Assembly (NCBI RefSeq): GCF_031180975.1
Contig: NZ_JAPSLI010000004.1
Location: forward strand, 248,001 to 312,000
DNA: 64,000 nucleotides
Origin: Microbacterium sp.
GTDB taxonomy: Bacteria > Actinomycetota > Actinomycetes > Actinomycetales > Microbacteriaceae
Direction: 5' to 3'
Part shown: positions 1-64,000 of the stretch, piece after piece
Numbering within the stretch: position 1 is the stretch's first letter
How the letters are laid out: every line of letters starts with the position of its first letter
Notes under the pieces: generated by a model
The model's input: only the letters and a program-made list of their open reading frames with translations
The model's database searches: none
What the model was told of the DNA's origin: nothing
Made by a program: the position numbers and the translations under genes

Positions 1-561
1 CGCGCGAATGGTGCGCACCAGCAGCTGCACCGCCCACTGCCGGATGAAGAGTCCGCCGTTGAGCCGCTCGCCGCGGCGTACCCGCCCGACCCCGATGAGC
101 AGCTTCACCAGTACCAGCCGGGCGTCGTTCGCCGGGTCGAAGCGGTCGAGTTCCGCCGCGCGACGGCGGGCACCATCGATCAGAGCGGCGGTGGTCCCCC
201 GCTCGTCGTCGACCACGACGCTCGCGTCGCCGGCGACCGCCCCGTCGAGCTCCCCCGCCTCGGAGAACGCGAACTCGAACACGTGCCCGTCGTCGTAGAC
301 GGCGACGAAACCGATCTCGCCCTCCCGGGCGGTGAGCACGATCCGCTCCTGGTCGGGCAGCCACGACAGGTCCAGACGGATCTCGCGTCCTCGCCCCTGC
401 TCGATGAGGGCGAAGAAGTCGTGGTCCGACCACTCGTCGCGCCGGGACCGGGCCTGCTCGGATGCCGAGCCGAGCAGGACCAGTCCGATCAGGCCGTCCC
501 GCTCGCGGACGCCGTCGACGAGACCGTTGCTCAGCGCCTCGAAGCGCTCCGGTGTCGTCAT
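1..561 (-). CDS. Nucleotidyltransferase-like protein, 3' end outside the window
   Basis: The gene leaves the window at base 1, so 187 N-terminal residues are visible; the ORF track does not list it. Reading the minus strand from the ATG at 561 gives an open frame with a GSAS motif at about residue 30 followed by DEWSDHD. This resembles the GS...DxD active site of pol-beta-type nucleotidyltransferases, as in aminoglycoside adenylyltransferase-like proteins. The start overlaps the stop of the GH13 gene by four bases (ATGA), so the two are probably translationally coupled. Substrate is unknown; the family call is inferred from the motif and general layout only. Confidence 0.6.
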   Translation of the reverse strand, partial: MTTPERFEALSNGLVDGVRERDGLIGLVLLGSASEQARSRRDEWSDHDFFALIEQGRGREIRLDLSWLPDQERIVLTAREGEIGFVAVYDDGHVFEFAFSEAGELDGAVAGDASVVVDDERGTTAALIDGARRRAAELDRFDPANDARLVLVKLLIGVGRVRRGERLNGGLFIRQWAVQLLVRTIRA

Positions 562-2486
562 GCGCGTGCCTCCCCGCTGTCGCCGACGATGGGTGCGGTC
601 ACGCCGGGAAGCCGCCAGGCCGCGAACGCCGGGCCGGATGCCGTGAGCGCGGTCGCCCCGTCGGGACGGACCGACAACCCGGCATCCCCGTACAACGGCT
701 GGGCCAGCGGCGCCCCGACGAGCCCACCGGCCGGCAGCACGGCATCCGCTCCCCCGCGCGTCGCGAGCACCAGCACCGACTCGGCAGCCGACTCGCGGAC
801 GAACACGATCGTCTCGTCGTCCACGTGCAGCCAGCGCAGGCCGCCGGTTCCGAGCGCCGGGTGCTCTCGACGCAATCGGATCAGCTCCCGGTACAGCGCC
901 AGCCGCTCGGCGACGTCGGGCTCGCTCTCGGTGCCCCACGGCATGGGCGTGCGACTCGCCTCGCCGTCGACACCGGTGAGCCCGAACTCATCGCCCGCGA
1001 ACACCACCGGCACGCCGGGGAGCGTCACCGACAGCCCCACCGCGACGGGAACCGTTCCGGGCAGGGTGTGGGTGGCGAACCGGCCGGTGTCGTGGGTGTC
1101 CAGCGCCTGCATGTTGCCCAGCCGCACCCGCCACGGGATGCTGCCCGTGAATCGCACCACCGCGTCGGCGACGTCGCGGGCGGTGTACCGGGGCATGCCG
1201 CCCAGCGGCTGGCCGAAGAACCACGGCTCGGTGCGCCACTCCCCTTCGGCGGTGAGATACGGCTCTCCGTTCGGTTCGCACAGCCACCCCCACAGCGGCC
1301 GCGTGAACGACGGGTAGGTCATCGCGCCGTGCCAGCCGTCCCCCTGCAGATCGCTCGCCGCATCGTTGGTCGACTCGCCGAGCAGAATGGTGTCGGGGGC
1401 GATCGTGTGCATCGTCTCGCGCATCAGCTGCCGCACTTCGGCGTTCAGATCGATGTCGCCCAGGCGCCCGGTCATGTTCGCGACGTCGATGCGCCAGCCG
1501 TCGGCGTTGTACGGCGGCTTCAGCCACTTCGCGACCACGGAGTCCTCGCCGGTGATGAAGCGCTCGCGCAGCGCCGGCGACGACCAGTTGAACTTCGGCA
1601 GGGTGGGCGTGCCGAGCCACTTCTCGTACTCGGTGTTGGCGTCGTCGGTGAAGTAGTAGAACGTCTCGGTGGCAGCCCCCGGATTGCCGTAGGCGGCCTG
1701 GAACCACTCGTGCCGATCGCCGGAGTGATTGGTGGTGAGATCACCGATGACGCGGATGCCGCGGGCGTGCGCCTCCTCGATGAGCCGGATGTACGCCTCG
1801 TCGCCGCCGAGCAGCGGGTCGACGCGCTCGAAGCTCGCCGCGTCGTAGCGGTGGTTGGACGCGGCGGGGAAGATCGGGGTCAGGTAGAGCAGGTTCACCC
1901 CGAGTCCGACGAGGTGGTCCAAGCGCTCGATGATGCCGGGGAGGTCGCCGCCGTAGAACTGCTGCGACCGGCCCGGCAGCACCGGCTCGAACGGGTCGTC
2001 CCAGGCGGCAGGGATCGCCCACTCAGGGGTGGGATGCCGGTCGGCCTGTGCCGAGCGCGCGAACCGGTCGGGGAACACCTGGTAGATCACGCTGTCGTGC
2101 AGCCAGGCCGGGGGCGCCGGATGCGCCACGAGCGCGAAATCCTCGGCATCCAGCGTCTCGATGCGGTGGATGCCGGTCTGGTTCAGCCATTCCACCCGGC
2201 CCTTCGACCCGTCGGCGTCCTCGTGGATCAGCAGGAAGCGGTACCCGTGCCGGCGGTTGCGGACGGTGATCGGCGCCTCCCACCACTCCCATCCGTCGAT
2301 GACGCCGGTGCGGACGGCATCCGTCCATTCCGGCTCGTGGTCGGGGTTGGAGCGGGTGCGCACCGCGGCGAGCGGCCCGTACCCGAGAGGGACGCGCAGC
2401 CGGACCGTGACGGTATCGCCGAGCGCGGGGGCGTCATCGGACACGTGCAGCGGCGAGCCGTCGTGGTGAGGGAGGAGTGCGGACAT
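558..2486 (-). CDS. GH13 alpha-glucosidase/neopullulanase-like maltodextrin hydrolase
   Basis: A 642-residue cytoplasmic glycoside hydrolase of family 13 with no signal peptide. An N-terminal beta-sandwich-like domain (about residues 1-125) precedes the (beta/alpha)8 barrel, which opens with SVIYQVFPDRF. The catalytic triad is visible: nucleophile D334 in GWRID, acid/base E371 in LLGES, and D466 in LDTHD. The N-terminal domain and YQVFPDRF are typical of neopullulanase, cyclomaltodextrinase or maltogenic amylase. The gene follows malEFG on the same strand, which suggests it degrades imported maltodextrins. An inverted repeat upstream could give it a separate promoter. Exact specificity cannot be read from the sequence. 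Confidence 0.88.
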   Translation of the reverse strand: MSALLPHHDGSPLHVSDDAPALGDTVTVRLRVPLGYGPLAAVRTRSNPDHEPEWTDAVRTGVIDGWEWWEAPITVRNRRHGYRFLLIHEDADGSKGRVEWLNQTGIHRIETLDAEDFALVAHPAPPAWLHDSVIYQVFPDRFARSAQADRHPTPEWAIPAAWDDPFEPVLPGRSQQFYGGDLPGIIERLDHLVGLGVNLLYLTPIFPAASNHRYDAASFERVDPLLGGDEAYIRLIEEAHARGIRVIGDLTTNHSGDRHEWFQAAYGNPGAATETFYYFTDDANTEYEKWLGTPTLPKFNWSSPALRERFITGEDSVVAKWLKPPYNADGWRIDVANMTGRLGDIDLNAEVRQLMRETMHTIAPDTILLGESTNDAASDLQGDGWHGAMTYPSFTRPLWGWLCEPNGEPYLTAEGEWRTEPWFFGQPLGGMPRYTARDVADAVVRFTGSIPWRVRLGNMQALDTHDTGRFATHTLPGTVPVAVGLSVTLPGVPVVFAGDEFGLTGVDGEASRTPMPWGTESEPDVAERLALYRELIRLRREHPALGTGGLRWLHVDDETIVFVRESAAESVLVLATRGGADAVLPAGGLVGAPLAQPLYGDAGLSVRPDGATALTASGPAFAAWRLPGVTAPIVGDSGEARA

Positions 2487-2512
2487 GTCAGGGCCTTTCT
2501 GCGGGAACGGCG

Positions 2513-2544
2513 GTGCAACCCGCCGGAGTTCGACGTGGTTGCAC
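2513..2544. promoter_or_regulatory. Inverted repeat GTGCAACC-N16-GGTTGCAC upstream of the GH13 gene
   Basis: A perfect 8-bp inverted repeat with a 16-nt spacer lies 27-58 bp upstream of the GH13 start, between malG and GH13. The position suits an operator or an RNA hairpin in the leader. TGCAACC half-sites resemble some LacI-type half-sites, but the spacing is wider than that of the two operators in front of malE. Function is inferred from position only. Confidence 0.35.
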
Positions 2545-2587
2545 GACCGCGGCCGTGACAGAGCCCTTCAGTTGTGTATCAGCAAGT

Positions 2588-2611
2588 CTCGCGCGACGCG
2601 GGTCGCGCGAG
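2588..2611 (-). terminator. Stable hairpin just after the malG stop codon
   Basis: A 10-bp perfect stem (CTCGCGCGAC / GTCGCGCGAG) with a 4-nt loop starts 3 nt beyond the malG stop codon. No U-tract follows on the minus strand, so it may be a non-canonical or Rho-assisted terminator, or a 3' stabilising structure that separates malEFG expression from GH13. Confidence 0.5.
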
Positions 2612-2613
2612 GG

Positions 2614-3555
2614 TCACTTGACGCTGCCCGCGGTGAGCCCGCCGACGATGTAGCGCTGCAGCGCCAGGAACAGGGCGACCGGCAGGATCGACGCGAGCAC
2701 CGCGCCCGCGGCGAACACGCTCCAGTTCTTGGAGAACTCGTCGGAGACGAACCGGTAGAGCCCGACGGCCAGCGTCTGCTTCTCGGGGTCGACGAGGATC
2801 ACGCTCGCGAGCACGAACTCGCTGCACGTGCCGATGAAGCTGAGCAGACCGACGACGGCGAGGATGGGGGCTACCAGGCGGAGGATGATCGTGAAGAAGA
2901 TGCGGGCGTGGCCTGCGCCGTCGATCTTCGCGGCCTCGTCGATGGAGGCGGGGACGGTGTTGAAGAACCCGTACATCAGGTAGGTGTTCGCGCCGAGCGC
3001 GCCGCCGAGGTACACCATGATCAGGCCGATCTGGGTGTTCAGCCCGATCGCCGGGAAGATGTCGCTGATCGTCACCATGAGCAGGAAGATGGCGACCATG
3101 GCGAGCATCTGCGGGAACATCTGCACGACCAGAAGCGCTGTGAGGCTGAACCGGCGCCCGGTGAACCGCATCCGCGAGAAGCAGTACGCGGCGAGCGCGC
3201 CGAGCAGCACGGTGAACACCGACGTGGTCAGCCCGACGATGAGGGTGTTCACGAACCACGCCCCGTACGGGTGGGTCTCGCTCTGGAACAGGGTCAGGTA
3301 GCTCTCCAGGCTGAACGTGCTGAACAGCGAGTTCGCGGTGAGCAGCGTGCCGCCCGGGTTGAACGAGGCGCTCAGCACGTACAGCAGTGGGAAGAGGGCG
3401 AAGACCAGTGCGAACAGGCCGACGATGTGACGCCACCCAGTCTCGCGGAAGTACTTGCCGAACGGGCGGCGGGGCTCCGGTGCCTCGCCTCGGACCCCGG
3501 CGCCGGCGACGATCGCGCGGGTGGAGGCCGTCTCGGTGATCTGCGAGGTGCTCAT
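2614..3555 (-). CDS. malG: Maltodextrin ABC transporter permease MalG
   Basis: A 313-residue inner-membrane permease of the MalFG carbohydrate importer family. A cytoplasmic N-terminus is followed by six hydrophobic segments, the first near WRHIVGLFALVFALFPLLYV. The EAA loop that contacts the ATPase reads EAAKIDGAGHARIFFTIILR. The protein ends in GGLTAGSVK, a usual C-terminus for MalG. It begins 1 nt after the malF stop, so the two are cotranscribed and probably coupled. With MalF it forms the channel that receives substrate from the lipoprotein encoded upstream. No ATPase gene is in the locus. Confidence 0.93.
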   Translation of the reverse strand: MSTSQITETASTRAIVAGAGVRGEAPEPRRPFGKYFRETGWRHIVGLFALVFALFPLLYVLSASFNPGGTLLTANSLFSTFSLESYLTLFQSETHPYGAWFVNTLIVGLTTSVFTVLLGALAAYCFSRMRFTGRRFSLTALLVVQMFPQMLAMVAIFLLMVTISDIFPAIGLNTQIGLIMVYLGGALGANTYLMYGFFNTVPASIDEAAKIDGAGHARIFFTIILRLVAPILAVVGLLSFIGTCSEFVLASVILVDPEKQTLAVGLYRFVSDEFSKNWSVFAAGAVLASILPVALFLALQRYIVGGLTAGSVK

Positions 3556-3556
3556 G

Positions 3557-5173
3557 TCAGTTCAGATCCTCCAGTGCCTTGGTGCGCCGGAACGCGATGA
3601 CGGAGATGGTGGCGACCAGGATGAAGATGATGATCGAGAACGCGCTCGCCAGCCCGTAGTCGGCGCTCGATCCCACGAACGCCACCTTGTAGACCATGGT
3701 GATGAGGATGTCGGTGGCGCCGACGTTCACTCCGGCCGACGCGTCACGGGGACCGCCGCCGGTGAGCATGTAGATCAGGCTGAAGTTGTTGAAGTTGAAC
3801 GCGAACGACGAGATGAGCAGCGGCGCGACCGCGACCAGCAGCAGCGGGAGCTTGATCGAGCGGAACACCTGCCACGCGTTCGCCCCGTCGACCCGGGCGG
3901 CCTCCTGCACGTCGTCGGGGATGGACTGCAACGCCCCGGTGCAGATGAGGAACATGTACGGGAACCCGAGCCAGAGGTTCACCAGGATGATGCTGAACTT
4001 CGCCAGCCACTCGTTCGTGAGCCAGGGGATGTCGGCTCCGCCGAACAGGACCACGTTGAGGAACCCGAACTCCTGGTTCATCATGCCCGCCCACACCAGC
4101 GCCGACAGGAACCCGGGGAAGGCGTACGGCAGGATCATGATCACCCGGTAGTACTTCTTCGACTTCATGCGCGGGTCGTTGAACACGATGGCGAGGAACA
4201 GGCCGAGGGCGAAGCAGGTGAGGACCGAGAGAAGTGCGAAGGCGAAGGTCCACGCGAGCACGGAGAAGAACGGCCCCCGGATGGACTGCTCCGAGAACGC
4301 ACGGACGAAGTTGTCGAAGCCGACCATGATCTGCCAGCCGGGTTTGAGCTCGGTGCCGTCTTCGGCCGTGAAGGCTCCGGTGCCGACGTCCGAGTACACC
4401 TTCCCGGTGCTGGTGTCGGTCATGGTGCCCGCGGCCTCGTCGTAGACGAGCTTGGAGACGTAGACGTAGGCCTTCGAGCCGTCCGGCGTGCGCAGTGCAC
4501 CGTCGTTCGGGTCGTCGCTGAGCGGCACGGCGATCTCGGCGATCTTCTCCTGGTTCGCGACGATGTCCCCGAACTGAAGGGTGTTGTAGCCGTCGAGCGC
4601 GACCGCCTTGCCGCCGCGCATCTCGGCCCCGTCGACTTCTTCGAGCGGCCGTTCGGCGCCGCCGATGGACACCTCGCCGTCGGGGTCGGTGACGAGGAAC
4701 GAGAAGTCGCCGAGCTGCTCGACGATCGTGAGGTCGTAGGCGGCCGAGTCGGGAACGCGCTCCTGCGCCGACAGCATGAGCGCGTTGACGGCGCTGTCCT
4801 TCGTGCTGTTGTGCCCGGTGCCGTAGTTCGTGAAGGCGACGTAGCCGGTGTAGAGCGCGGCGAACACCTGGAACAGGAACAGGAAGATCAGGCCCGGCAT
4901 GAGGTACTTGGCGGGCAGTCTGCCGCGGCCCATGTACACCCAGACCGCCAGCAGCGCGACGGCGAGCACGAGCGCGGCGGCCACCCACTGCCCGGTGCGG
5001 AAGAGCACAAGTGCGGCGTAGACCGCCAGCGCGAGGATCAGTCCCAGCAGGACCACCTTGAGGATGATCAGCCCCAGGCCTCCTCCGGCCGCCTCCGCGA
5101 TGCGGGCGGCGCGCCGCTGGCGTGCGGTCGGCTGCTCCGCCGCGACCTCGCGGTCCTCAGTCGTCATCGTCAT
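3557..5173 (-). CDS. malF: Maltodextrin ABC transporter permease MalF
   Basis: A 538-residue permease. The N-terminal half has three hydrophobic segments and then a roughly 170-residue extracytoplasmic domain (from about [10 protein letters not shown] to the FDNFVRAF region). This matches the long P2 loop of enterobacterial MalF and separates it from generic MsmF permeases of about 300 residues. The EAA motif is [20 protein letters not shown]. The start ATG at 5173 has a purine-rich GAGGTGAGGGA upstream; an in-frame ATG two codons later is possible. It sits between malE (70-nt gap with a strong hairpin) and malG (1-nt gap). Confidence 0.93.
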
Positions 5174-5202
5174 CGGATTCCCTCACCTCTCGGGCGCAGG
5201 CG

Positions 5203-5237
5203 GGCGGGACGGCACCCGGCACGGATGCCGTCCCGCC
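5203..5237 (-). other. Intercistronic malE-malF hairpin
   Basis: A perfect 12-bp stem (GGCGGGACGGCA / TGCCGTCCCGCC) with an 11-nt loop lies between malE and malF. Without a U-tract it is more likely an mRNA-stabilising or partial-termination structure that raises binding-protein output over permease output. Palindromes in the malE-malF gap of enterobacteria have that role; here it is inferred from position. Confidence 0.6.
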
Positions 5238-5243
5238 GCGGCG

Positions 5244-6488
5244 TCACTTGCTGATCGCGCCCTGCACGTCGGCGGCCATCTTGTCCCACAGGGCGACCGG
5301 GTCGCCGGAGCCCTTGATGATGGCGGCCTCGGTCACGCCCCAGTACTCCCACACGGCGCCCATCTCGGGGATGCTCGGCATCGGCACGGCGTTCGCGCCC
5401 ACCTCGCCGAAGCCGGCGGTGATCGGGTCGTTCTCGACGGCGGCCTCGAAGGCGGCGGTCAGTGCCGGCGCACGGCCGCCCGCCTCGTACAGCGCGGTCT
5501 GCACCTCTTCGGAGCCGACGTAGTTCAGCAGGAACTCGTTGGCGGCGAGCTTGTTCTTGCTCTCGGCGCTGAGGAAGAAGCCCTGCACACCGGCGAACGG
5601 CTGTGCGTCCTCGCCGCCCGCAGAGGGGATCGGGTCGACCGCGACGTTCAGGCCGGCGTCGACGGCCGCGGGGGCGTTCCACGGGCCGGTGAGGAAGAAC
5701 GGCGCCTTGCCCGCGATGAAGTTCTCCTTCGCGAGGTCACCGGTGATGTTGGTGTTCAGCACCCCGGCCTTGCCCTGCTCGGCGAGCCAGGTGGCGAACT
5801 CCTTGCCGCCGTCGTTGCCGATCTGCAGGTCGTCGGCGTTGTATCCGCCGTCGGCGTTCGTGCCGAAGACCGGGGCGCCGAACGAGGTCTGGAACGGGTA
5901 GAGGTGGTACGGGTCGGCGGCCTCCGGGTCGAGGCCGACGAGGAAGGCGAACTCGGTGCCGGCCGCCTTGCCCTTGGCGATCATGTCGTTGTAGTCGGTG
6001 GGCGCCTCGGGGGCGAGGTCGGTGTTGCGCAGCAGCGCGATGTTCTCGATCGCGTAGGGGACGCCGTACACCTGACCGTCGTAGCTGAACGCGTCGACCG
6101 CGACCTGCTGGAACTCCTCGGCGCGATCGCCCAGCTCGACCGGGGCGACGACGCCGTTGTCCACGAGGACGCCCAGCCAGTCGTGCGCACCGACGGCCAC
6201 GTCGGGGCCCTTCCCGGTCGGCACCTGCTGGACGAACTGGTCGCGGATCTCGCCGAACTCCTTCTGCACGAGCGAGACCTTCACGCCGGTGTCCTTGGTG
6301 AAGTCGGCGGCGGCGTCCTTGAGGACGGCGGCACGGTCGGCATCCACCCACACGGTGATCTTGCCGGAGAACTCGGCGTTGTCGCCCGAGTCGCCGGAGT
6401 CGTTGGACGATGCGCAACCGGCGAGTGCCAGCGCGGAGGTGGCTGCGATGGCGCCGAACGCGAGGATGCCCTTCTTGGTCACCTTCAT
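5244..6488 (-). CDS. malE: Maltose/maltodextrin-binding lipoprotein MalE
   Basis: A 414-residue extracellular solute-binding protein of family 1. The ORF-track start at 6725 is rejected. The ATG at 6488 follows GAGAGAGG and opens a lipoprotein signal peptide, MKVTKKG followed by a hydrophobic stretch and lipobox ALAGC with lipidated Cys25. A Ser/Gly/Asp-rich linker follows, then the two-lobed binding fold with [14 protein letters not shown] near the N-terminus, as in MalE homologues. It is the first gene of malE-malF-malG. Two LacI-type operators lie upstream, one overlapping a -10 candidate, so substrate-relieved repression is likely. Maltodextrin is inferred from MalF type and the GH13 neighbour. 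Confidence 0.92.
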
Positions 6489-6525
6489 TGGTGTTGCCTC
6501 TCTCGATGCTTGTGGCCTGCGGAAC

Positions 6526-6545
6526 TGCAAGCGCTTACAGTATGC
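6526..6545 (-). promoter_or_regulatory. LacI-family operator 1 overlapping the malE -10 box
   Basis: TGCAAGCGCTTACA at 6526-6539 matches the LacI/CcpA-type consensus TGNAANCGNTTNCA exactly. On the minus strand it overlaps a -10 candidate TACTGT (6542-6537), so a bound repressor would block transcription start of malE, whose ATG is about 40 nt downstream. Confidence 0.75.
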
Positions 6546-6627
6546 CCAGTGCGGTCGATGTTCCGCAACAGCGGCGTCGACCGATATCAACCTGTGACCC
6601 TGTGGGCTAGGGTCGAGGTACGCTGCG

Positions 6628-6641
6628 TGGAAGCGTTTCCA
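6628..6641 (-). promoter_or_regulatory. LacI-family operator 2 upstream of malE
   Basis: TGGAAGCGTTTCCA matches the same TGNAANCGNTTNCA consensus and is nearly a perfect palindrome. Its centre is 102 bp from operator 1, a distance compatible with repression by DNA looping. It also lies about 45 bp upstream of yajQ, so an effect on that gene cannot be excluded. Confidence 0.7.
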
Positions 6642-6683
6642 GGCATATCGTGCCTTTCTCGCCCGCGCGGATACACTGCCTGT

Positions 6684-7172
6684 ATGGCTGACAGCTCCTT
6701 TGACATCGTCTCGAAAGTCGACCACCAGGAGGCCGACAACGCCCTCAACCAGGCCCGCAAGGAGGTCGAGCAGCGCTACGACTTCAAGGGCACAGGTGCG
6801 TCGATCTCATGGAGCGGCGAGCAGATCGTGATCGTCGCGAACTCCGAGGAGCGCGCCAAGGCGGTGCTGGACGTGTTCCAATCGAAGCTGATCAAGCGCG
6901 GCATCTCGCTGAAGAGCCTGGAGTCCGGCGACCCGGTCGCCAGCGGCAAGGAGTACCGCATCGTCTCGAGCCTGAAGAACGGCATCTCGAGCGAGAACGC
7001 GAAGAAGATCGGCAAGATCATCCGCGACGAGGGCCCGAAGGGCGTCAAGAGCCAGATCCAGGGCGACGAGCTGCGCGTGCAGTCCAAGAGCCGCGACGAT
7101 CTGCAGGCCGTGATCGCGCTGCTCAAGAGCAGCGACCTCGACATCGACCTGCAGTTCATCAACTACCGCTAG
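6684..7172 (+). CDS. yajQ: YajQ family nucleotide-binding protein
   Basis: A 162-residue protein with the full YajQ pattern: an N-terminal [21 protein letters not shown] in the first ferredoxin-like domain, and the C-terminal ending [12 protein letters not shown]. Members bind nucleotides, and some bind cyclic-di-GMP; the cellular role in actinobacteria is unclear. The ATG at 6684 is preferred over longer upstream frames. A TACACT hexamer (6672-6677) ends 6 nt before it and there is no Shine-Dalgarno sequence, which suggests a leaderless mRNA. It is divergent from malE. Confidence 0.93.
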
Positions 7173-7389
7173 AGCTACCCGCTGACCTGGGTTTTCCTGG
7201 CGTCGATGATCGACCCGGCGGATGCCGCCGCCGAAGTCCGGTTGTCATTGGATACGCAGCCGAACGTGACACGAATCCCCCCGACTGGCGCTACGCAAGC
7301 GCTAGGCGATTCCAGATCGCAGTGCCGCTTGCCGGCCGATGTCGGTGGCCAGTGGTCTACTATCCGTACAAGGGCTGGAAGGGGACATC

Positions 7390-7584
7390 ATGGCACCTGT
7401 GATTGAGGTAACGCGCGAAGAACTCGTTGCACGACGTGACGCGATCCTTGCCCGGCTTGGCCTGACGCTTGAGGAGTATCTCCGTCGGGCGGCCGAGAGC
7501 GAGCTGTCTGGCGAGGAATGGGATGTCAGGGACGACCTGGACTCCATTGCGTTCTTGCTGAACGAGCAGCAGTTCGTCGACTGA
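7390..7584 (+). CDS. Small acidic protein of unknown function, first gene of a two-gene islet
   Basis: A 64-residue protein beginning MAPVIEVTREEL. The ATG at 7390 has AAGGGG five bases upstream; the ORF-track start at 7339 has none. The chain is predicted largely alpha-helical and acidic (REELVARRDAIL, LEEYLRRAAESELSGEEW), without a signal peptide or membrane segment. It ends 3 nt before the next gene, so the two form an operon. A/T-ending codons are more frequent than in neighbours, suggesting transfer. Size, acidity and tight linkage resemble an antitoxin, but no known antitoxin domain is recognised. Confidence 0.7.
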   Translation: MAPVIEVTREELVARRDAILARLGLTLEEYLRRAAESELSGEEWDVRDDLDSIAFLLNEQQFVD

Positions 7585-7587
7585 GCG

Positions 7588-8295
7588 ATGGCGGACGACG
7601 CCCACGAAACAGCCAAGGCGTTCGCGGCTGAGTTGACCCAGACCGTCCAGGCTGTCTTGCCCAAAGCGCCCGTCTTTCAGGCGATGCTGGTCGCTCCACC
7701 TCATATCCTGATCTCAGTCTTCGATGAGCAACAGAAAGTTGCTCGTCTGCCGTTGTTCATTCGCGGCAACCATGTGGCCGACTGGAAGCTGACAATGTCG
7801 GTGAACTGGGACCACTCCGGCAGCTACCTCAAGGTGATGCGGTCTGGCTTCACGCTGCTTGCCAATACGGACAAGCTTCCGCTGGTGCGCTATGAGTTCG
7901 ATGACAACATGCACACGGCACCGATCGCGCATTGGCAGTTCCATGCAGAGCGCGGAGCGTTCTCTCACTTGCTCGGTTTCGCCCTCGCGGCTGGCAAGAA
8001 CGTCAAGCCCCATTCCCTCAGTTCACTGCACTTCCCCGTGGGCGGAGCACGGATGCGCCCCGGCGTTGATGACCTGCTTGAGTTCTTGGTCAAGGAATGC
8101 GCGTTCGACACCGTCGGTGGATGGAAGAGTGCCATCCACGAGAGCCGTGCACGCTACCGCGTCATCCAAGCACGCACGATCGCGCGAGACATGCAGGCCG
8201 AAGTCGCAGATGTGCTGCGCACCGAAGGCTGGACTCTTACCCCTCCTCAGGGTGGAACTGCCGAGCCAGGCGAGAAGTTCCTATCCCGCTGGTAG
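7588..8295 (+). CDS. Hypothetical protein, second gene of the two-gene islet
   Basis: A 235-residue protein with no family I can name. It looks soluble, with alternating beta-type segments (HILISVFD, ARLPLFIRG, WKLTMSVNW) and a histidine-rich central stretch (NMHTAPIAHWQFHAE) that could bind metal or nucleic acid. The C-terminal third is helical and basic (ESRARYRVIQARTIARDM). It starts 3 nt after the 64-residue gene. Base composition and codon use are less GC-rich than in all neighbours (for example CTT, GTT and AAG codons), so the pair is probably acquired. A toxin-like or nuclease-like role is only a guess. Confidence 0.7.
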   Translation: MADDAHETAKAFAAELTQTVQAVLPKAPVFQAMLVAPPHILISVFDEQQKVARLPLFIRGNHVADWKLTMSVNWDHSGSYLKVMRSGFTLLANTDKLPLVRYEFDDNMHTAPIAHWQFHAERGAFSHLLGFALAAGKNVKPHSLSSLHFPVGGARMRPGVDDLLEFLVKECAFDTVGGWKSAIHESRARYRVIQARTIARDMQAEVADVLRTEGWTLTPPQGGTAEPGEKFLSRW

Positions 8296-8414
8296 AAGGC
8301 CCGACGACGTCGATTCCGCATGGATACATCCGGAAGCTGTCGCGGCTCAGCCGGCGTCGTTCCCCGCCCGCAGACCAAGCTCCCAACGCCAGCCGATCAT
8401 TGGGCCGCGAATCT

Positions 8415-9407
8415 TCAGCTGCCGGTGAGCGTCGCCCGCCATCCGGCGACCCAGCGTGCCAGCCGGGCGTAGGCGTCCTCGCGCGCGTCGTGCGCCGACA
8501 GGAACACGTCGTGCAGAGCGCCGTCGATGCGTTCGACGGTGACGGATGAGCCGAGCTTCAGCGCGGCACGGGCGATGTCATCGACGAGCAGCACGCTGTC
8601 GGCACGGGTGAGCTCGTCGGACCAACGGCTGGGGATCGCGGATCGCGCCGAGAGCAGCACGCAGACGGGTGCGTCGATGCCCACGCCCCGGGACACGGCA
8701 GCATGCCCGGCGAGCACGGCGTTCAGCCACGCCGCGTGCACGGCCATCGTCTGCTCGGGACGCCACTCCAGGTTCACGTCCACCGGGTCGTCCGGATCGG
8801 CGACCTCCAGCTGCGCGCGCGTGTAGAACCCGAGGTCGACCTGCGGCGCTATGTCGCGCGGCCACAGCTTGGCGTGCAGCCCCACCATGGGCGCGACCGC
8901 CGTCCGCGCGATCTGGAACTCCAGCCACGGCGAGTTCAGGATCACGGCATCCGCTTCGCCGGGGTGCCGGGACGCCCACAGGCTCAGGATCAGGCCACCG
9001 GTGGAGTGGCCGAGGAGCACGAGGCGGCGCCCTCCGGCATCCCCTCGCGCATCGAGTGCGGCGGCGATGTCGTCGTCGTACGTGCTCAGGTCGGTGATGA
9101 ACCCGGGTGTCTGCCCCGGACGCAGGCTGCGGCCGTACTTGCGCAGGTCGAGGGCGAAGAACCGCGCGCCGCGGGAGGTCCAGAAACGGGCGAGCCGGGT
9201 CTGGAAGAAGTAGTCCGACCAGCCGTGCACGTAGAGCACGTCCACGCCTGCCAGGGGCCGGTCGTCCTGCCCGAACCACCACCACGGCGCGGACTGCGGC
9301 AGGGCGCGGACGACGGTCGCGACCACCTCGCCCTCCGCGTCGTCACCCAGCCAGAGCGTCTGCTGCTGGAACTCGCCGCCGAGGATGTCGGCAACCCACT
9401 CCCCCAT
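8415..9407 (-). CDS. Alpha/beta hydrolase (serine aminopeptidase/lysophospholipase-like)
   Basis: A 330-residue alpha/beta-hydrolase fold protein without a signal peptide. The nucleophile elbow is GHSTGG (VLLGHSTGGLIL) and the oxyanion strand is VLYVHGWSDYFF. The catalytic histidine is probably in IDGALHDVFLS near the C-terminus. The arrangement fits the S33/hydrolase_4 monoacylglycerol lipase-like group. The ATG at 9407 is preceded by TAGGGT with a 6-nt gap, a leaderless promoter candidate. It is monocistronic, 60 bp from the flavoprotein gene upstream on the same strand. Substrate is unknown. Confidence 0.85.
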   Translation of the reverse strand: MGEWVADILGGEFQQQTLWLGDDAEGEVVATVVRALPQSAPWWWFGQDDRPLAGVDVLYVHGWSDYFFQTRLARFWTSRGARFFALDLRKYGRSLRPGQTPGFITDLSTYDDDIAAALDARGDAGGRRLVLLGHSTGGLILSLWASRHPGEADAVILNSPWLEFQIARTAVAPMVGLHAKLWPRDIAPQVDLGFYTRAQLEVADPDDPVDVNLEWRPEQTMAVHAAWLNAVLAGHAAVSRGVGIDAPVCVLLSARSAIPSRWSDELTRADSVLLVDDIARAALKLGSSVTVERIDGALHDVFLSAHDAREDAYARLARWVAGWRATLTGS

Positions 9408-9427
9408 GGCGCCACCCTATCGCGGGC

Positions 9428-9450
9428 CGTTCGACAAGCTCAGGGACCCA
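9428..9450. repeat. Dispersed Microbacteriaceae-type repeat fragment
   Basis: The short gap between the hydrolase and the flavoprotein gene contains CGTTCGACAAGCTCAGGGACC. I recognise this motif from memory as one arm of a common dispersed palindromic repeat in Microbacterium-like genomes. Only one arm is present here, so it is likely a remnant. Confidence 0.4.
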
Positions 9451-9467
9451 CCACCGCGAGCCCCGGG

Positions 9468-10841
9468 TCACTCTCCGCGGGAGATGCGGACCATGTCCTC
9501 GCGGGGGACGACCTTGATCCGCGCGCGCTCCTGCGGGGCGCCGAGCGCGATCTCGTGCTCGTCGAGGCGGTGCCATCCGTCGAGATCGGTCCAGCGCACG
9601 CCGCGCGACTCGAGCAGGGCCGGGATCGCGGCCTCCGACGGGTCGACCGGCTGCCACCAGGAGCCCTGGTCGTTGATCAGGTGACGCACCGTCTCCATGG
9701 CATCCGACTTGGTGTGGCCGATGAGACCGACCGGGCCGCGCTTGATCCAGCCGGTCGCGTACACGCCGGGCACGCGCTGGTTCGACTTCGCCTCGAGCAC
9801 CTGACCCTCACGGTTCGGGATCACGCCGTGCTTCTTGTCGAACGGCACACCGGGCAGCGGCGACCCGAAGTAGCCGACCGCGCGGTACAGCGCCTGCATC
9901 GGCACCTCGCGCATCTCGCCGGTGCCGATGATGCCGCCGGCGCCGTCGGACTTGGTGCGTTCGTAGACCAGCGCTGCGACGCGACCGTTCTCGTCGGTCT
10001 TCACCTCGACGGGGCGGGCCCAGAAATGCAGGTGCAGCCGCCGCGACGCGGTGCCGCCGGCGTTGTTGACGGAGTCCCGCTTGCGCCAGGACTGCAGGAT
10101 CCTATCGATCACCATGACCTGCTTGTTGCTGGCCACGGCGTCGCGGGATGCCTCGTCGTAGTCGAAGTCCTCGTCGTAGACGACCATGTCGACGTCGCGC
10201 AGCTCGCCGAGCTCGCGCAACTCGAGCGGGGTGAACTTCACCTGCGCCGGGCCGCGACGGCCGAACACGTGCACGTCGGTCACCTTGCTGGCCTTCAGGC
10301 CCTGATACACGTTGTCGGGCACTTCGGTGACGAGCAGGTCCTCGGCGTGCTTGGCCAGCATCCGCGACACGTCGAGCGCGACGTTGCCGTTGCCGATGAC
10401 GCCGACGGATGCCGCGTCGAGCGGCCACTCGCGCGGGACGTCGGGGTGCCCGTCGAACCAGCTGACATAGTCGGCGGCGCCGTACGAGGCGACCGCCTCG
10501 ATGCCGGGGATGTTCAGGTCTGCATCACGGATCGCGCCGGTGGCGAAGATCACCGCGTGATAGTGGTGCTTGAGATCGTCGAGGGTGATGTCCTCGCCGA
10601 AGCGGACGTTGCCGAAGATGCGGATGTCGCCGCGGTCGAGCACGTCGCGCAGAGCCGTGATGATGCCCTTGATACGAGGGTGGTCGGGCGCGACCCCGTA
10701 GCGGACGAGCCCATACGGCGCGGGAAGCTGTTCGAACAGGTCGATCGAGACGTCGAACTTGCGCTCCGCCTTGAGCAGGATGTCGGCGGCGTAGATGCCT
10801 GCCGGTCCCGCCCCGACGATGGCCAGCCGGAGCTTGGTCAT
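9468..10841 (-). CDS. FAD-dependent ferredoxin/NADP reductase (FprA-like)
   Basis: A 457-residue flavoprotein of the adrenodoxin reductase-like FprA group. The FAD-binding Rossmann motif is IVGAGPAGIYAADILL at the N-terminus. An NADP-binding motif VIGNGNVALDVSRML lies near residue 145, and ATGWIKRGPVGLIG near residue 365 is typical of FprA. It transfers electrons between NADPH and ferredoxin in the cytoplasm. GGAAGGAAC precedes the ATG. The gene starts 13 nt after the polyprenyl diphosphate synthase gene, so the two probably form an operon; the functional link is not obvious beyond redox and quinone metabolism. Confidence 0.93.
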   Translation of the reverse strand: MTKLRLAIVGAGPAGIYAADILLKAERKFDVSIDLFEQLPAPYGLVRYGVAPDHPRIKGIITALRDVLDRGDIRIFGNVRFGEDITLDDLKHHYHAVIFATGAIRDADLNIPGIEAVASYGAADYVSWFDGHPDVPREWPLDAASVGVIGNGNVALDVSRMLAKHAEDLLVTEVPDNVYQGLKASKVTDVHVFGRRGPAQVKFTPLELRELGELRDVDMVVYDEDFDYDEASRDAVASNKQVMVIDRILQSWRKRDSVNNAGGTASRRLHLHFWARPVEVKTDENGRVAALVYERTKSDGAGGIIGTGEMREVPMQALYRAVGYFGSPLPGVPFDKKHGVIPNREGQVLEAKSNQRVPGVYATGWIKRGPVGLIGHTKSDAMETVRHLINDQGSWWQPVDPSEAAIPALLESRGVRWTDLDGWHRLDEHEIALGAPQERARIKVVPREDMVRISRGE

Positions 10842-10854
10842 GGGGTTCCTTCCG

Positions 10855-11916
10855 TCAGCTGCTGCGATCAGCGAGTGTCTCTGCGAACCGGGTCAGCGCG
10901 TCGCGCACCGGGCCCTTGGGCAGCGGCTCGAGCGCGGCGATCGCGTCCGCGGTCCAGGCGTGGGCGAGGTCCATGGTGCGCCGCGTCGCGGCGTGGTCGC
11001 GCAGTTCGGCGAGCGGGCCGTCGAGGATCGCGGGATCCTCGCCCTCGGCGATGCGCGCCACGCCGTCGTCGATGCGCTGCGCGAGCTCGGCGTCACCGGC
11101 ATCCGTCCCCGCCCCGAGAAGGAGCGACGGCATCGTCGGCACGCCCGCGCGCAGGTCGGTCCCTGGCACCTTGCCGGTCTCGCCCGGGTCGGCGGAGAGG
11201 TCGATCACGTCGTCGAGCAGCTGGAACGCCACCCCGACCTTCTCCCCGTACACGCGCATCGGCTCCTCGTACTCGACCGGCGCGTTCGAGAAGATCACTC
11301 CGCCCTGCGTGGCGGCGGCGATCAGCGATCCGGTCTTGTCGGCGAGCACCTGGATGTAGAACTCGATCGGGTCGTCACCCGGCTGCGGACCGACGGTCTC
11401 GTGCATCTGACCGAGCACGAGCCGCTCGAAGGTGTCGGCCTGCAGGCGGATCGCCCTGTCGCCGTAGCGGGACATGATCTGGCTCGCCCGCGAGAACAGG
11501 ATGTCGCCGGTGAGGATCGCCACGCTGTTGCCCCACACCGCGTGGGCCGCGGGGACGCCGCGGCGCTTGTCCGCACCGTCCATCACGTCGTCGTGGTACA
11601 GCGAGCCGAGGTGGGTGAGCTCGAGCGCCTTCGCGATGTCGATGACCGCCGGGATGTTGCCCTCGCCCAGCTGCGCGGTGAGCAGCGCGAGCACCGGACG
11701 GATCCGCTTGCCGCCCGCCTCGTACAGGTAGCGGCTGGCGGCGTCGGCCACCGAGTCGGCGACCTTCAGGTCGTCCGCCAGGCCCGTCTCGACGAGGTCG
11801 AGGCCGTCTTCGACCGCTTTCGCGACACGGCGCGCCGCCGGGCCGAGGAAGACGCGGTCGCTGAAGCCGAGTCGGCTCGCAAGTCGCGTGCCCGGGGCGG
11901 CGGGGCTCGAAGTCAC
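10855..11916 (-). CDS. Polyprenyl diphosphate synthase (menaquinone side chain)
   Basis: A 353-residue trans-isoprenyl diphosphate synthase. Both aspartate-rich motifs are present: HDDVMDGADKRRG (first DDxxD) and FQLLDDVIDLSAD (second). GGKRIRPVLALL and the KTGSLIAAA segment are also family hallmarks. It elongates farnesyl or geranylgeranyl diphosphate to the long chain that MenA attaches to dihydroxynaphthoate. Chain length cannot be read with confidence. The GTG start at 11916 has TAGGCT with a 7-nt gap upstream, fitting leaderless transcription. Neighbouring menF and ubiE support a menaquinone role. Confidence 0.92.
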   Translation of the reverse strand: MTSSPAAPGTRLASRLGFSDRVFLGPAARRVAKAVEDGLDLVETGLADDLKVADSVADAASRYLYEAGGKRIRPVLALLTAQLGEGNIPAVIDIAKALELTHLGSLYHDDVMDGADKRRGVPAAHAVWGNSVAILTGDILFSRASQIMSRYGDRAIRLQADTFERLVLGQMHETVGPQPGDDPIEFYIQVLADKTGSLIAAATQGGVIFSNAPVEYEEPMRVYGEKVGVAFQLLDDVIDLSADPGETGKVPGTDLRAGVPTMPSLLLGAGTDAGDAELAQRIDDGVARIAEGEDPAILDGPLAELRDHAATRRTMDLAHAWTADAIAALEPLPKGPVRDALTRFAETLADRSS

Positions 11917-11974
11917 GTCATCAAGCCTACCCGCGCGCGGCCTCGGCGAAGTCCTCCGCGGTGCACGCGCGGGC

Positions 11975-13252
11975 TCAGGCCAGGGCGTCGACGAGTGGGC
12001 GGAACTTCACCCGCGTCTCTAGCAGCTCCGACTCGGGGTCGCTGCCGGCGACGATGCCCGCGCCGGCGTACGCGGTGACGCGTCGCGCGCCGGAGTCGTC
12101 CGCCGCGTCGGCGAACTGCGCGCAACGCAGCGCGATGGCCCACTCGCCGTCTCCGGCGGCGTCCACCCAGCCGACCGGACCGGCGTAACGGCCGCGGTCG
12201 AACGGCTCCAGCCGCCGGATCGCCGCCACGGCGGCCGGCGTCGGGGTGCCGGCCACGGCGGCGGTGGGGTGCAGGGCGCCGACCAGATCGAGAGCGGATG
12301 CCGCGTCGCTGAGCTCCCCCTCGACGTCGGTGGCCAGGTGGAACAGGTTCGGCAGCTTCAGCAGGAAGGGCTGCTCGCTCGCGGCGAGCGCCCGGGTGTG
12401 CGGGCGGAGCGCGGCGAGTACGCTCTGCACGGCGTACTCGTGCTCGTCGAGGTCCTTCACGCTCGCGGCGAGCGCTGCGGACGCGGCCGTGTCGCCGTCG
12501 GGGTCCGCGCCGCGTGCGGTCGTGCCCGCCAGCACCCGCGCGGTGACGGTGCGCTCGTGCACGGTGGCGAGGGTCTCGGGGCTCGCGCCGATGAGCCCGT
12601 CCACGGCGAAGGTCCAGGTGTCGGGATAGCCGGTCGCCAGGGCGCGCACCAGCCGCCGCAGGTCGGCGTCGGCGGGTACCGTGCCGGTGAGGTCGCGGGC
12701 GAGCACGACCTTGCTCAGTCTGCCGGCGGCGATCTCGTCGAGTGCGTCGCGCACCCGCTCCTGGTAGCTCTGCGGCGTCTGCGCGCCGGGGCCCACGCGG
12801 CCGGCCCAGTGCGATCCGTACGGCGCGGGCTCGACGAGGCGGGCGCCGTCGGCCGCTTCCTCGGCGGTGCGGATGCGGGTGATCCAGCCTCGGCCGCCGC
12901 GCCGGCCGACGACCGTCGACGGCACGACCAGGATGCTGTCGGCCGCGGAGTCCTCGTCGAAGGTCGACGCGCCGAACGCCACCAACCCGGTGCCGGGCAG
13001 ACCGACGGGATCGTCGATCTCGGCATCCGCGGTCAGCTCCCGCCAGGCCGTCGCCAGGGCCGCAGCGCGCGACCCGGCCGCAGCCGCCTCGCCGGCGCCG
13101 ACGCGGATCACGACCGGTGCCCCGGATCCGGCGGCGACGATGCCGTCGCCGCGGCGCAGCCAGGCGAGCGGTCGGTCTGCGGAGGTGTGCGCCAGCAGAT
13201 CCTCGACGGGGTCGATCTCGCGGGTCTGCGCGATCAGACGGGGGCGGCTCAC
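11975..13252 (-). CDS. menF: Isochorismate synthase MenF
   Basis: A 425-residue chorismate-binding enzyme. The C-terminal half contains RLSKVVLARDLTG, GASPETLATV and LHPTAAVAGTPTPAA, the catalytic blocks of isochorismate synthases. PFDRGRYAGPVGWVD near the end is also diagnostic. It converts chorismate to isochorismate, the first committed step to menaquinone. A catecholate siderophore role is less likely because menD, menA and ubiE are close by. The GTG start has TAGGCT 6 nt upstream and no Shine-Dalgarno sequence. No glutamine amidotransferase partner is adjacent, as expected for MenF. Confidence 0.93.
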   Translation of the reverse strand: MSRPRLIAQTREIDPVEDLLAHTSADRPLAWLRRGDGIVAAGSGAPVVIRVGAGEAAAAGSRAAALATAWRELTADAEIDDPVGLPGTGLVAFGASTFDEDSAADSILVVPSTVVGRRGGRGWITRIRTAEEAADGARLVEPAPYGSHWAGRVGPGAQTPQSYQERVRDALDEIAAGRLSKVVLARDLTGTVPADADLRRLVRALATGYPDTWTFAVDGLIGASPETLATVHERTVTARVLAGTTARGADPDGDTAASAALAASVKDLDEHEYAVQSVLAALRPHTRALAASEQPFLLKLPNLFHLATDVEGELSDAASALDLVGALHPTAAVAGTPTPAAVAAIRRLEPFDRGRYAGPVGWVDAAGDGEWAIALRCAQFADAADDSGARRVTAYAGAGIVAGSDPESELLETRVKFRPLVDALA

Positions 13253-13335
13253 CGCTCCAGCCTATCCGCCGGCGGCTCCTCCCCGGCGCGGAGCGAGGGC
13301 AGCCGCACGGTCGGTGATCCGCGCACGGGAAGCGG

Positions 13336-13941
13336 TCAGCGACCGGGGTCGCGGTCGAGGCCGAGCGCCTCCAGCGCGTCCAGCCACACGTCGCCGGTCG
13401 CCGCGTCGAAGGGCGGCACCTGCGCGCGCACCCGGTGCTCCAGGTCGAGTGCGAGCGCCTCCAGATGTGCGATCACATCGGCCGGGTAGCGGTACTGCAC
13501 CAGGTGCTCGGCCCACTCGTCGCGATCGTCCACCCAGGTGCCCCGCTCGCCGTCGACGCGCACCACGTCCAGATCCATGTCGATGCCGGTCGCGTGCACC
13601 GGGAGTTCGGTCTCGACGGCATCCGCATCGGGTCCCCAGCGCACGTCCCAGCCGAGGTCGATGTAGATCCGCACGCCCTTCGGGTGCCGCCGGTTGACCG
13701 TGAGGGCGAAGTCGGCAGCGCCGGTCTCCGCGGACGGATGCGGGATGAGCGTGACGTTCGGGCCTTCGGCGGTGAACTCGCGGCCGGGGCGTCTGCTCCG
13801 CCAGCCGACGGGCTGGCCCACCCAGTCGCCCCACTGGTCCGCTCCCAGGTAGACGCCCTCGTTGGCCCAGTGCGGTGAGCCGTCCCACTTGCGCCAGCGG
13901 AAGGTCATCGGGGTGCCCGGTTCGGGACGGTGCGCGCTCAC
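13336..13941 (-). CDS. DUF402 domain-containing protein
   Basis: A 201-residue cytoplasmic protein. The core IDLGWDVRWGPDADAV, HATGIDMDLDVVRVDG and WVDDRDEWAEHLVQYRYP matches DUF402, a fold found in nucleoside phosphatases and RNA-linked enzymes. Conserved acidic residues (DMDLD, DDRDE) could bind Mg2+. The GTG start has TAGACT 6 nt upstream. It is divergent from ubiE, and the two starts are only 55 bp apart with mirrored TAGACT boxes. Function in this organism is unknown. Confidence 0.82.
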   Translation of the reverse strand: MSAHRPEPGTPMTFRWRKWDGSPHWANEGVYLGADQWGDWVGQPVGWRSRRPGREFTAEGPNVTLIPHPSAETGAADFALTVNRRHPKGVRIYIDLGWDVRWGPDADAVETELPVHATGIDMDLDVVRVDGERGTWVDDRDEWAEHLVQYRYPADVIAHLEALALDLEHRVRAQVPPFDAATGDVWLDALEALGLDRDPGR

Positions 13942-13947
13942 CCGGCG

Positions 13948-13990
13948 AGTCTACGGCCCAGCATCCGCCCCGCCCCGCGCGATCTAGACT
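13948..13990. promoter_or_regulatory. Back-to-back leaderless promoters for DUF402 and ubiE
   Basis: On the minus strand TAGACT (13953-13948) ends 6 nt before the DUF402 GTG. On the plus strand TAGACT (13985-13990) ends 6 nt before the ubiE ATG. The identical hexamers and spacing on both strands within 55 bp support both as -10 boxes of leaderless transcripts. Confidence 0.7.
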
Positions 13991-13996
13991 CGAGGC

Positions 13997-14719
13997 ATGA
14001 CCGCGTCTGAGCCGAACCGCGCCGACCTCGGCAAGGACCCGTCGCGCGTGAGCGGCATGTTCGACCAGGTCGCGCCGGGGTACGACCGCACCAACACCGT
14101 CATGACGTTCGGGAACGACGCGTTCTGGCGGGCCGCGACGACCCGCGCGGTCGCCCCGAAACGCGGCGAGCGCATCCTCGACCTCGCCGCCGGCACCGGA
14201 TCGTCGTCGGCCTCGCTCGCGGCGAGCGGCGCGGACGTCGTCGCCGCCGACTTCTCCCCCGGGATGCTGGCCGATGGCCGGCGCCGGCACGGGCACCTGC
14301 CGAACATCACGTTCGTCGAGGCGGACGCGATGAACCTGCCGTTCGGAGACGCCGAGTTCGACGCGGTGACGATGTCGTACGGGCTGCGCAACGTGCAGGA
14401 TCCGAAGAAGGCGCTGCGGGAGCTGTACCGGGTCACCAAGCCCGGCGGGAGGATCGTGATCAACGAGTTCTCCACCCCGCCGGGTGCGCTGTTCCGGGCG
14501 TTCTTCCGGTTCTACAACGGGCAGGTGCTGCCTCGGATCGCCCGCGTCGCCGGTACGAACGGCGACGCGTACGACTACCTGAACGAGTCCATCCGCGACT
14601 GGCCGGACCAGCGCACGCTCGCCGGCTGGTTGCGCGAGGCCGGCTGGACCGACGTCGCCTACCGCAACCTCAGCTTCGGCATCGTCGCGCTGCACCGCGG
14701 GCGCAAGCCGTCCGCCTGA
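13997..14719 (+). CDS. ubiE: Demethylmenaquinone methyltransferase UbiE/MenG
   Basis: A 240-residue class I SAM-dependent methyltransferase. The family pattern is complete: MFDQVAPGYDRTNTVMTFG at the N-terminus, SAM motif I ILDLAAGTGSSS, VEADAMNLPFGDAEFDAVTMSYGLRN, and KPGGRIVINEFSTP. It methylates demethylmenaquinone in the last step of menaquinone synthesis. The actinobacterium lacks ubiquinone, so the role is MenG. The start at 13997 is supported by the TAGACT box and leaderless spacing. It converges on the PPK2 gene, with 16 nt between the two stop codons. Confidence 0.95.
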   Translation: MTASEPNRADLGKDPSRVSGMFDQVAPGYDRTNTVMTFGNDAFWRAATTRAVAPKRGERILDLAAGTGSSSASLAASGADVVAADFSPGMLADGRRRHGHLPNITFVEADAMNLPFGDAEFDAVTMSYGLRNVQDPKKALRELYRVTKPGGRIVINEFSTPPGALFRAFFRFYNGQVLPRIARVAGTNGDAYDYLNESIRDWPDQRTLAGWLREAGWTDVAYRNLSFGIVALHRGRKPSA

Positions 14720-14735
14720 CAGGGGCCGGGCGCTC

Positions 14736-15590
14736 TCACGACGCCGCGAGGCGCTTCTTCTCGGCTTCGACGTCGAAGTCGGCGGCGGGCCACCGCGGGT
14801 CGATGTCCTCGAGCGCGGCGATGAGCAGTTCCTGAACGACGAGCCGCGCGTACCACTTGCTGTTCGCCGGCACCACGTACCAGGGCGCGTCGGGGGTCGC
14901 CGTCCGCTCGATCGCGGTCTGGTAGGCCGCCATGTAGTCGGGCCACCGGAGCCGTTCGTCGACGTCGCCGGGGTTGTACTTCCAGTGCTTGTCCGGTCGT
15001 TCGAGGCGCTCCATGAGGCGCTTCTTCTGCTCGTCCGGCGAGATGTGCAGCATCACCTTGATCAGACGGATGCCGGACGCGACGACCGTCCGCTCGAACT
15101 CGACGATCGCGTCGTAACGCCGTTCGATCTCGCTCGCGTCGGTGAGCGCGTGGACGCGGGCGATCAGCACGTCCTCGTAGTGGGACCGGTCGAAGACGCC
15201 GATGAAGCCCGGGCGCGGCAGCCGCTTCTCGATCCGCCACAGGAAGTCGTGCGCGCGCTCCTCGGCGGTGGGCGCCTTGAACGCGGCGAGCTCGATGCCC
15301 TGCGGGTCGACGCCGCCGACGACGTGCCGGATGATGCCGCCCTTGCCGGCCGTGTCCATGGCCTGCAGCACCAGCAGCACGCCGTCCTCGGCCTCCCCGG
15401 CTCGACTCTCGGCGTACAGCCGCTCCTGCAGGTCGCTCAGCACCTTGCGGCGCGAGGCGAGCTCGGCCTTGCCCGTCGCCTTGTCGCCCTCGAAACCCGG
15501 GGTCGCGTCGGCGTCGACGTCGTCCAGGCGGAACCCTGCGTCGACGCGCAGCGTGGCGGTGGGAAGCGCGGTCCAGACCGGGATGCTCAT
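14736..15590 (-). CDS. Polyphosphate kinase 2 family protein
   Basis: A 284-residue PPK2-family enzyme. The Walker A-like motif is LQAMDTAGKGGIIRHV and the lid and Walker B region contains GVFDRSHYEDVLIARVH, both typical of class I PPK2 with the PF03976 fold. It transfers phosphate between polyphosphate and nucleotides (ADP/ATP or GDP/GTP). It lacks a duplicated domain, so it is a single-domain type. The ATG at 15590 has CATGCT 6 nt upstream, a weaker variant of the leaderless box. It lies 18 nt downstream of menD on the same strand; partial read-through is possible. Confidence 0.9.
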   Translation of the reverse strand: MSIPVWTALPTATLRVDAGFRLDDVDADATPGFEGDKATGKAELASRRKVLSDLQERLYAESRAGEAEDGVLLVLQAMDTAGKGGIIRHVVGGVDPQGIELAAFKAPTAEERAHDFLWRIEKRLPRPGFIGVFDRSHYEDVLIARVHALTDASEIERRYDAIVEFERTVVASGIRLIKVMLHISPDEQKKRLMERLERPDKHWKYNPGDVDERLRWPDYMAAYQTAIERTATPDAPWYVVPANSKWYARLVVQELLIAALEDIDPRWPAADFDVEAEKKRLAAS

Positions 15591-15608
15591 CCGACCAGCA
15601 TGCCCCGC

Positions 15609-17321
15609 TCAACGCTCCAGCGGAACCTCGATGATCTGCGGTCGGGTGACGGCCGTGGTGAGGGCCTGGTCGAGCGCCGAACGGGTGGTGACCAGGGCGA
15701 ACTCCCAGCCGTACGCGGCGGCCACCTGACTCAGGTCGACCGTCTGCGGAGTGTAGAACGCGCGGTCGAGGTCACCCGAAGGGGCGGATCCCGCCACCTC
15801 GAGGCCGTCGAAGATCGTGCCGCCGCCGTCGTTGCCGACGATGACCTGCAGGCGCGGTGTGGGTTCGTCGCCGGGGATCAGCAGAGCTCCGACGTCGTGC
15901 AGGAAGGCGAGGTCGCCGAGCAGCACGCGGGTGACCCCGGGTGCGCCGTCGGCCTGGCTGGCCTGCGCGATGCCGATCGCCGTCGCGATCGTGCCGTCGA
16001 TGCCGGCGAGGCCGCGGTTGGCGTGCACGGGCACCTTCTTGCCACCCAGCACCTGATCGGCGACGCGCACCAGCCGCGACGAGCCGAACACGAGCCGATC
16101 GTGCGGCCAGGTGGCGCGCCAGACCGCGTCCGCGAGCAGCGCGCGATCGAGCCGCCGCCGCACGGCCTCGAGCTCGGCACGCACCGCGCCGAGCCGGGCA
16201 TTCTTGTCATCGGAGTAGAGGCCGGCCTGGTCCGGGGCGGGCGGGCTGAGATCGACGGCGGCCGCCGCGGATGCCGTCATCCACGCGCCCAGCCAGTCGC
16301 GATCCGCCGGTCCGGGTTCGACGGCGACGGCCGGGACGGGGCGCGAGCGCCCGTTCAGGTCGAGCGCCTCGCCGCCGGCGCGCACCGCGACGACCTCCAC
16401 GTCGACGCGCGCGAGCAGAGCGGCCGCCTCGCGGCTGAGGGTGGGGTGCCCGAACACGACCACCCGCTCGATCCGTCCGCCGAGCTCGGGCTCGCGCAGC
16501 AGCTGACGGTAGCCGTGCACGAGCAGCCGACCGTACCGCGACCCGCTGACCACCTCGGCGATCAGCGGCCAGCCGCCGTCGTACGACAGCGCCTCCGCCG
16601 CCGGCCCCGCATCGGCGCCCGCGACGACCACGGTGCGCGGTCCGCGCGTGAGCACCACCGGGGCAGGAGAGTGCAACGCGGGGGCGGCGCCCGGCTGGGC
16701 GTGGACCGTCGACGTTCCGGACAGCGGCTCTCGCATCGGCAGGTTCAGGTGCACCGGGCCCGGGACCCCGGCAATCCCGTCGCCTTCCAGGCCGAGGGCG
16801 GCGTGCACGGCGCGGACGCCCAGTCCGGTCCAGGTTCCCGGCGCGGCCGCGCCAGGGTGGGCCGCAGGGCCGGTCGAAGGGCCCGCCTCCACGGGCGCCG
16901 GCACGTCGGCATCCGCTTCCATCCGCACGAACGAGCGGAAGAGGCCGGGCTGGATCGTCGCCTGATTCGCGCCGACCCCGCGCAGCTCCGGCGGGCGGTC
17001 GGCGGTGAGCAGCAGCAGCGGGATGCCGGCGTGGAACGCCTCCATCACGGCGGGGAGCAGGTTGCCCGCGGCGGTGCCCGACGTGCAGACCACGGCGACG
17101 GGCACGCGGGTCTCGCGGGCGAGGCCGAGTGCGGTGAAACCGGCGACCCGCTCATCGATGCGGACGTGCACGCGCAGCATCCCGTCACGGGCGAGCGCGG
17201 TCGCGGCGAGCGCCAGCGCCTGCGAGCGGGAGCCGGGGGCGAGCACGAGGTCGCGCACGCCGTTCGCGATGAGCTCGCCGAGGAGGGCTGCGGCCTGGTC
17301 GCTGGCCGGGGATGCCGTCAC
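15609..17321 (-). CDS. menD: SEPHCHC synthase MenD
   Basis: A 570-residue thiamine-diphosphate enzyme. The ORF-track start (829 residues) is rejected because its N-terminal 259 residues are a shadow of other genes. The GTG at 17321 opens VTASPASDQAAALLGELIANGVRDLVLAPGSRSQALAL, the standard MenD N-terminus. Later blocks include LLLLTADRPPELRGVGANQTI-type sequence and the ThDP-binding IVGNDGGGTIFDGLE. It joins 2-oxoglutarate to isochorismate in menaquinone synthesis. Its GTGA start overlaps the stop of the PLDc_N gene by four bases, indicating translational coupling. Confidence 0.94.
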   Translation of the reverse strand: MTASPASDQAAALLGELIANGVRDLVLAPGSRSQALALAATALARDGMLRVHVRIDERVAGFTALGLARETRVPVAVVCTSGTAAGNLLPAVMEAFHAGIPLLLLTADRPPELRGVGANQATIQPGLFRSFVRMEADADVPAPVEAGPSTGPAAHPGAAAPGTWTGLGVRAVHAALGLEGDGIAGVPGPVHLNLPMREPLSGTSTVHAQPGAAPALHSPAPVVLTRGPRTVVVAGADAGPAAEALSYDGGWPLIAEVVSGSRYGRLLVHGYRQLLREPELGGRIERVVVFGHPTLSREAAALLARVDVEVVAVRAGGEALDLNGRSRPVPAVAVEPGPADRDWLGAWMTASAAAAVDLSPPAPDQAGLYSDDKNARLGAVRAELEAVRRRLDRALLADAVWRATWPHDRLVFGSSRLVRVADQVLGGKKVPVHANRGLAGIDGTIATAIGIAQASQADGAPGVTRVLLGDLAFLHDVGALLIPGDEPTPRLQVIVGNDGGGTIFDGLEVAGSAPSGDLDRAFYTPQTVDLSQVAAAYGWEFALVTTRSALDQALTTAVTRPQIIEVPLER

Positions 17322-17656
17322 GGGCGAGGGTCCGAGCCGTCGGACTCGTCCTCGAGGCGCGCGAGCTCCTCCTCGAGGCGGCGGATCCGCTCGTCCTGCT
17401 CGGTGCGGTTCAGCCCGCGGAGGAACTCGGGGTCGTCGTCCGGCGCGATCAGCGGTGCGTCGCCGTGGTCGGCCCGACGCCGGCCGATGGCGAACCACAG
17501 GATGCCGCCGATGACGGGAAGGAGCACGACGATCGCCACCCACAGCGCCTTGGACACGCCACGGTGCCGCGCCGCCGGCTGCACAGCGCAGTCGACGATG
17601 CTGAAGATCCAGAACGCGGCGGCCAGGAACCCGCCGACGATCAGCACTCGGGCCAT
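17318..17656 (-). CDS. Small membrane protein with a PLDc N-terminal-type domain
   Basis: A 112-residue protein with two hydrophobic segments (residues about 4-22 and 36-58) around the SIVDCAVQ and WVAIVVLLPVIGGILWFAIGR sequence. This matches the phospholipase D N-terminal (PLDc_N) domain found alone in many actinobacteria. The C-terminal 45 residues are charged (RIRRLEEELARLEDESD) and probably form a short coiled coil. The ATG has TACACT 6 nt upstream. It precedes menD with a 4-bp overlap, and this pairing is likely mainly translational. Biochemical role is unknown. Confidence 0.87.
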   Translation of the reverse strand: MARVLIVGGFLAAAFWIFSIVDCAVQPAARHRGVSKALWVAIVVLLPVIGGILWFAIGRRRADHGDAPLIAPDDDPEFLRGLNRTEQDERIRRLEEELARLEDESDGSDPRP

Positions 17657-17712
17657 GCTTCCAGTGTAGGTCCGCGGGGGCGCGGCGGGTCCGGAGCGGA
17701 CTGCGGATCGGA

Positions 17713-17784
17713 CGCGACGGCGGGAATCGAACCCGCAGCGCCGTCAGGTATGAGCTGAGGCCCGGGACCACCCGGAACGCCGCG
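17713..17784 (-). tRNA. tRNA-like element with a CAU anticodon loop, possibly degenerate
   Basis: The minus strand folds into a 72-nt cloverleaf-like structure. The 7-bp acceptor is CGCGGCG / CGTCGCG with one G-U pair. The T arm is canonical (GCGGG-TTCGATT-CCCGC), and the anticodon loop CTCATAC presents CAU on a stem with one C-C mismatch. The D arm is abnormal: CCGGGTGGTCCCGG lacks A14 and can form a tight GC stem. No CCA is encoded. It is not the standard initiator or elongator tRNA-Met sequence. It may be an unusual tRNA, a tRNA-Ile2-like gene, or a decayed copy. A tRNAscan-SE/ARAGORN run is needed. Confidence 0.45.
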
Positions 17785-17929
17785 ATGGGTTCGACGCTAC
17801 CCACCGGGTGGGACACGGGGGTCGGAGGTTGCAGAGCGTGACGTCTGGTTTCCGCGAATGACGAGTGCACGACCTTCGCCGCTGCGCCCACCCAGCCGAC
17901 GCTTATCCTCACCGACCTAGACTGGACGG

Positions 17930-18190
17930 GTGAAGCTGCCGCCCCTCCTCGTGTACACCGTGCTGCGGCTGCTGGCCTTCCTCGTCCCGCTCGGGATCCT
18001 GTGGCTCTTCCCGATCTTCCGGGAGTACTGGTGGCTGGCGGCGCTGTTCGCGGCGCTGATCGGCATGAGCATCTCGCTGCTCTTCCTGCGCGCCCCACTC
18101 TCGGACGTGTCGCGTCAGCTGCACGAGAAGCGCGCTGCCCGCACCGCGGGCCCCAGCGATGAGGACGTCGAGGACGGCCGCGAGGCCTGA
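17930..18190 (+). CDS. DUF4229 domain-containing membrane protein
   Basis: An 86-residue protein starting from GTG at 17930, not in the ORF track at this start. Two hydrophobic segments (LLVYTVLRLLAFLVPLGILWLF and WWLAALFAALIGMSISLLFL) are followed by SRQLHEKRA and an acidic tail. This is the DUF4229 layout. TAGACT at 17918-17923 ends 6 nt before the GTG, supporting leaderless expression. It converges on the PP2C gene with a 3-nt gap. Function is unknown; in many actinobacteria it lies near menA, as here. Confidence 0.85.
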   Translation: MKLPPLLVYTVLRLLAFLVPLGILWLFPIFREYWWLAALFAALIGMSISLLFLRAPLSDVSRQLHEKRAARTAGPSDEDVEDGREA

Positions 18191-18193
18191 GCC

Positions 18194-18991
18194 TCAGAAG
18201 CTCGCCACCGCGAGCGTGATGTCGTCATGCCTCTTCGTGAGGCGGAGATCGGTGCCGCCCTCCGCAGCGCGGATCGCCGCGGCGATCTCGTCGAGCAGAC
18301 GAGCGGATGCCAGCCGCGCGAACTCCTCGATCGAGTGCGCGCCCAGCAGCTGGAACCCGCGGGTGCCGCCGTCGGAGGCGGCGACGATGGCCGCCAGGTC
18401 CGTGAGGGCGGTGCGTCCGGTGAGGGCGTGCTGCGCGGCATCCGGGTCGGTGTGGCAGCACCAGAACCCGCCCGCGGTGTTGCGCGCGGCGTCGAGGGCG
18501 GCGAATCGGGCCGCGGCGATCTGCTCGTCGGTGTGCGGACCGTCTCCCAGGATGTAGGCGGCCCCGCGTTGCGCCGCCGCGTCGACGCGGGCGTCGGTGA
18601 TCTCGCGAGCCGTGCCGTCGCGGGCGATCAGCACGATCGACGCGTCGCACAGCACGAGGTGCTCGACCTCGTCGCCGGTGAGCCGCCAGGCCGCGACCGT
18701 GGCGCTGGGGGAACCTGCGTCGAGGTCGCAGGTGTGCGCATGCGCGGCGGTGACGTGCGCGATGGTGTCGGCGAGCGCATCGCTCATGGCCGTGCCGGCA
18801 TCCTCGAGGCGTTCGCGGAACGCTTCGGCCAGGACGCGGGCGTACCAGGCGACCGAGTGACGGCATCCGCTCCGCATCGCCTTCGGCAGGCCGGCGCCGT
18901 CCACGACCACGACGACCCCGTCGCCGACGGCGAGCGCGTCCTCGCTCTCGAGGCCGGCACGGGCCGGCAGGGAGAAGGACGCGACCTCCAC
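18194..18991 (-). CDS. PP2C-like Ser/Thr phosphatase domain protein
   Basis: A 265-residue protein with the PP2C fold signature: an N-terminal SEDALAVGDGVVVVVDGAG, central LCDASIVLIARDG, and a C-terminal RHDDITLAVASF, which give the metal-binding aspartates. It could dephosphorylate proteins in a Ser/Thr kinase pathway; no kinase gene is in the window. The DGAG motif replaces the usual DGMGG/DGHG, so activity may be altered. The GTG start is 3 nt after the menA stop, so it is cotranscribed with menA. Confidence 0.8.
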   Translation of the reverse strand: MEVASFSLPARAGLESEDALAVGDGVVVVVDGAGLPKAMRSGCRHSVAWYARVLAEAFRERLEDAGTAMSDALADTIAHVTAAHAHTCDLDAGSPSATVAAWRLTGDEVEHLVLCDASIVLIARDGTAREITDARVDAAAQRGAAYILGDGPHTDEQIAAARFAALDAARNTAGGFWCCHTDPDAAQHALTGRTALTDLAAIVAASDGGTRGFQLLGAHSIEEFARLASARLLDEIAAAIRAAEGGTDLRLTKRHDDITLAVASF

Positions 18992-18994
18992 GTG

Positions 18995-19975
18995 TCAGCC
19001 GACCAGCGCCCAGTAGACGAACGCGGCGTAGCCGAGGGCTGTCAGCGAGGTGAGTCCCAGCGCGATCACGAGTTCGCGCGGCTGCCGGTAGGTCCACACG
19101 ATGAGGATGGCCGGGATGCCGGCGAGCAGCGCCAGCAGCGACATCCACGCGATCGGGTAGAGCAGCGCGAACCACACCGCGAACACGAACGGCACGATGA
19201 CGAACAGGGTGAAGAGCAGCTGCGTGGCCCGCTTGCCGATCAGCACGGTCAGGGTGCGCTTACCGACCGCGCGGTCCTGGTCGATGTCGCGCAGGTTGTT
19301 GGCGAGCAGCACCGCGCACGCGAAGAGTCCCGCGGCGACGGCGCCGAGCCAGGCCTCCAGCGGCAGCGCGAACGCCTGCACCCAGGTGGTGCCGAGCGTG
19401 GCGACGAGTCCGAAGAACACGAACACGAACACCTCGCCGAGGGCGTTGTACCCGTACGGCCGTTTGCCGCCGGTGTAGAACCAGGCGGCGACGATGCACG
19501 TGGCGCCGACCGCCAGCATCCACCACTGCTGGGTGCGGACGACGATGGCCAACCCTGCCAACGCGGCGAGCGCGAAGAAGGCCAGCGCGACGATCAGGAC
19601 CCGTTTGGCCGGGACCCGGCCCGAGGCGGTGAGGCGGGCGGGGCCGACCCGGTCGGCGTCGGTGCCGCGGATGCCGTCACTGTAGTCGTTGGCGAAGTTC
19701 ACGCCGATCTGCAGCAGCACGGCGACGGCGAGGCAGGCCAGTGCGATGACCCAGTGCAGGTTGCGATCGACCACCTGCGCCGCGCCGGTGCCGAGCACCA
19801 CGGGAGCGACGGCCAGGGGGAGCGTGCGCAGCCGCGCGGCGCCGATCCAGTCCTTCGCGGTGACCGGCTCGCGGGTCGTGGTGGTCGGGCGCTTCGCCGG
19901 GTTGCCTACCGGTCGCCGGGATGCGCTTCCGCCGCTGCGCCGCTTCGCCTTCTTCTGCTTCGAGGATGCTGCCAC
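18995..19975 (-). CDS. menA: 1,4-dihydroxy-2-naphthoate polyprenyltransferase MenA
   Basis: A 326-residue integral membrane UbiA-superfamily prenyltransferase with a lysine-rich N-terminal extension of about 35 residues. The two aspartate motifs are NFANDYSDGIRGTD and LLANNLRDIDQDRAVGKRTL, which bind Mg2+-prenyl diphosphate. Eight or nine hydrophobic segments follow. It attaches the polyprenyl chain made by the synthase encoded at about 11 kb to dihydroxynaphthoate. The PP2C gene follows after 3 nt. Confidence 0.94.
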   Translation of the reverse strand: MAASSKQKKAKRRSGGSASRRPVGNPAKRPTTTTREPVTAKDWIGAARLRTLPLAVAPVVLGTGAAQVVDRNLHWVIALACLAVAVLLQIGVNFANDYSDGIRGTDADRVGPARLTASGRVPAKRVLIVALAFFALAALAGLAIVVRTQQWWMLAVGATCIVAAWFYTGGKRPYGYNALGEVFVFVFFGLVATLGTTWVQAFALPLEAWLGAVAAGLFACAVLLANNLRDIDQDRAVGKRTLTVLIGKRATQLLFTLFVIVPFVFAVWFALLYPIAWMSLLALLAGIPAILIVWTYRQPRELVIALGLTSLTALGYAAFVYWALVG

Positions 19976-20053
19976 GCAGGCATCCTAGCGAGCGCGGCGA
20001 TGAGGGATCCGGCGGGTGGCGGCGGGGCGCAGCGTGCGGCGGCGGGCGCAGCA

Positions 20054-20103
20054 TGGGAGCCGAAGTCCGGTGGGAACGCCCCGGAACCTGCCTTCGGCTC
20101 CCA
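20054..20103. repeat. 12-bp inverted repeat between the Lrp gene and menA
   Basis: TGGGAGCCGAAG at 20054-20065 and CTTCGGCTCCCA at 20092-20103 form a perfect 12-bp inverted repeat with a 26-nt loop. It lies downstream of the Lrp stop and upstream of menA. Without a U-tract it may be a Rho-type terminator or a REP-like repeat. Similar GCCGAAGTC...GGGAGC fragments occur near 29.55 kb. Confidence 0.5.
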
Positions 20104-20153
20104 CGACACGCGGACGCCTGGAAGCGGGCGCGCGGATGCCAGGCGGCTGAGCG

Positions 20154-20606
20154 CTACTTCCCCACGGGGATGATCGGGCGGTGCTCGTAGTAGGTCTGCA
20201 GCACGACCGTGGTGCGAGTGCTGACGTTCGCAGCGAGACGGATGTCGCGCACCAGTTCCTCGAGGGCGCGCGGCGACGGCACCCGCACGAACAGCATGTA
20301 GCTCGCGTTCCCGGCGATGGAGTGGCAGGCTTCGATCGCCTCCAGATGCTCCAGCAGTTCCGGGGCATTGTCGGGCTGCGCCGGGTCCAGCGGGGTGATC
20401 TCGATGAACGCGGACAGCGGCGTCCCCACCTGCTCGGGGTCGAGCATCGCCCGGTACCCCGCGATGACGCCGCGCGTCTCCAGCCGCTTGAGGCGGGACT
20501 GCACGGCCGACACCGAAAGGCCGACGGCCTCGGACAGCTGCGCGAGCGTGGCCCGCCCGTCGCGGGAGAGCGCGGTGAGGATGGCGCGGTCGACAGAATC
20601 GTCCAT
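20154..20606 (-). CDS. Lrp/AsnC family transcriptional regulator
   Basis: A 150-residue feast/famine regulator. The N-terminal winged helix reads LDRAILTALSRDGRATLAQLSEAVGLSVSAVQSRLKRLE-like sequence, and the C-terminal RAM domain contains CHSIAGNASYMLFVRVPS. The ATG at 20606 is chosen over the track start because a TATTAT hexamer ends 7 nt upstream, a leaderless geometry. It is divergent from the DUF6421-SDR operon with only 71 bp between starts, and a CGGAAA-T-TTTCCG palindrome lies in that gap. It probably controls that operon and itself; the effector, perhaps an amino acid, is unknown. Confidence 0.92.
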   Translation of the reverse strand: MDDSVDRAILTALSRDGRATLAQLSEAVGLSVSAVQSRLKRLETRGVIAGYRAMLDPEQVGTPLSAFIEITPLDPAQPDNAPELLEHLEAIEACHSIAGNASYMLFVRVPSPRALEELVRDIRLAANVSTRTTVVLQTYYEHRPIIPVGK

Positions 20607-20640
20607 GCATGGAATAATATCGGATACATCCACTGAACGC

Positions 20641-20653
20641 CGGAAATTTTCCG
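20641..20653. promoter_or_regulatory. Palindrome CGGAAA-T-TTTCCG, candidate Lrp operator
   Basis: A perfect 13-nt palindrome lies in the 71-bp divergent region between the Lrp gene and DUF6421, about 35 bp from each start. Lrp-family proteins bind short palindromes with AT-rich centres, so this is a reasonable operator; binding is inferred. Confidence 0.5.
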
Positions 20654-20677
20654 CTTACCTCACGATCGGAGGGTCCG

Positions 20678-22105
20678 ATGTCCATCATCACCAGCAACCA
20701 GGCCATCATCGGCGAGCCCGAGGTCGTCGAGGACGCCTCCACCGCTGAGAACTCCGCCGCCTGGGCGCAGCTCAAGGCTGCGGCGATCGCGATCCGCGAA
20801 CTGCAGGTGAAGGACGGCTCGATCCCTGACGCCGAGCATCACGACAGGGCTCGTGAGCTCGTTGCCGCGATCACCTCCGGCATCCGCGCCCTGGCCCCCG
20901 CCTTCCCGCACGACGCCGAGTACCTCACCGCGTCGATCGCCGATTTCGACCGCTGGGCCGCCGAGGGCTTCGGCGTTCCGGACTTCCTCGACTCGCTGGT
21001 GGCGTTCCAGCCGCAGCAGCACCGCATCGACGGCATCCGACACCTCGTCGTGTTCCCGATGTACACCCAGAACGGCTCCAGCGACCGTCTCGTCGAGGCG
21101 CTGATCGTCGAGACGATCTGGCCGGAGTTCATCGCGGCGCTCGAAGCCGGCGACTACGGCAACAAGCTGTTCGTCTCGCTGCGCCTGGTGGACTTCACGC
21201 CCGGCTACGACACCAACTCGGCGGTGCTGTTCCCCGAGACCGTGGCGATGCGCGAGATCCCATCGTTCACCTGGGGCGCGATCTTCCAGGACCGCGAGGC
21301 TGCGCGCTACCGTCGCGTCGTCCGAGCGGCATCCGAGATCACCAACCTGGAGCTGCCCGAGCGCGCCGCCGCGATGCTCGACGACCAGAAGCTCGCCGAG
21401 CGTGCGTTCGTGATGTGGGACATCATCCACGACCGCACCCACATGCGCGGCGACCTGCCGTTCGACCCGTTCATGATCAAGCAGCGGATGCCGTTCTTCC
21501 TGTACTCCCTCGAGGAGATGCGCTGCGACATGACCGCGTTCCGCGAGTCGGTGAAGATCCAGCGCGCGCTGACCGCACGCGTCGAGGCGGGTGAGGAGCT
21601 CACCCCGGCCGAGCAGGAGATGCTCGAGCACGCGCCTCTCGTGCAGTACGCCGTGATCTTCGACCGGATCTTCCGCTTCGCGATCACCGGCAACCGCGTC
21701 CGCAACTACGACGCGGTCGGCGGTCAGCTGCTGTTCGCGTGGCTGCACCAGCGCGGCGTGCTGCACTGGACCGACACCGCCCTCGCGTTCGACTGGGAGA
21801 ACGTGCCCGACGCGGTCGTCGCCCTCGGCGACGCGATCGACGACCTGTACTGGCACTCGATCGACCGCCCGAAGGTGGCGCACTGGCTCGCGGCCTACGA
21901 CCTGGTGCGCAGCGTCCTGACCCCGCACCCCGCCTCGAAGTGGGCGCGCGGCCTGAGCGACGAGATCCTCGCGGGCGCCCCGAAGGGGTACACCGACGCG
22001 GTCATGGACGACGAGTTCCCGCTGTCGATGTTCTTCGAGACCCTCGACAAGAAGATGAAGCCGGTCATCGAGTCGACCGTCGGCATCCGCGGCACCGATG
22101 ACTGA
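20678..22105 (+). CDS. DUF6421 family protein
   Basis: A 475-residue soluble protein matching a Micrococcales family that I recall as DUF6421. It is highly ordered and lacks signal or membrane segments. A block MWDIIHDRTHMRGDLPFDPFMI followed by LEEMRCDMTAF places His, His and Glu/Asp residues as a possible metal site, as in some metallopeptidases or oxygenases. This is inference. GGAGGG precedes the ATG, unlike many leaderless neighbours, so translation is initiated conventionally. The SDR gene overlaps its end by 8 bp, and an Lrp regulator is divergent. A role in amino-acid or small-metabolite catabolism is plausible. Confidence 0.82.
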   Translation: MSIITSNQAIIGEPEVVEDASTAENSAAWAQLKAAAIAIRELQVKDGSIPDAEHHDRARELVAAITSGIRALAPAFPHDAEYLTASIADFDRWAAEGFGVPDFLDSLVAFQPQQHRIDGIRHLVVFPMYTQNGSSDRLVEALIVETIWPEFIAALEAGDYGNKLFVSLRLVDFTPGYDTNSAVLFPETVAMREIPSFTWGAIFQDREAARYRRVVRAASEITNLELPERAAAMLDDQKLAERAFVMWDIIHDRTHMRGDLPFDPFMIKQRMPFFLYSLEEMRCDMTAFRESVKIQRALTARVEAGEELTPAEQEMLEHAPLVQYAVIFDRIFRFAITGNRVRNYDAVGGQLLFAWLHQRGVLHWTDTALAFDWENVPDAVVALGDAIDDLYWHSIDRPKVAHWLAAYDLVRSVLTPHPASKWARGLSDEILAGAPKGYTDAVMDDEFPLSMFFETLDKKMKPVIESTVGIRGTDD

Positions 22106-22745
22106 CAGCCGTCTCGCCGGTCGCACCGTCGTCCTCGCCGGGGCGACGAGCGCGGCCGGCCTGGCGACGACCCGCGCGCTGGTTGCGGCCGGCGCGCGGG
22201 TCGTCGCGACAGGACGTTCCTACGAGCGGCTCGCGCCGCTGACGGATGCCGGCGCGCAGACCGAAGTCGCGGATGCGACCTCACTCGCCGAGATGTCCGC
22301 CCTCGCCGAGCGCCTCGGCGCCGTCGACGGCGTACTCCCCCTGGTCGGCGGGTGGCGCGGCGGTGGGGGCCTGGCCGGGCAGACCGACGAGGACTTCGCC
22401 GCGCTGCTGCCGGCGCTCCAGGCGGTCCGCGCCACGAGCAGGGCCTTCGACGCGGCGCTGAAGGCAGCGGATGCCGGACGCTTCGCGATCGTCTCCTCGA
22501 CCACCGTGGAGCGACCGCTCGCGGGCGGCGCGAACTACACCGCCGTGAAGGCGGCCAGCGAGGCGTGGGCCCGCGCCGTCGCGCAGGGCTTCGCGAAGGC
22601 CGCGCGCGATGCCGGTGAGCCGCTGCGCGCGGCATCCGTCGTGCTGCGGGTCAAGGCGCTCGACCCCGACGCGCTCGCCGCCGCCGTGGTCTCGCTGTGG
22701 GACACGGATGCCGGAGAGCTGAACGACCGGGTGATCACCCTCTGA
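22098..22745 (+). CDS. Short-chain dehydrogenase/reductase partner of DUF6421
   Basis: A 215-residue SDR. The cofactor motif is LAGATSAAGLATTRAL (variant of TGxxxGxG). The strand after it ends VVATGRSYERL. The catalytic YTAVK follows SSTTVERPLAGGAN. It is short compared with typical SDRs of about 250 residues. It overlaps the DUF6421 gene by 8 bp, so the two are coupled and are likely to act on the same metabolite. Substrate is unknown. It converges on a GNAT gene. Confidence 0.85.
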   Translation: MTDSRLAGRTVVLAGATSAAGLATTRALVAAGARVVATGRSYERLAPLTDAGAQTEVADATSLAEMSALAERLGAVDGVLPLVGGWRGGGGLAGQTDEDFAALLPALQAVRATSRAFDAALKAADAGRFAIVSSTTVERPLAGGANYTAVKAASEAWARAVAQGFAKAARDAGEPLRAASVVLRVKALDPDALAAAVVSLWDTDAGELNDRVITL

Positions 22746-22767
22746 CCACTAGGGCGCCGACCACCCG

Positions 22768-23370
22768 TCAGAGTTCCAGCCGCATGACGACCCGGCGCAC
22801 GGTCGGGCGGCTCACCTCGGTGAACCCGGCCGCCGCGAACGGGCCGACGGCGCCCACGTTCATCTCACCCCAGGTGACCTTGGCGCCTCCCGTGAGCATG
22901 GGATAGCCCTCGATCGCACGGGCGCCGCGGGAGCGCGCATGCTCGACCGCGCCGGCGATGAGCGGGTAGCTCAGACCGCGCCCGCGGAATCCCGGCCTGA
23001 CGATGAGGCACGGGATGGCCCACACCGCGTCGTCGTCCTTGTCCTCCGAGCGCCCCAGCCACGGCACCGGCGACCCGCGCAGCCGGGCGTACACGCTGCG
23101 GCGGTCGACCGCGCACCAGCCGACCGGTTCGTCGTCGAGGTAGGCGACGACGCCGATGGTGTCCTCGGTGCGCGGATCGTCGCACCCGAGCTCGTTGCGG
23201 AACAGGGCCGCGCGCTCTTCCTCGGGCATGTGCCACCAGTCGCCGTCGCCGAGCCGCTGACGTTCGCACTGACAGCGGCGGGCGGTGCCGGTGAGGATCG
23301 TCTGCAGATGGTCCCACGGCACGCGGTTCGCCGCGACGACACGCACGCGCGTGTCAATCGCCTCATCCAC
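22768..23370 (-). CDS. GNAT family N-acetyltransferase
   Basis: A 200-residue acetyltransferase. The GTG at 23370 is preferred because the 44 residues upstream in the track ORF are Pro/Arg-rich shadow sequence. The acetyl-CoA loop reads IVRPGFRGRGLSYPLIAGAVEHA, a standard R/QxxGxG/A motif variant. A cysteine-containing N-terminal segment (ARRCQCERQRLGDGDWW) suggests a specific subfamily. The start overlaps the MFS transporter stop by 8 bp, so they are cotranscribed. Acceptor is unknown. Confidence 0.85.
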   Translation of the reverse strand: MDEAIDTRVRVVAANRVPWDHLQTILTGTARRCQCERQRLGDGDWWHMPEEERAALFRNELGCDDPRTEDTIGVVAYLDDEPVGWCAVDRRSVYARLRGSPVPWLGRSEDKDDDAVWAIPCLIVRPGFRGRGLSYPLIAGAVEHARSRGARAIEGYPMLTGGAKVTWGEMNVGAVGPFAAAGFTEVSRPTVRRVVMRLEL

Positions 23371-24901
23371 GGGCGGCGTCGGGGTCGTTCGCGTCGTCGG
23401 GCGCCTCAGCACGGCGCGGTTCCGCGAACCCGCCCCGTGCTGTGACCGGGTCGGGCAGGGCGGGTGGAGCCTCCTGCTCCGGTGTTGCAGCGGCTCCGGC
23501 ATCCGCTCCCCCGCCCTCTTCCGGTGCGGGTTCGGGCGCGCGGGCGTACAGGTCGCTCAACTTCCGGTACGAGCGGGTGAAGAAGGCGAGCACCGCCGCC
23601 ACGACGATGACGATCCCGGCGAAGAAGCAGATCAGCGCGATGCCCCGCGTCTCACCGCCGCCGAGCAGCCAGCCCCACTGCCGTTGACCCGCCTCGCCCT
23701 TCATGTACGGGATGATCAAGAACTCGGCGATCGGAGCGATCAGGAACGCCGTCACGGGAGCTGCGGCCGCCTCCATCGCCGCGGCGACGCCGAACACCCG
23801 CCCCTGGCGTTCGAACGGGACGACCCGCTGGATGATCGTCTGCTCCGCCGCCTCGGCCGGCGGGATGAGGGTCATGTACATCCACATACCGACCACGAAG
23901 AGCGGCCACCATTCCCGGATCATGAAGAGCGACCCGAGCACACCCATCGCGATCACCACGAACAGCAGGGTGCGCACCGGCTTCTTGCCGAGGCCGAACC
24001 TCGCCACCAGTGCGCCGCCGATGAGGAACCCGGTCGACGAGAACGCCAGCGCGAACCCCCACAGCTGCGCGTTGAACAGGGTCAGGCCGTACGGGTCCAT
24101 CAGCGCCATGTAGACGCCGCCGATGAGGTTGTTGAACGTGGAGAAGATGATCAGCGCGAACAGGCCGGGCGCCAGGCGGATGGCGCGCACGCTGCCGTGG
24201 AAGTCGAGGGCGCTGGGGGCGTCGGGGTCGGGCTGCGGCTTGTCCTCGGGGATCCGGATGAACAGCAGATGCGCGAACGTCAGGCCCATCGCCGCGATCG
24301 CGATCACCAGCGTCCAGCCCATGCCGAGGAAGCCGATGGACAGGCCGGAGAACACGCTCGTCACCAGGAATGCGATGCCCTGCACGGTGCCGACGAGGCC
24401 GTTGGCGTTCGCGTGGCGCTCCTCGGGGATGAGCAGGGTGACGGTCGTGGACAGTGCGATGTTGCGCAGCTGCTCGATCACCCCGCCGAACAGGATGACG
24501 CCGGAGAACAGCCAGAACCAGGGGGCACCCAGATCGAGCAGTGCCGATTCCGGCTGCCACAGGTACATGCCTCCGGCGACCGCGAAAGCGCCCGCGGACA
24601 CCAGGCTCGACAGCAGCATCACGGTGTGCTTGCGATTGCGGTCGACGATCGTGCCGAACACCATCGAGAAGAAGGCGACGAACAGCATGTAGGCGCCGCC
24701 GATGATGCCCGTCGCGAGCACCGACTGCGTCTCGATGTACACCCAGAACGTCAGGGCGAACCAGAGGAAGCTGGTCGTCACGTTCGCGATGAGCGTGTTG
24801 ACCAGGACGTTCGTGAACGCCCGGGTGGCGCGCGGATCACCCGGGATCACCGCGCCCGCATCGGCGCTGTCCGCACGTGGAGAACCAGCTGTGTCCATCA
24901 C
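23363..24901 (-). CDS. MFS transporter
   Basis: A 512-residue major facilitator with about 12 membrane segments and a long charged, proline-rich C-terminal tail (PAPEEGGGADAG and onward). The first loop holds FGTIVDRNRKHTVML, a typical MFS motif A variant. The GTG at 24901, immediately before an ATG, is chosen because TACGCT ends 7 nt upstream; the track start lies 49 codons earlier in non-hydrophobic sequence. It is divergent from the threonine aldolase and coupled to the GNAT gene. Substrate, possibly a drug or metabolite, is unknown. Confidence 0.85.
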   Translation of the reverse strand: MMDTAGSPRADSADAGAVIPGDPRATRAFTNVLVNTLIANVTTSFLWFALTFWVYIETQSVLATGIIGGAYMLFVAFFSMVFGTIVDRNRKHTVMLLSSLVSAGAFAVAGGMYLWQPESALLDLGAPWFWLFSGVILFGGVIEQLRNIALSTTVTLLIPEERHANANGLVGTVQGIAFLVTSVFSGLSIGFLGMGWTLVIAIAAMGLTFAHLLFIRIPEDKPQPDPDAPSALDFHGSVRAIRLAPGLFALIIFSTFNNLIGGVYMALMDPYGLTLFNAQLWGFALAFSSTGFLIGGALVARFGLGKKPVRTLLFVVIAMGVLGSLFMIREWWPLFVVGMWMYMTLIPPAEAAEQTIIQRVVPFERQGRVFGVAAAMEAAAAPVTAFLIAPIAEFLIIPYMKGEAGQRQWGWLLGGGETRGIALICFFAGIVIVVAAVLAFFTRSYRKLSDLYARAPEPAPEEGGGADAGAAATPEQEAPPALPDPVTARGGFAEPRRAEAPDDANDPDAARG

Positions 24902-25001
24902 GGATCCGAGCGTAATCACCGCCTCCGACATCCGACAGGGGCACCTCTCGGCAGCCTGTCTGCGGGCGGGCAGCGGCCCTCTCAGGCAATAGGCTTGTTC
25001 G

Positions 25002-26069
25002 GTGAGCGTTCTGCATGACACCGCCGTCCGAGGCTTCGCATCCGACAACTATTCCGGCATCCATCCCGAGGTCCTCGCCGCGATCGCGGCGGCCAACGAC
25101 GGCCACCAGGTCGCATATGGGGAGGATGTCTACACCGCCCGCCTGCAGGAGGTGTTCCAGCAGCATTTCGGCGAGGGCGTGCAGGCCTTCCCGGTCTTCA
25201 ACGGCACCGGAGCCAACGTCACCGGCCTGCAGTCGATGCTCCCGCGCTGGGGCGCGGTGATCTCGGCATCCAGCGCCCACATCAACGTCGACGAGGGGGG
25301 CGCTCCAGAGCGCATCGGCGGCTTCAAGCTGCTCACCGTCGCGACCGAGGACGGCAAGCTCACCCCGGAGCTGATCGACCAGGAGGCGTGGGGCTGGGGC
25401 GACGAGCACCGCGCGCAGCCGCTGGTCGTCTCGATCACCCAGTCGACCGAGCTGGGCACCCTGTACACCGCCGACGAGATCCGTGCGATCGCGGACCACG
25501 CGCATGAGCGCGGCATGAAGCTGCACCTCGACGGCGCACGCCTGTCGAACGCGGCCGCGGCCCTCGATCTCCCGCTTCGCGCGTTCACCCGCGACGCCGG
25601 CGTCGACGTGCTCAGCTTCGGCGGCACCAAGAACGGCGCCATGCTCGGCGAGGCGATCGTGGTGCTGAACCCCGAGGCGTCCGACGGCCTGATCTACTCC
25701 CGCAAGTTCAACATGCAGCTCTCCTCGAAGATGCGCTTCGTGTCGGCGCAGTTGATCGCGCTGCTCGAGGGCGACCTGTGGCTGCGCAACGCGCGGCACG
25801 CCAACGCGATGGCGCAGCGACTGCGGGCCTCGATCGAGCGCGGGATCGCCGACGGCAGCATCCGCGGCGTCGCCTTCACGCAGCCGACGCAGTCGAACGG
25901 CGTGTTCGCCACGCTGCCCGACGGCGTCGCCGACCGCCTGCGCGAGGCGTTCCGCTTCTACGACTGGGATGCCGCACGCAACGAAGTGCGCTGGATGTGC
26001 TCGTTCGACACGCAGGAGTCCGACGTCGACGCATTCGTCGCGGAGCTCTCTCGCCTGACGACCGCCTGA
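25002..26069 (+). CDS. Low-specificity threonine aldolase family protein
   Basis: A 355-residue PLP enzyme of the beta-eliminating lyase/threonine aldolase group. The N-terminus SDNYSGIHPEVLAAI matches the SD-N-x-x-G-HP motif, and the PLP lysine lies in LSFGGTKNGAMLGEA. HLDGARLSNAAAAL carries the conserved aspartate and arginine. It cleaves threonine or allo-threonine to glycine and acetaldehyde. GTG at 25002 has TAGGCT 6 nt upstream, a leaderless architecture. The divergent MFS gene has a comparable box. Confidence 0.92.
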   Translation: MSVLHDTAVRGFASDNYSGIHPEVLAAIAAANDGHQVAYGEDVYTARLQEVFQQHFGEGVQAFPVFNGTGANVTGLQSMLPRWGAVISASSAHINVDEGGAPERIGGFKLLTVATEDGKLTPELIDQEAWGWGDEHRAQPLVVSITQSTELGTLYTADEIRAIADHAHERGMKLHLDGARLSNAAAALDLPLRAFTRDAGVDVLSFGGTKNGAMLGEAIVVLNPEASDGLIYSRKFNMQLSSKMRFVSAQLIALLEGDLWLRNARHANAMAQRLRASIERGIADGSIRGVAFTQPTQSNGVFATLPDGVADRLREAFRFYDWDAARNEVRWMCSFDTQESDVDAFVAELSRLTTA

Positions 26070-26087
26070 GCCTCGCGGCTGGGGCGC

Positions 26088-26192
26088 CGACACCCCGACT
26101 TACCGCCGACACCCCGCGTTGCACGCATTCGCAACCCGGGGTGTCGGTGCGTAGGCGGGGTGTCAGCGCTCATGTCGAGGTGTCAGTGCGCC
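26088..26192. repeat. 105-bp GACACCCCG palindromic repeat, copy A
   Basis: This repeat has two direct GACACCCCG segments and then inverted CGGGGTGTC segments, so it folds into a large hairpin. It lies between ltaE-like and M3 peptidase genes and contains the stop codon and last bases of the peptidase gene. A second copy (28118-28222) is identical at 97 of 105 positions, in the same orientation. Confidence 0.85.
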
Positions 26193-28090
26193 CCGAGCCA
26201 CTCCCGGTAGGCATCGACCGCGAACGGGCGTCCGAGGAACGACTCCACGAGATCGGCGGCGTCGCGGCTGCCCCCTGGTTCGAGGATCTGGCGTCGGTAG
26301 CGGGTGGCGGATGCCGGATCCATGAGCCCCCGGAAGCCGGTCAGCAGGTCGCGCGCGATCACGAGGCTCCACTGGTACGTGTAATAGCACGAGCCGTACT
26401 CGGTCAGGTGCCCGAACGCCGCGTAGGTGTGCGCGCCGTCGAGCCGCGCGACCGGCGTCGACACGGCGTACCAGTGCTCGGTCGCCGCGGCCAGGTCGGC
26501 GGGACGGTCCATGTGCAGCTGGTAGGAGACGCGCGCGTGCCCGAGCTGTGTGCGCACCAGCAGCGCGCGCCCGAACGCGTCGGCCTCGCGCATCCGCTCG
26601 ACGAGGTCGGCCGGAATCGGCTTTCCCGCCTCGTCGCGGGCGAACGTGGCGAGCACACCGGCGTCCCACACCCATTCCTCGAGCATCTGGCTGGGTGTCT
26701 CACTGAAGTCCCACTCCGTCGCGATGCCGGAGAAATCCACCCACTCCTGATCGCCGCCGAGGATATCGTGCACGAGGTGGCCGAACTCGTGGAAGAACGT
26801 CTGCACCTGCCGATGCTCCATCAGTCCGCGCGGGAAGTTGCACACCAGGGCCGCTTCGGGCAGCACCCGCCCGCGCACACCGGGCGCGAGCGGGAAGCTT
26901 GCCGCGTGGTTGAACTTGCCCTCCCGCGGATGCAGGTCGAGATGGACCCGTCCGATCCGGGTGCCGGCGCGGACGACGTCGAAGCTGCGCACATCGTCAT
27001 GCCAGGCGGGATCCGACGACGGCACGTACGCGATATCGAACAGCCTGCCAGTGATGTCGAGCAGCCCGGTCAGCACCCGTTCGAAGTGCAGGTACCGACG
27101 CACCTCCTGCGCGTCGACGGCGAAACGCTCGTCGTGCAACCGTTCCAGCAGGTAGTGCTGATCGGCCGTCGTCACCGATTCAGCGTCCGGCTCGTCTTCA
27201 CGCAGCCGCTCCAGCAGCAGCACGTACTCGACCTCCGACGCCTGACGCGACGCCTCGTCCACCTCGTCGAGGAAGGACGCGATGCAGGCGGCCGACCCGA
27301 CCATCAGGGTCTCGGTCTGGTAGTCCGGCCAGCTTGCGTACCCGAGCAGCTGGGCACGCTGTCGCCGCACCTCAAGCAGTTCGGAGAGCACCTCGTCGTT
27401 CGCCGGCCACGCCAGGTCGGCGTGTGCGCGGCGCATCACGATGCGGGCGGCGCGGTCGCGGGCGTAGGTCATCACCGTGATGACATCGATCGCGTCGGTC
27501 GAGAGTGCCACCAGCCCGTCGTCGCCGATCGGATGCTGCGCGATGAAGTCCTCGGGGAGTCCGGCCAGAGACTCCCGGGCGACCCGGATCTCGCGGCGCC
27601 CCTCGCGGATGTTCCGCGCGAACGCGAGGCAGAGTTCGCTGTCGCGCGCGGCCAGGTCGCGGGCTCGTCGCCGGGTGGCCTCATCGCGGTCCGCCGCGCC
27701 CCGGCGGAATTCGCGCAGGATGCGTTCGCGCAAGCGTGCGGCATCCGCGTCCAACCCGTCCGGGTCGGCCGCTGTGAAGACGGCCGCGATTTCGGCATCC
27801 GCCAACAGAGCGGCGGCGGCGTCCTTGGCGGCTGCGACCGCCTTCTCGGCCGCGGCGCGCACACCGGGATCGGGATGCACTTCGCACAGCACGTCGGCCT
27901 CGTCGCGGGCGCGGCGCAGCTCGATCTGCAGGTCGTTCCACAGTGAAAGGATCTGCAGGGTCGTGCGCGTGGCGCCGTCTGTGAGCTGTACGGCGAGCGC
28001 GGCGGCTCGCTCCAGACGCTCGGAGACCCGGGTGTTCACGAAATCGAGCCAGTCGGCGGGGGCGGTGGGGAAGGCGATCGGGTCGGTCAC
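26183..28090 (-). CDS. M3 family oligoendopeptidase/metallopeptidase
   Basis: A 635-residue thimet-oligopeptidase-like zinc enzyme. The active site is QTFFHEFGHLVHDILGG (HExxH), followed by a downstream glutamate in ATEWDFSETPSQMLEEW. It is cytoplasmic, with no signal peptide, and trims short peptides. The GTG at 28090 is chosen because TAGGCT ends 7 nt upstream; the ORF-track start would begin in the flanking repeat. The gene is flanked by two copies of a 105-bp palindromic repeat, and its stop lies inside copy A. Confidence 0.9.
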   Translation of the reverse strand: MTDPIAFPTAPADWLDFVNTRVSERLERAAALAVQLTDGATRTTLQILSLWNDLQIELRRARDEADVLCEVHPDPGVRAAAEKAVAAAKDAAAALLADAEIAAVFTAADPDGLDADAARLRERILREFRRGAADRDEATRRRARDLAARDSELCLAFARNIREGRREIRVARESLAGLPEDFIAQHPIGDDGLVALSTDAIDVITVMTYARDRAARIVMRRAHADLAWPANDEVLSELLEVRRQRAQLLGYASWPDYQTETLMVGSAACIASFLDEVDEASRQASEVEYVLLLERLREDEPDAESVTTADQHYLLERLHDERFAVDAQEVRRYLHFERVLTGLLDITGRLFDIAYVPSSDPAWHDDVRSFDVVRAGTRIGRVHLDLHPREGKFNHAASFPLAPGVRGRVLPEAALVCNFPRGLMEHRQVQTFFHEFGHLVHDILGGDQEWVDFSGIATEWDFSETPSQMLEEWVWDAGVLATFARDEAGKPIPADLVERMREADAFGRALLVRTQLGHARVSYQLHMDRPADLAAATEHWYAVSTPVARLDGAHTYAAFGHLTEYGSCYYTYQWSLVIARDLLTGFRGLMDPASATRYRRQILEPGGSRDAADLVESFLGRPFAVDAYREWLGAH

Positions 28091-28117
28091 CCGCCCGAGC
28101 CTAGGCGACTGCGGTGT

Positions 28118-28222
28118 CGACACCCCGACTTACCGCCGACACCCCGCGTTTCACGCGTTCGCAACCCGGGGTTTCCGCGCGTAGGCGGGGTGTCAGCGCT
28201 CATGCCGGGGTGTCAGGGCGCC
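28118..28222. repeat. 105-bp GACACCCCG palindromic repeat, copy B
   Basis: Same length and orientation as copy A, with 8 differences. It lies between the DUF4916 stop and the M3 promoter, so the M3 gene and its leaderless start sit between two direct copies. Recombination between copies would delete exactly that gene. Confidence 0.85.
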
Positions 28223-28239
28223 GGGAGCCGTCCCGCGAT

Positions 28240-28827
28240 CTACCGGAGCAGGCCGAGGTGCGCGAGCGCCTGCCGAAGCAGTGTGCCGCGGCCGCCCTCC
28301 ATCTCGGCGGAAACCGCGTCGGACCCCGCCTCCTCGGGAGAGAACCAGGTGACCTCGAGCGCATCCTGCCGCGGTTCGCACGTGCCGGTGACCGGGACGA
28401 TGAACGCGAGCGACACCGCATGCTGACGGTCGTCGTGGTAGGCACTCACGCCGGGGATCGGGAAGTACTCGGCGACCGCGAACGGCACCGGCGCGGGCGG
28501 CAGCAGCGGGAACGCCATCGGGCCGAGGTCGTTCTCGACGTGACGGAACAGGGCGTCGCGGATCGTCTCGCCATAGCGCACGCGGCCCGACACGACCGTG
28601 CGAGTCATCTCCCCGAGCGGCGTCGAGCGCAGCAGCGCACCCACCGCGGTGACCTGACCCGATCCGTCGGTGCGCACCGGGATCGCCTCGACGTACAGCA
28701 TCGGCAACCGGCGCCGCGCCTCCTCGAGCTCGATGTCGCTCAGCCACGCCGGGTTCGACTGGCTGGCGGGCACGTCGTCGAAGCCGAAGTCGCCGTCCGG
28801 GTCGGGGTCGGGGGTGCGCACGGTCAT
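28240..28827 (-). CDS. DUF4916 (NUDIX-like) protein
   Basis: A 195-residue protein whose centre resembles a NUDIX fold (RTVVSGRVRYGETIRDALFRHVENDLG, with FIVPVTGTCEP). This matches the actinobacterial DUF4916 family, where the canonical GX5EX7REUXEEXGU box is incomplete: ETIRDALFRHVENDLG lacks the REUXEE core. Hydrolase activity on nucleoside diphosphates is therefore uncertain. AAAGGA precedes the ATG, so translation is conventional. The esterase is divergent. Confidence 0.82.
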   Translation of the reverse strand: MTVRTPDPDPDGDFGFDDVPASQSNPAWLSDIELEEARRRLPMLYVEAIPVRTDGSGQVTAVGALLRSTPLGEMTRTVVSGRVRYGETIRDALFRHVENDLGPMAFPLLPPAPVPFAVAEYFPIPGVSAYHDDRQHAVSLAFIVPVTGTCEPRQDALEVTWFSPEEAGSDAVSAEMEGGRGTLLRQALAHLGLLR

Positions 28828-28871
28828 GGGTCCTTTCTATCAGCGTCCCCGGTCGCTGGCAGGATGAAGGA

Positions 28872-29522
28872 GTGAGCCTCTCGATCGATCCCGCCGCGAC
28901 CCTGTGGTCGGACGGCCCGCGCGAAGGCAGGCCGCTGCTCGTGCTGCTGCACGGCTACGGCGCCGACGAGCGCGACCTGTTCGGCCTGGTGCCCTACCTG
29001 CCCGACGGCATCGCCGTGGCTGCGCTCGCCGCGCCGCTGACGCCGCCGTGGCCGATGCCCGGCCGCTCCTGGTACCCGATCGATGATCTGCAGTCGCGCA
29101 GTGCGGCGGCGATCACGACGGCGGCCGAATCCGTGCTGGCGTGGCTCGACGAGGAGGCCGGCGGTGCGGCATCCGTCGCCCTGCTCGGGTTCTCGCAGGG
29201 AGCCGCTGTCTCGCTGCAGGCGCTCCGGCTCGACCCGTCGCGCTTCGGCGCGGTGGTCGCGCTGAGCGGGTACGTCGCGCCGGGCGATCTGCCGAACGAC
29301 CCCCTGCTGCGGGAGACGAGGCCACGGGTGTTCTGGGGCCGCGGCACGCACGACGACGTCATCCCGCCGCACCTGATCGACCACACCGCGCAGTGGCTGC
29401 CGGATCACTCCGAGCTGTCCGGTCGCGTCTATCAGGGCCTCACGCACAGCATCTCCGAGCAGGAGCTCACCGACGTGCGCACCTTCGTCTCGCAGTGGAA
29501 GGATGCCGCGACGGCATCCTGA
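28872..29522 (+). CDS. Phospholipase/carboxylesterase family alpha/beta hydrolase
   Basis: A 216-residue small esterase. The oxyanion motif is LVLLHGYGADERDLFGLVPYLP, the nucleophile elbow is GFSQGAAVSL, and catalytic Asp and His are in GTHDDVIPPH and YQGLTHSISEQEL. It matches the acyl-protein thioesterase-like carboxylesterase family. GTG at 28872 follows CAGGAT with a 6-nt gap, but the GAAGGA next to the start could also aid initiation. Substrate is unknown. Confidence 0.88.
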   Translation: MSLSIDPAATLWSDGPREGRPLLVLLHGYGADERDLFGLVPYLPDGIAVAALAAPLTPPWPMPGRSWYPIDDLQSRSAAAITTAAESVLAWLDEEAGGAASVALLGFSQGAAVSLQALRLDPSRFGAVVALSGYVAPGDLPNDPLLRETRPRVFWGRGTHDDVIPPHLIDHTAQWLPDHSELSGRVYQGLTHSISEQELTDVRTFVSQWKDAATAS

Positions 29523-29572
29523 CCGCGCTCGGCGCGGGGAAGGGACGGTGCGCCGAAGTCTGCGTCCGGCTC

Positions 29573-29708
29573 TTGTGGGAGCCTCGGCGACCAGGGTAGA
29601 GTCTTCGGGTCCTGTCCGCCGTGTCTGGAAGTCCATTGATCTGAATCGTCGCCTCCGCGTCCTGTCCACGCGCTGATCCGACGATCCTTCCTGCCACCGG
29701 CATCCGGT
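29573..29708 (+). promoter_or_regulatory. Structured leader of the ABC-F gene with short upstream ORF
   Basis: TTGTGG (29573-29578), an 18-nt spacer and TAGAGT (29597-29602) form a promoter candidate. The leader that follows has a possible GTG-started 7-codon ORF (29621-29644), a stem ATCGTCG / CGACGAT (29645-29651, 29679-29685) enclosing hairpin CGCGT-CCTGTCC-ACGCG, and hairpin ACCGG-CAT-CCGGT followed by a pyrimidine run (29696-29714). GTCCTGTCC occurs twice, 50 nt apart. This layout resembles ribosome-sensing attenuators of antibiotic-resistance ABC-F genes; function is inferred. Confidence 0.45.
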
Positions 29709-29774
29709 CTTTCCACGCTCCGTCGCGTGACGTGACCCGTCGGCATCCGCGCACCCGCACATCGGGAGTCGCTC

Positions 29775-31433
29775 ATGTCATCACTCACCACCACGTCATC
29801 GGTCGTGCTCGACCGTGTCACCTTCGCCTGGGCCGACGGCACCGTCGCCCTCGATTCCGTCTCCGGCGCATTCGGCGCGGGCCGCACCGACCTCGTCGGA
29901 CGCAACGGCGCCGGGAAATCCACCCTGCTGCGGTTGATCGCCGGTGAACTCGAACCGACCGCCGGTCACGTCACGACGAACGGCGACGTCGCCCACCTGC
30001 CGCAGCGACTGACGCTCGAGACGGATCGCCGGGTCGCCGACCTGCTCGGCGTCGCGGGCGCGCTCGACGCGGTGCGCGCCATCGCGTCCGGCGACGTCGA
30101 CCCGTCGCATTTCGATGCGGTGGGCGACGACTGGGACATCGAGGCGCGCGCTGAGGCCGCGCTCGGCGAAGCCGGGCTGGAGCCGTCGTTCCTCGACCGC
30201 ACCGTCGGCGAGCTGTCGGGCGGTGAGGCCGTGCTGGTCGCGATCGCCGGCATCCGTCTGCGGCGCGCTCCGATCACGCTGCTCGACGAGCCGACGAACA
30301 ACCTCGACCGCGCCGCCCGCGCGCGGCTGTACGACATGGTGCGTGACTGGCGGGGAACGCTCGTCGTCGTCAGCCACGACTTGACGCTGCTCGAGCTGAT
30401 GGACGACACCGCCGAGCTGTACGGCAGCGAGTTGAGCGTGTTCGGCGGGCCGTACTCGGAGTGGCGCGCGTGGCTGGACGCGGAGCAGGAGGCCGCCCGG
30501 CAGGCCGAACGCGACGCCGCGCAGGTGTTCAAGAAGGAGAAGCGGCAGCGGATCGAGGCCGAGACGAAGCTCGCTCACCGCGCCCGTACTGCACGGAAGG
30601 CGGAGGTCGAGAAGCGTGTGCCGAAGATCGTCGCGCACGGCCGGAAGATGGCCGCCGAGGTCTCCGCCGGGCGATTGCGCGTCGAGGTCGGCGCGAAGGA
30701 GGAATCCGCGCGCGCTGCGTTGGATGCCGCAGGCCGGCGGATCCGAGACGACGACTCGATGAAGATCGAGCTGCCGGACCCGGGGATCTCACGCGCGCGG
30801 CGCATCGCCACGATCGGCGACGGCTCTCGGTCGTGGACGGTGCAGGGTCCGGAGCGGGTCGCGCTGATCGGCCGGAACGGGGTCGGCAAGACCACGTTGC
30901 TGCGGCGGCTCGTGGGCGACGGTGTTCACAACTCAGGAGATTCTGCCGATTCCGGGCCGGATGAGGCGCTTCCAGCGCATCTGCCGCCGATTCTCCTGAG
31001 TTGTGAACGGCACACCGACCGGATCGGCTACCTGCCGCAGCGCATGGACGGCCTGGACGAGGCGGCTTCGGTCATCGAGAACATCGCGGCGGCCGCACCG
31101 CAGGTGCCGGAGAAGGAGCTGCGCAACCGGCTGGCCCGGTTCCTGATCCGCGGCGCGGCCATGGACCGTCCGGTGGGGACGCTGTCGGGCGGGGAGCGGT
31201 TCCGGGTCGCGCTAGCGAAGCTTCTGCTCGCCGACCCGGCACCGCATCTGGTCGTGCTCGACGAGCCGACGAACAACCTCGACATCGACACCGTGGACCG
31301 GCTGGTCGAGGCGCTGCGCGCCTACCGCGGTGCGGTGCTCGTCGTCAGTCACGACGACGTGTTCCTGTCACGGCTCGGGCTTGACCTCACGCTCGAGCTC
31401 GACGCCGACGGAGGGCTGAGCGAGGTCGACTGA
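29775..31433 (+). CDS. ABC-F family ATPase (translation factor/antibiotic resistance type)
   Basis: A 552-residue soluble protein with two ABC domains and no membrane segments. Walker A motifs are GRNGAGKST (about residue 36) and GRNGVGKTT (about 365); signatures are LSGGE and LSGGER; the switch loops read [11 protein letters not shown] and [11 protein letters not shown]. The charged linker between domains ([21 protein letters not shown]) is the P-site-reaching motif of ABC-F factors. These act on the ribosome, and some relieve antibiotics. An unusual insert of about 28 residues (383-411) after the second Walker A is encoded by a palindromic element. Preceded by a 250-nt structured leader. 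Confidence 0.88.
30924..31008. repeat. 85-bp palindromic element inserted in frame in the ABC-F gene
   Basis: GTTCACAACTCAGGAGA (30924-30940) and its exact inverse complement (30992-31008) bound an 85-bp segment with inner hairpin GCGCT-TCC-AGCGC. The encoded peptide ([11 protein letters not shown]...LLSCERH) interrupts the usual ABC-F sequence between the Walker A region and GYLPQR. It looks like a mobile palindromic element tolerated in a coding gene, comparable in kind to Rickettsia palindromic elements. Confidence 0.75.
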
Positions 31434-31446
31434 GCGGACGAGGCAT

Positions 31447-31486
31447 CGAGACCCTGCTGTGGTCAACGTTCCGCAGCAGGGTCTCG
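31447..31486 (+). terminator. Hairpin after the ABC-F gene
   Basis: CGAGACCCTGCTG (31447-31459) and CAGCAGGGTCTCG (31474-31486) form a perfect 13-bp stem with a 14-nt loop just after the ABC-F stop codon. No U-tract follows. It may end ABC-F transcription or be a dispersed palindromic repeat; the GAGACCC...GGGTCTC arms look repeat-like. Confidence 0.55.
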
Positions 31487-31510
31487 TCACGCTGGGCAGA
31501 TAATGAAGCC

Positions 31511-32113
31511 ATGGCAAGCAGTCCGATGGAGTTCCCGCTGAGTCCGCAGGAGGTGGGAGCGCTCAAGGCACGGCTTGCCGCCGACGCGCGTGACGAAGGC
31601 GCCCGGCGTGAACTCGTGGCCTGGTACCGGCGTACACAGCATCTCGATCAGGCTGGGCGCTATGCGATCGCCGTCGATGGGTTCGCCACCGAGCCGGAGC
31701 TCCGCGCGTATGGCGCGCTGCTGCGGGGACTTCGTGCAGACGATCGCAGAATGGCGGTTCTGAGCCGCCTGCCCGACGATGCCGACAGCCTGATGCAGGC
31801 TCGGAAGTCATTGGACGACGTCCTGGTGCCGGCGCGGGACGATTTCATCGACGCGGTCGCCCCTGTCATCTGGAGCATCTTCACGCTCGCGGTGCTGGCA
31901 GCCCTCGTCTGGACCTTCGTCGCAGCACTCCTGAACGGTGACGGAGCTCATTTCTGGGCGCGCGTACTCAGCGTCGTATGTCTCGGGATCCTCGCGCTCG
32001 CCTGTGGCATCTCCAGCGTCGACTGCGCACGCGACAGGTCGCGCGTGGCCGCCGTGGTCTTCGGCCTCCTGGCTGCTGCAGCAGTCGCTTCGGCTCTCCT
32101 CCTTCTGCGCTGA
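31511..32113 (+). CDS. Membrane protein with TPR-like N-terminal half (DUF6584-like)
   Basis: A 200-residue protein. The first 115 residues are helical with a TPR-like pattern (RRELVAWYRRTQHLDQAGRYAI, LRAYGALLRGL) that resembles DUF6584. The C-terminal half carries three hydrophobic segments (VIWSIFTLAVLAALVWTFVAALL, VLSVVCLGILALACGI, AAVVFGLLAAAAVASALLLLR). GATAAT ends 6 nt before the ATG at 31511, a good leaderless -10. Function is unknown. It lies between the ABC-F gene and a short ABC-F remnant, so it may have inserted there. Confidence 0.75.
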   Translation: MASSPMEFPLSPQEVGALKARLAADARDEGARRELVAWYRRTQHLDQAGRYAIAVDGFATEPELRAYGALLRGLRADDRRMAVLSRLPDDADSLMQARKSLDDVLVPARDDFIDAVAPVIWSIFTLAVLAALVWTFVAALLNGDGAHFWARVLSVVCLGILALACGISSVDCARDRSRVAAVVFGLLAAAAVASALLLLR

Positions 32114-32165
32114 CACACACCCGCCGCATCCGCCGCCGCCCAGCGGAGTCTTCGTGCCCGGCTGG

Positions 32166-32220
32166 CGACGACGTCTTCCTGTCGCGGCGATCTCGATCCG
32201 ACCTCGAGCTGGACGCCGAG
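32166..32220 (+). pseudogene. Remnant of an ABC-F 3' end
   Basis: The gap between the membrane protein and lhr contains a frame reading GDDVFLSRRSRSDLELDAEE. It matches the ABC-F C-terminus [19 protein letters not shown] at residue and nucleotide level (GACGACGT.TTCCTGTC.CGG). It has no start and is followed by unrelated sequence, so it is a decayed duplicate of the last 20 codons of the ABC-F gene 0.8 kb upstream. Confidence 0.6.
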
Positions 32221-32291
32221 GAACTCGGCGTCGTCCATCCCGACACGCAATCCCGAGAGCCGATGTCGGAGGCAGGCCGCATGATGGGGGG

Positions 32292-35200
32292 ATGAGCGAT
32301 GTGCTCGAACGGTTCACCCCCGCGACCCAGGACTGGTTCCGCGGGGCGTTCGACGCGCCCACCCCTGCGCAAGCGGGGGCGTGGGATGCCATCTCCGCCG
32401 GGCGCAACGCGCTGGTCGTCGCCCCCACCGGATCTGGCAAGACGCTGTCGGCCTTCCTGTGGGCGATCGACAGCGTGTTCCGCGAGCGCACCGCGCGGCA
32501 GTCCGGAGCCGCCTCAACACCCGACGACCTGCCACGGACCCGCATCCTGTACATCTCTCCGCTCAAGGCGCTCGGCGTCGACGTCGAGCGGAATCTCCGC
32601 TCCCCCCTCGTCGGTATCGGACAGTCCGCCCGCCGGCTGGGGCTCCCCGTCCCAGAGGTGACCGTCGGGGTGCGCTCGGGCGACACCACCTCGAGCGATC
32701 GGCGCAAGCTGGTCGCCGACCCGCCCGACATCCTCATCACCACCCCGGAATCGCTCTACCTGATGCTCACCAGCCGCGCGGGGGAGACGCTCCGCGGGGT
32801 GCACACGGTGATCATCGACGAGGTGCACGCGGTCGCGGCGACCAAGCGAGGCGCACATCTCGCGGTCAGCCTGGAGCGCCTCGACGCGCTCCGCACCGCG
32901 CGCGGCGCCCCCTCGCCGGCCCAGCGCATCGGCCTGTCCGCCACCGTCCGACCGATCGACGAGGTCGCGCGCTTCCTGGGCGGCTCGGCGCCCGTCGACA
33001 TCGTGGCCCCTCGTGCGGTGAAGACGTTCGAGCTCGGCGTGGTCGTGCCGATCGAGGACATGCGCAATCCTCCCCCGCCGCCGGGTGCCCCCACCGCGTC
33101 CGGCGAGAGCGACGCGGAGTACACAGAGGTGACCGGATCCGTCTGGCCCCACGTCGAAGAGGCGATCGTCGACAAGGTACTCGAGAACCGCTCGACGATC
33201 GTGTTCGCGAACTCCCGGCGACTGGCCGAACGGCTCACCGGGCGTCTGAACGAGATCTACTCCGAGCGCATCGGCGCCGCCGTTCCCGCCGCGGCCCCGC
33301 CGCAGGGAGCGACGAACCAGATGCCCGCGGCGATGATGGCGCAGGCCGGGGCCACGGCGGGCGCCGAACCCGTGCTCGCGAAAGCCCACCACGGCTCGGT
33401 GTCGAAAGAGCAACGTGCGATCGTCGAGGAGGAGCTGAAGGCCGGCGTGCTGAAGTGCGTCGTCGCCACGAGCAGCCTCGAGCTCGGCATCGACATGGGA
33501 GCGGTCGACCTGGTCATCCAGGTGGAGGCGCCCCCGTCGGCGGCATCCGGCCTGCAGCGGGTGGGGCGCGCGGGCCACCAGGTGGGCGAGATCAGCCGGG
33601 CCGCGCTGTTCCCCAAGCACCGCGGCGACGTGCTGCACACCGCGATCGTCACCGAGCGGATGCTGGCGGGGCAGATCGAGGCGATCGCGGTCCCTCGCAA
33701 CCCGCTCGACATCCTCGCCCAGCAGACCGTCGCCGCGTGCGCCCTCGAACCCCTCTCGGTCGAGGACTGGTACGAGACCGTGCGACGCAGCGCACCGTTC
33801 CAGTCGCTGCCGCGCTCCGCCTACGAAGCGACCCTCGACCTGCTCGCCGGCAAGTACCCCTCCGACGAGTTCGCCGAGCTGCGGCCGCGGGTGGTGTGGG
33901 ATCGGGATGCCGGCACGCTGACCGGCCGCCCCGGAGCGCAGCGCATCGCCGTGACCAGCGGGGGGACGATCCCCGACCGCGGCCTGTTCGGGGTGTTCGT
34001 CGCCGGCGAGTCCTCCGGTGCCAGGGTCGGCGAGCTGGACGAGGAGATGGTCTACGAATCCCGCGTCGGCGACGTGTTCACCCTCGGCACGACCAGCTGG
34101 CGGATCGCGGAGATCACCCACGACCGCGTCAATGTCATCCCGGCGTACGGCCAACCGGGCAAGGTGCCGTTCTGGCACGGCGACGGCATCGGCCGGCCGT
34201 TCGAGCTCGGTGAGGCGCTGGGACGCTTCTCCCGCGAAGTGTCGACCGCCGCCCCGGAGAAGGCGCAGCAGCGTCTCATCGACGCCGGCCTCGACGAGCG
34301 CGCCCGCGACAACCTGCTGGGCTACCTCGCCGAGCAGCGGGAGGCGACCGGCACCCTCCCCACCGACCGCACGCTCACCGTGGAACGCGGCCGAGACGAG
34401 GTCGGCGACTGGCGGGTCATCCTGCATTCCCCTTACGGCATGAAAGTGCACGCCCCGTGGGCGTTGGCGATCAATGCGCGCGTGCGCGAGCGCCTGGGAG
34501 TCGAGGGGTCCGCTGTCGCCAGCGACGACGGCATCATCGTGCGCATTCCGGACGCCGACGCCGAACCGCCCGGTGCCGAGCTGTTCGTGTTCGACCCCGA
34601 CGAGTTGGAACAGATCGTCACCGCCGAGGTGGGTGGCTCGGCCCTGTTCGCGTCGCGGTTCCGCGAGTGCGCCGCCCGCGCGCTGCTCATGCCGCGCACC
34701 AACCCGAACCGCCGCACCCCGCTCTGGCAGCAGCGTCAGCGTTCCGCGCAGCTGCTGGAGGTCGCGCGGCGGCACCCGACCTTCCCGGTGATCCTGGAGA
34801 CCCTCCGGGAGGTGCTGCAGGACGTGTACGACCTGCCGTCGCTGCGGCGGCTGGTGACGGATGTCGCCGAGCGTCGTATCCGGCTGGTGGAGACCGAACC
34901 GGCGCAGCCGTCCCCGTACGCCCGCGATCTGCTGTTCGGATACGTCGGCGCGTTCATGTACGAGGGCGACTCCCCTCTCGCCGAACGCAGGGCCGCCGCC
35001 CTCGCGGTCGACCCGGCGCTGCTGGGCGAGCTGCTCGGCACCGTCGAGATGCGCGAGCTGCTCGACCCCGACGTCATCGCGCAGTTCGAACGCGAGGCGC
35101 AGCGCCTCGACCCGCAGCGCCGCGCGCGCGGCATCGAGGGGGTCGCCGACCTGCTGCGCCTGCTCGGCCCACTGGACGCGGACGAGGTGCACGCGCGCCT

Positions 35201-36968
35201 CGAACCCGCCGATGCTGCCGAGACCGCCGACCGCGCCGGCCCCGAGCCCGACCCCGCGTCCGCCCCCGAGTCCGCCGCCGGCGAGGCGTCAGCGCTCCTC
35301 GCCGCCCTTGTCGACGCCCGTCGTGCGATTCCGGTCACGATCGCCGGGCACGCCCGCTTCGCCGCGATCGAGGATGCCGGACGCCTCCGCGACGCCCTGG
35401 GGGTGGCGCTGCCCACCGGCGTGCCCGTCGCCTTCCTCGACCCGGTCGCCGACCCGCTGGGCGACCTGGTCTCGCGGTACGCCCGCACGCACGGGCCGTT
35501 CACCACGGATGCCGTCGCGACGCGGTTCGGCATCGGCGCGGCGGTCGCGCGGCACACCCTGCAGCGGCTGGAGTCCGCCGGCCGCCTGACCAGCGGTTTC
35601 TTCCTGCCGGCGGATGCCACGGACGGCAGCGGCGAGAAGGAGTGGTGCGACACGGAGGTGCTGCGCCGGCTGCGGATGCGCTCGCTCGCCGCGATCCGCG
35701 GCAGTGTTGAGCCGGTCTCGCCCCAGGCGTATGCACGGTTCCTGCCGGACTGGCAACACCTCACCCGCCCTGTCGAAGGCATCGACGGGGTGCTCAGCGT
35801 GATCGAGCATTTCGCCGGCGTCCCGATTCCGGCCAGCGCGTGGGAGTCGCTGGTCCTGCCCGGCCGGGTGCGGGACTATGTCCCCGCCATGCTCGACGAG
35901 CTCACCGCTGCCGGCGAAGTCGTCTGGGCGGGGCACGGCACCCTTCCCGGGCGGGACGGCTGGGTGTCGCTCCACCCCGTCGACCTCGCCCCGTTCACCC
36001 TGCCGATCCCCGACGAGCCGCCCGCCCCCGGCTCTCCGGAGGAGCGGGTGCTCGACGCGCTGCGTCTCAGCGGCGCGCAGTTCACCACCGCGCTGCGCGC
36101 CATGATCGACGCGGAGAACGAGCAGTCGGTGCTCGATGCGCTGTGGAACCTCGTCTGGCAGGGGCACGTCACCAACGACACGTTCGCGCCCGTCCGCGCG
36201 CTGACCGGTGGAGGGTCGCAGGCGCACAAGACCACCCGCCGGGCGCCGCGCACCCGCACCTACCGCGGCGTGTCCCTGGCCCGGCCGCAGGCTCGCCCGA
36301 GCGGTGTGGGCGGGCGCTGGTCCGCGCTGCCGGACACCGATCCGGACGTCGCACGTCGGGCCACCGTCACCGCCGGCCTGCTGCTCGACCGCTACGGCGT
36401 CGTCACCCGTGGCTCCGTGCAGGCCGAGGGTGTCCCGGGCGGCTTCGCTCAGGCATACCGCGTGCTGGCCGGGTTCGAGGAGGCCGGGCACTGCCGGCGC
36501 GGCTACGTGATCGAGAAGCTGGGCGCCGCGCAGTTCGCCGCGTCCACCACCGTCGACCGTCTGCGCACGTTCGCCGGCCTCGCGGATCCGCCGCCCCGCA
36601 ACGCCATCACCCTCGCGGCGACCGACCCCGCCAACCCGTACGGCGCCGCACTGCCCTGGCCGCGTCTGGACGCGGTGTCGCACCGCCCCGGCCGGAAAGC
36701 CGGCGGACTCGTGGTCCTCGTCGACGGCGCGCTGGTCCTGTATCTCGAGCGGGGCGGCCGCACGGTGCTGGCCTTCGACGACGATCCCGAGACGCTGCGC
36801 GCAGCGGCATCCGATCTCGTCACGACGGCCAGGGCGCGCCGGCTCGACACCCTCACCGTCGAGAAGATCAACGGCGAGGGCGTGTACGGCACCCCCTTCG
36901 CACTCGCCCTGCAGGATGCCGGTTTCGTGGCCACGCCGCGCGGCTACACCCTCCGCAGGGCGATGTGA
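32292..36968 (+). CDS. lhr: ATP-dependent helicase Lhr (DEAD/DEAH box)
   Basis: A 1558-residue SF2 helicase. The ATG at 32292 is chosen over the track start, which includes upstream shadow sequence; CATGAT ends 6 nt before it. Motif Q region FTPATQDWF, motif I APTGSGKT near residue 50, motif II IIDEVHAVAATKRG, motif III LSATVRP, and motif VI QRVGRAGHQVG are all present. The long C-terminal half with winged-helix-type repeats is typical of full-length actinobacterial Lhr. Mycobacterial Lhr is a 3'-to-5' helicase induced by DNA damage. It precedes EI24 and nei on the same strand. Confidence 0.95.
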   Translation: MSDVLERFTPATQDWFRGAFDAPTPAQAGAWDAISAGRNALVVAPTGSGKTLSAFLWAIDSVFRERTARQSGAASTPDDLPRTRILYISPLKALGVDVERNLRSPLVGIGQSARRLGLPVPEVTVGVRSGDTTSSDRRKLVADPPDILITTPESLYLMLTSRAGETLRGVHTVIIDEVHAVAATKRGAHLAVSLERLDALRTARGAPSPAQRIGLSATVRPIDEVARFLGGSAPVDIVAPRAVKTFELGVVVPIEDMRNPPPPPGAPTASGESDAEYTEVTGSVWPHVEEAIVDKVLENRSTIVFANSRRLAERLTGRLNEIYSERIGAAVPAAAPPQGATNQMPAAMMAQAGATAGAEPVLAKAHHGSVSKEQRAIVEEELKAGVLKCVVATSSLELGIDMGAVDLVIQVEAPPSAASGLQRVGRAGHQVGEISRAALFPKHRGDVLHTAIVTERMLAGQIEAIAVPRNPLDILAQQTVAACALEPLSVEDWYETVRRSAPFQSLPRSAYEATLDLLAGKYPSDEFAELRPRVVWDRDAGTLTGRPGAQRIAVTSGGTIPDRGLFGVFVAGESSGARVGELDEEMVYESRVGDVFTLGTTSWRIAEITHDRVNVIPAYGQPGKVPFWHGDGIGRPFELGEALGRFSREVSTAAPEKAQQRLIDAGLDERARDNLLGYLAEQREATGTLPTDRTLTVERGRDEVGDWRVILHSPYGMKVHAPWALAINARVRERLGVEGSAVASDDGIIVRIPDADAEPPGAELFVFDPDELEQIVTAEVGGSALFASRFRECAARALLMPRTNPNRRTPLWQQRQRSAQLLEVARRHPTFPVILETLREVLQDVYDLPSLRRLVTDVAERRIRLVETEPAQPSPYARDLLFGYVGAFMYEGDSPLAERRAAALAVDPALLGELLGTVEMRELLDPDVIAQFEREAQRLDPQRRARGIEGVADLLRLLGPLDADEVHARLEPADAAETADRAGPEPDPASAPESAAGEASALLAALVDARRAIPVTIAGHARFAAIEDAGRLRDALGVALPTGVPVAFLDPVADPLGDLVSRYARTHGPFTTDAVATRFGIGAAVARHTLQRLESAGRLTSGFFLPADATDGSGEKEWCDTEVLRRLRMRSLAAIRGSVEPVSPQAYARFLPDWQHLTRPVEGIDGVLSVIEHFAGVPIPASAWESLVLPGRVRDYVPAMLDELTAAGEVVWAGHGTLPGRDGWVSLHPVDLAPFTLPIPDEPPAPGSPEERVLDALRLSGAQFTTALRAMIDAENEQSVLDALWNLVWQGHVTNDTFAPVRALTGGGSQAHKTTRRAPRTRTYRGVSLARPQARPSGVGGRWSALPDTDPDVARRATVTAGLLLDRYGVVTRGSVQAEGVPGGFAQAYRVLAGFEEAGHCRRGYVIEKLGAAQFAASTTVDRLRTFAGLADPPPRNAITLAATDPANPYGAALPWPRLDAVSHRPGRKAGGLVVLVDGALVLYLERGGRTVLAFDDDPETLRAAASDLVTTARARRLDTLTVEKINGEGVYGTPFALALQDAGFVATPRGYTLRRAM

Positions 36969-36991
36969 GCCGGTCGCCTACGCTGATGAGC

Positions 36992-37756
36992 ATGATCCGT
37001 GAGTTCGCCGCCGGGTTCGGGACACTGCTGCGCGGTTTCGGGATGTGGCGCACGCACCCGCGGCTGCTCGCCCTCGGTCTCGTGCCCGCCCTGATCGCCG
37101 TGGTGCTGCTGGTCGGTGCGCTGATCCCCCTCGCCCTCTCCCTGGGCACCATCACGGACTGGATCACGCCGTTCGCCGATTCGTGGGGGTCGCCGTGGCG
37201 CGAGCTGCTGCGCGCGGGTCTGGGCATCGTCATCGTCATCGCCGCCCTCGCCCTCGCCGCCGCCGTCTTCACCGCGCTCACGCTCACCATCGGCGACCCG
37301 TTCTACCAGCGCATCTTCCAGGGCATCGACCGCTCACTCGGCGGCACAGACACCGACGTCGAGAGCGGGTTCTGGTCGACCCTCGGCGAGGGACTGCGCC
37401 TGGTGATGCTGGGCGTGCTCGTCGCACTGCTCACGCTGCTGCTCGGTTTCATCCCACTCGTCGGCGGGGTGCTCGCGGCCGTCACCGGCGTGGTGCTGTC
37501 GGGCCGACTCCTCGCCCGTGAGCTCACCGGTCGCGCCTTCGACGCGCGGGGGCTGGACTCCGCGGCGCGCTCGGCGCTGCTCGCCTCCGGCCGGGCGCGC
37601 GTCATCGGTTTCGGCGTCGCCACGCAGCTGTGCTTCCTCGTGCCGCTGGGGGCCATCGTGACGATGCCGGCCGCGGTCGCCGGGGCGACGCTGCTCGCCC
37701 GCGAGCTGACGGATCGCGCCGCCCTGCGCGCCCGGCCGCCGGCCGGAGCCCGCTGA
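36992..37756 (+). CDS. EI24 domain-containing membrane protein
   Basis: A 254-residue protein with about six hydrophobic segments and the EI24/CysZ-like pattern (GFGTLLRGFGMWRTHPRLLALGLVPALIA, DPFYQRIFQGID, LLLGFIPLVGGVLAAVTGVVLSGRLLARELTGRAFDARG). A start at 36986 (MSMIREF) is also possible. ATG 36992 is preferred because TACGCT ends 7 nt upstream. It overlaps nei by one base (TGATG). Transport role, perhaps of anions or sulfate, is uncertain; sits between two repair genes. Confidence 0.85.
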   Translation: MIREFAAGFGTLLRGFGMWRTHPRLLALGLVPALIAVVLLVGALIPLALSLGTITDWITPFADSWGSPWRELLRAGLGIVIVIAALALAAAVFTALTLTIGDPFYQRIFQGIDRSLGGTDTDVESGFWSTLGEGLRLVMLGVLVALLTLLLGFIPLVGGVLAAVTGVVLSGRLLARELTGRAFDARGLDSAARSALLASGRARVIGFGVATQLCFLVPLGAIVTMPAAVAGATLLARELTDRAALRARPPAGAR

Positions 37757-38529
37757 TGCCCGAGGGCGACACCGTCTACCGCACCGCGCACCGTCTCGAC
37801 GACGCGTTGCACGGGCGCACCGTCACCCGCTTCGACATCCGCGTCCCCCGCGCCGCGACCGTCGATCTCACCGGCCAGACCGTGCAGCACGTCGTGCCGC
37901 GCGGCAAGCATCTGCTGATGCGCATCGGCGAGTTCACGCTGCATTCCCATCTGCGCATGGAAGGCGCGTGGCTGCTGTACCGCGCCGGCGAGAAGTGGCG
38001 GCATCCGGCGTTCAAAGTGCGCGCCATCGTCGGCACCGCCCAGCAGGACGCGGTCGGCATCGACCTGGCCGAGGTGAAGGTCGTCGCGACCCGCGACGAG
38101 CAGCAACTCGTCGGCCATCTCGGCCCGGACCCGCTGTCCGAGACCTGGGACGCGGCCGACGCCGCCGCCCGGATCCGCGCCGACGGCCGCAGCATCCACG
38201 TCGCCCTCCTCGACCAGCGCAACGTCGCAGGCTTCGGCAACGAATACGCCGCCGAGCTGCTGTTCCTCCGCGGCGTCCTGCCGGAGACACCGGCCGCCGA
38301 TGTCGACGTGGACGCGCTGCTCGACCTCGGCGCCCGCACCATCGTTGCCAACCGCAACCGCGTGGTGCGCACCTTCACCGGCGACAGCCGCCGGGGTCGC
38401 AGCACCTGGGTGTACGGGCGGGCGGGCCGTCCCTGCCGGCGGTGCAGCACCCTGATCCAGCGGGGTGCCCTCGGCGCCGATCCCACCCATGAGCGCGTCA
38501 CCTTCTGGTGCCCGAACTGCCAGCGCTGA
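37756..38529 (+). CDS. nei: Fpg/Nei family DNA glycosylase
   Basis: A 257-residue base-excision glycosylase/AP-lyase. It begins MPEGDTVYRTA, with catalytic Pro2 and Glu3. The helix-two-turn-helix NVAGFGNEYAAELL and C-terminal zinc finger RPCRRCSTLIQRG...FWCPNCQR are intact. It removes oxidised bases. The gene overlaps EI24 by one base and lies two genes after lhr. In mycobacteria lhr and nei are also neighbours, so the linkage points to DNA-damage repair. Confidence 0.94.
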   Translation: MPEGDTVYRTAHRLDDALHGRTVTRFDIRVPRAATVDLTGQTVQHVVPRGKHLLMRIGEFTLHSHLRMEGAWLLYRAGEKWRHPAFKVRAIVGTAQQDAVGIDLAEVKVVATRDEQQLVGHLGPDPLSETWDAADAAARIRADGRSIHVALLDQRNVAGFGNEYAAELLFLRGVLPETPAADVDVDALLDLGARTIVANRNRVVRTFTGDSRRGRSTWVYGRAGRPCRRCSTLIQRGALGADPTHERVTFWCPNCQR

Positions 38530-38541
38530 CACCATCCCCGA

Positions 38542-38559
38542 CGCGGAATGAAATCCGCG
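38542..38559. terminator. Short hairpin downstream of nei
   Basis: CGCGGA-ATGAAA-TCCGCG is a perfect 6-bp stem with a 6-nt loop, 12 bp after the nei stop. It lacks a U-tract. It could be a weak terminator; the sequence after it (TTGTTGATATAT) may hold the promoter of the next gene. Confidence 0.4.
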
Positions 38560-38608
38560 GTCCCGTGGTTGTTGATATATCCGGACGACCCCGGATACGG
38601 GAGGAATC

Positions 38609-39016
38609 GTGGGAAAGAACTACATCGATATCGAGGACGACCAGGGCTCCACGTTGCGCTACCGCAAGCACGTGAACGGCCGTGGCCTCGTCGCGCATGG
38701 CGCGAAGGTGCACCCGAAGGCACTCATCGAGGCCGGCGCCTATATCGAGCCCGGAGCACGCGTAGGCGCCGGCGCGCGAGTCGCCCGCGGCGCCTGGGTG
38801 GAACCGGATGCCGTGATCGGCGAGAACGCGCAGATCGACGCGCACGCACACATCGGCCCCGGGGCCGCCGTCGGTGACGGCGCGCACATCGGGGTCCGCA
38901 CCGAAGTCGGCGCCGGCGCACGCATCGCGCGCGGCGCCCGCATCGGCGACGACGAGACCGTCCGCCCCGGCATGCGGATCGCGACCGACCAGAAGGGTCT
39001 CTGGCTGGCCGCCTGA
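38609..39016 (+). CDS. Hexapeptide-repeat (left-handed beta-helix) protein
   Basis: A 135-residue protein from GTG 38609, with GGGAGGA at about 5-nt spacing upstream. Residues 25-120 are hexapeptide repeats (AHGAKV HPKALI EAGAYI EPGARV GAGARV ARGAWV), which fold as a left-handed beta-helix. It lacks the acyltransferase extensions and catalytic histidine found in LpxA or GlmU-type enzymes. The short DDQGSTLRYRKHVNG N-terminus is unusual. It may bind metal or serve as a scaffold; no enzyme function can be assigned. Confidence 0.82.
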   Translation: MGKNYIDIEDDQGSTLRYRKHVNGRGLVAHGAKVHPKALIEAGAYIEPGARVGAGARVARGAWVEPDAVIGENAQIDAHAHIGPGAAVGDGAHIGVRTEVGAGARIARGARIGDDETVRPGMRIATDQKGLWLAA

Positions 39017-39048
39017 GATCCGGCATCCGCTCGCGACGGCTGCAGAGC

Positions 39049-39079
39049 GAAGGGCCGCACAGCTCCTGTGCGGCCCTTC
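39049..39079. terminator. Bidirectional intrinsic-type terminator
   Basis: A perfect 14-bp stem GAAGGGCCGCACAG / CTGTGCGGCCCTTC with a CTC loop lies between convergent genes (hexapeptide protein and DoxX). AAG/CTT-rich ends on both strands suit bidirectional termination. Confidence 0.8.
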
Positions 39080-39109
39080 TCGTGTCGGCTTCCCCGGGAG
39101 GGACGCGCG

Positions 39110-39550
39110 TCACCGTCGGCGGAGCAGTCCGTACCCCTGACCGGCGGCGAGGCTTGCCAGCGCGAGGGCGGCGACGAGCAGCCCGAAGTCGCGCAGCGCG
39201 ATGTCGAGGTAGCCGCCCACGCTCACCAGGCTGACGATGATCCCAGCCAGCCACGCGGCGACGACGTAGCCGCCGAGCCGCGGAAGGAAGGCGACCAGGA
39301 TGCCGGCGACGATCTCCACAGCGCCGACGATGTACATCGCGGTGCGCGCATCGCCGGCGATGATCCCGTCCATCCACGACGCGAGGTACCGCTCCCAGTC
39401 CGAGGTGAGGATACGGACGAACTTGTCCAGACCGAACAGAATCGGCGCGACCGTGAACAGCGTACGCAGCATGACGAACGCCTGCCGGTTGCCGTCGTGC
39501 GACGTGCGGACGTCGCTGTTCCCCGCACGCGTGCGTGTCTGAGTGCTCAT
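39110..39550 (-). CDS. DoxX family membrane protein
   Basis: A 146-residue protein with four hydrophobic segments after a soluble N-terminus of about 25 residues. TLFTVAPILFGLDKFVRILT, AVEIVAGILVAFLPRLGGYVVAAWLAGIIVSL and the RDFGLLVAALALASL end match DoxX-type proteins, which link to thiosulfate/quinone or redox stress systems. AAAGGGGG precedes the ATG. It is divergent from an HTH regulator with a palindromic operator in between, so it is probably repressed or activated by it. Confidence 0.85.
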   Translation of the reverse strand: MSTQTRTRAGNSDVRTSHDGNRQAFVMLRTLFTVAPILFGLDKFVRILTSDWERYLASWMDGIIAGDARTAMYIVGAVEIVAGILVAFLPRLGGYVVAAWLAGIIVSLVSVGGYLDIALRDFGLLVAALALASLAAGQGYGLLRRR

Positions 39551-39587
39551 CGTTGAGCCCCCTTTCTAAATGAAGATAAGATCTACG

Positions 39588-39608
39588 TTAGAAGCGGGAT
39601 GCTTCTAA
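39588..39608. promoter_or_regulatory. Palindromic operator TTAGAAGC-N5-GCTTCTAA
   Basis: A perfect 8-bp palindrome with a 5-nt spacer lies between the divergent DoxX and HTH-regulator genes, 38 bp from the DoxX start and 31 bp from the regulator start. An extra TTTCTAA half-site lies nearer DoxX. It is the likely binding site of the adjacent regulator. Confidence 0.7.
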
Positions 39609-39638
39609 AAACAAGATCATCTCCTGATAGAGGTCGCC

Positions 39639-40379
39639 ATGGACGTCTCCTCGGATGCCGCGAGCATCGGAACGCTGGCAGATGACACGCGCCGAGCGCT
39701 CTACGAGCACGTGTGTGCGCAGGCTGAGCCCGTGGGGCGGGAGGCGGTCGCCTCGGCACTGGACATTCCCGTTCACATGGCCCGGTTCCACCTGGACAAG
39801 CTCGTCGACGCAGGCCTGCTCGAAACCGAGTTCCGCCGACTGAGCGGCAGGTCGGGCCCCGGCGCGGGCCGTCCGTCGAAGCTGTACCGGCGGGCCGCGC
39901 AGACGATCACGGTCTCGCTTCCGGAACGACGCTACGACCTGGTGGGGCACCTCCTGGCCGCCGCGATCGAGCGGTCGGGCGACGGGCTGCCCCTCGATGC
40001 GGCGCTCGACGAGGTGGCGCGCGACGAGGGTCGGCGCGCGGGCGCCGCCCTGCCCCGCGACGACGAGGACGAGCTCGAGCGAGCCGCCCGGGCGCTGCGG
40101 ATGCAGGGGTACGAGCCGCGCAGCGCCGACGACGCGCTGATCCTCGCGAACTGTCCGTTCGACAGCCTTGCCCGCGACCACACCGCGCTGGTCTGCTCTG
40201 CGAACCACTCGTACGTGGACGGCGTCCTCGACGGACTCGGCTGCGCTCACCTGCGGGCTCGCCTCGAACCCGCGGACGGGCTGTGCTGCGTCGCGGTGCG
40301 GGAGGCCGCCCGCGCGGCAGGCGCCGGCGGGACGGATGCCGGCGGCGAGGGCGCCGGCGGCGAACGGCCGGTACCCTGA
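39639..40379 (+). CDS. Winged-helix transcriptional regulator with a cysteine-rich C-terminal domain
   Basis: A 246-residue regulator. An ArsR/DeoR-like winged helix spans residues 10-75 (LADDTRRALYEHV, EAVASALDIPVHMARFHLDKLVDAGLLE). The C-terminal half has conserved cysteines and histidines: NCPFDSLARDHTALVCSANHSYVDGVL and ARLEPADGLCCVA. The Cys/His spacing resembles SufR-like [Fe-S]-sensing regulators, so redox or iron-sulfur sensing is plausible. GAGGT precedes the ATG. It is divergent from DoxX, with a TTAGAAGC palindrome between. The Gly/Ala-rich C-terminal end is low complexity. Confidence 0.83.
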   Translation: MDVSSDAASIGTLADDTRRALYEHVCAQAEPVGREAVASALDIPVHMARFHLDKLVDAGLLETEFRRLSGRSGPGAGRPSKLYRRAAQTITVSLPERRYDLVGHLLAAAIERSGDGLPLDAALDEVARDEGRRAGAALPRDDEDELERAARALRMQGYEPRSADDALILANCPFDSLARDHTALVCSANHSYVDGVLDGLGCAHLRARLEPADGLCCVAVREAARAAGAGGTDAGGEGAGGERPVP

Positions 40380-40383
40380 TCGG

Positions 40384-41193
40384 ATGAGCAGTCAGCGCCG
40401 CACCCCGCAGGGCGGCAAGCCGCACCGCGGCGGCCGTCCCACGACTGCCAAGGGCGGTGCGGGCAAGGTCGGCGGGAGCAAGCCGGGCGCGGGCAAGGGA
40501 TCCCGCGCCGCGAAGCCGGCGAAGCGGATGCCGGATGCCGTCGCGCCGGAGGACCTCACGCCGCGCACCTTCCGTCTCGGCATCATCCCTGGCGCGACTC
40601 CCGGCCGCTGGATCGACGCGTGGAAACAGCGGATGCCGCACGTCGAGATCGAGCTGGTCCCGATCTCTGCGCAGGAGCAGGTGCACGCGCTGCGCGAACT
40701 GGATGCCGCGATCGTGCGGCTTCCGGTGGAGCGAAGTGGCCCTTCGAGCAGCGAGGCTCCGGTGGGGCCCGAGCCGCTGACGGACGAGTTCCACGTGATC
40801 CGGCTCTACGACGAGACGCCGGTGGTGGTGACATCCGCCGACTCCCACCTCATGGCCGCCGACGAGCTGACCGCAGCCGACCTCGACGGCGAGGTGCTCA
40901 TCACCCCGCTCGACGACGTGCTGGGGCCGCTGGGACCGTCCACCACTCCCCCGAACTTCGCGCCGCTCGCGACGACCGCGGACGCCGTCGCGACGGTCGC
41001 GTCGGGCGTCGGCATCCTGGTCGTGCCGATGTCGCTCGCCCGCGCACACCACCGCAAGGATGCCGATCACCGGCCGCTCGTGGACGGACCGCTCTCGCCC
41101 GTGGCGCTGGCGTGGCGGCGCGACCGGACGACGCCCGACGTCGACACGTTCGTGGGCATCGTCCGGGGTCGCACCGCCAACTCTTCGCGCTGA
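40384..41193 (+). CDS. LysR-type substrate-binding domain protein without an HTH
   Basis: A 269-residue protein starting at 40384, where TACCCT ends 6 nt upstream. The first 55 residues are Lys/Arg/Gly-rich and disordered (GGKPHRGGRPTTAKGG), possibly binding nucleic acid. From TFRLGIIPGATPGRWIDAWKQ on it matches the LysR effector-binding domain, but the HTH domain is absent. It may act as a ligand-binding partner or be a degenerate regulator. A low-complexity stretch ERSGPSSSEAPVGPE interrupts the domain and may be a small insertion. Confidence 0.8.
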   Translation: MSSQRRTPQGGKPHRGGRPTTAKGGAGKVGGSKPGAGKGSRAAKPAKRMPDAVAPEDLTPRTFRLGIIPGATPGRWIDAWKQRMPHVEIELVPISAQEQVHALRELDAAIVRLPVERSGPSSSEAPVGPEPLTDEFHVIRLYDETPVVVTSADSHLMAADELTAADLDGEVLITPLDDVLGPLGPSTTPPNFAPLATTADAVATVASGVGILVVPMSLARAHHRKDADHRPLVDGPLSPVALAWRRDRTTPDVDTFVGIVRGRTANSSR

Positions 41194-41207
41194 TCCTGGC
41201 GGCGCCG

Positions 41208-41235
41208 CGTTTCGTCTCGTCGCTGCGTTCCCCGC

Positions 41236-41246
<11 letters not shown>
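41208..41246. repeat. Dispersed repeat overlapping the Clp stop codon
   Basis: The sequence GTTTCGTCTCGTCGCTG ... CTCAACGACCGG (reverse: GGTCGTTGAGCG ... GAGACGAAAC) resembles a common Microbacteriaceae dispersed repeat, recognised from memory. It supplies the last two codons and the TGA stop of the Clp gene. Confidence 0.5.
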
Positions 41247-43764
<2,518 letters not shown>

Positions 43765-43780
43765 TGTGTCCTCCTGGAAA

Positions 43781-43801
43781 GTTGAGCGTGCTTCGCTCAA
43801 G
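43781..43801 (-). promoter_or_regulatory. HAIR element (HspR operator)
   Basis: The minus strand reads CTTGAGC-N7-GCTCAAC, matching 12 of 14 positions of the HAIR consensus CTTGAGT-N7-ACTCAAG. It sits 17-37 bp upstream of the Clp ATPase start. HspR represses chaperone and Clp genes in actinobacteria, so heat-shock control is supported. Confidence 0.82.
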
Positions 43802-43849
43802 TTTAACGCGAACGAGTCCCAGGTATTCCCGCGTCGATAGACTCGCCGG

Positions 43850-44566
43850 GTGGTCTCGCTCCTGTACGTGTGCGTGCGGCCGGAGGCCGGTGCCGCCGAC
43901 GCCGAGCACCGCTCGTTCCGCCGCGCACTCGGCGTCCCCTCGGTCGATCGGATAGACCTCATCCGGCATCCGCTCGACGGCCCGCTGGCCGGGCGCTACG
44001 AGGGCGTCGTCGTCGGCGGATCCCCGTTCAACGTCGTCGCCGAGGAACGCGACGCGGTGCAGCACCGCGTGGAGGACGACTTGGAGGCCATCGCCCGCGA
44101 GGCGATCGACGGCGGCCTGGCGGCGTTCTTCACCTGCTACGGCATCGGCGTGGTGACCCGGATGCTGGGAGGCGTCGTCGGCACGGCGACACCGGAGTCC
44201 ACGCGTCCCACCACGGTGCGGATCACGGATGCCGCCGCCGGCGACCCCGTCTTCGGCCCGAGCGCACCGTCGATGACGGTGCTGACCGCGCACAAGGAGG
44301 GCTCGACCGAACCGCCGCCCGGCGGCGTGCTGCTGGCCACCAACGACGACTGCCCGGTGCAGGCGTACCGCGTGGGCACCCGGCTGTACGCCACGCAGTT
44401 CCATCCCGAGGTCACCCCGCAGGACTTCGTCGACCGGATGGCGTACTACCGGACGACCGGGTACTTCGACCCGCGACAGTACGATCTCACCGCGCAGCGC
44501 GTGCTCGCGGCATCCGTCTCCGGCACCGACCTGCTGCGGCGTTTCGCCGAGCGGCTCGCGAGCTGA
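43850..44566 (+). CDS. Class I glutamine amidotransferase (GMP-synthase-like)
   Basis: A 238-residue GATase1 domain protein. The nucleophile region AFFTCYGIGVVTRML contains the catalytic cysteine, and YATQFHPEVTPQDF supplies the His-Glu pair. It resembles the stand-alone glutamine amidotransferase related to GMP synthase, which is often a gamma-glutamyl hydrolase or peptide amidase. GTG at 43850 has TAGACT 6 nt upstream. It is divergent from the Clp ATPase. Partner and acceptor are unknown. Confidence 0.85.
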   Translation: MVSLLYVCVRPEAGAADAEHRSFRRALGVPSVDRIDLIRHPLDGPLAGRYEGVVVGGSPFNVVAEERDAVQHRVEDDLEAIAREAIDGGLAAFFTCYGIGVVTRMLGGVVGTATPESTRPTTVRITDAAAGDPVFGPSAPSMTVLTAHKEGSTEPPPGGVLLATNDDCPVQAYRVGTRLYATQFHPEVTPQDFVDRMAYYRTTGYFDPRQYDLTAQRVLAASVSGTDLLRRFAERLAS

Positions 44567-44586
44567 CGACCTCGCGAGGTGAGCGG

Positions 44587-45045
44587 CTACCCGCCGAGCA
44601 ACGCGATCCGTTCGTCGAGATAGTCGGCGAGGGGCACGTGCGCGCCCCCGGGCGACCATCGCACGTGCGGCACGCCTTCGATCAGCGCGAGCGGCCCTGA
44701 TTCTTTCCCGGCGTCCACCACGGCGGCGTCCAATGGTGTCCAGCCGACATGCACCACCTCACCCTCGGCGAACCCGCCGCGCCGCGCCTGCGCGCGCCGC
44801 TCGGCCCGCTGCCGGGCGGACTCGGCCGGGTAGCCGCGCCGCACCGGCTCGGCGGCGCGGAGCACCTCGCCGGTCGCCAGCACGCCGTCGTCGGTGAGCA
44901 GCAGCACGCCGAGATGCCAGGCCGTGCCGGCGCGGACGATCCGCGTCCCCCGCCACCGCGACGAGCGCTCCACGCCCAGCCCTTCGCGCGGAGCGCCGGC
45001 CAGGCGGCCACGTGCGTCGTCGAGCAGGGCGGCGGTGGTGGTCAT
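44587..45045 (-). CDS. Hypothetical protein, conserved-looking
   Basis: A 152-residue protein. ATG at 45045 is chosen over the track start because TACTCT ends 6 nt upstream. It is rich in Arg and Gly in the middle (ARQRAERRAQARRGG) and has beta-like segments (GTRIVRAGTAWHLGVLLLTDDGVLATG). I do not recognise a family. No signal or membrane segment is seen. It converges on the amidotransferase and is divergent from purU. Confidence 0.7.
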   Translation of the reverse strand: MTTTAALLDDARGRLAGAPREGLGVERSSRWRGTRIVRAGTAWHLGVLLLTDDGVLATGEVLRAAEPVRRGYPAESARQRAERRAQARRGGFAEGEVVHVGWTPLDAAVVDAGKESGPLALIEGVPHVRWSPGGAHVPLADYLDERIALLGG

Positions 45046-45119
45046 CCCCTCAGAGTAACGATTCGCCCCGCATCGCCCGGAAGGGCAGAATCGTTGCACA
45101 CCCCCTCGCGAGGAGCACC

Positions 45120-45971
45120 ATGTCCCAACCCGATACCGCACGCCTTCTGATCGCCTGCGACGACCAGCCGGGTATCGTCGCCGCCGTCGCCGGAGCGCTC
45201 GCGGAGCACGGCGCCAACATCATCTCGCTCGACCAGCACTCCACCGACTCCGAGGGCGGCCGGTTCTTCCAGCGCACGGTGATCCACCTCGAGGGGCTCG
45301 CCGCGCGGCGCCCCGAGCTGGAGGCCGCGATCGCGAAGGTGGCGGGTCGGTTCGACATGGACTGGTCGCTGCATGACGCGTCGCGCCGCAAGCGCGTCGC
45401 GATCTTCGTGTCGAAGTACGACCACTGCCTGATGGAGCTGCTGTGGCGCACCCAGCGCGGCCAGCTGGACATCGACATCACCATGGTGCTCTCCAACCAT
45501 CCCGACCTCGCGGAGTCGGTGCGGTCGTTCGGGGTGCCGTTCGTGCACATTCCCTCGACCGACAAGGCCGAGATGGAGCGCCGCCAGCTGGAGCTGCTGC
45601 AGGGCAACGTCGACCTCGTCGTGCTGGCGCGCTACATGCAGATCCTCACCGACGACTTCATCGAGCGCGTGGGCGCACCGGTGATCAACATCCACCACTC
45701 GTTCCTGCCCGCGTTCGTCGGCGCCAACCCGTACGCGCGGGCGAAGGAGCGTGGCGTGAAGCTGATCGGCGCGACCGCGCACTACGCCACCGCGGATCTG
45801 GACGAGGGTCCGATCATCGAGCAGGACGTCACCCGCGTCACGCATGCGGAGTCCGCCGCCGAGCTGCAGCGCCGCGGCGCCGACGTGGAGCGCCTGGTGC
45901 TCGCCCGTGCCGTGCAGTGGCACGCGGAGGACCGCGTGATCGTGCACGGCCGCTCCACCGTCATCCTCTAG
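45120..45971 (+). CDS. purU: Formyltetrahydrofolate deformylase PurU
   Basis: A 283-residue enzyme starting at ATG 45120, with GAGGAGCACC upstream; the track start is longer and unsupported. An N-terminal ACT domain (RLLIACDDQPGIVAAVAGALAEHGANI) precedes the formyl-transferase fold with catalytic INIHHSFLPAFVGANPY and EGPIIEQDV. It hydrolyses 10-formyl-THF to formate and THF, supplying one-carbon balance for purine synthesis and photorespiratory-like glycine flux. Confidence 0.94.
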   Translation: MSQPDTARLLIACDDQPGIVAAVAGALAEHGANIISLDQHSTDSEGGRFFQRTVIHLEGLAARRPELEAAIAKVAGRFDMDWSLHDASRRKRVAIFVSKYDHCLMELLWRTQRGQLDIDITMVLSNHPDLAESVRSFGVPFVHIPSTDKAEMERRQLELLQGNVDLVVLARYMQILTDDFIERVGAPVINIHHSFLPAFVGANPYARAKERGVKLIGATAHYATADLDEGPIIEQDVTRVTHAESAAELQRRGADVERLVLARAVQWHAEDRVIVHGRSTVIL

Positions 45972-45998
45972 CGCGCGCAGTCGGGCGCCGCGTCCCGC

Positions 45999-47039
45999 TC
46001 AGGTGGGAAGGCCGGCCTGGAGCTCGGAGAAGACGTCGGCGGCCGACTCGCCGCGCGCGAGCGGGGCGGACTGGCCCAGCCACAGCGACTGCAGATCGCC
46101 CATCCCGCGCTCCCCGGCGACGGCGCGGAAGCGCCCGGTGAGCCAGTTCTGCGCCGGGAACGGCGCGATCGCGCCGTCCTTTTCGATGCCGGCGACCGCG
46201 CGGTTGCGGGCACCGCGGGCGAGACGCCCGCTCATCGCGCGGGTGAGCACGGTCTCGTCGGCAGCGGTGGAGCGGATCGCGGCGCGGTGCGCGTCGTTGG
46301 CGGCCGACTCCCTCGTCACCAGGAAGGGCGTGCCCACCTGCACCCCTGACGCGCCCAGCGCGAAGGCGGCAGCCACCCCGCGCCGGTCGGCGATGCCGCC
46401 GGCGGCGATGACGGGCACCGACACGGCATCCACGACCTGGGGCAGCAGCGAGAACAGCCCGACCAGCGATTCGGATGCCGGGCGCAGGAACGACACGCGA
46501 TGCCCCGCGGCCTCCGTGCCGGTGGCGACGACCGCATCCACGCCACCCCGCTCCAGGGCGACCGCCTCGGCGACCGTCGTGGCCGTGCCGATCACCCGGA
46601 TGCCGCGGCGGTGCGCCTCCGCCACGACTTCGGGCGCCGGCACGCCGAACACGACGCTGAGCGCAGCGGGTGCGGCATCCCACACCGCCGCCAGTTGCTC
46701 GTCCAGCGGAGGCAGGTAGCGCTCGGGACGCGGCGGCGGCGTCAGCCCCACCTCGGCGAAGTACGGGGTGAGCGCCTGCGCATATCCGTCGTGCCGCTCG
46801 TCCGGTGCGACCTCGTCGCCGGTGGGCAGCCAGATGTTCAGGGCGAAGGGGGCGCTCGTCGCCCGCCGCAGCTCGGCCGCCGTCCGCCGGATCCGTTCAC
46901 CGTCGTAGCCGTACAGGCCGTACGAACCGAGGCCTCCCGCCTCGCTCACCGCCGCGGTGAGGACGACGGACGAGAGTCCGCCGAAGGGTGCCAGGACGAT
47001 CGGATGCCGGATGCCGAGGAGTTCGCGCAGATCGGTCAT
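45999..47039 (-). CDS. Nitronate monooxygenase family flavoprotein
   Basis: A 346-residue FMN-dependent TIM-barrel enzyme. APFGGLSSVVLTAAVSEAGGLGSYGL and AAGGIADRRGVAAAFALGASGVQVGTPFL are diagnostic of the NMO (2-nitropropane dioxygenase) family; ATGTEAAGHR is the third hallmark. It oxidises nitronates or related substrates with O2. The ATG at 47039 has TAGCCT 6 nt upstream. No co-transcribed partner is visible. Confidence 0.92.
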   Translation of the reverse strand: MTDLRELLGIRHPIVLAPFGGLSSVVLTAAVSEAGGLGSYGLYGYDGERIRRTAAELRRATSAPFALNIWLPTGDEVAPDERHDGYAQALTPYFAEVGLTPPPRPERYLPPLDEQLAAVWDAAPAALSVVFGVPAPEVVAEAHRRGIRVIGTATTVAEAVALERGGVDAVVATGTEAAGHRVSFLRPASESLVGLFSLLPQVVDAVSVPVIAAGGIADRRGVAAAFALGASGVQVGTPFLVTRESAANDAHRAAIRSTAADETVLTRAMSGRLARGARNRAVAGIEKDGAIAPFPAQNWLTGRFRAVAGERGMGDLQSLWLGQSAPLARGESAADVFSELQAGLPT

Positions 47040-47093
47040 CCTTCGAGGCTACGCCCGCGGCGGTCGGGCTCCGGCGCGCATGTCGCCGGACAC

Positions 47094-47137
47094 GACGAAG
47101 CGCCCGGGTAAGGGGGGAGGAACCCGGGCGCTTCGTC
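47094..47137. terminator. 16-bp perfect hairpin between NMO and the stress cluster
   Basis: GACGAAGCGCCCGGGT / ACCCGGGCGCTTCGTC is a perfect 16-bp stem with a 12-nt purine loop AAGGGGGGAGGA. It probably terminates the SDR operon on the minus strand. The loop reads as a strong Shine-Dalgarno sequence on the plus strand, with no start codon nearby. Confidence 0.6.
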
Positions 47138-47154
47138 CAGACTGACCGGAGCGG

Positions 47155-47466
47155 TCAGAGCGGGGGCAGGTGGCGGATGCGCACCCGCGGCTGGGAGCGG
47201 TCGGATGCCGCAGCGACAGCGTCGTCGAGGGCGTCGAACAGCTCGGCGAAATCGTGGAACCGCGAGCGTCTGGGGCACGGCGTCCGCAGCCACAGCACGT
47301 CGAGGGATCCGGTGCTGTTGCGCTCCACATAGGCGATCAGGCAGTCCGCGTCGCCGTGCCGTCGCGCCGGATCGCAGATGCGCCAGCTGTCGCGGCCGAG
47401 CGACGTCAACTCCCAGTCCCCATGCGGAGCGGGCGATCTCGGAACGTCGGGAAGAACAGTACTCAC
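47155..47466 (-). CDS. Hypothetical protein downstream of the stress SDR
   Basis: A 103-residue protein with no family I recognise. It contains WELTSLGRDSWRICDPARRHGDADCLIAYVERN and a C-terminal DFAELFDALDDAVAAA. It looks soluble. ATGA at 47463-47466 overlaps the SDR stop, so it is translationally coupled to SDR and shares its promoter with a GTCAACCCCC box. Confidence 0.7.
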   Translation of the reverse strand: MSTVLPDVPRSPAPHGDWELTSLGRDSWRICDPARRHGDADCLIAYVERNSTGSLDVLWLRTPCPRRSRFHDFAELFDALDDAVAAASDRSQPRVRIRHLPPL

Positions 47467-48347
47467 AGTGCCTTACCTCCTGTCACAGCGATGACGCTGC
47501 CCGATGTGTACGACGATTCCTCGGCGGCCAGGTACACGTACGCCCCGGCCAGTTCGGCCGGCTGCCCCGCTCTGCCGAGCGGGGTGTCCGAGCCGAAGTT
47601 CGCGACCTTCTCGTCCCCCCACCCGGTGGCGGGGATGAGAGGGGTCCAGATCGGGCCGGGCGCGACGGCGTTGACCCGGATGCCGCGCTCTCCCGCCTCG
47701 GAGGCGAGTGCCTTCACGAAGGCGACCTGCGCGGCCTTGGTCATCGCGTAGTCGATCAGACCCGGCGAAGGTTGGAAGGCCTGGATGGATGCCGTCACGA
47801 TGATGCTCGCCCCAGCGGGAAGGTCGGGGTAGGCGGCGCGTGCGGTGAACAGCGTGCCCATCAGGTTGGTCTCGAAGACGCGGCGCATCTCCTCGGTCTC
47901 GAGGTTCTCGAAGCCGCCGACATCATGCTGGTACGCGGCGTTGAGGACGAGGACGTCCAGTCCGCCGAGCGCGTCCCGGGCCTGACGGACCGCCTCGGTC
48001 GCGAAGGCCTCGTCGCGCAGGTCGCCGGCGATACCGAGGCCCTGCACACCCGCTTCGTGGATGAGCGAGACTGTGTCGTCCGCGTCCTCCTGCTCCTCCG
48101 GCATGTGCACGATGGCGACGTCTGCGCCCTCTCGCGCATACGCGATCGCGACGGCCCGGCCGATGCCGGAGTCGCCGCCGGTGATGAGCGCTTTGCGTCC
48201 GCGAAGCCGGCCGTGGCCGGTGTAGGTGTCCTCGCCGTGGTCCGGCGTCGGGGTCGTCTCCTCGGTGAGGCCCGGCTGGTCCTGCTGCTGGGGCGGGAAC
48301 GGCTCCTCGCGATGTGCGTGCCGAGGGTCGGACGTGCTGTCACTCAT
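47463..48347 (-). CDS. SDR family oxidoreductase (general-stress type, YghA/GSP39-like)
   Basis: A 294-residue SDR with a hydrophilic N-terminal extension of about 45 residues (HREEPFPPQQQDQPGL). The cofactor motif is ALITGGDSGIGRAVAIAYAREGADVAI, followed by catalytic IIVTASIQAF and YAMTKAA. This matches the GSP39/YghA group of large SDRs induced by general stress. GGAGGCGCC precedes the ATG. A GTCAACCCCC box and CATGGT hexamer lie 68-106 bp upstream of the start, like other genes in this cluster. Confidence 0.9.
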   Translation of the reverse strand: MSDSTSDPRHAHREEPFPPQQQDQPGLTEETTPTPDHGEDTYTGHGRLRGRKALITGGDSGIGRAVAIAYAREGADVAIVHMPEEQEDADDTVSLIHEAGVQGLGIAGDLRDEAFATEAVRQARDALGGLDVLVLNAAYQHDVGGFENLETEEMRRVFETNLMGTLFTARAAYPDLPAGASIIVTASIQAFQPSPGLIDYAMTKAAQVAFVKALASEAGERGIRVNAVAPGPIWTPLIPATGWGDEKVANFGSDTPLGRAGQPAELAGAYVYLAAEESSYTSGSVIAVTGGKAL

Positions 48348-48414
48348 CGTGGGCGCCTCCAGTGTTCTGCTGCATCTGCGGGGTGCCGGCCGGATGTCGC
48401 AGGCCGGTCAGTCA

Positions 48415-48453
48415 ACCATGCCTGGCGAGCATCGGGGATCCCAGGGGGTTGAC
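48415..48453 (-). promoter_or_regulatory. GTCAACCCCC box plus -10 for the SDR operon
   Basis: On the minus strand GTCAACCCCC (48453-48444) is followed after 23 nt by CATGGT (48420-48415). It is one of six such arrangements in the 48.4-55.8 kb region. The plus-strand reading (TTGACA) could also be mistaken for a -35 box. Confidence 0.6.
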
Positions 48454-48522
48454 ACCGGGCGCGGCTTCCCGCATACGCGCGCGCCGTCGCTCTCCGGCCG
48501 GTAGCCCCTGCCGTTCGGCCGT

Positions 48523-48560
48523 GTCAACCGTCTTGGCTCTCGGGGGTCGCCGCGCAGGAT
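48523..48560 (+). promoter_or_regulatory. GTCAACC box plus -10 for the hydrophilic-protein operon
   Basis: GTCAACCGTC (48523-48532) is followed after 22 nt by CAGGAT (48555-48560), 28 nt upstream of the ATG at 48589. It differs from the consensus in the last three bases. Confidence 0.5.
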
Positions 48561-48588
48561 GGGAGGACCGCACGAGAGGAGTACCGGC

Positions 48589-48879
48589 ATGTCCGATGCA
48601 GAGATGTCCGATTCGCAGCCGCTGTCCGACGGCGAGGTCCCCGAGGTCGACGCCACCGTGGTCGGCAAGGACGGCCTCCAGCCCGAGACCCAGGGTGACG
48701 AACCGCTCGACGCCGAGCTCGGCGACGAGGGCCAGGGCGATCTCGGCGAGGGCGACGGGCGGCAGCACTCCGGTGACGCGCCCGACGACCTGCGCACCGA
48801 GCCGCCGCAGGAGTCGCCGGTGACGCAGGAGACCCCGGCCACCCCGAACGAGACCAGGCAGGGGACGACGCACCCATGA
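48589..48879 (+). CDS. Acidic, intrinsically disordered stress protein
   Basis: A 96-residue protein starting at 48589 (GAGAGGAG upstream). It is almost devoid of hydrophobic residues and rich in Asp, Glu, Gly, Pro and Gln (GDEPLDAELGDEGQGDLGEGDGRQ). No fold is expected. Such hydrophilins accompany desiccation and general stress in many bacteria. It overlaps the next gene by four bases (ATGA) and shares the box-type promoter. No sequence family is recognised. Confidence 0.72.
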   Translation: MSDAEMSDSQPLSDGEVPEVDATVVGKDGLQPETQGDEPLDAELGDEGQGDLGEGDGRQHSGDAPDDLRTEPPQESPVTQETPATPNETRQGTTHP

Positions 48880-49124
48880 GCGGCATCGGCGACCAGGGCA
48901 TGATGCCCGAGCACGTGCAGCCCGCCACCCCCGACGACGACACCATGGAGCCGGAGGCGGTCGACAACACGGTGCGCGAGAAGCGGGCCGAGAAGCAGGG
49001 CGGGCGCGGCGACCAGGACGGCGCTCAACCGGCCGGTGGTGACCGGTCGGACATCAGCGGCGAGGACGGCGCTCAGCCGGGCACGGAGGACGGCGGGACG
49101 GACTTCAGCCAGCGGAACCCGTAA
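48876..49124 (+). CDS. Second hydrophilic, disordered protein
   Basis: An 82-residue protein with the same character: charged, Gly/Asp/Gln-rich (GGRGDQDGAQPAGGDRSDISG), with a near-repeat EDGAQPG. It is coupled to the gene before it by ATGA. Its 3' end overlaps the 3' end of the convergent GH13 gene by 52 bp. Function is unknown; it is assumed to act with its partner in stress protection. Confidence 0.65.
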   Translation: MSGIGDQGMMPEHVQPATPDDDTMEPEAVDNTVREKRAEKQGGRGDQDGAQPAGGDRSDISGEDGAQPGTEDGGTDFSQRNP

Positions 49125-50734
49125 CCGTCCAGGCGCAGTCGGCCCTCCTCGTCGGGCGCGGCGGCATCGGGTGCGGTGTTGCTCGAGGAGTCCAGCAGCA
49201 CCGTGACGTCCCGCCCGGCGCCCCAGCCTGGCAGCGCGACCGTGACCGCCTCCGCCGAGAAGTTGTGCACGGCCAGGAACGCGACCTCGTCCGTGGCGCT
49301 CTCGTGCGCCAGGACGCGCGGGTCGCCCGCGTCGAGCACGCTCAGCCGCCCCCACGCGATCTCCGGCGTCGACCGGTAGCGCGACGTGAGCCCCGAGATG
49401 AAGGTCCACAGCGAGTCCGGGTCCCGGCTCTGGTCGTGCACGTTGATGTGCTCCGGCGCGTATCCTCCGGTCGCGACGGGTCGCTTCAGGCGTGACGCCG
49501 GCGCGGTCGAGAATCCTCCGTTGCGTCCGGCATCCCACTGCATCGGCCCCCGCACCGCCTCCCTGCGGAGGCTGGTGTCGAGCTCGCCCATACCGATCTC
49601 CTCGCCGTAGAACAGCGTCGGCGCGCCGGGCAACGAGAACAGCAGGCTGTACGCCAGACGCAGCCGGCGCGGGTCGCCGTCGAGCATGGGGGCGAGCCGC
49701 CTGATGATGCCGCGGCCGTACACCCGCTGGTCCTCCTCGGGGGCGAACGCGTCGAACACCTCCTGCTTCTCGTCATCCGCGAGCAGCTCCAGCGACAGCT
49801 CGTCGTGGTTGCGCAGGAACATCGCCCAGCCCTGGCTGACGTCCACCTCGGGCCGGGAGGCGAGCGCGCGGGCGAGCGGTTCCGCCTCGCCACGCGCGAA
49901 GCACAGGAAAGCGCTCTGCGCGGTGACGAAGTCGAACTGCAGGTCCAGCTCGGGAGCTGCAGTCCCGAAGTAGTCGAGCTGCTGGTCGTGGGGCAGGCCG
50001 ACCTCGCCGAGCAGCATCGCCGAGCCCTCCCGGCGCCCGACGAACCTGTGCAGCTCCCGCAGGAAGGCGTGCGGGTCCTTCTCGTTCGGCGAGCCGGGCG
50101 CCGTGATCAGGAACGGGACCGCGTCGACCCGGAAGCCGTCGATGCCGAGCTTCAGCCAGAAGCCGATGATCCTGGCGATCTCGGCGCGCACCTCGGGGTT
50201 GCCGAGGTTGAGGTCGGGCTGGTGCCGGTAGAAGCTGTGCAGGTAGTACTGGCCGGTGCGCTCGTCCAGCTCCCAGGTGGATGCCTCCTCGCCGGGGAAG
50301 ACGGTGGGCTGCTGCTTGCGGGGCGGATGGTCGCGCCATACGTAGTAGTCGCGATAGCGGGAGTTCTTCGAGCGGCGGGCGGCGATGAACCACGGATGCC
50401 GGTCGGAGGTGTGATTCACGACGAGGTCCATCACGACGCGGATGCCGCGGTCGTGCGCCACGCGGATGGTCTCGACCACGCGTCCGAGGTCTCCGAGGCG
50501 AGACGCCACGCCGTAGAAGTCGGTGATGTCGTAGCCGTCGTCGAGATCGGGGGTGGGCTGGAACGGCATCAGCCAGATGCAGGTGATGCCGAGTGCTGCC
50601 AGATCGTCCATTCGTCGGGCGAGGCCGGCGAAGTCGCCGGAGCCGTCCCCGTCGGAATCCTGGAACGTCTCCACGTCCAGGCAGTAGAAGACCGCGGTGC
50701 GCCACCACAGGTCGCTGGTGTCGGCGGGGTTCAC
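49073..50734 (-). CDS. Trehalose synthase-like GH13 enzyme
   Basis: A 553-residue GH13 protein. WWRTAVFYCLDVETFQDSDGDGSGDFAGL resembles TreS (maltose alpha-D-glucosyltransferase). The catalytic residues are in GIDGFRVDAVPF (nucleophile D), LLGEVG (acid/base E) and FLRNHDEL (D). It probably interconverts maltose and trehalose or hydrolyses alpha-glucans; typical TreS is slightly longer. ATGA links it to the LLM gene upstream. Trehalose would fit the stress cluster. Confidence 0.85.
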   Translation of the reverse strand: MNPADTSDLWWRTAVFYCLDVETFQDSDGDGSGDFAGLARRMDDLAALGITCIWLMPFQPTPDLDDGYDITDFYGVASRLGDLGRVVETIRVAHDRGIRVVMDLVVNHTSDRHPWFIAARRSKNSRYRDYYVWRDHPPRKQQPTVFPGEEASTWELDERTGQYYLHSFYRHQPDLNLGNPEVRAEIARIIGFWLKLGIDGFRVDAVPFLITAPGSPNEKDPHAFLRELHRFVGRREGSAMLLGEVGLPHDQQLDYFGTAAPELDLQFDFVTAQSAFLCFARGEAEPLARALASRPEVDVSQGWAMFLRNHDELSLELLADDEKQEVFDAFAPEEDQRVYGRGIIRRLAPMLDGDPRRLRLAYSLLFSLPGAPTLFYGEEIGMGELDTSLRREAVRGPMQWDAGRNGGFSTAPASRLKRPVATGGYAPEHINVHDQSRDPDSLWTFISGLTSRYRSTPEIAWGRLSVLDAGDPRVLAHESATDEVAFLAVHNFSAEAVTVALPGWGAGRDVTVLLDSSSNTAPDAAAPDEEGRLRLDGYGFRWLKSVPPSSVPG

Positions 50735-51693
50735 AGTCGTCTCCGCAGCGCGGGGAGCAGCTCACTCCGGCAGCGGTCGAGGAAGCCGGCCTGGTCGGAT
50801 CCCACGTGGTGCAGGTAGACACGGTCGAACCCCTCGGCGACGGCGGCGATCCGGTCGGCCATCTCCACGGCATCGGTGCCGATGATGACGCCGCCGCGGA
50901 GTTTCTGGTCGGTGGGGTCGGCGTGGCGTTCGAAGTCCTCTGGTTGCTCGAGGTCCCACATCAGCTCGGGCGGCGCGGTGGCCTGCGCCCACTGATCGCG
51001 CGCTTCGGCGAGCGCCTGCTCCTCGGTCTCAGCGAGGCACAGGTGGATCTGCAGCGCGGTCGGTCCCGTCCCGCCCGCCGCGCGGTACGCCTCGCGGGTG
51101 CCCCGGGTGCCCTCCGGATCGGCGCCGACGGTGATCAGCCCGTCCGCCCACGAGGCCGCGAGCGCCGCGGTGTGCGTGCTGATGCCGGCCGCCAGCAGCG
51201 GCGGGGGTGACGCGGGTCGGCTCCAGATCCGCGCCTCGTGCACGCGCACCAGCCCGTCGGCATCCACTCTCTCCCCGTCCAGCAGACGGCGGATGATGCC
51301 CGCGGTCTGGATCAGGCGCGCGTCGCGGGTCTCCTTGTCGGGCCACTCGTCACCGGTGACGTGCTCGTTGAGCGCCTCGCCGCTGCCCAGGGCGGCCCAG
51401 AACCGCCCGGGGAACATCTCCTCGACGGTGGCGAGCGCCTGCGCGGCCACGACGGGGTGGTAGCGCTGCCCCGGCGCGGTGACCAGCCCCATCGGCAGGG
51501 AGGTCGTGGCCAGCGCAGCCCCGATCCAGCTCCACGCGAAACCCGACTCACCTTGCGCCGTGAGCCACGGCGCAAGGTGGTCGGAGCACATCGCCGCGTC
51601 GAAGCCGATCCGCTCGGCGCGCTGAACGGCGCGGAGCAGGAGACCGGGCGAGTGCTGCTCGTGCGAGGCGTGGTATCCGATGACGGTCATCAT
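50731..51693 (-). CDS. LLM class F420-dependent oxidoreductase
   Basis: A 320-residue luciferase-like monooxygenase-fold protein. TVIGYHASHEQHSPGLLLRAVQRAERIGFDAAMCSDHLAPW is the typical N-terminus of F420-dependent LLM (G6PDH/glucose-6-phosphate-type) oxidoreductases. GLVTAPGQRYHPVVAAQALATVEEMFPGRFWAALGSGEALNEH supports this. ATG at 51693 or 51690 is possible; GGAGGCG precedes both. It overlaps TreS by four bases. Substrate is unknown, possibly a sugar phosphate or quinone. Confidence 0.9.
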   Translation of the reverse strand: MMTVIGYHASHEQHSPGLLLRAVQRAERIGFDAAMCSDHLAPWLTAQGESGFAWSWIGAALATTSLPMGLVTAPGQRYHPVVAAQALATVEEMFPGRFWAALGSGEALNEHVTGDEWPDKETRDARLIQTAGIIRRLLDGERVDADGLVRVHEARIWSRPASPPPLLAAGISTHTAALAASWADGLITVGADPEGTRGTREAYRAAGGTGPTALQIHLCLAETEEQALAEARDQWAQATAPPELMWDLEQPEDFERHADPTDQKLRGGVIIGTDAVEMADRIAAVAEGFDRVYLHHVGSDQAGFLDRCRSELLPALRRRL

Positions 51694-51707
51694 CGCCTCC
51701 GGTCCGG

Positions 51708-52178
51708 TCAGGGCGCGATGTCGGGGTCGGTGCCCGCGACGGTGTCGCGGTCGCCCCCGTCACGGCCTTCGCCCTCGATGTTCTCCTTGAAGCGCTTGAG
51801 GTCCATCTCGACCGCGCGCTGATCCAGGTGCAGCGCGGCACCCGCCTTCTCGATGAAGTTCTCCGGGGCCCACCCCATCTCGACGGCGACGCGGGTGCGG
51901 TCGGCGCCGAGCGGTGTGAAGCGCACCGATCCGGAGTGCATCTCCTCGGCGACGCTGACCCACGAGATGCGCTCGTCGGGGACCAGTTCGGTGGTGCGCG
52001 CGTCGAACTCGCGGCGTACGCCGGCGACGCGCACCACCCAGTGCGTCAGGTCGTCTCCGGTGCGGCGCACCTCCTCGACCATCGACATGAACGACGGCAG
52101 CTCCTCCAGTCGCGACCACTGATCGAACACCCGGCGGACCGGCGCGTCGACCTCGATCTCTGCGGTGACCTTCTCCAT
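51708..52178 (-). CDS. SRPBCC (polyketide cyclase/dehydrase) family protein
   Basis: A 156-residue protein starting at 52178, not at the track start. EKVTAEIEVDAPVRRVFDQWSRLEELPSFM is a typical SRPBCC START-like N-terminus. It has a hydrophobic ligand cavity in this family; ligand here is unknown. The C-terminal 25 residues are disordered. GGAAGGAG precedes the ATG. A GTCAACCCCC box is 45-84 bp upstream. It ends 14 bp before the LLM start, so LLM and TreS may be cotranscribed. Confidence 0.88.
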   Translation of the reverse strand: MEKVTAEIEVDAPVRRVFDQWSRLEELPSFMSMVEEVRRTGDDLTHWVVRVAGVRREFDARTTELVPDERISWVSVAEEMHSGSVRFTPLGADRTRVAVEMGWAPENFIEKAGAALHLDQRAVEMDLKRFKENIEGEGRDGGDRDTVAGTDPDIAP

Positions 52179-52222
52179 GTCCTGCTCCTTCCTCGTTCCG
52201 TCCGACTTCTCGTTCCGACCCG

Positions 52223-52261
52223 ACGCTACGGCCCTGGCCTGCGGCGAGCGCGGGGGTTGAC
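52223..52261 (-). promoter_or_regulatory. GTCAACCCCC box plus -10 for the SRPBCC gene
   Basis: On the minus strand GTCAACCCCC (52261-52252), 23 nt, TAGCGT (52228-52223). The hexamer is 45 bp upstream of the SRPBCC ATG. Same geometry as the SDR promoter. Confidence 0.6.
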
Positions 52262-52303
52262 GCACGCACCGACGGCCCCTAGCGTGCCGCCGGCAGCGCC
52301 CAT

Positions 52304-53947
52304 TCAGGACGAGACCGAGTCGCCTCCGACGGGTTCCCTCGGGCGCTCCTGACGACCGGCCGCCGACGGCAGGTCGCGCTGCGCCGGTCCTTCGATGACC
52401 CGCCCGTCGGGGGCGAACCGCGAGCCGTGCAGCGGGCAGTCCCAGGTGCGCTCCAGCGTGTTCCACCGCACCACTCCGCCCATGTGCGTGCACACCGCGG
52501 ACACCTCGCAGGTCACCCCGTCGATCTCGCTGTGGGCGATCGGCTTGGCGCCGTCGCGACGGATGCCCGCGCGCACGCCCCGTTCGGTGTGCGTCTCGCC
52601 GGGTCCCGCCCATCCTCGGGCGGTGTGCGCGGCGACCTCGCCGACCGTGCGCGCCAGCTGCGCCGCGCCGCGGAGACTCTTGTGCCGGCGCGCCAGGCTC
52701 TGCGCCCATGCCGGCGCGTCCCCCTCGAGCTGTCCGCACAGGGCCAGCGCCGCCGCGACGGCCGTGGTCATGCCCCACTTCGCGAATCCGGTGGCGACGA
52801 AGATGCGGTCGTGCGACATCGGCATGGCGCCGACGTACGGCATCCGATTCGTCAGCCGGTAGTCCTGCGCCGCCCACCACCGCACCCGCTTGGCGGAGGG
52901 GAACGCCTGTGCGGTCCAGCGGTCCTGCGCGCGCAGGATCCGGCGGGTGTCGGGCACCCGGCCGGGGAAGAACGACGGCCCGCCGACGACCAGCAGCTCG
53001 CGGCCGTGCTCGTCGACCGCGGGACGCAGCGACCGGGTCACCGGGTCGGCGGACAGGTACATGCCCTGCGGCACCGGGCCCTCGATGGTGTACGCCGCCA
53101 CGATCTCGCGGGTGGGGGTGAGGGTGGCGAAGAACCCGCCGCGGTCGATCGCAGGGAAGCCCGTGGCGATGATCACGCGCTGCGCGCGCACCGCGCCGCG
53201 GGTGGTGTTCAGCGTGACACCGTGCGCTCCGGCATCCGCGGCGGTGACACGGCAGCGGTCCACGATCCGGACGCCGGCAGCGCGCGCCTTCGCCGCGAGG
53301 ACCGCGAGCGCCACGAGCGGCTGCAGCTGGCCCTGCTCGGTCATCACCAGCGCACGGGAGACCAGGAACGGCAGCCCCACCTCGCCGAAGCGCGTCTCGA
53401 AGGTCACCCCCGCGACGCGCATGGCGTCGGCCTCGGCCTGCAGCGAGCGGATGCCGGGCTGGCTCGTGGCGTACGTGAACGCCGGCTGGGGGCGCAGCGC
53501 GTCCGGCACCTCGGCGAGCTCGGCCTGGATCCAGTCGCGCGCCGCCGCGCCCGCCTCGGCGTAGGAGCGCACGGCGTCGTCGCCGCTGAACCGCCGGATG
53601 TCGCCGTACCGGGTGCCCTGCAGCAGGCTGGCCTTCCCCGTGGTGCGTCCTGTCGTCCCCGCGCCGACCGTGGTCGCTTCGAGCAGGAGCACCTCGTGTC
53701 CACGGCGGCGCAGTTCCAGCGCCGTCGTCACCCCGGTGAGCCCGGCGCCGACGACCACGGTGCCCGCCGAATCCGGCAGGAGGTCGCCTGCCTCGATCTC
53801 CGGGACGACGTCACGCCACACCGCGGTCCCGTCGCGCGAGTCGCGGGCGACGGCGTCCACTTGATCCTGCGGCGGCTCCCCCGACGGCTGCGGGTCCTGC
53901 TCCGGCGAATGCTCCGGCTGCTGCTCCGGCGACGGCGATGATGACAT
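52304..53947 (-). CDS. FAD-dependent oxidoreductase fused to a Rieske domain
   Basis: A 547-residue two-domain protein. A charged, Pro/Gln/Glu-rich N-terminus of about 50 residues precedes a DAO-like FAD domain with TVVVGAGLTGVTTALELRRRGHEV. A C-terminal Rieske [2Fe-2S] domain contains CTHMGG and CPLHGSRF, the Cys-His pairs. Such proteins may oxidise an amine or sugar acid while passing electrons to the cluster; substrate is unknown. A GTCAAGCCCC box and CACGCT hexamer lie just upstream, as in other stress-cluster genes. It is transcribed toward the SRPBCC gene. Confidence 0.9.
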   Translation of the reverse strand: MSSSPSPEQQPEHSPEQDPQPSGEPPQDQVDAVARDSRDGTAVWRDVVPEIEAGDLLPDSAGTVVVGAGLTGVTTALELRRRGHEVLLLEATTVGAGTTGRTTGKASLLQGTRYGDIRRFSGDDAVRSYAEAGAAARDWIQAELAEVPDALRPQPAFTYATSQPGIRSLQAEADAMRVAGVTFETRFGEVGLPFLVSRALVMTEQGQLQPLVALAVLAAKARAAGVRIVDRCRVTAADAGAHGVTLNTTRGAVRAQRVIIATGFPAIDRGGFFATLTPTREIVAAYTIEGPVPQGMYLSADPVTRSLRPAVDEHGRELLVVGGPSFFPGRVPDTRRILRAQDRWTAQAFPSAKRVRWWAAQDYRLTNRMPYVGAMPMSHDRIFVATGFAKWGMTTAVAAALALCGQLEGDAPAWAQSLARRHKSLRGAAQLARTVGEVAAHTARGWAGPGETHTERGVRAGIRRDGAKPIAHSEIDGVTCEVSAVCTHMGGVVRWNTLERTWDCPLHGSRFAPDGRVIEGPAQRDLPSAAGRQERPREPVGGDSVSS

Positions 53948-53974
53948 GCTCGGCCTCCTCGTGTGGACGGTCCG

Positions 53975-54014
53975 AGCGTGTCATCCGCCGGGCGGGAGCA
54001 CGCAGGGGCTTGAC
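53975..54014 (-). promoter_or_regulatory. GTCAAGCCCC box plus -10 for the Rieske-FAD gene
   Basis: On the minus strand GTCAAGCCCC (54014-54005), 24 nt, CACGCT (53980-53975). It lies 28-67 bp upstream of the gene. One base differs from the majority box. Confidence 0.5.
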
Positions 54015-54051
54015 AACCACCGCGTGCGACCGCGATCGCGCGAAGGCCGGG

Positions 54052-54390
54052 TCAGGCGATGCGCACGCCCTCCGCGTCGCCGGGAGCCTGCTCCTCCGGC
54101 GGTTCGGGAACGAGGTGCAGCCCGGTCGGTGTGTTGGCGGTGAAGGCGAGGGCCTCCACCCAGGCGCGGTTCACGGACGGCTGACGGCTGCCGTAGTACT
54201 TGAAGACGAGCGAGCTGCTGGGCTGCACCCACACGGTGGTGCGGCCGCCGCCGACGCTCGGGTCCTCGCGCCAGCTGAACGGGAACGGCTCGCCGCGGCG
54301 CAGCTTCGCGGTGATCACCAACTGGAGGTGCGTGAGCGCGCGGTCCTCGAACTCGGTCTTCACCGTGCCGTCGTAGATGAATTTACCCAT
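54052..54390 (-). CDS. DUF7882-like small protein, paralogue 1
   Basis: A 112-residue protein starting MGKFIYDGTVKTEFEDRALTHLQLVITAKLRRGEPFPFSW. I recall this Microbacteriaceae family as DUF7882; members are often wrongly annotated as ATP-dependent DNA ligase. A mixed beta sheet is likely (RTTVWVQPSSSLVFKYY). It pairs with a divergent paralogue 74 bp away sharing FE/IEDRALxHLxxVxxxKLRR. No catalytic motif is seen. AGGGAAGCC precedes the ATG. Confidence 0.78.
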   Translation of the reverse strand: MGKFIYDGTVKTEFEDRALTHLQLVITAKLRRGEPFPFSWREDPSVGGGRTTVWVQPSSSLVFKYYGSRQPSVNRAWVEALAFTANTPTGLHLVPEPPEEQAPGDAEGVRIA

Positions 54391-54463
54391 GGCTTCCCTG
54401 CATCCTCTATGTCCTCAACGTGTCCCCTGGCGAATCCACCCCGTGCACGGCTAGCTTATCCAG

Positions 54464-54814
54464 ATGGGTTGGCTCTACTACGGCGGGAACGCGGAACCGA
54501 TCGAGATCGAGGACCGCGCCCTCGCCCACCTCAAGGTCGTGGTCGCCACGAAGCTGCGCCGGCAGGAGAGCTTCACATTGTCGTGGCAGCACCCGCCGGA
54601 GGGCCCGATCGGTCGCTCCACCATCTGGCTGCACCCGTCGATTCCGCTGCGCTTCGTCTTCACCGAGCCGACACCGCCGCCGCTGAGCGCGGAGTGGATC
54701 ACCGCGATGGCGAACTCCGCGAACACCAGCGGCGGCATCATGCTGCTGCCGGAGCACGTCGAGGCGGAGCCCGTATCCGACTCTCAATCGGACTCCTCGG
54801 ACGACACGGCGTGA
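54464..54814 (+). CDS. DUF7882-like small protein, paralogue 2
   Basis: A 116-residue paralogue of the preceding gene, in opposite orientation (EIEDRALAHLKVVVATKLRRQESFTLSW, STIWLHPSIPLRFVF). TAGCTT ends 6 nt before the ATG, so it is leaderless, unlike its partner. Its 3' end overlaps the convergent DUF6766 gene by 31 bp. The acidic tail (SDSQSDSSDDTA) is disordered. Function is unknown; the head-to-head paralogues suggest a duplication that diverged in regulation. Confidence 0.75.
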   Translation: MGWLYYGGNAEPIEIEDRALAHLKVVVATKLRRQESFTLSWQHPPEGPIGRSTIWLHPSIPLRFVFTEPTPPPLSAEWITAMANSANTSGGIMLLPEHVEAEPVSDSQSDSSDDTA

Positions 54815-55461
54815 GCGACGCCGACCGGCTTGGATTCGGCCGACGCGCGCTGGCGCAGGAAGATCGAGAACGCCACCATGGTGCCGACCGCGAGGAACTC
54901 GCTCTGCCAGTTCTGCAGGGTGCGGTCCCAGAAGTCGGGTGAGCCGAGGTACTCCAGCCAGGTCACGGGCGGCTGCCCGTGCTCGGCGTTCTCCTCGTTC
55001 ATGACGACGGTCCCGGCGAAGGACTGCACCAGCCACGACAGCACGAAGATGCCGCCCATCACGAGCACGAGCGAGTTCTCGTACACCACGCGCCGCCAGC
55101 CGGACGCCTTCGCCCACGCGGGCGCGTTCTCGGGGGCGTGACGGCCGACCTTCTGCTCCTCGTCGGTGCCGACGCCCTCGTCCCCCGGCTTCTTCGACTC
55201 GGGCGACCCGCGCTGCACCAGCCAGATGGTGGCGACGATGAACAGCAGGAACTGCAGGAACTCCGACTGCCAGTTCTCGGCGACGTCCACGACGAAGTCG
55301 CTGGAGAACACGAAGCCGAGGTAGCTCTCCAGCGGTTGCCCGTGCTGCGCGAGCTCCTCGTTCGTCTTCAGGAAGCCCGCCACCGATTGCCCGAGCAGGG
55401 CGGCGACGAACAGCACGAAGAAGAACAGTCCCAGCGCGTTGTCCTTCACGAATCGTCCCAT
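54784..55461 (-). CDS. DUF6766 membrane protein with internal duplication
   Basis: A 225-residue protein with two similar halves, each with two hydrophobic segments. GQPLESYLGFVFSSDFVVDVAENWQSEFLQ (about residues 41-70) recurs as GQPPVTWLEYLGSPDFWDRTLQNWQSEFLA (about 162-191). It matches what I recall as DUF6766. The loop between halves is charged. It starts 1 nt after the stop of a 35-residue membrane peptide. Function is unknown. Confidence 0.82.
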   Translation of the reverse strand: MGRFVKDNALGLFFFVLFVAALLGQSVAGFLKTNEELAQHGQPLESYLGFVFSSDFVVDVAENWQSEFLQFLLFIVATIWLVQRGSPESKKPGDEGVGTDEEQKVGRHAPENAPAWAKASGWRRVVYENSLVLVMGGIFVLSWLVQSFAGTVVMNEENAEHGQPPVTWLEYLGSPDFWDRTLQNWQSEFLAVGTMVAFSIFLRQRASAESKPVGVAHAVSSEESD

Positions 55462-55462
55462 G

Positions 55463-55570
55463 TCAGCGCCCCACCGCCAGGACGACGAACATCGCGGCGA
55501 ACCCCGCGATCACGGCGCCCATCCACATCCAGAAGATCACGTGCGGTCCGATCGGCTCCTGCTTCGGCAT
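55463..55570 (-). CDS. 35-residue membrane peptide upstream of DUF6766
   Basis: MPKQEPIGPHVIFW then one hydrophobic segment (MGAVIAGFAAMFVVLAVG), 35 residues in total. GGAGGGAGAACC precedes the ATG at 55570, a good Shine-Dalgarno sequence; the track start is upstream and unsupported. It ends 1 nt before DUF6766, so the two are cotranscribed from a promoter with a GTCAACCCCC box. It may be a regulatory or assembly subunit of the membrane protein. Confidence 0.65.
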   Translation of the reverse strand: MPKQEPIGPHVIFWMWMGAVIAGFAAMFVVLAVGR

Positions 55571-55663
55571 CGGTTCTCCCTCCGTCGCGACCGGGGTCGG
55601 TCGACTCACACGGCGACCGGGATCGGTCGCCTCTGCAGCGGCCCGACGGCCACCACCTGTCAG

Positions 55664-55703
55664 ATGGTCTCGGCCGCGCCGGCCCCGGCCCAAGGGGGTT
55701 GAC
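55664..55703 (-). promoter_or_regulatory. GTCAACCCCC box for the small peptide-DUF6766 operon
   Basis: On the minus strand GTCAACCCCC (55703-55694), 24 nt, GACCAT (55669-55664). The hexamer is weaker than in the other five. It lies about 94 bp upstream of the 35-residue gene. Confidence 0.4.
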
Positions 55704-55719
55704 GCCGCGCCGCGGCACT

Positions 55720-55759
55720 GTCAACCCCCCTTCTGCGCCGAGAAGCGCCTGCGTACGGT
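55720..55759 (+). promoter_or_regulatory. GTCAACCCCC box plus -10 for the CBS-FHA operon
   Basis: GTCAACCCCC (55720-55729), 24 nt, TACGGT (55754-55759). It lies back to back with the box for the DUF6766 operon, 16 bp apart. The ATG at 55809 is 50 nt further downstream. Confidence 0.65.
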
Positions 55760-55808
55760 CGGGGCAGGTGGAACACGGGATGCAATGAATGAGAAGGGAC
55801 GGGAGATC

Positions 55809-56222
55809 ATGACGCTCACGCGCGACATCATGACGTCGGATGCGAGATGCATCGGCGAGAACGACGCGCTGACGATCGCCGCGGAGATGATGCGAGAACT
55901 CGATGTCGGAGCGCTCCCGATCTGCGGAGAGGACGGCAGGCTGAAGGGGATGCTGACCGACCGGGACATCGTGGTGAAGGCCCTCGCGGACGGGCTGGAC
56001 CCGGAGACGACGAACGCGGGCCGGCTGGCGAGCGGGAGGCTCGTCTACGTCAGCGCCGATGACGACATCGAGGTGGCGCTGGCGAAGATGCAGGAGAACC
56101 AGATCCGCCGGGTGCCGGTGATCGAGGACCAGCGGCTGGTCGGGATCGTCAGCCAGGCCGACATCGCCCGGCATCTCGAACCGGAGACGACCGGCGAGAC
56201 GGTGGAGAGCATCTCGCGCTGA
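55809..56222 (+). CDS. CBS domain protein
   Basis: A 137-residue protein with a tandem CBS pair (MTSDARCIGENDALTIAAEMMRELDVGALPICGEDGRLKGMLTDRDIVVKAL and DDDIEVALAKMQENQIRRVPVIEDQRLVGIVSQADIARHL). It probably binds adenylates. ATG at 55809 is preferred over 55785 because GGGAG and AAGGGAC precede it. It heads an operon with an FHA gene and has the shared stress box. Confidence 0.88.
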   Translation: MTLTRDIMTSDARCIGENDALTIAAEMMRELDVGALPICGEDGRLKGMLTDRDIVVKALADGLDPETTNAGRLASGRLVYVSADDDIEVALAKMQENQIRRVPVIEDQRLVGIVSQADIARHLEPETTGETVESISR

Positions 56223-56251
56223 TCGCAGGCGCGACGAGACGGAGGAGAGAC

Positions 56252-56746
56252 ATGGACGAGCAGACGCAGGGATACCAGCCGACGACGACGCACGCGGAGT
56301 GGGGCGCGGGCAAGCCGCATCTGCTCATCTCCCGGGGTGACGACGAACGCATGGTGTACGACCTCACCTCCGACGAGGTGACCATCGGCTCCGCCGCCGG
56401 CAGCAGTGTGCTGCTCGAGGGTGCCGACCCGGTGCACGCCACCATCGTGCACGACGACCGCGACGAGTACGTGCTCACACTGCACGGCGCCGGCGAGATG
56501 AACGCGAACGCCGACGAGGGCCCGGAGGGCGAACGGACGGAGATCCTGCGGACCGGCGCTCGATTCACCATCGGCGACTGGACGCTGGTGTTCGGCAGGC
56601 AGGAGTTCGCCGACCACGGCCGCCCGTATGGCGGACGCCAGGGCGGCGAGCTGTCCGACCAGCCTCCGCAGCCGCAACGGCCGGACTACCGCGCCGACCG
56701 CTCCGGCGAGGAGCGGCCGCGGGGTGAAGAGGTCCGCGACGGCTGA
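56252..56746 (+). CDS. FHA-like domain protein with disordered tail
   Basis: A 164-residue protein. Residues about 20-115 show an FHA-like fold: TSDEVTIGSAAGSSVLLEGADPVHATIVHD and TLHGAGEMNANADE, where IGSAAGSS and HATI correspond to the GR...SxxH phosphothreonine motif, with the canonical GR arginine missing (IGSA). Phosphothreonine binding may be weakened. The C-terminus is Pro/Gln/Arg-rich and disordered. GGAGGAGAGAC precedes the ATG. It follows the CBS gene by 29 bp, so it is cotranscribed. Confidence 0.78.
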   Translation: MDEQTQGYQPTTTHAEWGAGKPHLLISRGDDERMVYDLTSDEVTIGSAAGSSVLLEGADPVHATIVHDDRDEYVLTLHGAGEMNANADEGPEGERTEILRTGARFTIGDWTLVFGRQEFADHGRPYGGRQGGELSDQPPQPQRPDYRADRSGEERPRGEEVRDG

Positions 56747-57021
56747 GCGCTCGACAGGGTCGGCGTCCGCAGGGCGCCGGCCCTTCGCGTGCGCGTCGGC
56801 GACCGACTGGGGAAAGCGCTCAGAAGGAGATCCCGGTGGCAGGTTCGCGACGGCGCCTGACTCCACGATTTGGACGACGGCCGTAGGCGGCTGCTTCCCC
56901 GCTTCGACACGGAACACGGTGATCGCGCGCCGGCTGTTCCCGCCCGCAATGGCATCCTCTCGCCGGGTCGCGCCGCCGCCTCGCGGCGGTCGGCAGCGCC
57001 CTCGCGGATACGATCGGAGAC

Positions 57022-58314
57022 ATGCCCGCTTCCTCCGCACCCCTCGCGCATGCCTCCGATCTCGCCGACTTCGTGGCGGCATCCCCGTCGAGCTACCACG
57101 CCGCGGAGGAGGTCGCCCGACGCCTCGAGCATGCCGGGTTCACGCGCCTGGACGAGACTGCGGCCTGGCCGCAGCAGCCGGGCGGACGCTTCGTCGTCCT
57201 GCGGGACGGCGCGGCGATCGCCTGGGCCGTGCCGACGGATGCCGTGCCGACCACGCCTGTGCACGTGCTCGGTGCGCACACCGACTCCCCCGGTTTCAAG
57301 CTCAAGCCGCGACCGACCACCGGTGCCAAGGGATGGCTGCAGGCGGCGGTCGAGGTGTACGGCGGGCCGCTGCTGAACTCGTGGCTCGACCGGGAGCTGC
57401 GCCTCGCCGGGCGGCTCGCCCTCGCCGATGGACGCGTCGTGCTGGCGGCGACCGGGCCACTGCTGCGTCTGCCGCAGCTGGCCATCCACCTCGACCGCGG
57501 CGTGAACGACGGGCTCGCGCTGGACAAGCAGACCGGCACCCAGCCGGTGTGGGGCCTCGGCGACCCCGAGTCGGCCGACCTGCTCGCCGAGCTCGCCGCC
57601 GAGGCGGCCGTCGACCCCGCCGAGATCCGCGGCTTCGACGTGGTGGTGGCGGATGCCGCTCGCGGCGCCGTGTTCGGCAAGGACGGGGCGTTCTTCGCGT
57701 CGGGCCGGCTCGACGACCTCGCGTCCGTCCACGCGGGCGTCGGCGCACTCATCGAGGCCACCACTCGCCGCGGGGCGGGGGGCGCGGTGATTCCGATGCT
57801 CGCCGCGTTCGACCACGAGGAGCTCGGTTCGGAGTCACGCTCCGGCGCCGCGGGCCCGTTCCTCGAGGACGTGCTCGAGCGCGTCTACGACGGCCTGGGC
57901 GCCGACGCGTCGGACCGCCGGCGTGCGTACGCGTCGTCGTGGTGCCTGTCGAGCGACGTCGGCCACTCCGTGCACCCGAACTACGTCCACCGTCACGACC
58001 CGGTGGTGCAGCCGGTGCTCGGGTCGGGTCCGATCCTCAAGATCAACGCGAACCAGCGCTACGCGACGGATGCCGTGGGCGCAGCCGCCTGGGCGGGATG
58101 GTGCGAGGCCGCCGGCGTCTCCTCGCAGGAGTTCGTGTCCAACAACACCGTGCCGTGCGGGTCGACCATCGGCCCGCTGACGGCCACGCGGCTCGGCATC
58201 CGCACGGTGGATGTCGGCATCCCGATCCTGTCGATGCACTCCGCGCGCGAGCTGGCCGGGGTGAGCGACCTGTACGACCTTTCCCGCGTCGCCCGCACGT
58301 TTTTCGCAGGCTGA
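57022..58314 (+). CDS. M18 family aminopeptidase
   Basis: A 430-residue zinc aminopeptidase. HVLGAHTDSPGFKLKP, the metal-binding LDDLASVHAG, FDHEELGSESRSGAAGPF and DVGHSVHPNYVHRHDP are M18 hallmarks. It removes N-terminal acidic residues from peptides in the cytoplasm as a dodecamer. TACGAT ends 7 nt before the ATG; CGGAGA also lies there. It is followed by a GC-rich repeat region. Confidence 0.94.
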   Translation: MPASSAPLAHASDLADFVAASPSSYHAAEEVARRLEHAGFTRLDETAAWPQQPGGRFVVLRDGAAIAWAVPTDAVPTTPVHVLGAHTDSPGFKLKPRPTTGAKGWLQAAVEVYGGPLLNSWLDRELRLAGRLALADGRVVLAATGPLLRLPQLAIHLDRGVNDGLALDKQTGTQPVWGLGDPESADLLAELAAEAAVDPAEIRGFDVVVADAARGAVFGKDGAFFASGRLDDLASVHAGVGALIEATTRRGAGGAVIPMLAAFDHEELGSESRSGAAGPFLEDVLERVYDGLGADASDRRRAYASSWCLSSDVGHSVHPNYVHRHDPVVQPVLGSGPILKINANQRYATDAVGAAAWAGWCEAAGVSSQEFVSNNTVPCGSTIGPLTATRLGIRTVDVGIPILSMHSARELAGVSDLYDLSRVARTFFAG

Positions 58315-58681
58315 CCCGCCCGGCCCCGCGCATCGCGCCGCGTCTTCGCGTCTGCGTGCTCTCAACACCCCGGGTTCGCGTCGACACCCCGGGCTGCGGG
58401 CGCCGGGAACCCGGGGTCCCGGCGGGAAACCGGGGTGTCGGCGGGATTCGCGCGTCGGACACGTCGACACCCCGGGTTCGAAACGCGAGGTTCGACGTCC
58501 TGCACGCCGCACGCCCGAGGCGACGGGAACCCGGGGCGCCCGCACCGCGCCCGCCCCGCACGCGCCCACACCCCGAGTTTGCGTCGACACCCCGGCCTGC
58601 GGACGCCGGCAACCCGGGGTCCCGGCGGGAAACCGGGGTGTCGGCACCGCGGGGGCGAGGCGACGCCACGCGCCCGCGCGC
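58315..58681. repeat. Cluster of GACACCCCG palindromic repeats in a non-coding region
   Basis: This 367-bp region has no credible gene. It holds at least three units of a GC-rich palindromic element. Units 58363-58442 and 58566-58645 are each 80 bp and about 91% identical (CACCCCG...CGACACCCCGG...AACCCGGGGT...ACCGGGGTGTCGGC). A degenerate unit lies between them. They share their core with the 105-bp repeats at 26 and 28 kb. Confidence 0.8.
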
Positions 58682-60055
58682 TCAGACCATCGTGTCGAGG
58701 ATCGCGACGAGGTCCTCGAAGGTGGTCAGCGGGTTGAGGATCGCGAAACGGGTGTTCGGGCGCCCCGCGTGCGAGCTGGGCACGACGAACGCGTGCTGCT
58801 CGTCCAGCAGCTTCGCCGACCAGCGGTCGTAGTCGGCGCGGGTCCATCCGTCGCGCTCGAACACGACGACCGAGAGCTGCGGATCGCGCACCAGCGTGAA
58901 CCCCGGGCGGCGGTCGATCTCCTCGGCGATCCGGTGCGTCAGCGCGATCGTCGACGACACGGCGTCGCGGTACGCCTGCACACCGTACGTGGCCAGCGAG
59001 AACCACAGCGGAAGCCCGCGCGGACGGCGCGTGAGCTGGATCGAGTAGTCCGACGGGCTGAAGTCGTCTGTCTCGGTGAGCGTGTCGAGGTACTCGGCGT
59101 GCTGGGTGTGCGCACGACGCCCGTGCTCGGGGTCGCGGTACAGCAGCGCACAGCAGTCGAAGGGCGCGAACAGCCACTTGTGCGGATCGACGATGAGCGA
59201 GTCGGCGCGCTCGACGCCGGCGAAGATCGGCTTCGCCTCGGGCGACAGCATCGCGGTCAGGCCGTAGGCGCCGTCGATGTGCAGCCAGAAGTCGAACTCG
59301 TCCTTGAGGGCGGCGATGCCCGCGATGTCGTCGACGATGCCGAAGTTCGTCGACCCCGCGGTGGCGACCACCGCGCACACGTCGTCGCCGTGCTCCTCCA
59401 GCGCGGCACGCACCGCATCCGCTCGCAGCACCCCGTCCTCGCCGGCGGGGACGGCGATGACCTCGGCGTCCATCACTCGCGCGGCGGACTTGTTCGAGGA
59501 GTGCGCCTCGAGGCTGCACACGATCTTCCAGCGCGCCGGGGCCGGCTGCCCGGCAACGGCACGCTTCTCGCGGGCGGCCTCGCGCGCCGCGACGAGAGCT
59601 GACAGGTTGCCGATCGTGCCGCCCTGCACGAACACACCGCCGGCGGATGCCGGCAGGCCGAACTCGCTCGCCAGCCAGTCGAGCACCTCGTTCTCGGCGT
59701 GCACCGCGCCGGCGCCCTCCAGCCAGCTGCCGCCGTAGAGACCGGATGCCGACACGACCAGGTCGAACGCGACGGCAGCCATCGTCGGCGCGGTGGGGAT
59801 GAACGACAGGTAGAGCGGGTGGCTGGTCGTCAGGCACGCCGGGGCGAGGATGTGCTCGAACACACTGAGCGCACGCTGCGCCCCGAGCCCGCCGTCGGTG
59901 ATCGTCGCGCCCACCAGCCTGCGCAGCTCCGCGGGGGTCTGCGGCTTGTCGAGCGGCACGTCGTCGGCCAGCATCCGGCGACGGGAGTAGTCGAGCACGG
60001 CGTCGACGATCGCGTTCGATTCGGGTGAGGCGGCGTGCATGCGCACGGGGTCCAT
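58682..60055 (-). CDS. Group II pyridoxal-dependent decarboxylase
   Basis: A 457-residue PLP enzyme of the aromatic amino-acid/diaminobutyrate decarboxylase family. The PLP lysine lies in SLIVDPHKWLFAPFDCCALLYRD. The substrate-side HIDGAYGLTAML and FVQGGTIGNLSALVAAR are typical. Product could be a biogenic amine; specificity cannot be set from sequence. AAAGGACCA precedes the ATG. It is divergent from the NCS1 transporter, which may import a related compound. Confidence 0.92.
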   Translation of the reverse strand: MDPVRMHAASPESNAIVDAVLDYSRRRMLADDVPLDKPQTPAELRRLVGATITDGGLGAQRALSVFEHILAPACLTTSHPLYLSFIPTAPTMAAVAFDLVVSASGLYGGSWLEGAGAVHAENEVLDWLASEFGLPASAGGVFVQGGTIGNLSALVAAREAAREKRAVAGQPAPARWKIVCSLEAHSSNKSAARVMDAEVIAVPAGEDGVLRADAVRAALEEHGDDVCAVVATAGSTNFGIVDDIAGIAALKDEFDFWLHIDGAYGLTAMLSPEAKPIFAGVERADSLIVDPHKWLFAPFDCCALLYRDPEHGRRAHTQHAEYLDTLTETDDFSPSDYSIQLTRRPRGLPLWFSLATYGVQAYRDAVSSTIALTHRIAEEIDRRPGFTLVRDPQLSVVVFERDGWTRADYDRWSAKLLDEQHAFVVPSSHAGRPNTRFAILNPLTTFEDLVAILDTMV

Positions 60056-60192
60056 GAGTGGTCCTTTCGACGGTGAAAGCGCGGGGCCGCGAGGGGGCCG
60101 GCGATCAACGCTACCCCGTCGGCAGGCTCCGTCCCGCCACGATTTCAGCAGGATGCTGGGGGGCCGGGCGTCCGCAGTGCCAGGATGAGGGC

Positions 60193-61647
60193 ATGTCCGA
60201 GAAGATCGCTGCAGCCCCGGCGCTCGTCGAGCGCACCGGTATCGAGATCGTCCCCGAATCCGACCGCACGGCCAAGCCGAGTGACCTGTTCTGGCCGTGG
60301 TTCGCCGCCAACGTCTCGGTCTTCGGCATCAGCTACGGCGCGTTCGTGCTCGGCTTCGGCATCTCGTTCTGGCAGGCCACGCTCGTCGCCATCGTCGGCA
60401 TCGTCGTGTCGTTCCTGCTGTGCGGGCTGATCGCGATCGCCGGAAAGCGCGGCTCGGCTCCCACGATGGTGCTGTCCCGCGCTGCCTTCGGCGTGCACGG
60501 CCAGAAGGTGCCAGGCATCGTATCGTGGCTCACCTCCATCGGGTGGGAGACGTTCCTCGCGATCATGGCAGTGCTCGCCACCGCCACCGTCATCACCCAA
60601 CTCGGCGGGGACGGCGGCAGCATCGCGCTGCAGGTCGTCGCCACCGTCATCGTCGCAGCGCTCATCGTCACGGCATCCGTGCTCGGGTACCACACGATCA
60701 TGAAGATGCAGTCGGTGCTGACCTGGGTGACCGGCGTCGTCACGATCGTCTACATCCTGCTCACCATCCCCGCGATCGATCTCGGCGCGGTGATGTCGAC
60801 GCCGTCCGGCGGGATCGGTCCCGTCGTCGGCGCGCTGGTGATGGTCATGACCGGCTTCGGGCTGGGCTGGATCAACATCGCGGCGGACTGGTCGCGCTAC
60901 CAGAAGCGCACCGCGTCCGACGGCGCGATCGTGTTCTGGAACACGTTCGGCGGGGCGATCGCCCCGGTGCTGCTGGTGATCTTCGGTCTGCTGCTGGCCG
61001 GGTCCGACCCCGACCTCGCTGCCAAGATCAGTGCCGACCCCATCGGGGCCCTCGCCGAGCTGCTGCCGCTGTGGGTGCTCGTGCCGTTCCTGCTGACCGC
61101 GGTGCTCGCCCTCGTCTCGGGCGCGGTGCTGGGCATCTACTCCTCCGGGCTCACGCTCATCAGCCTCGGCATCCGCATCCCCCGCCCGGCGGCGGCGTTC
61201 ATCGACGGCGTCATCCTCACCCTGGGCACCGTCTGGGTGGTGTTCTTCGCCGACGACTTCCTCGGGCCGTTCCAGAGCTTCCTCATCACCCTCGGCGTCC
61301 CGCTGGCGTCGTGGGCCGGCATCCTCATCGCCGACATCCTGCGCCGCCGCCGCGACTACGACGAGGAGGCGCTGTTCGACCCGAACGGCCGCTACGGATC
61401 GTGGGACTGGATCTCTATCGGCACGATGGTGGTCGCTTCGATCATCGGCTGGGGGTTCGTCATCAACCTGTTCGCCGACGCCGCCCCGTGGAACAACTGG
61501 CAGGGCTACTTCCTCGGCCTCGTCGGCGGCCCTGACGGACCGTGGGCATACGCCAACCTGGGCGTGTTCTTCGCGCTCGTCCTGTCGTTCGTCGTGACGT
61601 GGTTCGCCCGCGCCGGCCGGATCCGCCGGCAGGAGGGCACCGCGTGA
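60193..61647 (+). CDS. NCS1 family nucleobase:cation symporter
   Basis: A 484-residue permease with about 12 membrane segments (WFAANVSVFGISYGAFVLGFGISFWQ, GFGLGWINIAADWSRY). It matches the purine-cytosine permease/NCS1 family, for cytosine, uracil, allantoin or thiamine. ATG at 60193 is chosen because CAGGAT ends 6 nt before it; the track start is longer. Its GTGA overlap couples it to a cysteine hydrolase, so both may handle the same N-heterocycle. Confidence 0.9.
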   Translation: MSEKIAAAPALVERTGIEIVPESDRTAKPSDLFWPWFAANVSVFGISYGAFVLGFGISFWQATLVAIVGIVVSFLLCGLIAIAGKRGSAPTMVLSRAAFGVHGQKVPGIVSWLTSIGWETFLAIMAVLATATVITQLGGDGGSIALQVVATVIVAALIVTASVLGYHTIMKMQSVLTWVTGVVTIVYILLTIPAIDLGAVMSTPSGGIGPVVGALVMVMTGFGLGWINIAADWSRYQKRTASDGAIVFWNTFGGAIAPVLLVIFGLLLAGSDPDLAAKISADPIGALAELLPLWVLVPFLLTAVLALVSGAVLGIYSSGLTLISLGIRIPRPAAAFIDGVILTLGTVWVVFFADDFLGPFQSFLITLGVPLASWAGILIADILRRRRDYDEEALFDPNGRYGSWDWISIGTMVVASIIGWGFVINLFADAAPWNNWQGYFLGLVGGPDGPWAYANLGVFFALVLSFVVTWFARAGRIRRQEGTA

Positions 61648-62186
61648 CCGCCGGCTGGCTGGTCGTCGTCGATCCGCAGCAGGTCTTCGCGTCGCCCGAC
61701 TCCGCCTGGGTCTCGCCGTTCTTCGCCGACGCGATGCCGCGCATCCGCCGGCTCGCGCACGCCTTCGAGGAGCGCGTCCTGGTCACCCGCTGGATGCCGA
61801 CCGCCGACCGCTCCACCTCGTGGGGCGACTACTTCGCCGCGTGGCCGTTCGCGGACAGGCCGGCATCCGACCCGCTGTACGACCTCGTGCCGGACGCGCG
61901 CCACCTGTCCGAGCTGCCGACGCTCGACCTGCCCACGTTCGGCAAGTGGCGGCCGGAGCTGGAGGCGATCGTCGGGCGAGGCGCGCGCGTCGTGCTGGCC
62001 GGGGTGTCGACCGACTGCTGTGTGCTCTCGACGGCTCTCGCCGCGGCGGATGCCGGAGCGCACGTCACCGTCGCCACCGACGCCTGCGCGGGTTCGACCG
62101 CGGAGAACCACGCGGCGGCGCTGCACGTGATGGGCCTCTACCCGCCGCAGATCACCCTCGCGACGACCGCGGAGATCCTGGCGTAG
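61644..62186 (+). CDS. Isochorismatase-like cysteine hydrolase
   Basis: A 180-residue enzyme of the cysteine hydrolase (isochorismatase-like) group. Catalytic residues are in VVDPQQVF (Asp), FGKW (Lys) and GVSTDCCVLSTALAAAD (nucleophile Cys). GTG at 61644 overlaps the permease stop by four bases. Members hydrolyse nicotinamide, N-carbamoyl or ureido compounds. With NCS1 transport it may form a small salvage or catabolic unit for a nucleobase derivative; this is inference. Confidence 0.88.
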   Translation: MTAGWLVVVDPQQVFASPDSAWVSPFFADAMPRIRRLAHAFEERVLVTRWMPTADRSTSWGDYFAAWPFADRPASDPLYDLVPDARHLSELPTLDLPTFGKWRPELEAIVGRGARVVLAGVSTDCCVLSTALAAADAGAHVTVATDACAGSTAENHAAALHVMGLYPPQITLATTAEILA

Positions 62187-62192
62187 TGGCGG

Positions 62193-63692
62193 CTACCTGT
62201 CCCACCAGGTGTGCACCGGCTCGCCCTCGTGCATCCGCTGGAGGTACTCCGCGAGCATGCCGTGCAGCGCCGCGCTGCGACTCTCTCCCGCCGCCTCGCG
62301 GGCGGCCACCTGCTCACGCTGCCAGACCGCGCCGTTGCGACCTGTGAGGCAGCGCTGCTCGATGATCCCGAGGTAGCGGTCGCGCACGTCGGCGTCCACT
62401 CCGTAGGCGTCCAGGCCCTCCGCGGCGGCCGGCAGCAGCCGGCGCAACACCAGCTCGCGCGGGCCCACCCAGCCCATCTCCGGCCAGTACAGGCGGGATT
62501 CGATGCCGTCGCGGGCAGCCGAGTGCAGGTTCTCCTCGGCCGCGTCGAACGTCATCTGCGACCACAGCGGCCGGTCGGCGTCGGCGAGGCTGCGCACCAG
62601 CCCGTAGTAGAAGGCCGCGTCCGCCAGGACGTCCGCGACGCTCGGCCCGCCGGGCAGCACCCGATTCTCCAGGCGCAGGTGGTGCCCGCCCTCGCCGACG
62701 TCGTAGATCGGCCGATTCCAGCGGTAGATGGTGCCGTTGTGCATGCGCAGCTCCGACAGTGCCGGGCTCTCGCCGCGCGCGAGCACCTGGAACGGATCCT
62801 CCTGGGTCCACACCGGCAGCAGCGCAGGGAAGTAGCGGGAGTTCTCCTCGAACAGGTCGAAGATCGACGTGATCCACCGCTCGCCGAACCACACCCGCGG
62901 GCGCACGCCCTGGTTCTTCAGCTCCTGCGGCCGGGTGTCGGTGGCCTGCTCGAACATCGGGATGCGCGTCTCGTGCCAGAGCGCCCTGCCGGCGAAGAAC
63001 GGCGAGTTGGCGGCGAGCGCCACCTGCACACCCGCGATCGCCTGCGCCGAGTTCCAGTACGACGCGAACTCCTCGGGCGGGATCTGCAGGTGCAGCTGCA
63101 CCGATGTGCACGCCGCCTCGGGCAGGATCGTGTCGCACACGATGTCCAGGGTCTCCCGCCTGCCGCCCTCGCGCAGGGAACGCCCGTCGAGCTGCAGTTC
63201 GATGTCCTCCCCGCGAGCCGCGAGGACCTGCTGGCCCAGCATCCCGTAGCGCGGGTCGGCCGAGATCCACTGCTCGGTGAAGTGGTGCTCGTCGAGGGTG
63301 GGCAGCATGCCGATCATGGCCAGCCCGCTGCCGGCGCTGCGCGCCCGCTCGTCGGCCGCGTTCAGCGCCATCCGCAGGGTCGTCTCCAGCTGCCCGATGC
63401 CCTGGCCGTCGAGCGGACGTGGCGCGACGTTGATCTCGATGTTGAACTGGCCGAGCTCGGTCTGGAACGCGGGGTTCGCGATCGCCTCGAGCACCGCCTC
63501 GTTCGACATCGCCGGGTCGCCGGCGTCGTCCACCAGGTTGAGCTCGATCTCCAGCCCGAGCTGCGGCTCTGAGACGTCGAACTGCCCTTCCGCGAGCATC
63601 GTCGCGAGGGCGTCCAGGCACCTGCCGACCTGGAGGCGGAAGCGGGTGCGGTCCTGCCTGGTGAAGCTTCGAACGTCGACGCTGTCTCCCAT
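62193..63692 (-). CDS. Glutamate-cysteine ligase-like (GCS2) enzyme
   Basis: A 499-residue GCS2-family ATP-grasp-like ligase. [30 protein letters not shown] is the standard substrate- and metal-binding N-terminus, with [10 protein letters not shown] and [13 protein letters not shown] further on. It forms gamma-glutamyl amides, perhaps gamma-glutamylcysteine. In actinobacteria such genes serve ergothioneine (EgtA) or unknown paths; the length is longer than typical EgtA. TAGCGT ends 6 nt before the ATG, supporting leaderless expression. Confidence 0.88.
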
Positions 63693-63786
63693 GCGGCGAC
63701 GCTACCCGTTCGGCGGGGGCGCCGTCGACCTCACCTCTTCATTTCACATCTATGACGACCGACACGATCATGATATGGTGGCGGGC

Positions 63787-64000
63787 ATGGTCGACGGAGA
63801 CAACCAGCGCGCGCTCGAGGACGGCATCGTCACCGATCTCAAGGATCGGATGACGTACGGCTCGTACCTCGACCTCGACCGACTCCTCGGTGCGCAACAT
63901 CCGGTCAGCCGTCCAGAGCACCACGACGAGATGCTGTTCATCATCCAGCACCAGACCACCGAGCTATGGCTGAAGCTCGTGCTGCACGAGCTGGGCACCG
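63787..64000 (+). CDS. kynA: Tryptophan 2,3-dioxygenase, 5' part
   Basis: The visible 71 residues match heme-dependent tryptophan 2,3-dioxygenase: [20 protein letters not shown] and [20 protein letters not shown] with the conserved [11 protein letters not shown] block. It opens the tryptophan ring in the kynurenine pathway. ATG 63787 is preferred, since TATGGT ends 7 nt upstream, but an in-frame ATG at 63775 is possible. The gene runs off the right edge and is absent from the ORF track. Confidence 0.9.

Follow-up and report, generated by a model that had tools for sequence, protein, structure and literature searches.

The ABC-F ATPase gene of a Microbacterium sp. genome (G000), located in the 64,000-nucleotide stretch of DNA analysed here (the window), carries a long palindrome within its open frame, and the locus raises the question of what such an element is and how it came to lie in an ordinary protein gene. 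The element comprises 85 bp (30924-31008), and its ends form a perfect 17-bp inverted repeat of GTTCACAACTCAGGAGA; when mismatches were allowed, the inverted repeat reached 23 bp at 91%. In agreement with the initial annotation, these boundaries, the position right after the second Walker A motif of the ABC-F protein and the open frame (ORF 29775-31433) were confirmed. The features of the locus are collected in Table 1. A second inverted repeat, with 16-nt arms of 94% complementarity and an 8-nt loop, lies at 31447-31486, just past the ABC-F stop, and is probably the transcription terminator of this gene.

Table 1. Coordinates of the ABC-F gene and of the palindromic element in the window.
Feature	Position	Strand	Remarks
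ABC-F ATPase gene, 552 aa	29775..31433	+	Contains the palindromic element in open frame; two ABC_tran stretches
Second Walker A motif GRNGVGKTT	30870..30896	+	Directly precedes the element-bearing loop
Left arm GTTCACAACTCAGGAGA, genome-specific type AGGA	30924..30940	+	
Interior, letters differ between copies	30941..30991	.	85-87 bp length class; A/T steps about 10 bp apart
Right arm, perfect inverted copy of the left arm	30992..31008	-	

An in-frame insertion adding about 28 residues had been proposed for this site. Since 85 is not divisible by three, an insert of exactly 85 bp cannot have kept the frame cleanly. The loop following the second Walker A motif varied in length among Microbacterium ABC-F orthologues (23-61 aa), and it has 41 aa here versus 23 aa in the short-loop orthologues, giving an excess of about 18 aa instead of 28. 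A palindrome with related arms was present at this site in at least 12 of the 29 Microbacterium orthologues measured, the remainder showing either a decayed palindrome or a short loop without one. Wherever both were known (G000, G042, G118, G001, G005, G010, G049 and G052), the ABC-F arm was of the same type as the dispersed copies of its own genome. Orthologues with and without the palindrome thus exist, and the arms are species-specific. Judged from these alignments, the ABC-F palindrome appears to be an old occupied site, and not a recent insertion; more speculatively, the peptide that it encodes may be merely a tolerated loop.

The same arm is dispersed in the genome. The pattern GTTCACAACTCAGGAG was found 42 times at no more than one mismatch and its reversed control not at all, which bore out the expectation of other genomic copies. 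A covariance model of the family gave 54 strand-wise hits in this genome, equivalent to about 27 elements, its E-values being rough, the gene calls around the elements crude and each species represented by one genome. When each GTDB species, represented by one genome, was scanned for the exact arm, matches were found in Microbacterium and Plantibacter only, both Microbacteriaceae. No prior description of the element was found in the open PMC literature, to which the search was confined, and within this literature the element is a previously undescribed DNA family of Microbacterium and relatives.

The copies were composed of two asymmetric arms of about 18 bp in inverted orientation, separated by interiors unrelated in sequence. 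The lengths of 119 elements from seven Microbacterium genomes were 85 (19 elements), 86 (85), 87 (6), 97-98 (6) and 106-108 bp (3); elements of 86-87, 97-100 and 107-108 bp were found in further genera, and the sample read from G199, of another genus, contained 76-bp copies only. Successive length classes differ by roughly one helix turn. The A/T content of the interiors peaked around positions 18, 28.5 and 38.5 counted from each end, with a best period of 10.0 bp (power 0.814; maximum of 500 shuffles 0.018). We infer that the lengths and the A/T phasing together would fit the needs of bent or wrapped DNA held at both ends.

Between one and three arm types were found per genome, and they were rarely mixed. 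In G000, AGGA was present in both arms of 21 of the 22 elements scored; CGGA arms were found in 14/14 elements of G042 and 19/19 of G118; G164 had the types CTCA (8) and AGGA (6); and the arms of G010, G049 and G045 were GAACTCCAC. Two arm sets coexisted in G001, CGGA (9) and AGCA (13), with no CGGA/AGCA hybrids. The same letters recurred in every copy of a type although pairing alone does not need them, which implies a trans-acting reader. The element could in principle be a nucleic-acid hairpin (an RNA terminator, an attenuator or a cruciform) selected for pairing alone, given the complementarity of its arms and the terminator-like hairpins in some interiors. This is made very improbable by the identical arm letters and, further, by the quantisation of length in helix turns, by copies located between genes of all orientations as well as within genes, and by the lack of any Rfam match to the element. 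A DnaA-box reading of the GTTCACA letters was also considered and rejected, since G010 (GCAGAACTC) no longer has the CACA core and G118 frequently has CGCA in its place.

Orthologous element places were recognised among G000, G042, G069, G118, G001, G164 and G190, several of them common to four or five species; positions in related species are not independent events. In six orthologous pairs the identity was 85% for the arms, 45% for the interiors and 49% for the flanks. In these comparisons the arms behave like a protein-bound site that would be under purifying selection. In addition, near-copies with interior identities of 92%, 88% and 75% were found at unrelated places of G000, showing past spread of the elements. 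The suggestion of a mobile repeat of this lineage made in the initial annotation therefore stood in part: the palindrome is dispersed in the lineage and some copying to new places has occurred, but with the ABC-F site occupied in many orthologues and many copies at orthologous positions, a recent insertion is not what is seen.

Most copies were intergenic, between genes of every orientation, and others lay inside genes. The genes beside them were unrelated (aldolase, AHSA1, GNAT, TetR, hydrolases), and with gene orientations of all kinds around the copies a regulon reading was dropped. Besides the ABC-F gene, in-frame elements were found in an MTS-domain methyltransferase of G042, G069 and G118, conserved across these species, and at the same place of an N6/N4 DNA methylase in G001, G118 and G164 (L208, L226 and L237). 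Such conserved open frames would agree with a protein-level coding feature kept for its peptide, like the Rickettsia palindromic elements, with which this site had been compared and which also lie inside open frames. The arms, however, are translated as VHNSG, TTQ and QLRR in the three cases, that is, in all three frames, pointing to selection on the DNA and not on the peptide. Unlike the Rickettsia elements, this family has no conserved peptide or frame, is mostly intergenic and is constrained in length and arms at the DNA level; the comparison could not be upheld, and a coding role is the least credible of the explanations considered, its probability being close to negligible.

When the arms of G000 were followed, they were paired at 85-87 bp, and the sole recurrent gene seen between elements encoded an AbiEi/Vsr-like nuclease. 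This gene, of about 320 aa, is located in G000 between the elements C1:134640-134725 and 135696-135781 (L174:9041-9126 and 10097-10182). Homologues beside or between elements were found in G042, G001, G122, G159, G011, Plantibacter and three other genera. A profile (A2) built from ten element-adjacent homologues was run on 14 genomes and gave scores above 320 bits for nine genes in eight Microbacterium species (G122, G000, G042, G001, G034 twice, G190, G164 and G010). All nine were flanked by elements, both being detected by the scan in six cases and one by the scan and the other by eye in G001, G164 and the second G034 gene. The flanking arms were of a main type of the own genome in G122, G000, G042, G001, G034 (twice), G190 and G164; the second G034 gene has an arm type to itself (GAACTCCTGCAG). 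All of the 21 remaining paralogues scored below 230 bits, with even a doubtful palindrome nearby in at most two. As the profile was made from element-adjacent genes, no more than five of the nine sandwiches count as independent of the query, these five genes lying outside the profile (Fisher p 3e-4).

No gene of the element-poor genomes G021 and G036 exceeded 210 bits, which is consistent with a dependence between elements and gene. G118 and G069 count against such a dependence, as they have about 20-29 elements and nothing that scores above 210 bits as a partner gene; the partner in these genomes may have diverged, been replaced or been lost. No partner gene was found for the CGGA arm type of G001. 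Relative to a hydrolase gene, the unit composed of element, nuclease gene and element lies on one side in G000 and on the other in G042 (L174:9041-13201 and L161:830-4989), which indicates a local move of either the unit or the gene. A GNAT acetyltransferase gene is also enclosed by two G000 elements (L180:7445-7530 and 8590-8675; G000:C13:446044-447274); it was dropped as a candidate partner, since no recurrence was seen elsewhere.

The AlphaFold model of the nuclease protein (pLDDT 86.5, pTM 0.81) gave as best Foldseek match the AbiEi antitoxin of Streptococcus agalactiae (6y8q, E 1.1e-4). By fold, the C-terminal domain matched the homing endonuclease I-Bth0305I (3r3p, TM 0.82) and then Vsr (1cw0); by sequence, the protein matched 3hrl (2e-6). 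The PF13338 (AbiEi_4) score was 27.5 bits against a cut-off of 25 in one member and just below the cut-off or weak in others, and PF18741 and PF04480 (MTES_1575/DUF559) remained below their cut-offs. Residues E189, D216, E226, D228, H233 and D242 were invariant in A2. On this model the N-terminus of the partner protein is assigned to the AbiEi fold and the C-terminus is a predicted Vsr/EDxHD nuclease with conserved acidic and His residues.

Binding of AbiEi antitoxin monomers to a pair of 23-bp inverted repeats is positively cooperative and bends the DNA (PMC7319586), and the target on which I-Bth0305I dimerises is almost 60 bp long (PMC3943268). We regard it as rather probable, from the sequences compared, that the palindromes are a network of loop-forming elements whose two arms are bound by an AbiEi-type HTH/Vsr-EDxHD nuclease, a partnership similar to that of REPIN and RAYT but with an unrelated enzyme. 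The AbiEi domain would bind each arm, one monomer per arm, and contact between the two bound monomers would bend the intervening DNA into a tight loop of about eight helix turns. The nuclease domain may then cut or nick at or near the element, and such cutting could spread copies in a homing or transposition-like manner, as is supposed for RAYTs acting on REPINs; the same partnership would keep arms and protein co-evolving. The spacing of the repeats in known AbiEi operators, 3-13 bp (PMC7319586), is far closer than that of the element arms and counts against this binding model.

The elements were strongly clustered towards the origin. With dnaA as marker, 115 of the 123 elements in seven genomes with contiguous chromosomes lay in the origin half (binomial p 2e-25), a pooled value that overstates independence, as positions are common to related species, and that depends on element lists limited by E-value and on a G034 chromosome length taken as about 3.37 Mb. 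In G001 alone, 28/28 elements were in the origin half (KS p 5.5e-14). No element was found within 58 kb of dnaA, and an element-free zone of about 60-110 kb around dnaA was observed in all the element-bearing chromosomes examined. More speculatively, the network may now take part in a chromosome function of the origin domain, which would account both for the clustering and for purifying selection acting on the arms, the ABC-F copy included. We put forward only tentatively the fuller proposal that this is a two-part system, in which a lineage-persistent AbiEi-nuclease and co-evolving, helically quantised loop sites would have been domesticated as an origin-domain organiser in Microbacteriaceae.

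The origin-domain distribution and the conserved positions would be expected if an unrelated protein that organises the chromosome (Noc-, SlmA- or MatP-like) bound the elements and the nuclease gene were a passenger between two of them, and the element-rich genomes G118 and G069, which have no close nuclease homologue, agree with this. Noc, SlmA, MatP and parS sites are likewise sequence-specific and clustered in one chromosome domain; they are single short palindromes. A passenger does not explain the matching arms that flank 9/9 close homologues as well as relatives in further genera. ParB_N was present as one clear copy in all 12 genomes searched, element-poor ones included and whatever their arm types; ParB/Noc paralogues were rejected as readers, since the copy number does not follow the site types. 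We consider this alternative improbable.

The elements might instead be a MITE- or REPIN-like mobile family, still or recently selfish, in which the sandwiched gene is a transposase-like enzyme and the origin bias and conserved positions reflect insertion survival and not a function. The near-copies at unrelated G000 places, the few and rarely mixed arm types, and a gene flanked by its own elements, resembling the RAYT flanked by REPINs (PMC3116915), all speak for it. Yet the arms are kept at old orthologous positions in diverged surroundings, the ends appear to taper and not to be sharp (the terminal GTTC varies in G042, G001 and G118), and no consistent target-site duplication was seen in the flanks of 43 copies; the origin clustering, moreover, is strong. 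Patterns for the AGGA/CGGA and CTCA arms gave no match in 2.9 million viral contigs. A still or recently selfish family is judged unlikely, though to be taken seriously.

For the preferred reading, a looping network with a nuclease partner, the closest system in behaviour is REPIN-RAYT, described by Bertels and Rainey (2011, PMC3116915) as paired arms at discrete spacing, of few unmixed types, with the enzyme gene beside its own elements. Both systems have inverted conserved arms that co-evolve, a variable interior, discrete spacings, one to three rarely mixed types and an enzyme gene in single copy with its own elements on either side (here for all nine close nuclease homologues). Unlike the REPINs, which are extragenic and random in position, the elements lie partly in genes at conserved, origin-clustered positions (115/123), their lengths step by one helix turn with a 10-bp phased interior, and their partner is an AbiEi-HTH and Vsr/EDxHD nuclease. 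The RAYT family (PF01797) was found in one of 149 Microbacterium genomes and is absent from G000, by which a RAYT/Y1 transposase was rejected as the partner. With no RAYT, copies in genes and conserved clustered positions, the element is not a member of REPIN-RAYT. The AbiEi antitoxin shares the N-terminal fold (6y8q) and the cooperative binding of two monomers to inverted repeats with DNA bending, but its operator has repeats 3-13 bp apart at one promoter (PMC7319586), whereas here the arms are about 50 bp apart, occur in dozens of places and go with an added nuclease domain. I-Bth0305I and Vsr share the predicted nuclease fold, I-Bth0305I dimerising on its target of nearly 60 bp; the gene described here is not in an intron and is flanked by palindromes that are also found alone across the origin half.

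If the proposed partnership is correct, a REPIN-like association has evolved around a different enzyme class, and long-lived, co-evolving pairs of repeat and enzyme would be a general outcome and no peculiarity of RAYTs. It would also explain odd palindromic loops in ordinary proteins such as this ABC-F. The helix-turn lengths and the 10-bp phasing, combined with a free interior sequence, make DNA looping directly testable, and the evolution of DNA-binding specificity could readily be studied on the many arm variants that occur naturally together with matching proteins. The origin clustering ties such repeats to chromosome organisation, which is an open question for REPINs too.

Elements were often close neighbours, with 8 or 19 bp between them, as at L193, L199, L203 and L212 of G001, L098 and L100 of G190, and L233 of G164. 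The start-to-start distance of close pairs was 93-96 or 105 bp in seven of nine, and 124 and 194 bp in the other two. The close neighbours of G001 differed in arm type, CGGA lying beside AGCA. In G000, two elements 129 bp apart were found within one long open frame (L183:3047-3132 and 3176-3261; G000:C16:4846-5060).
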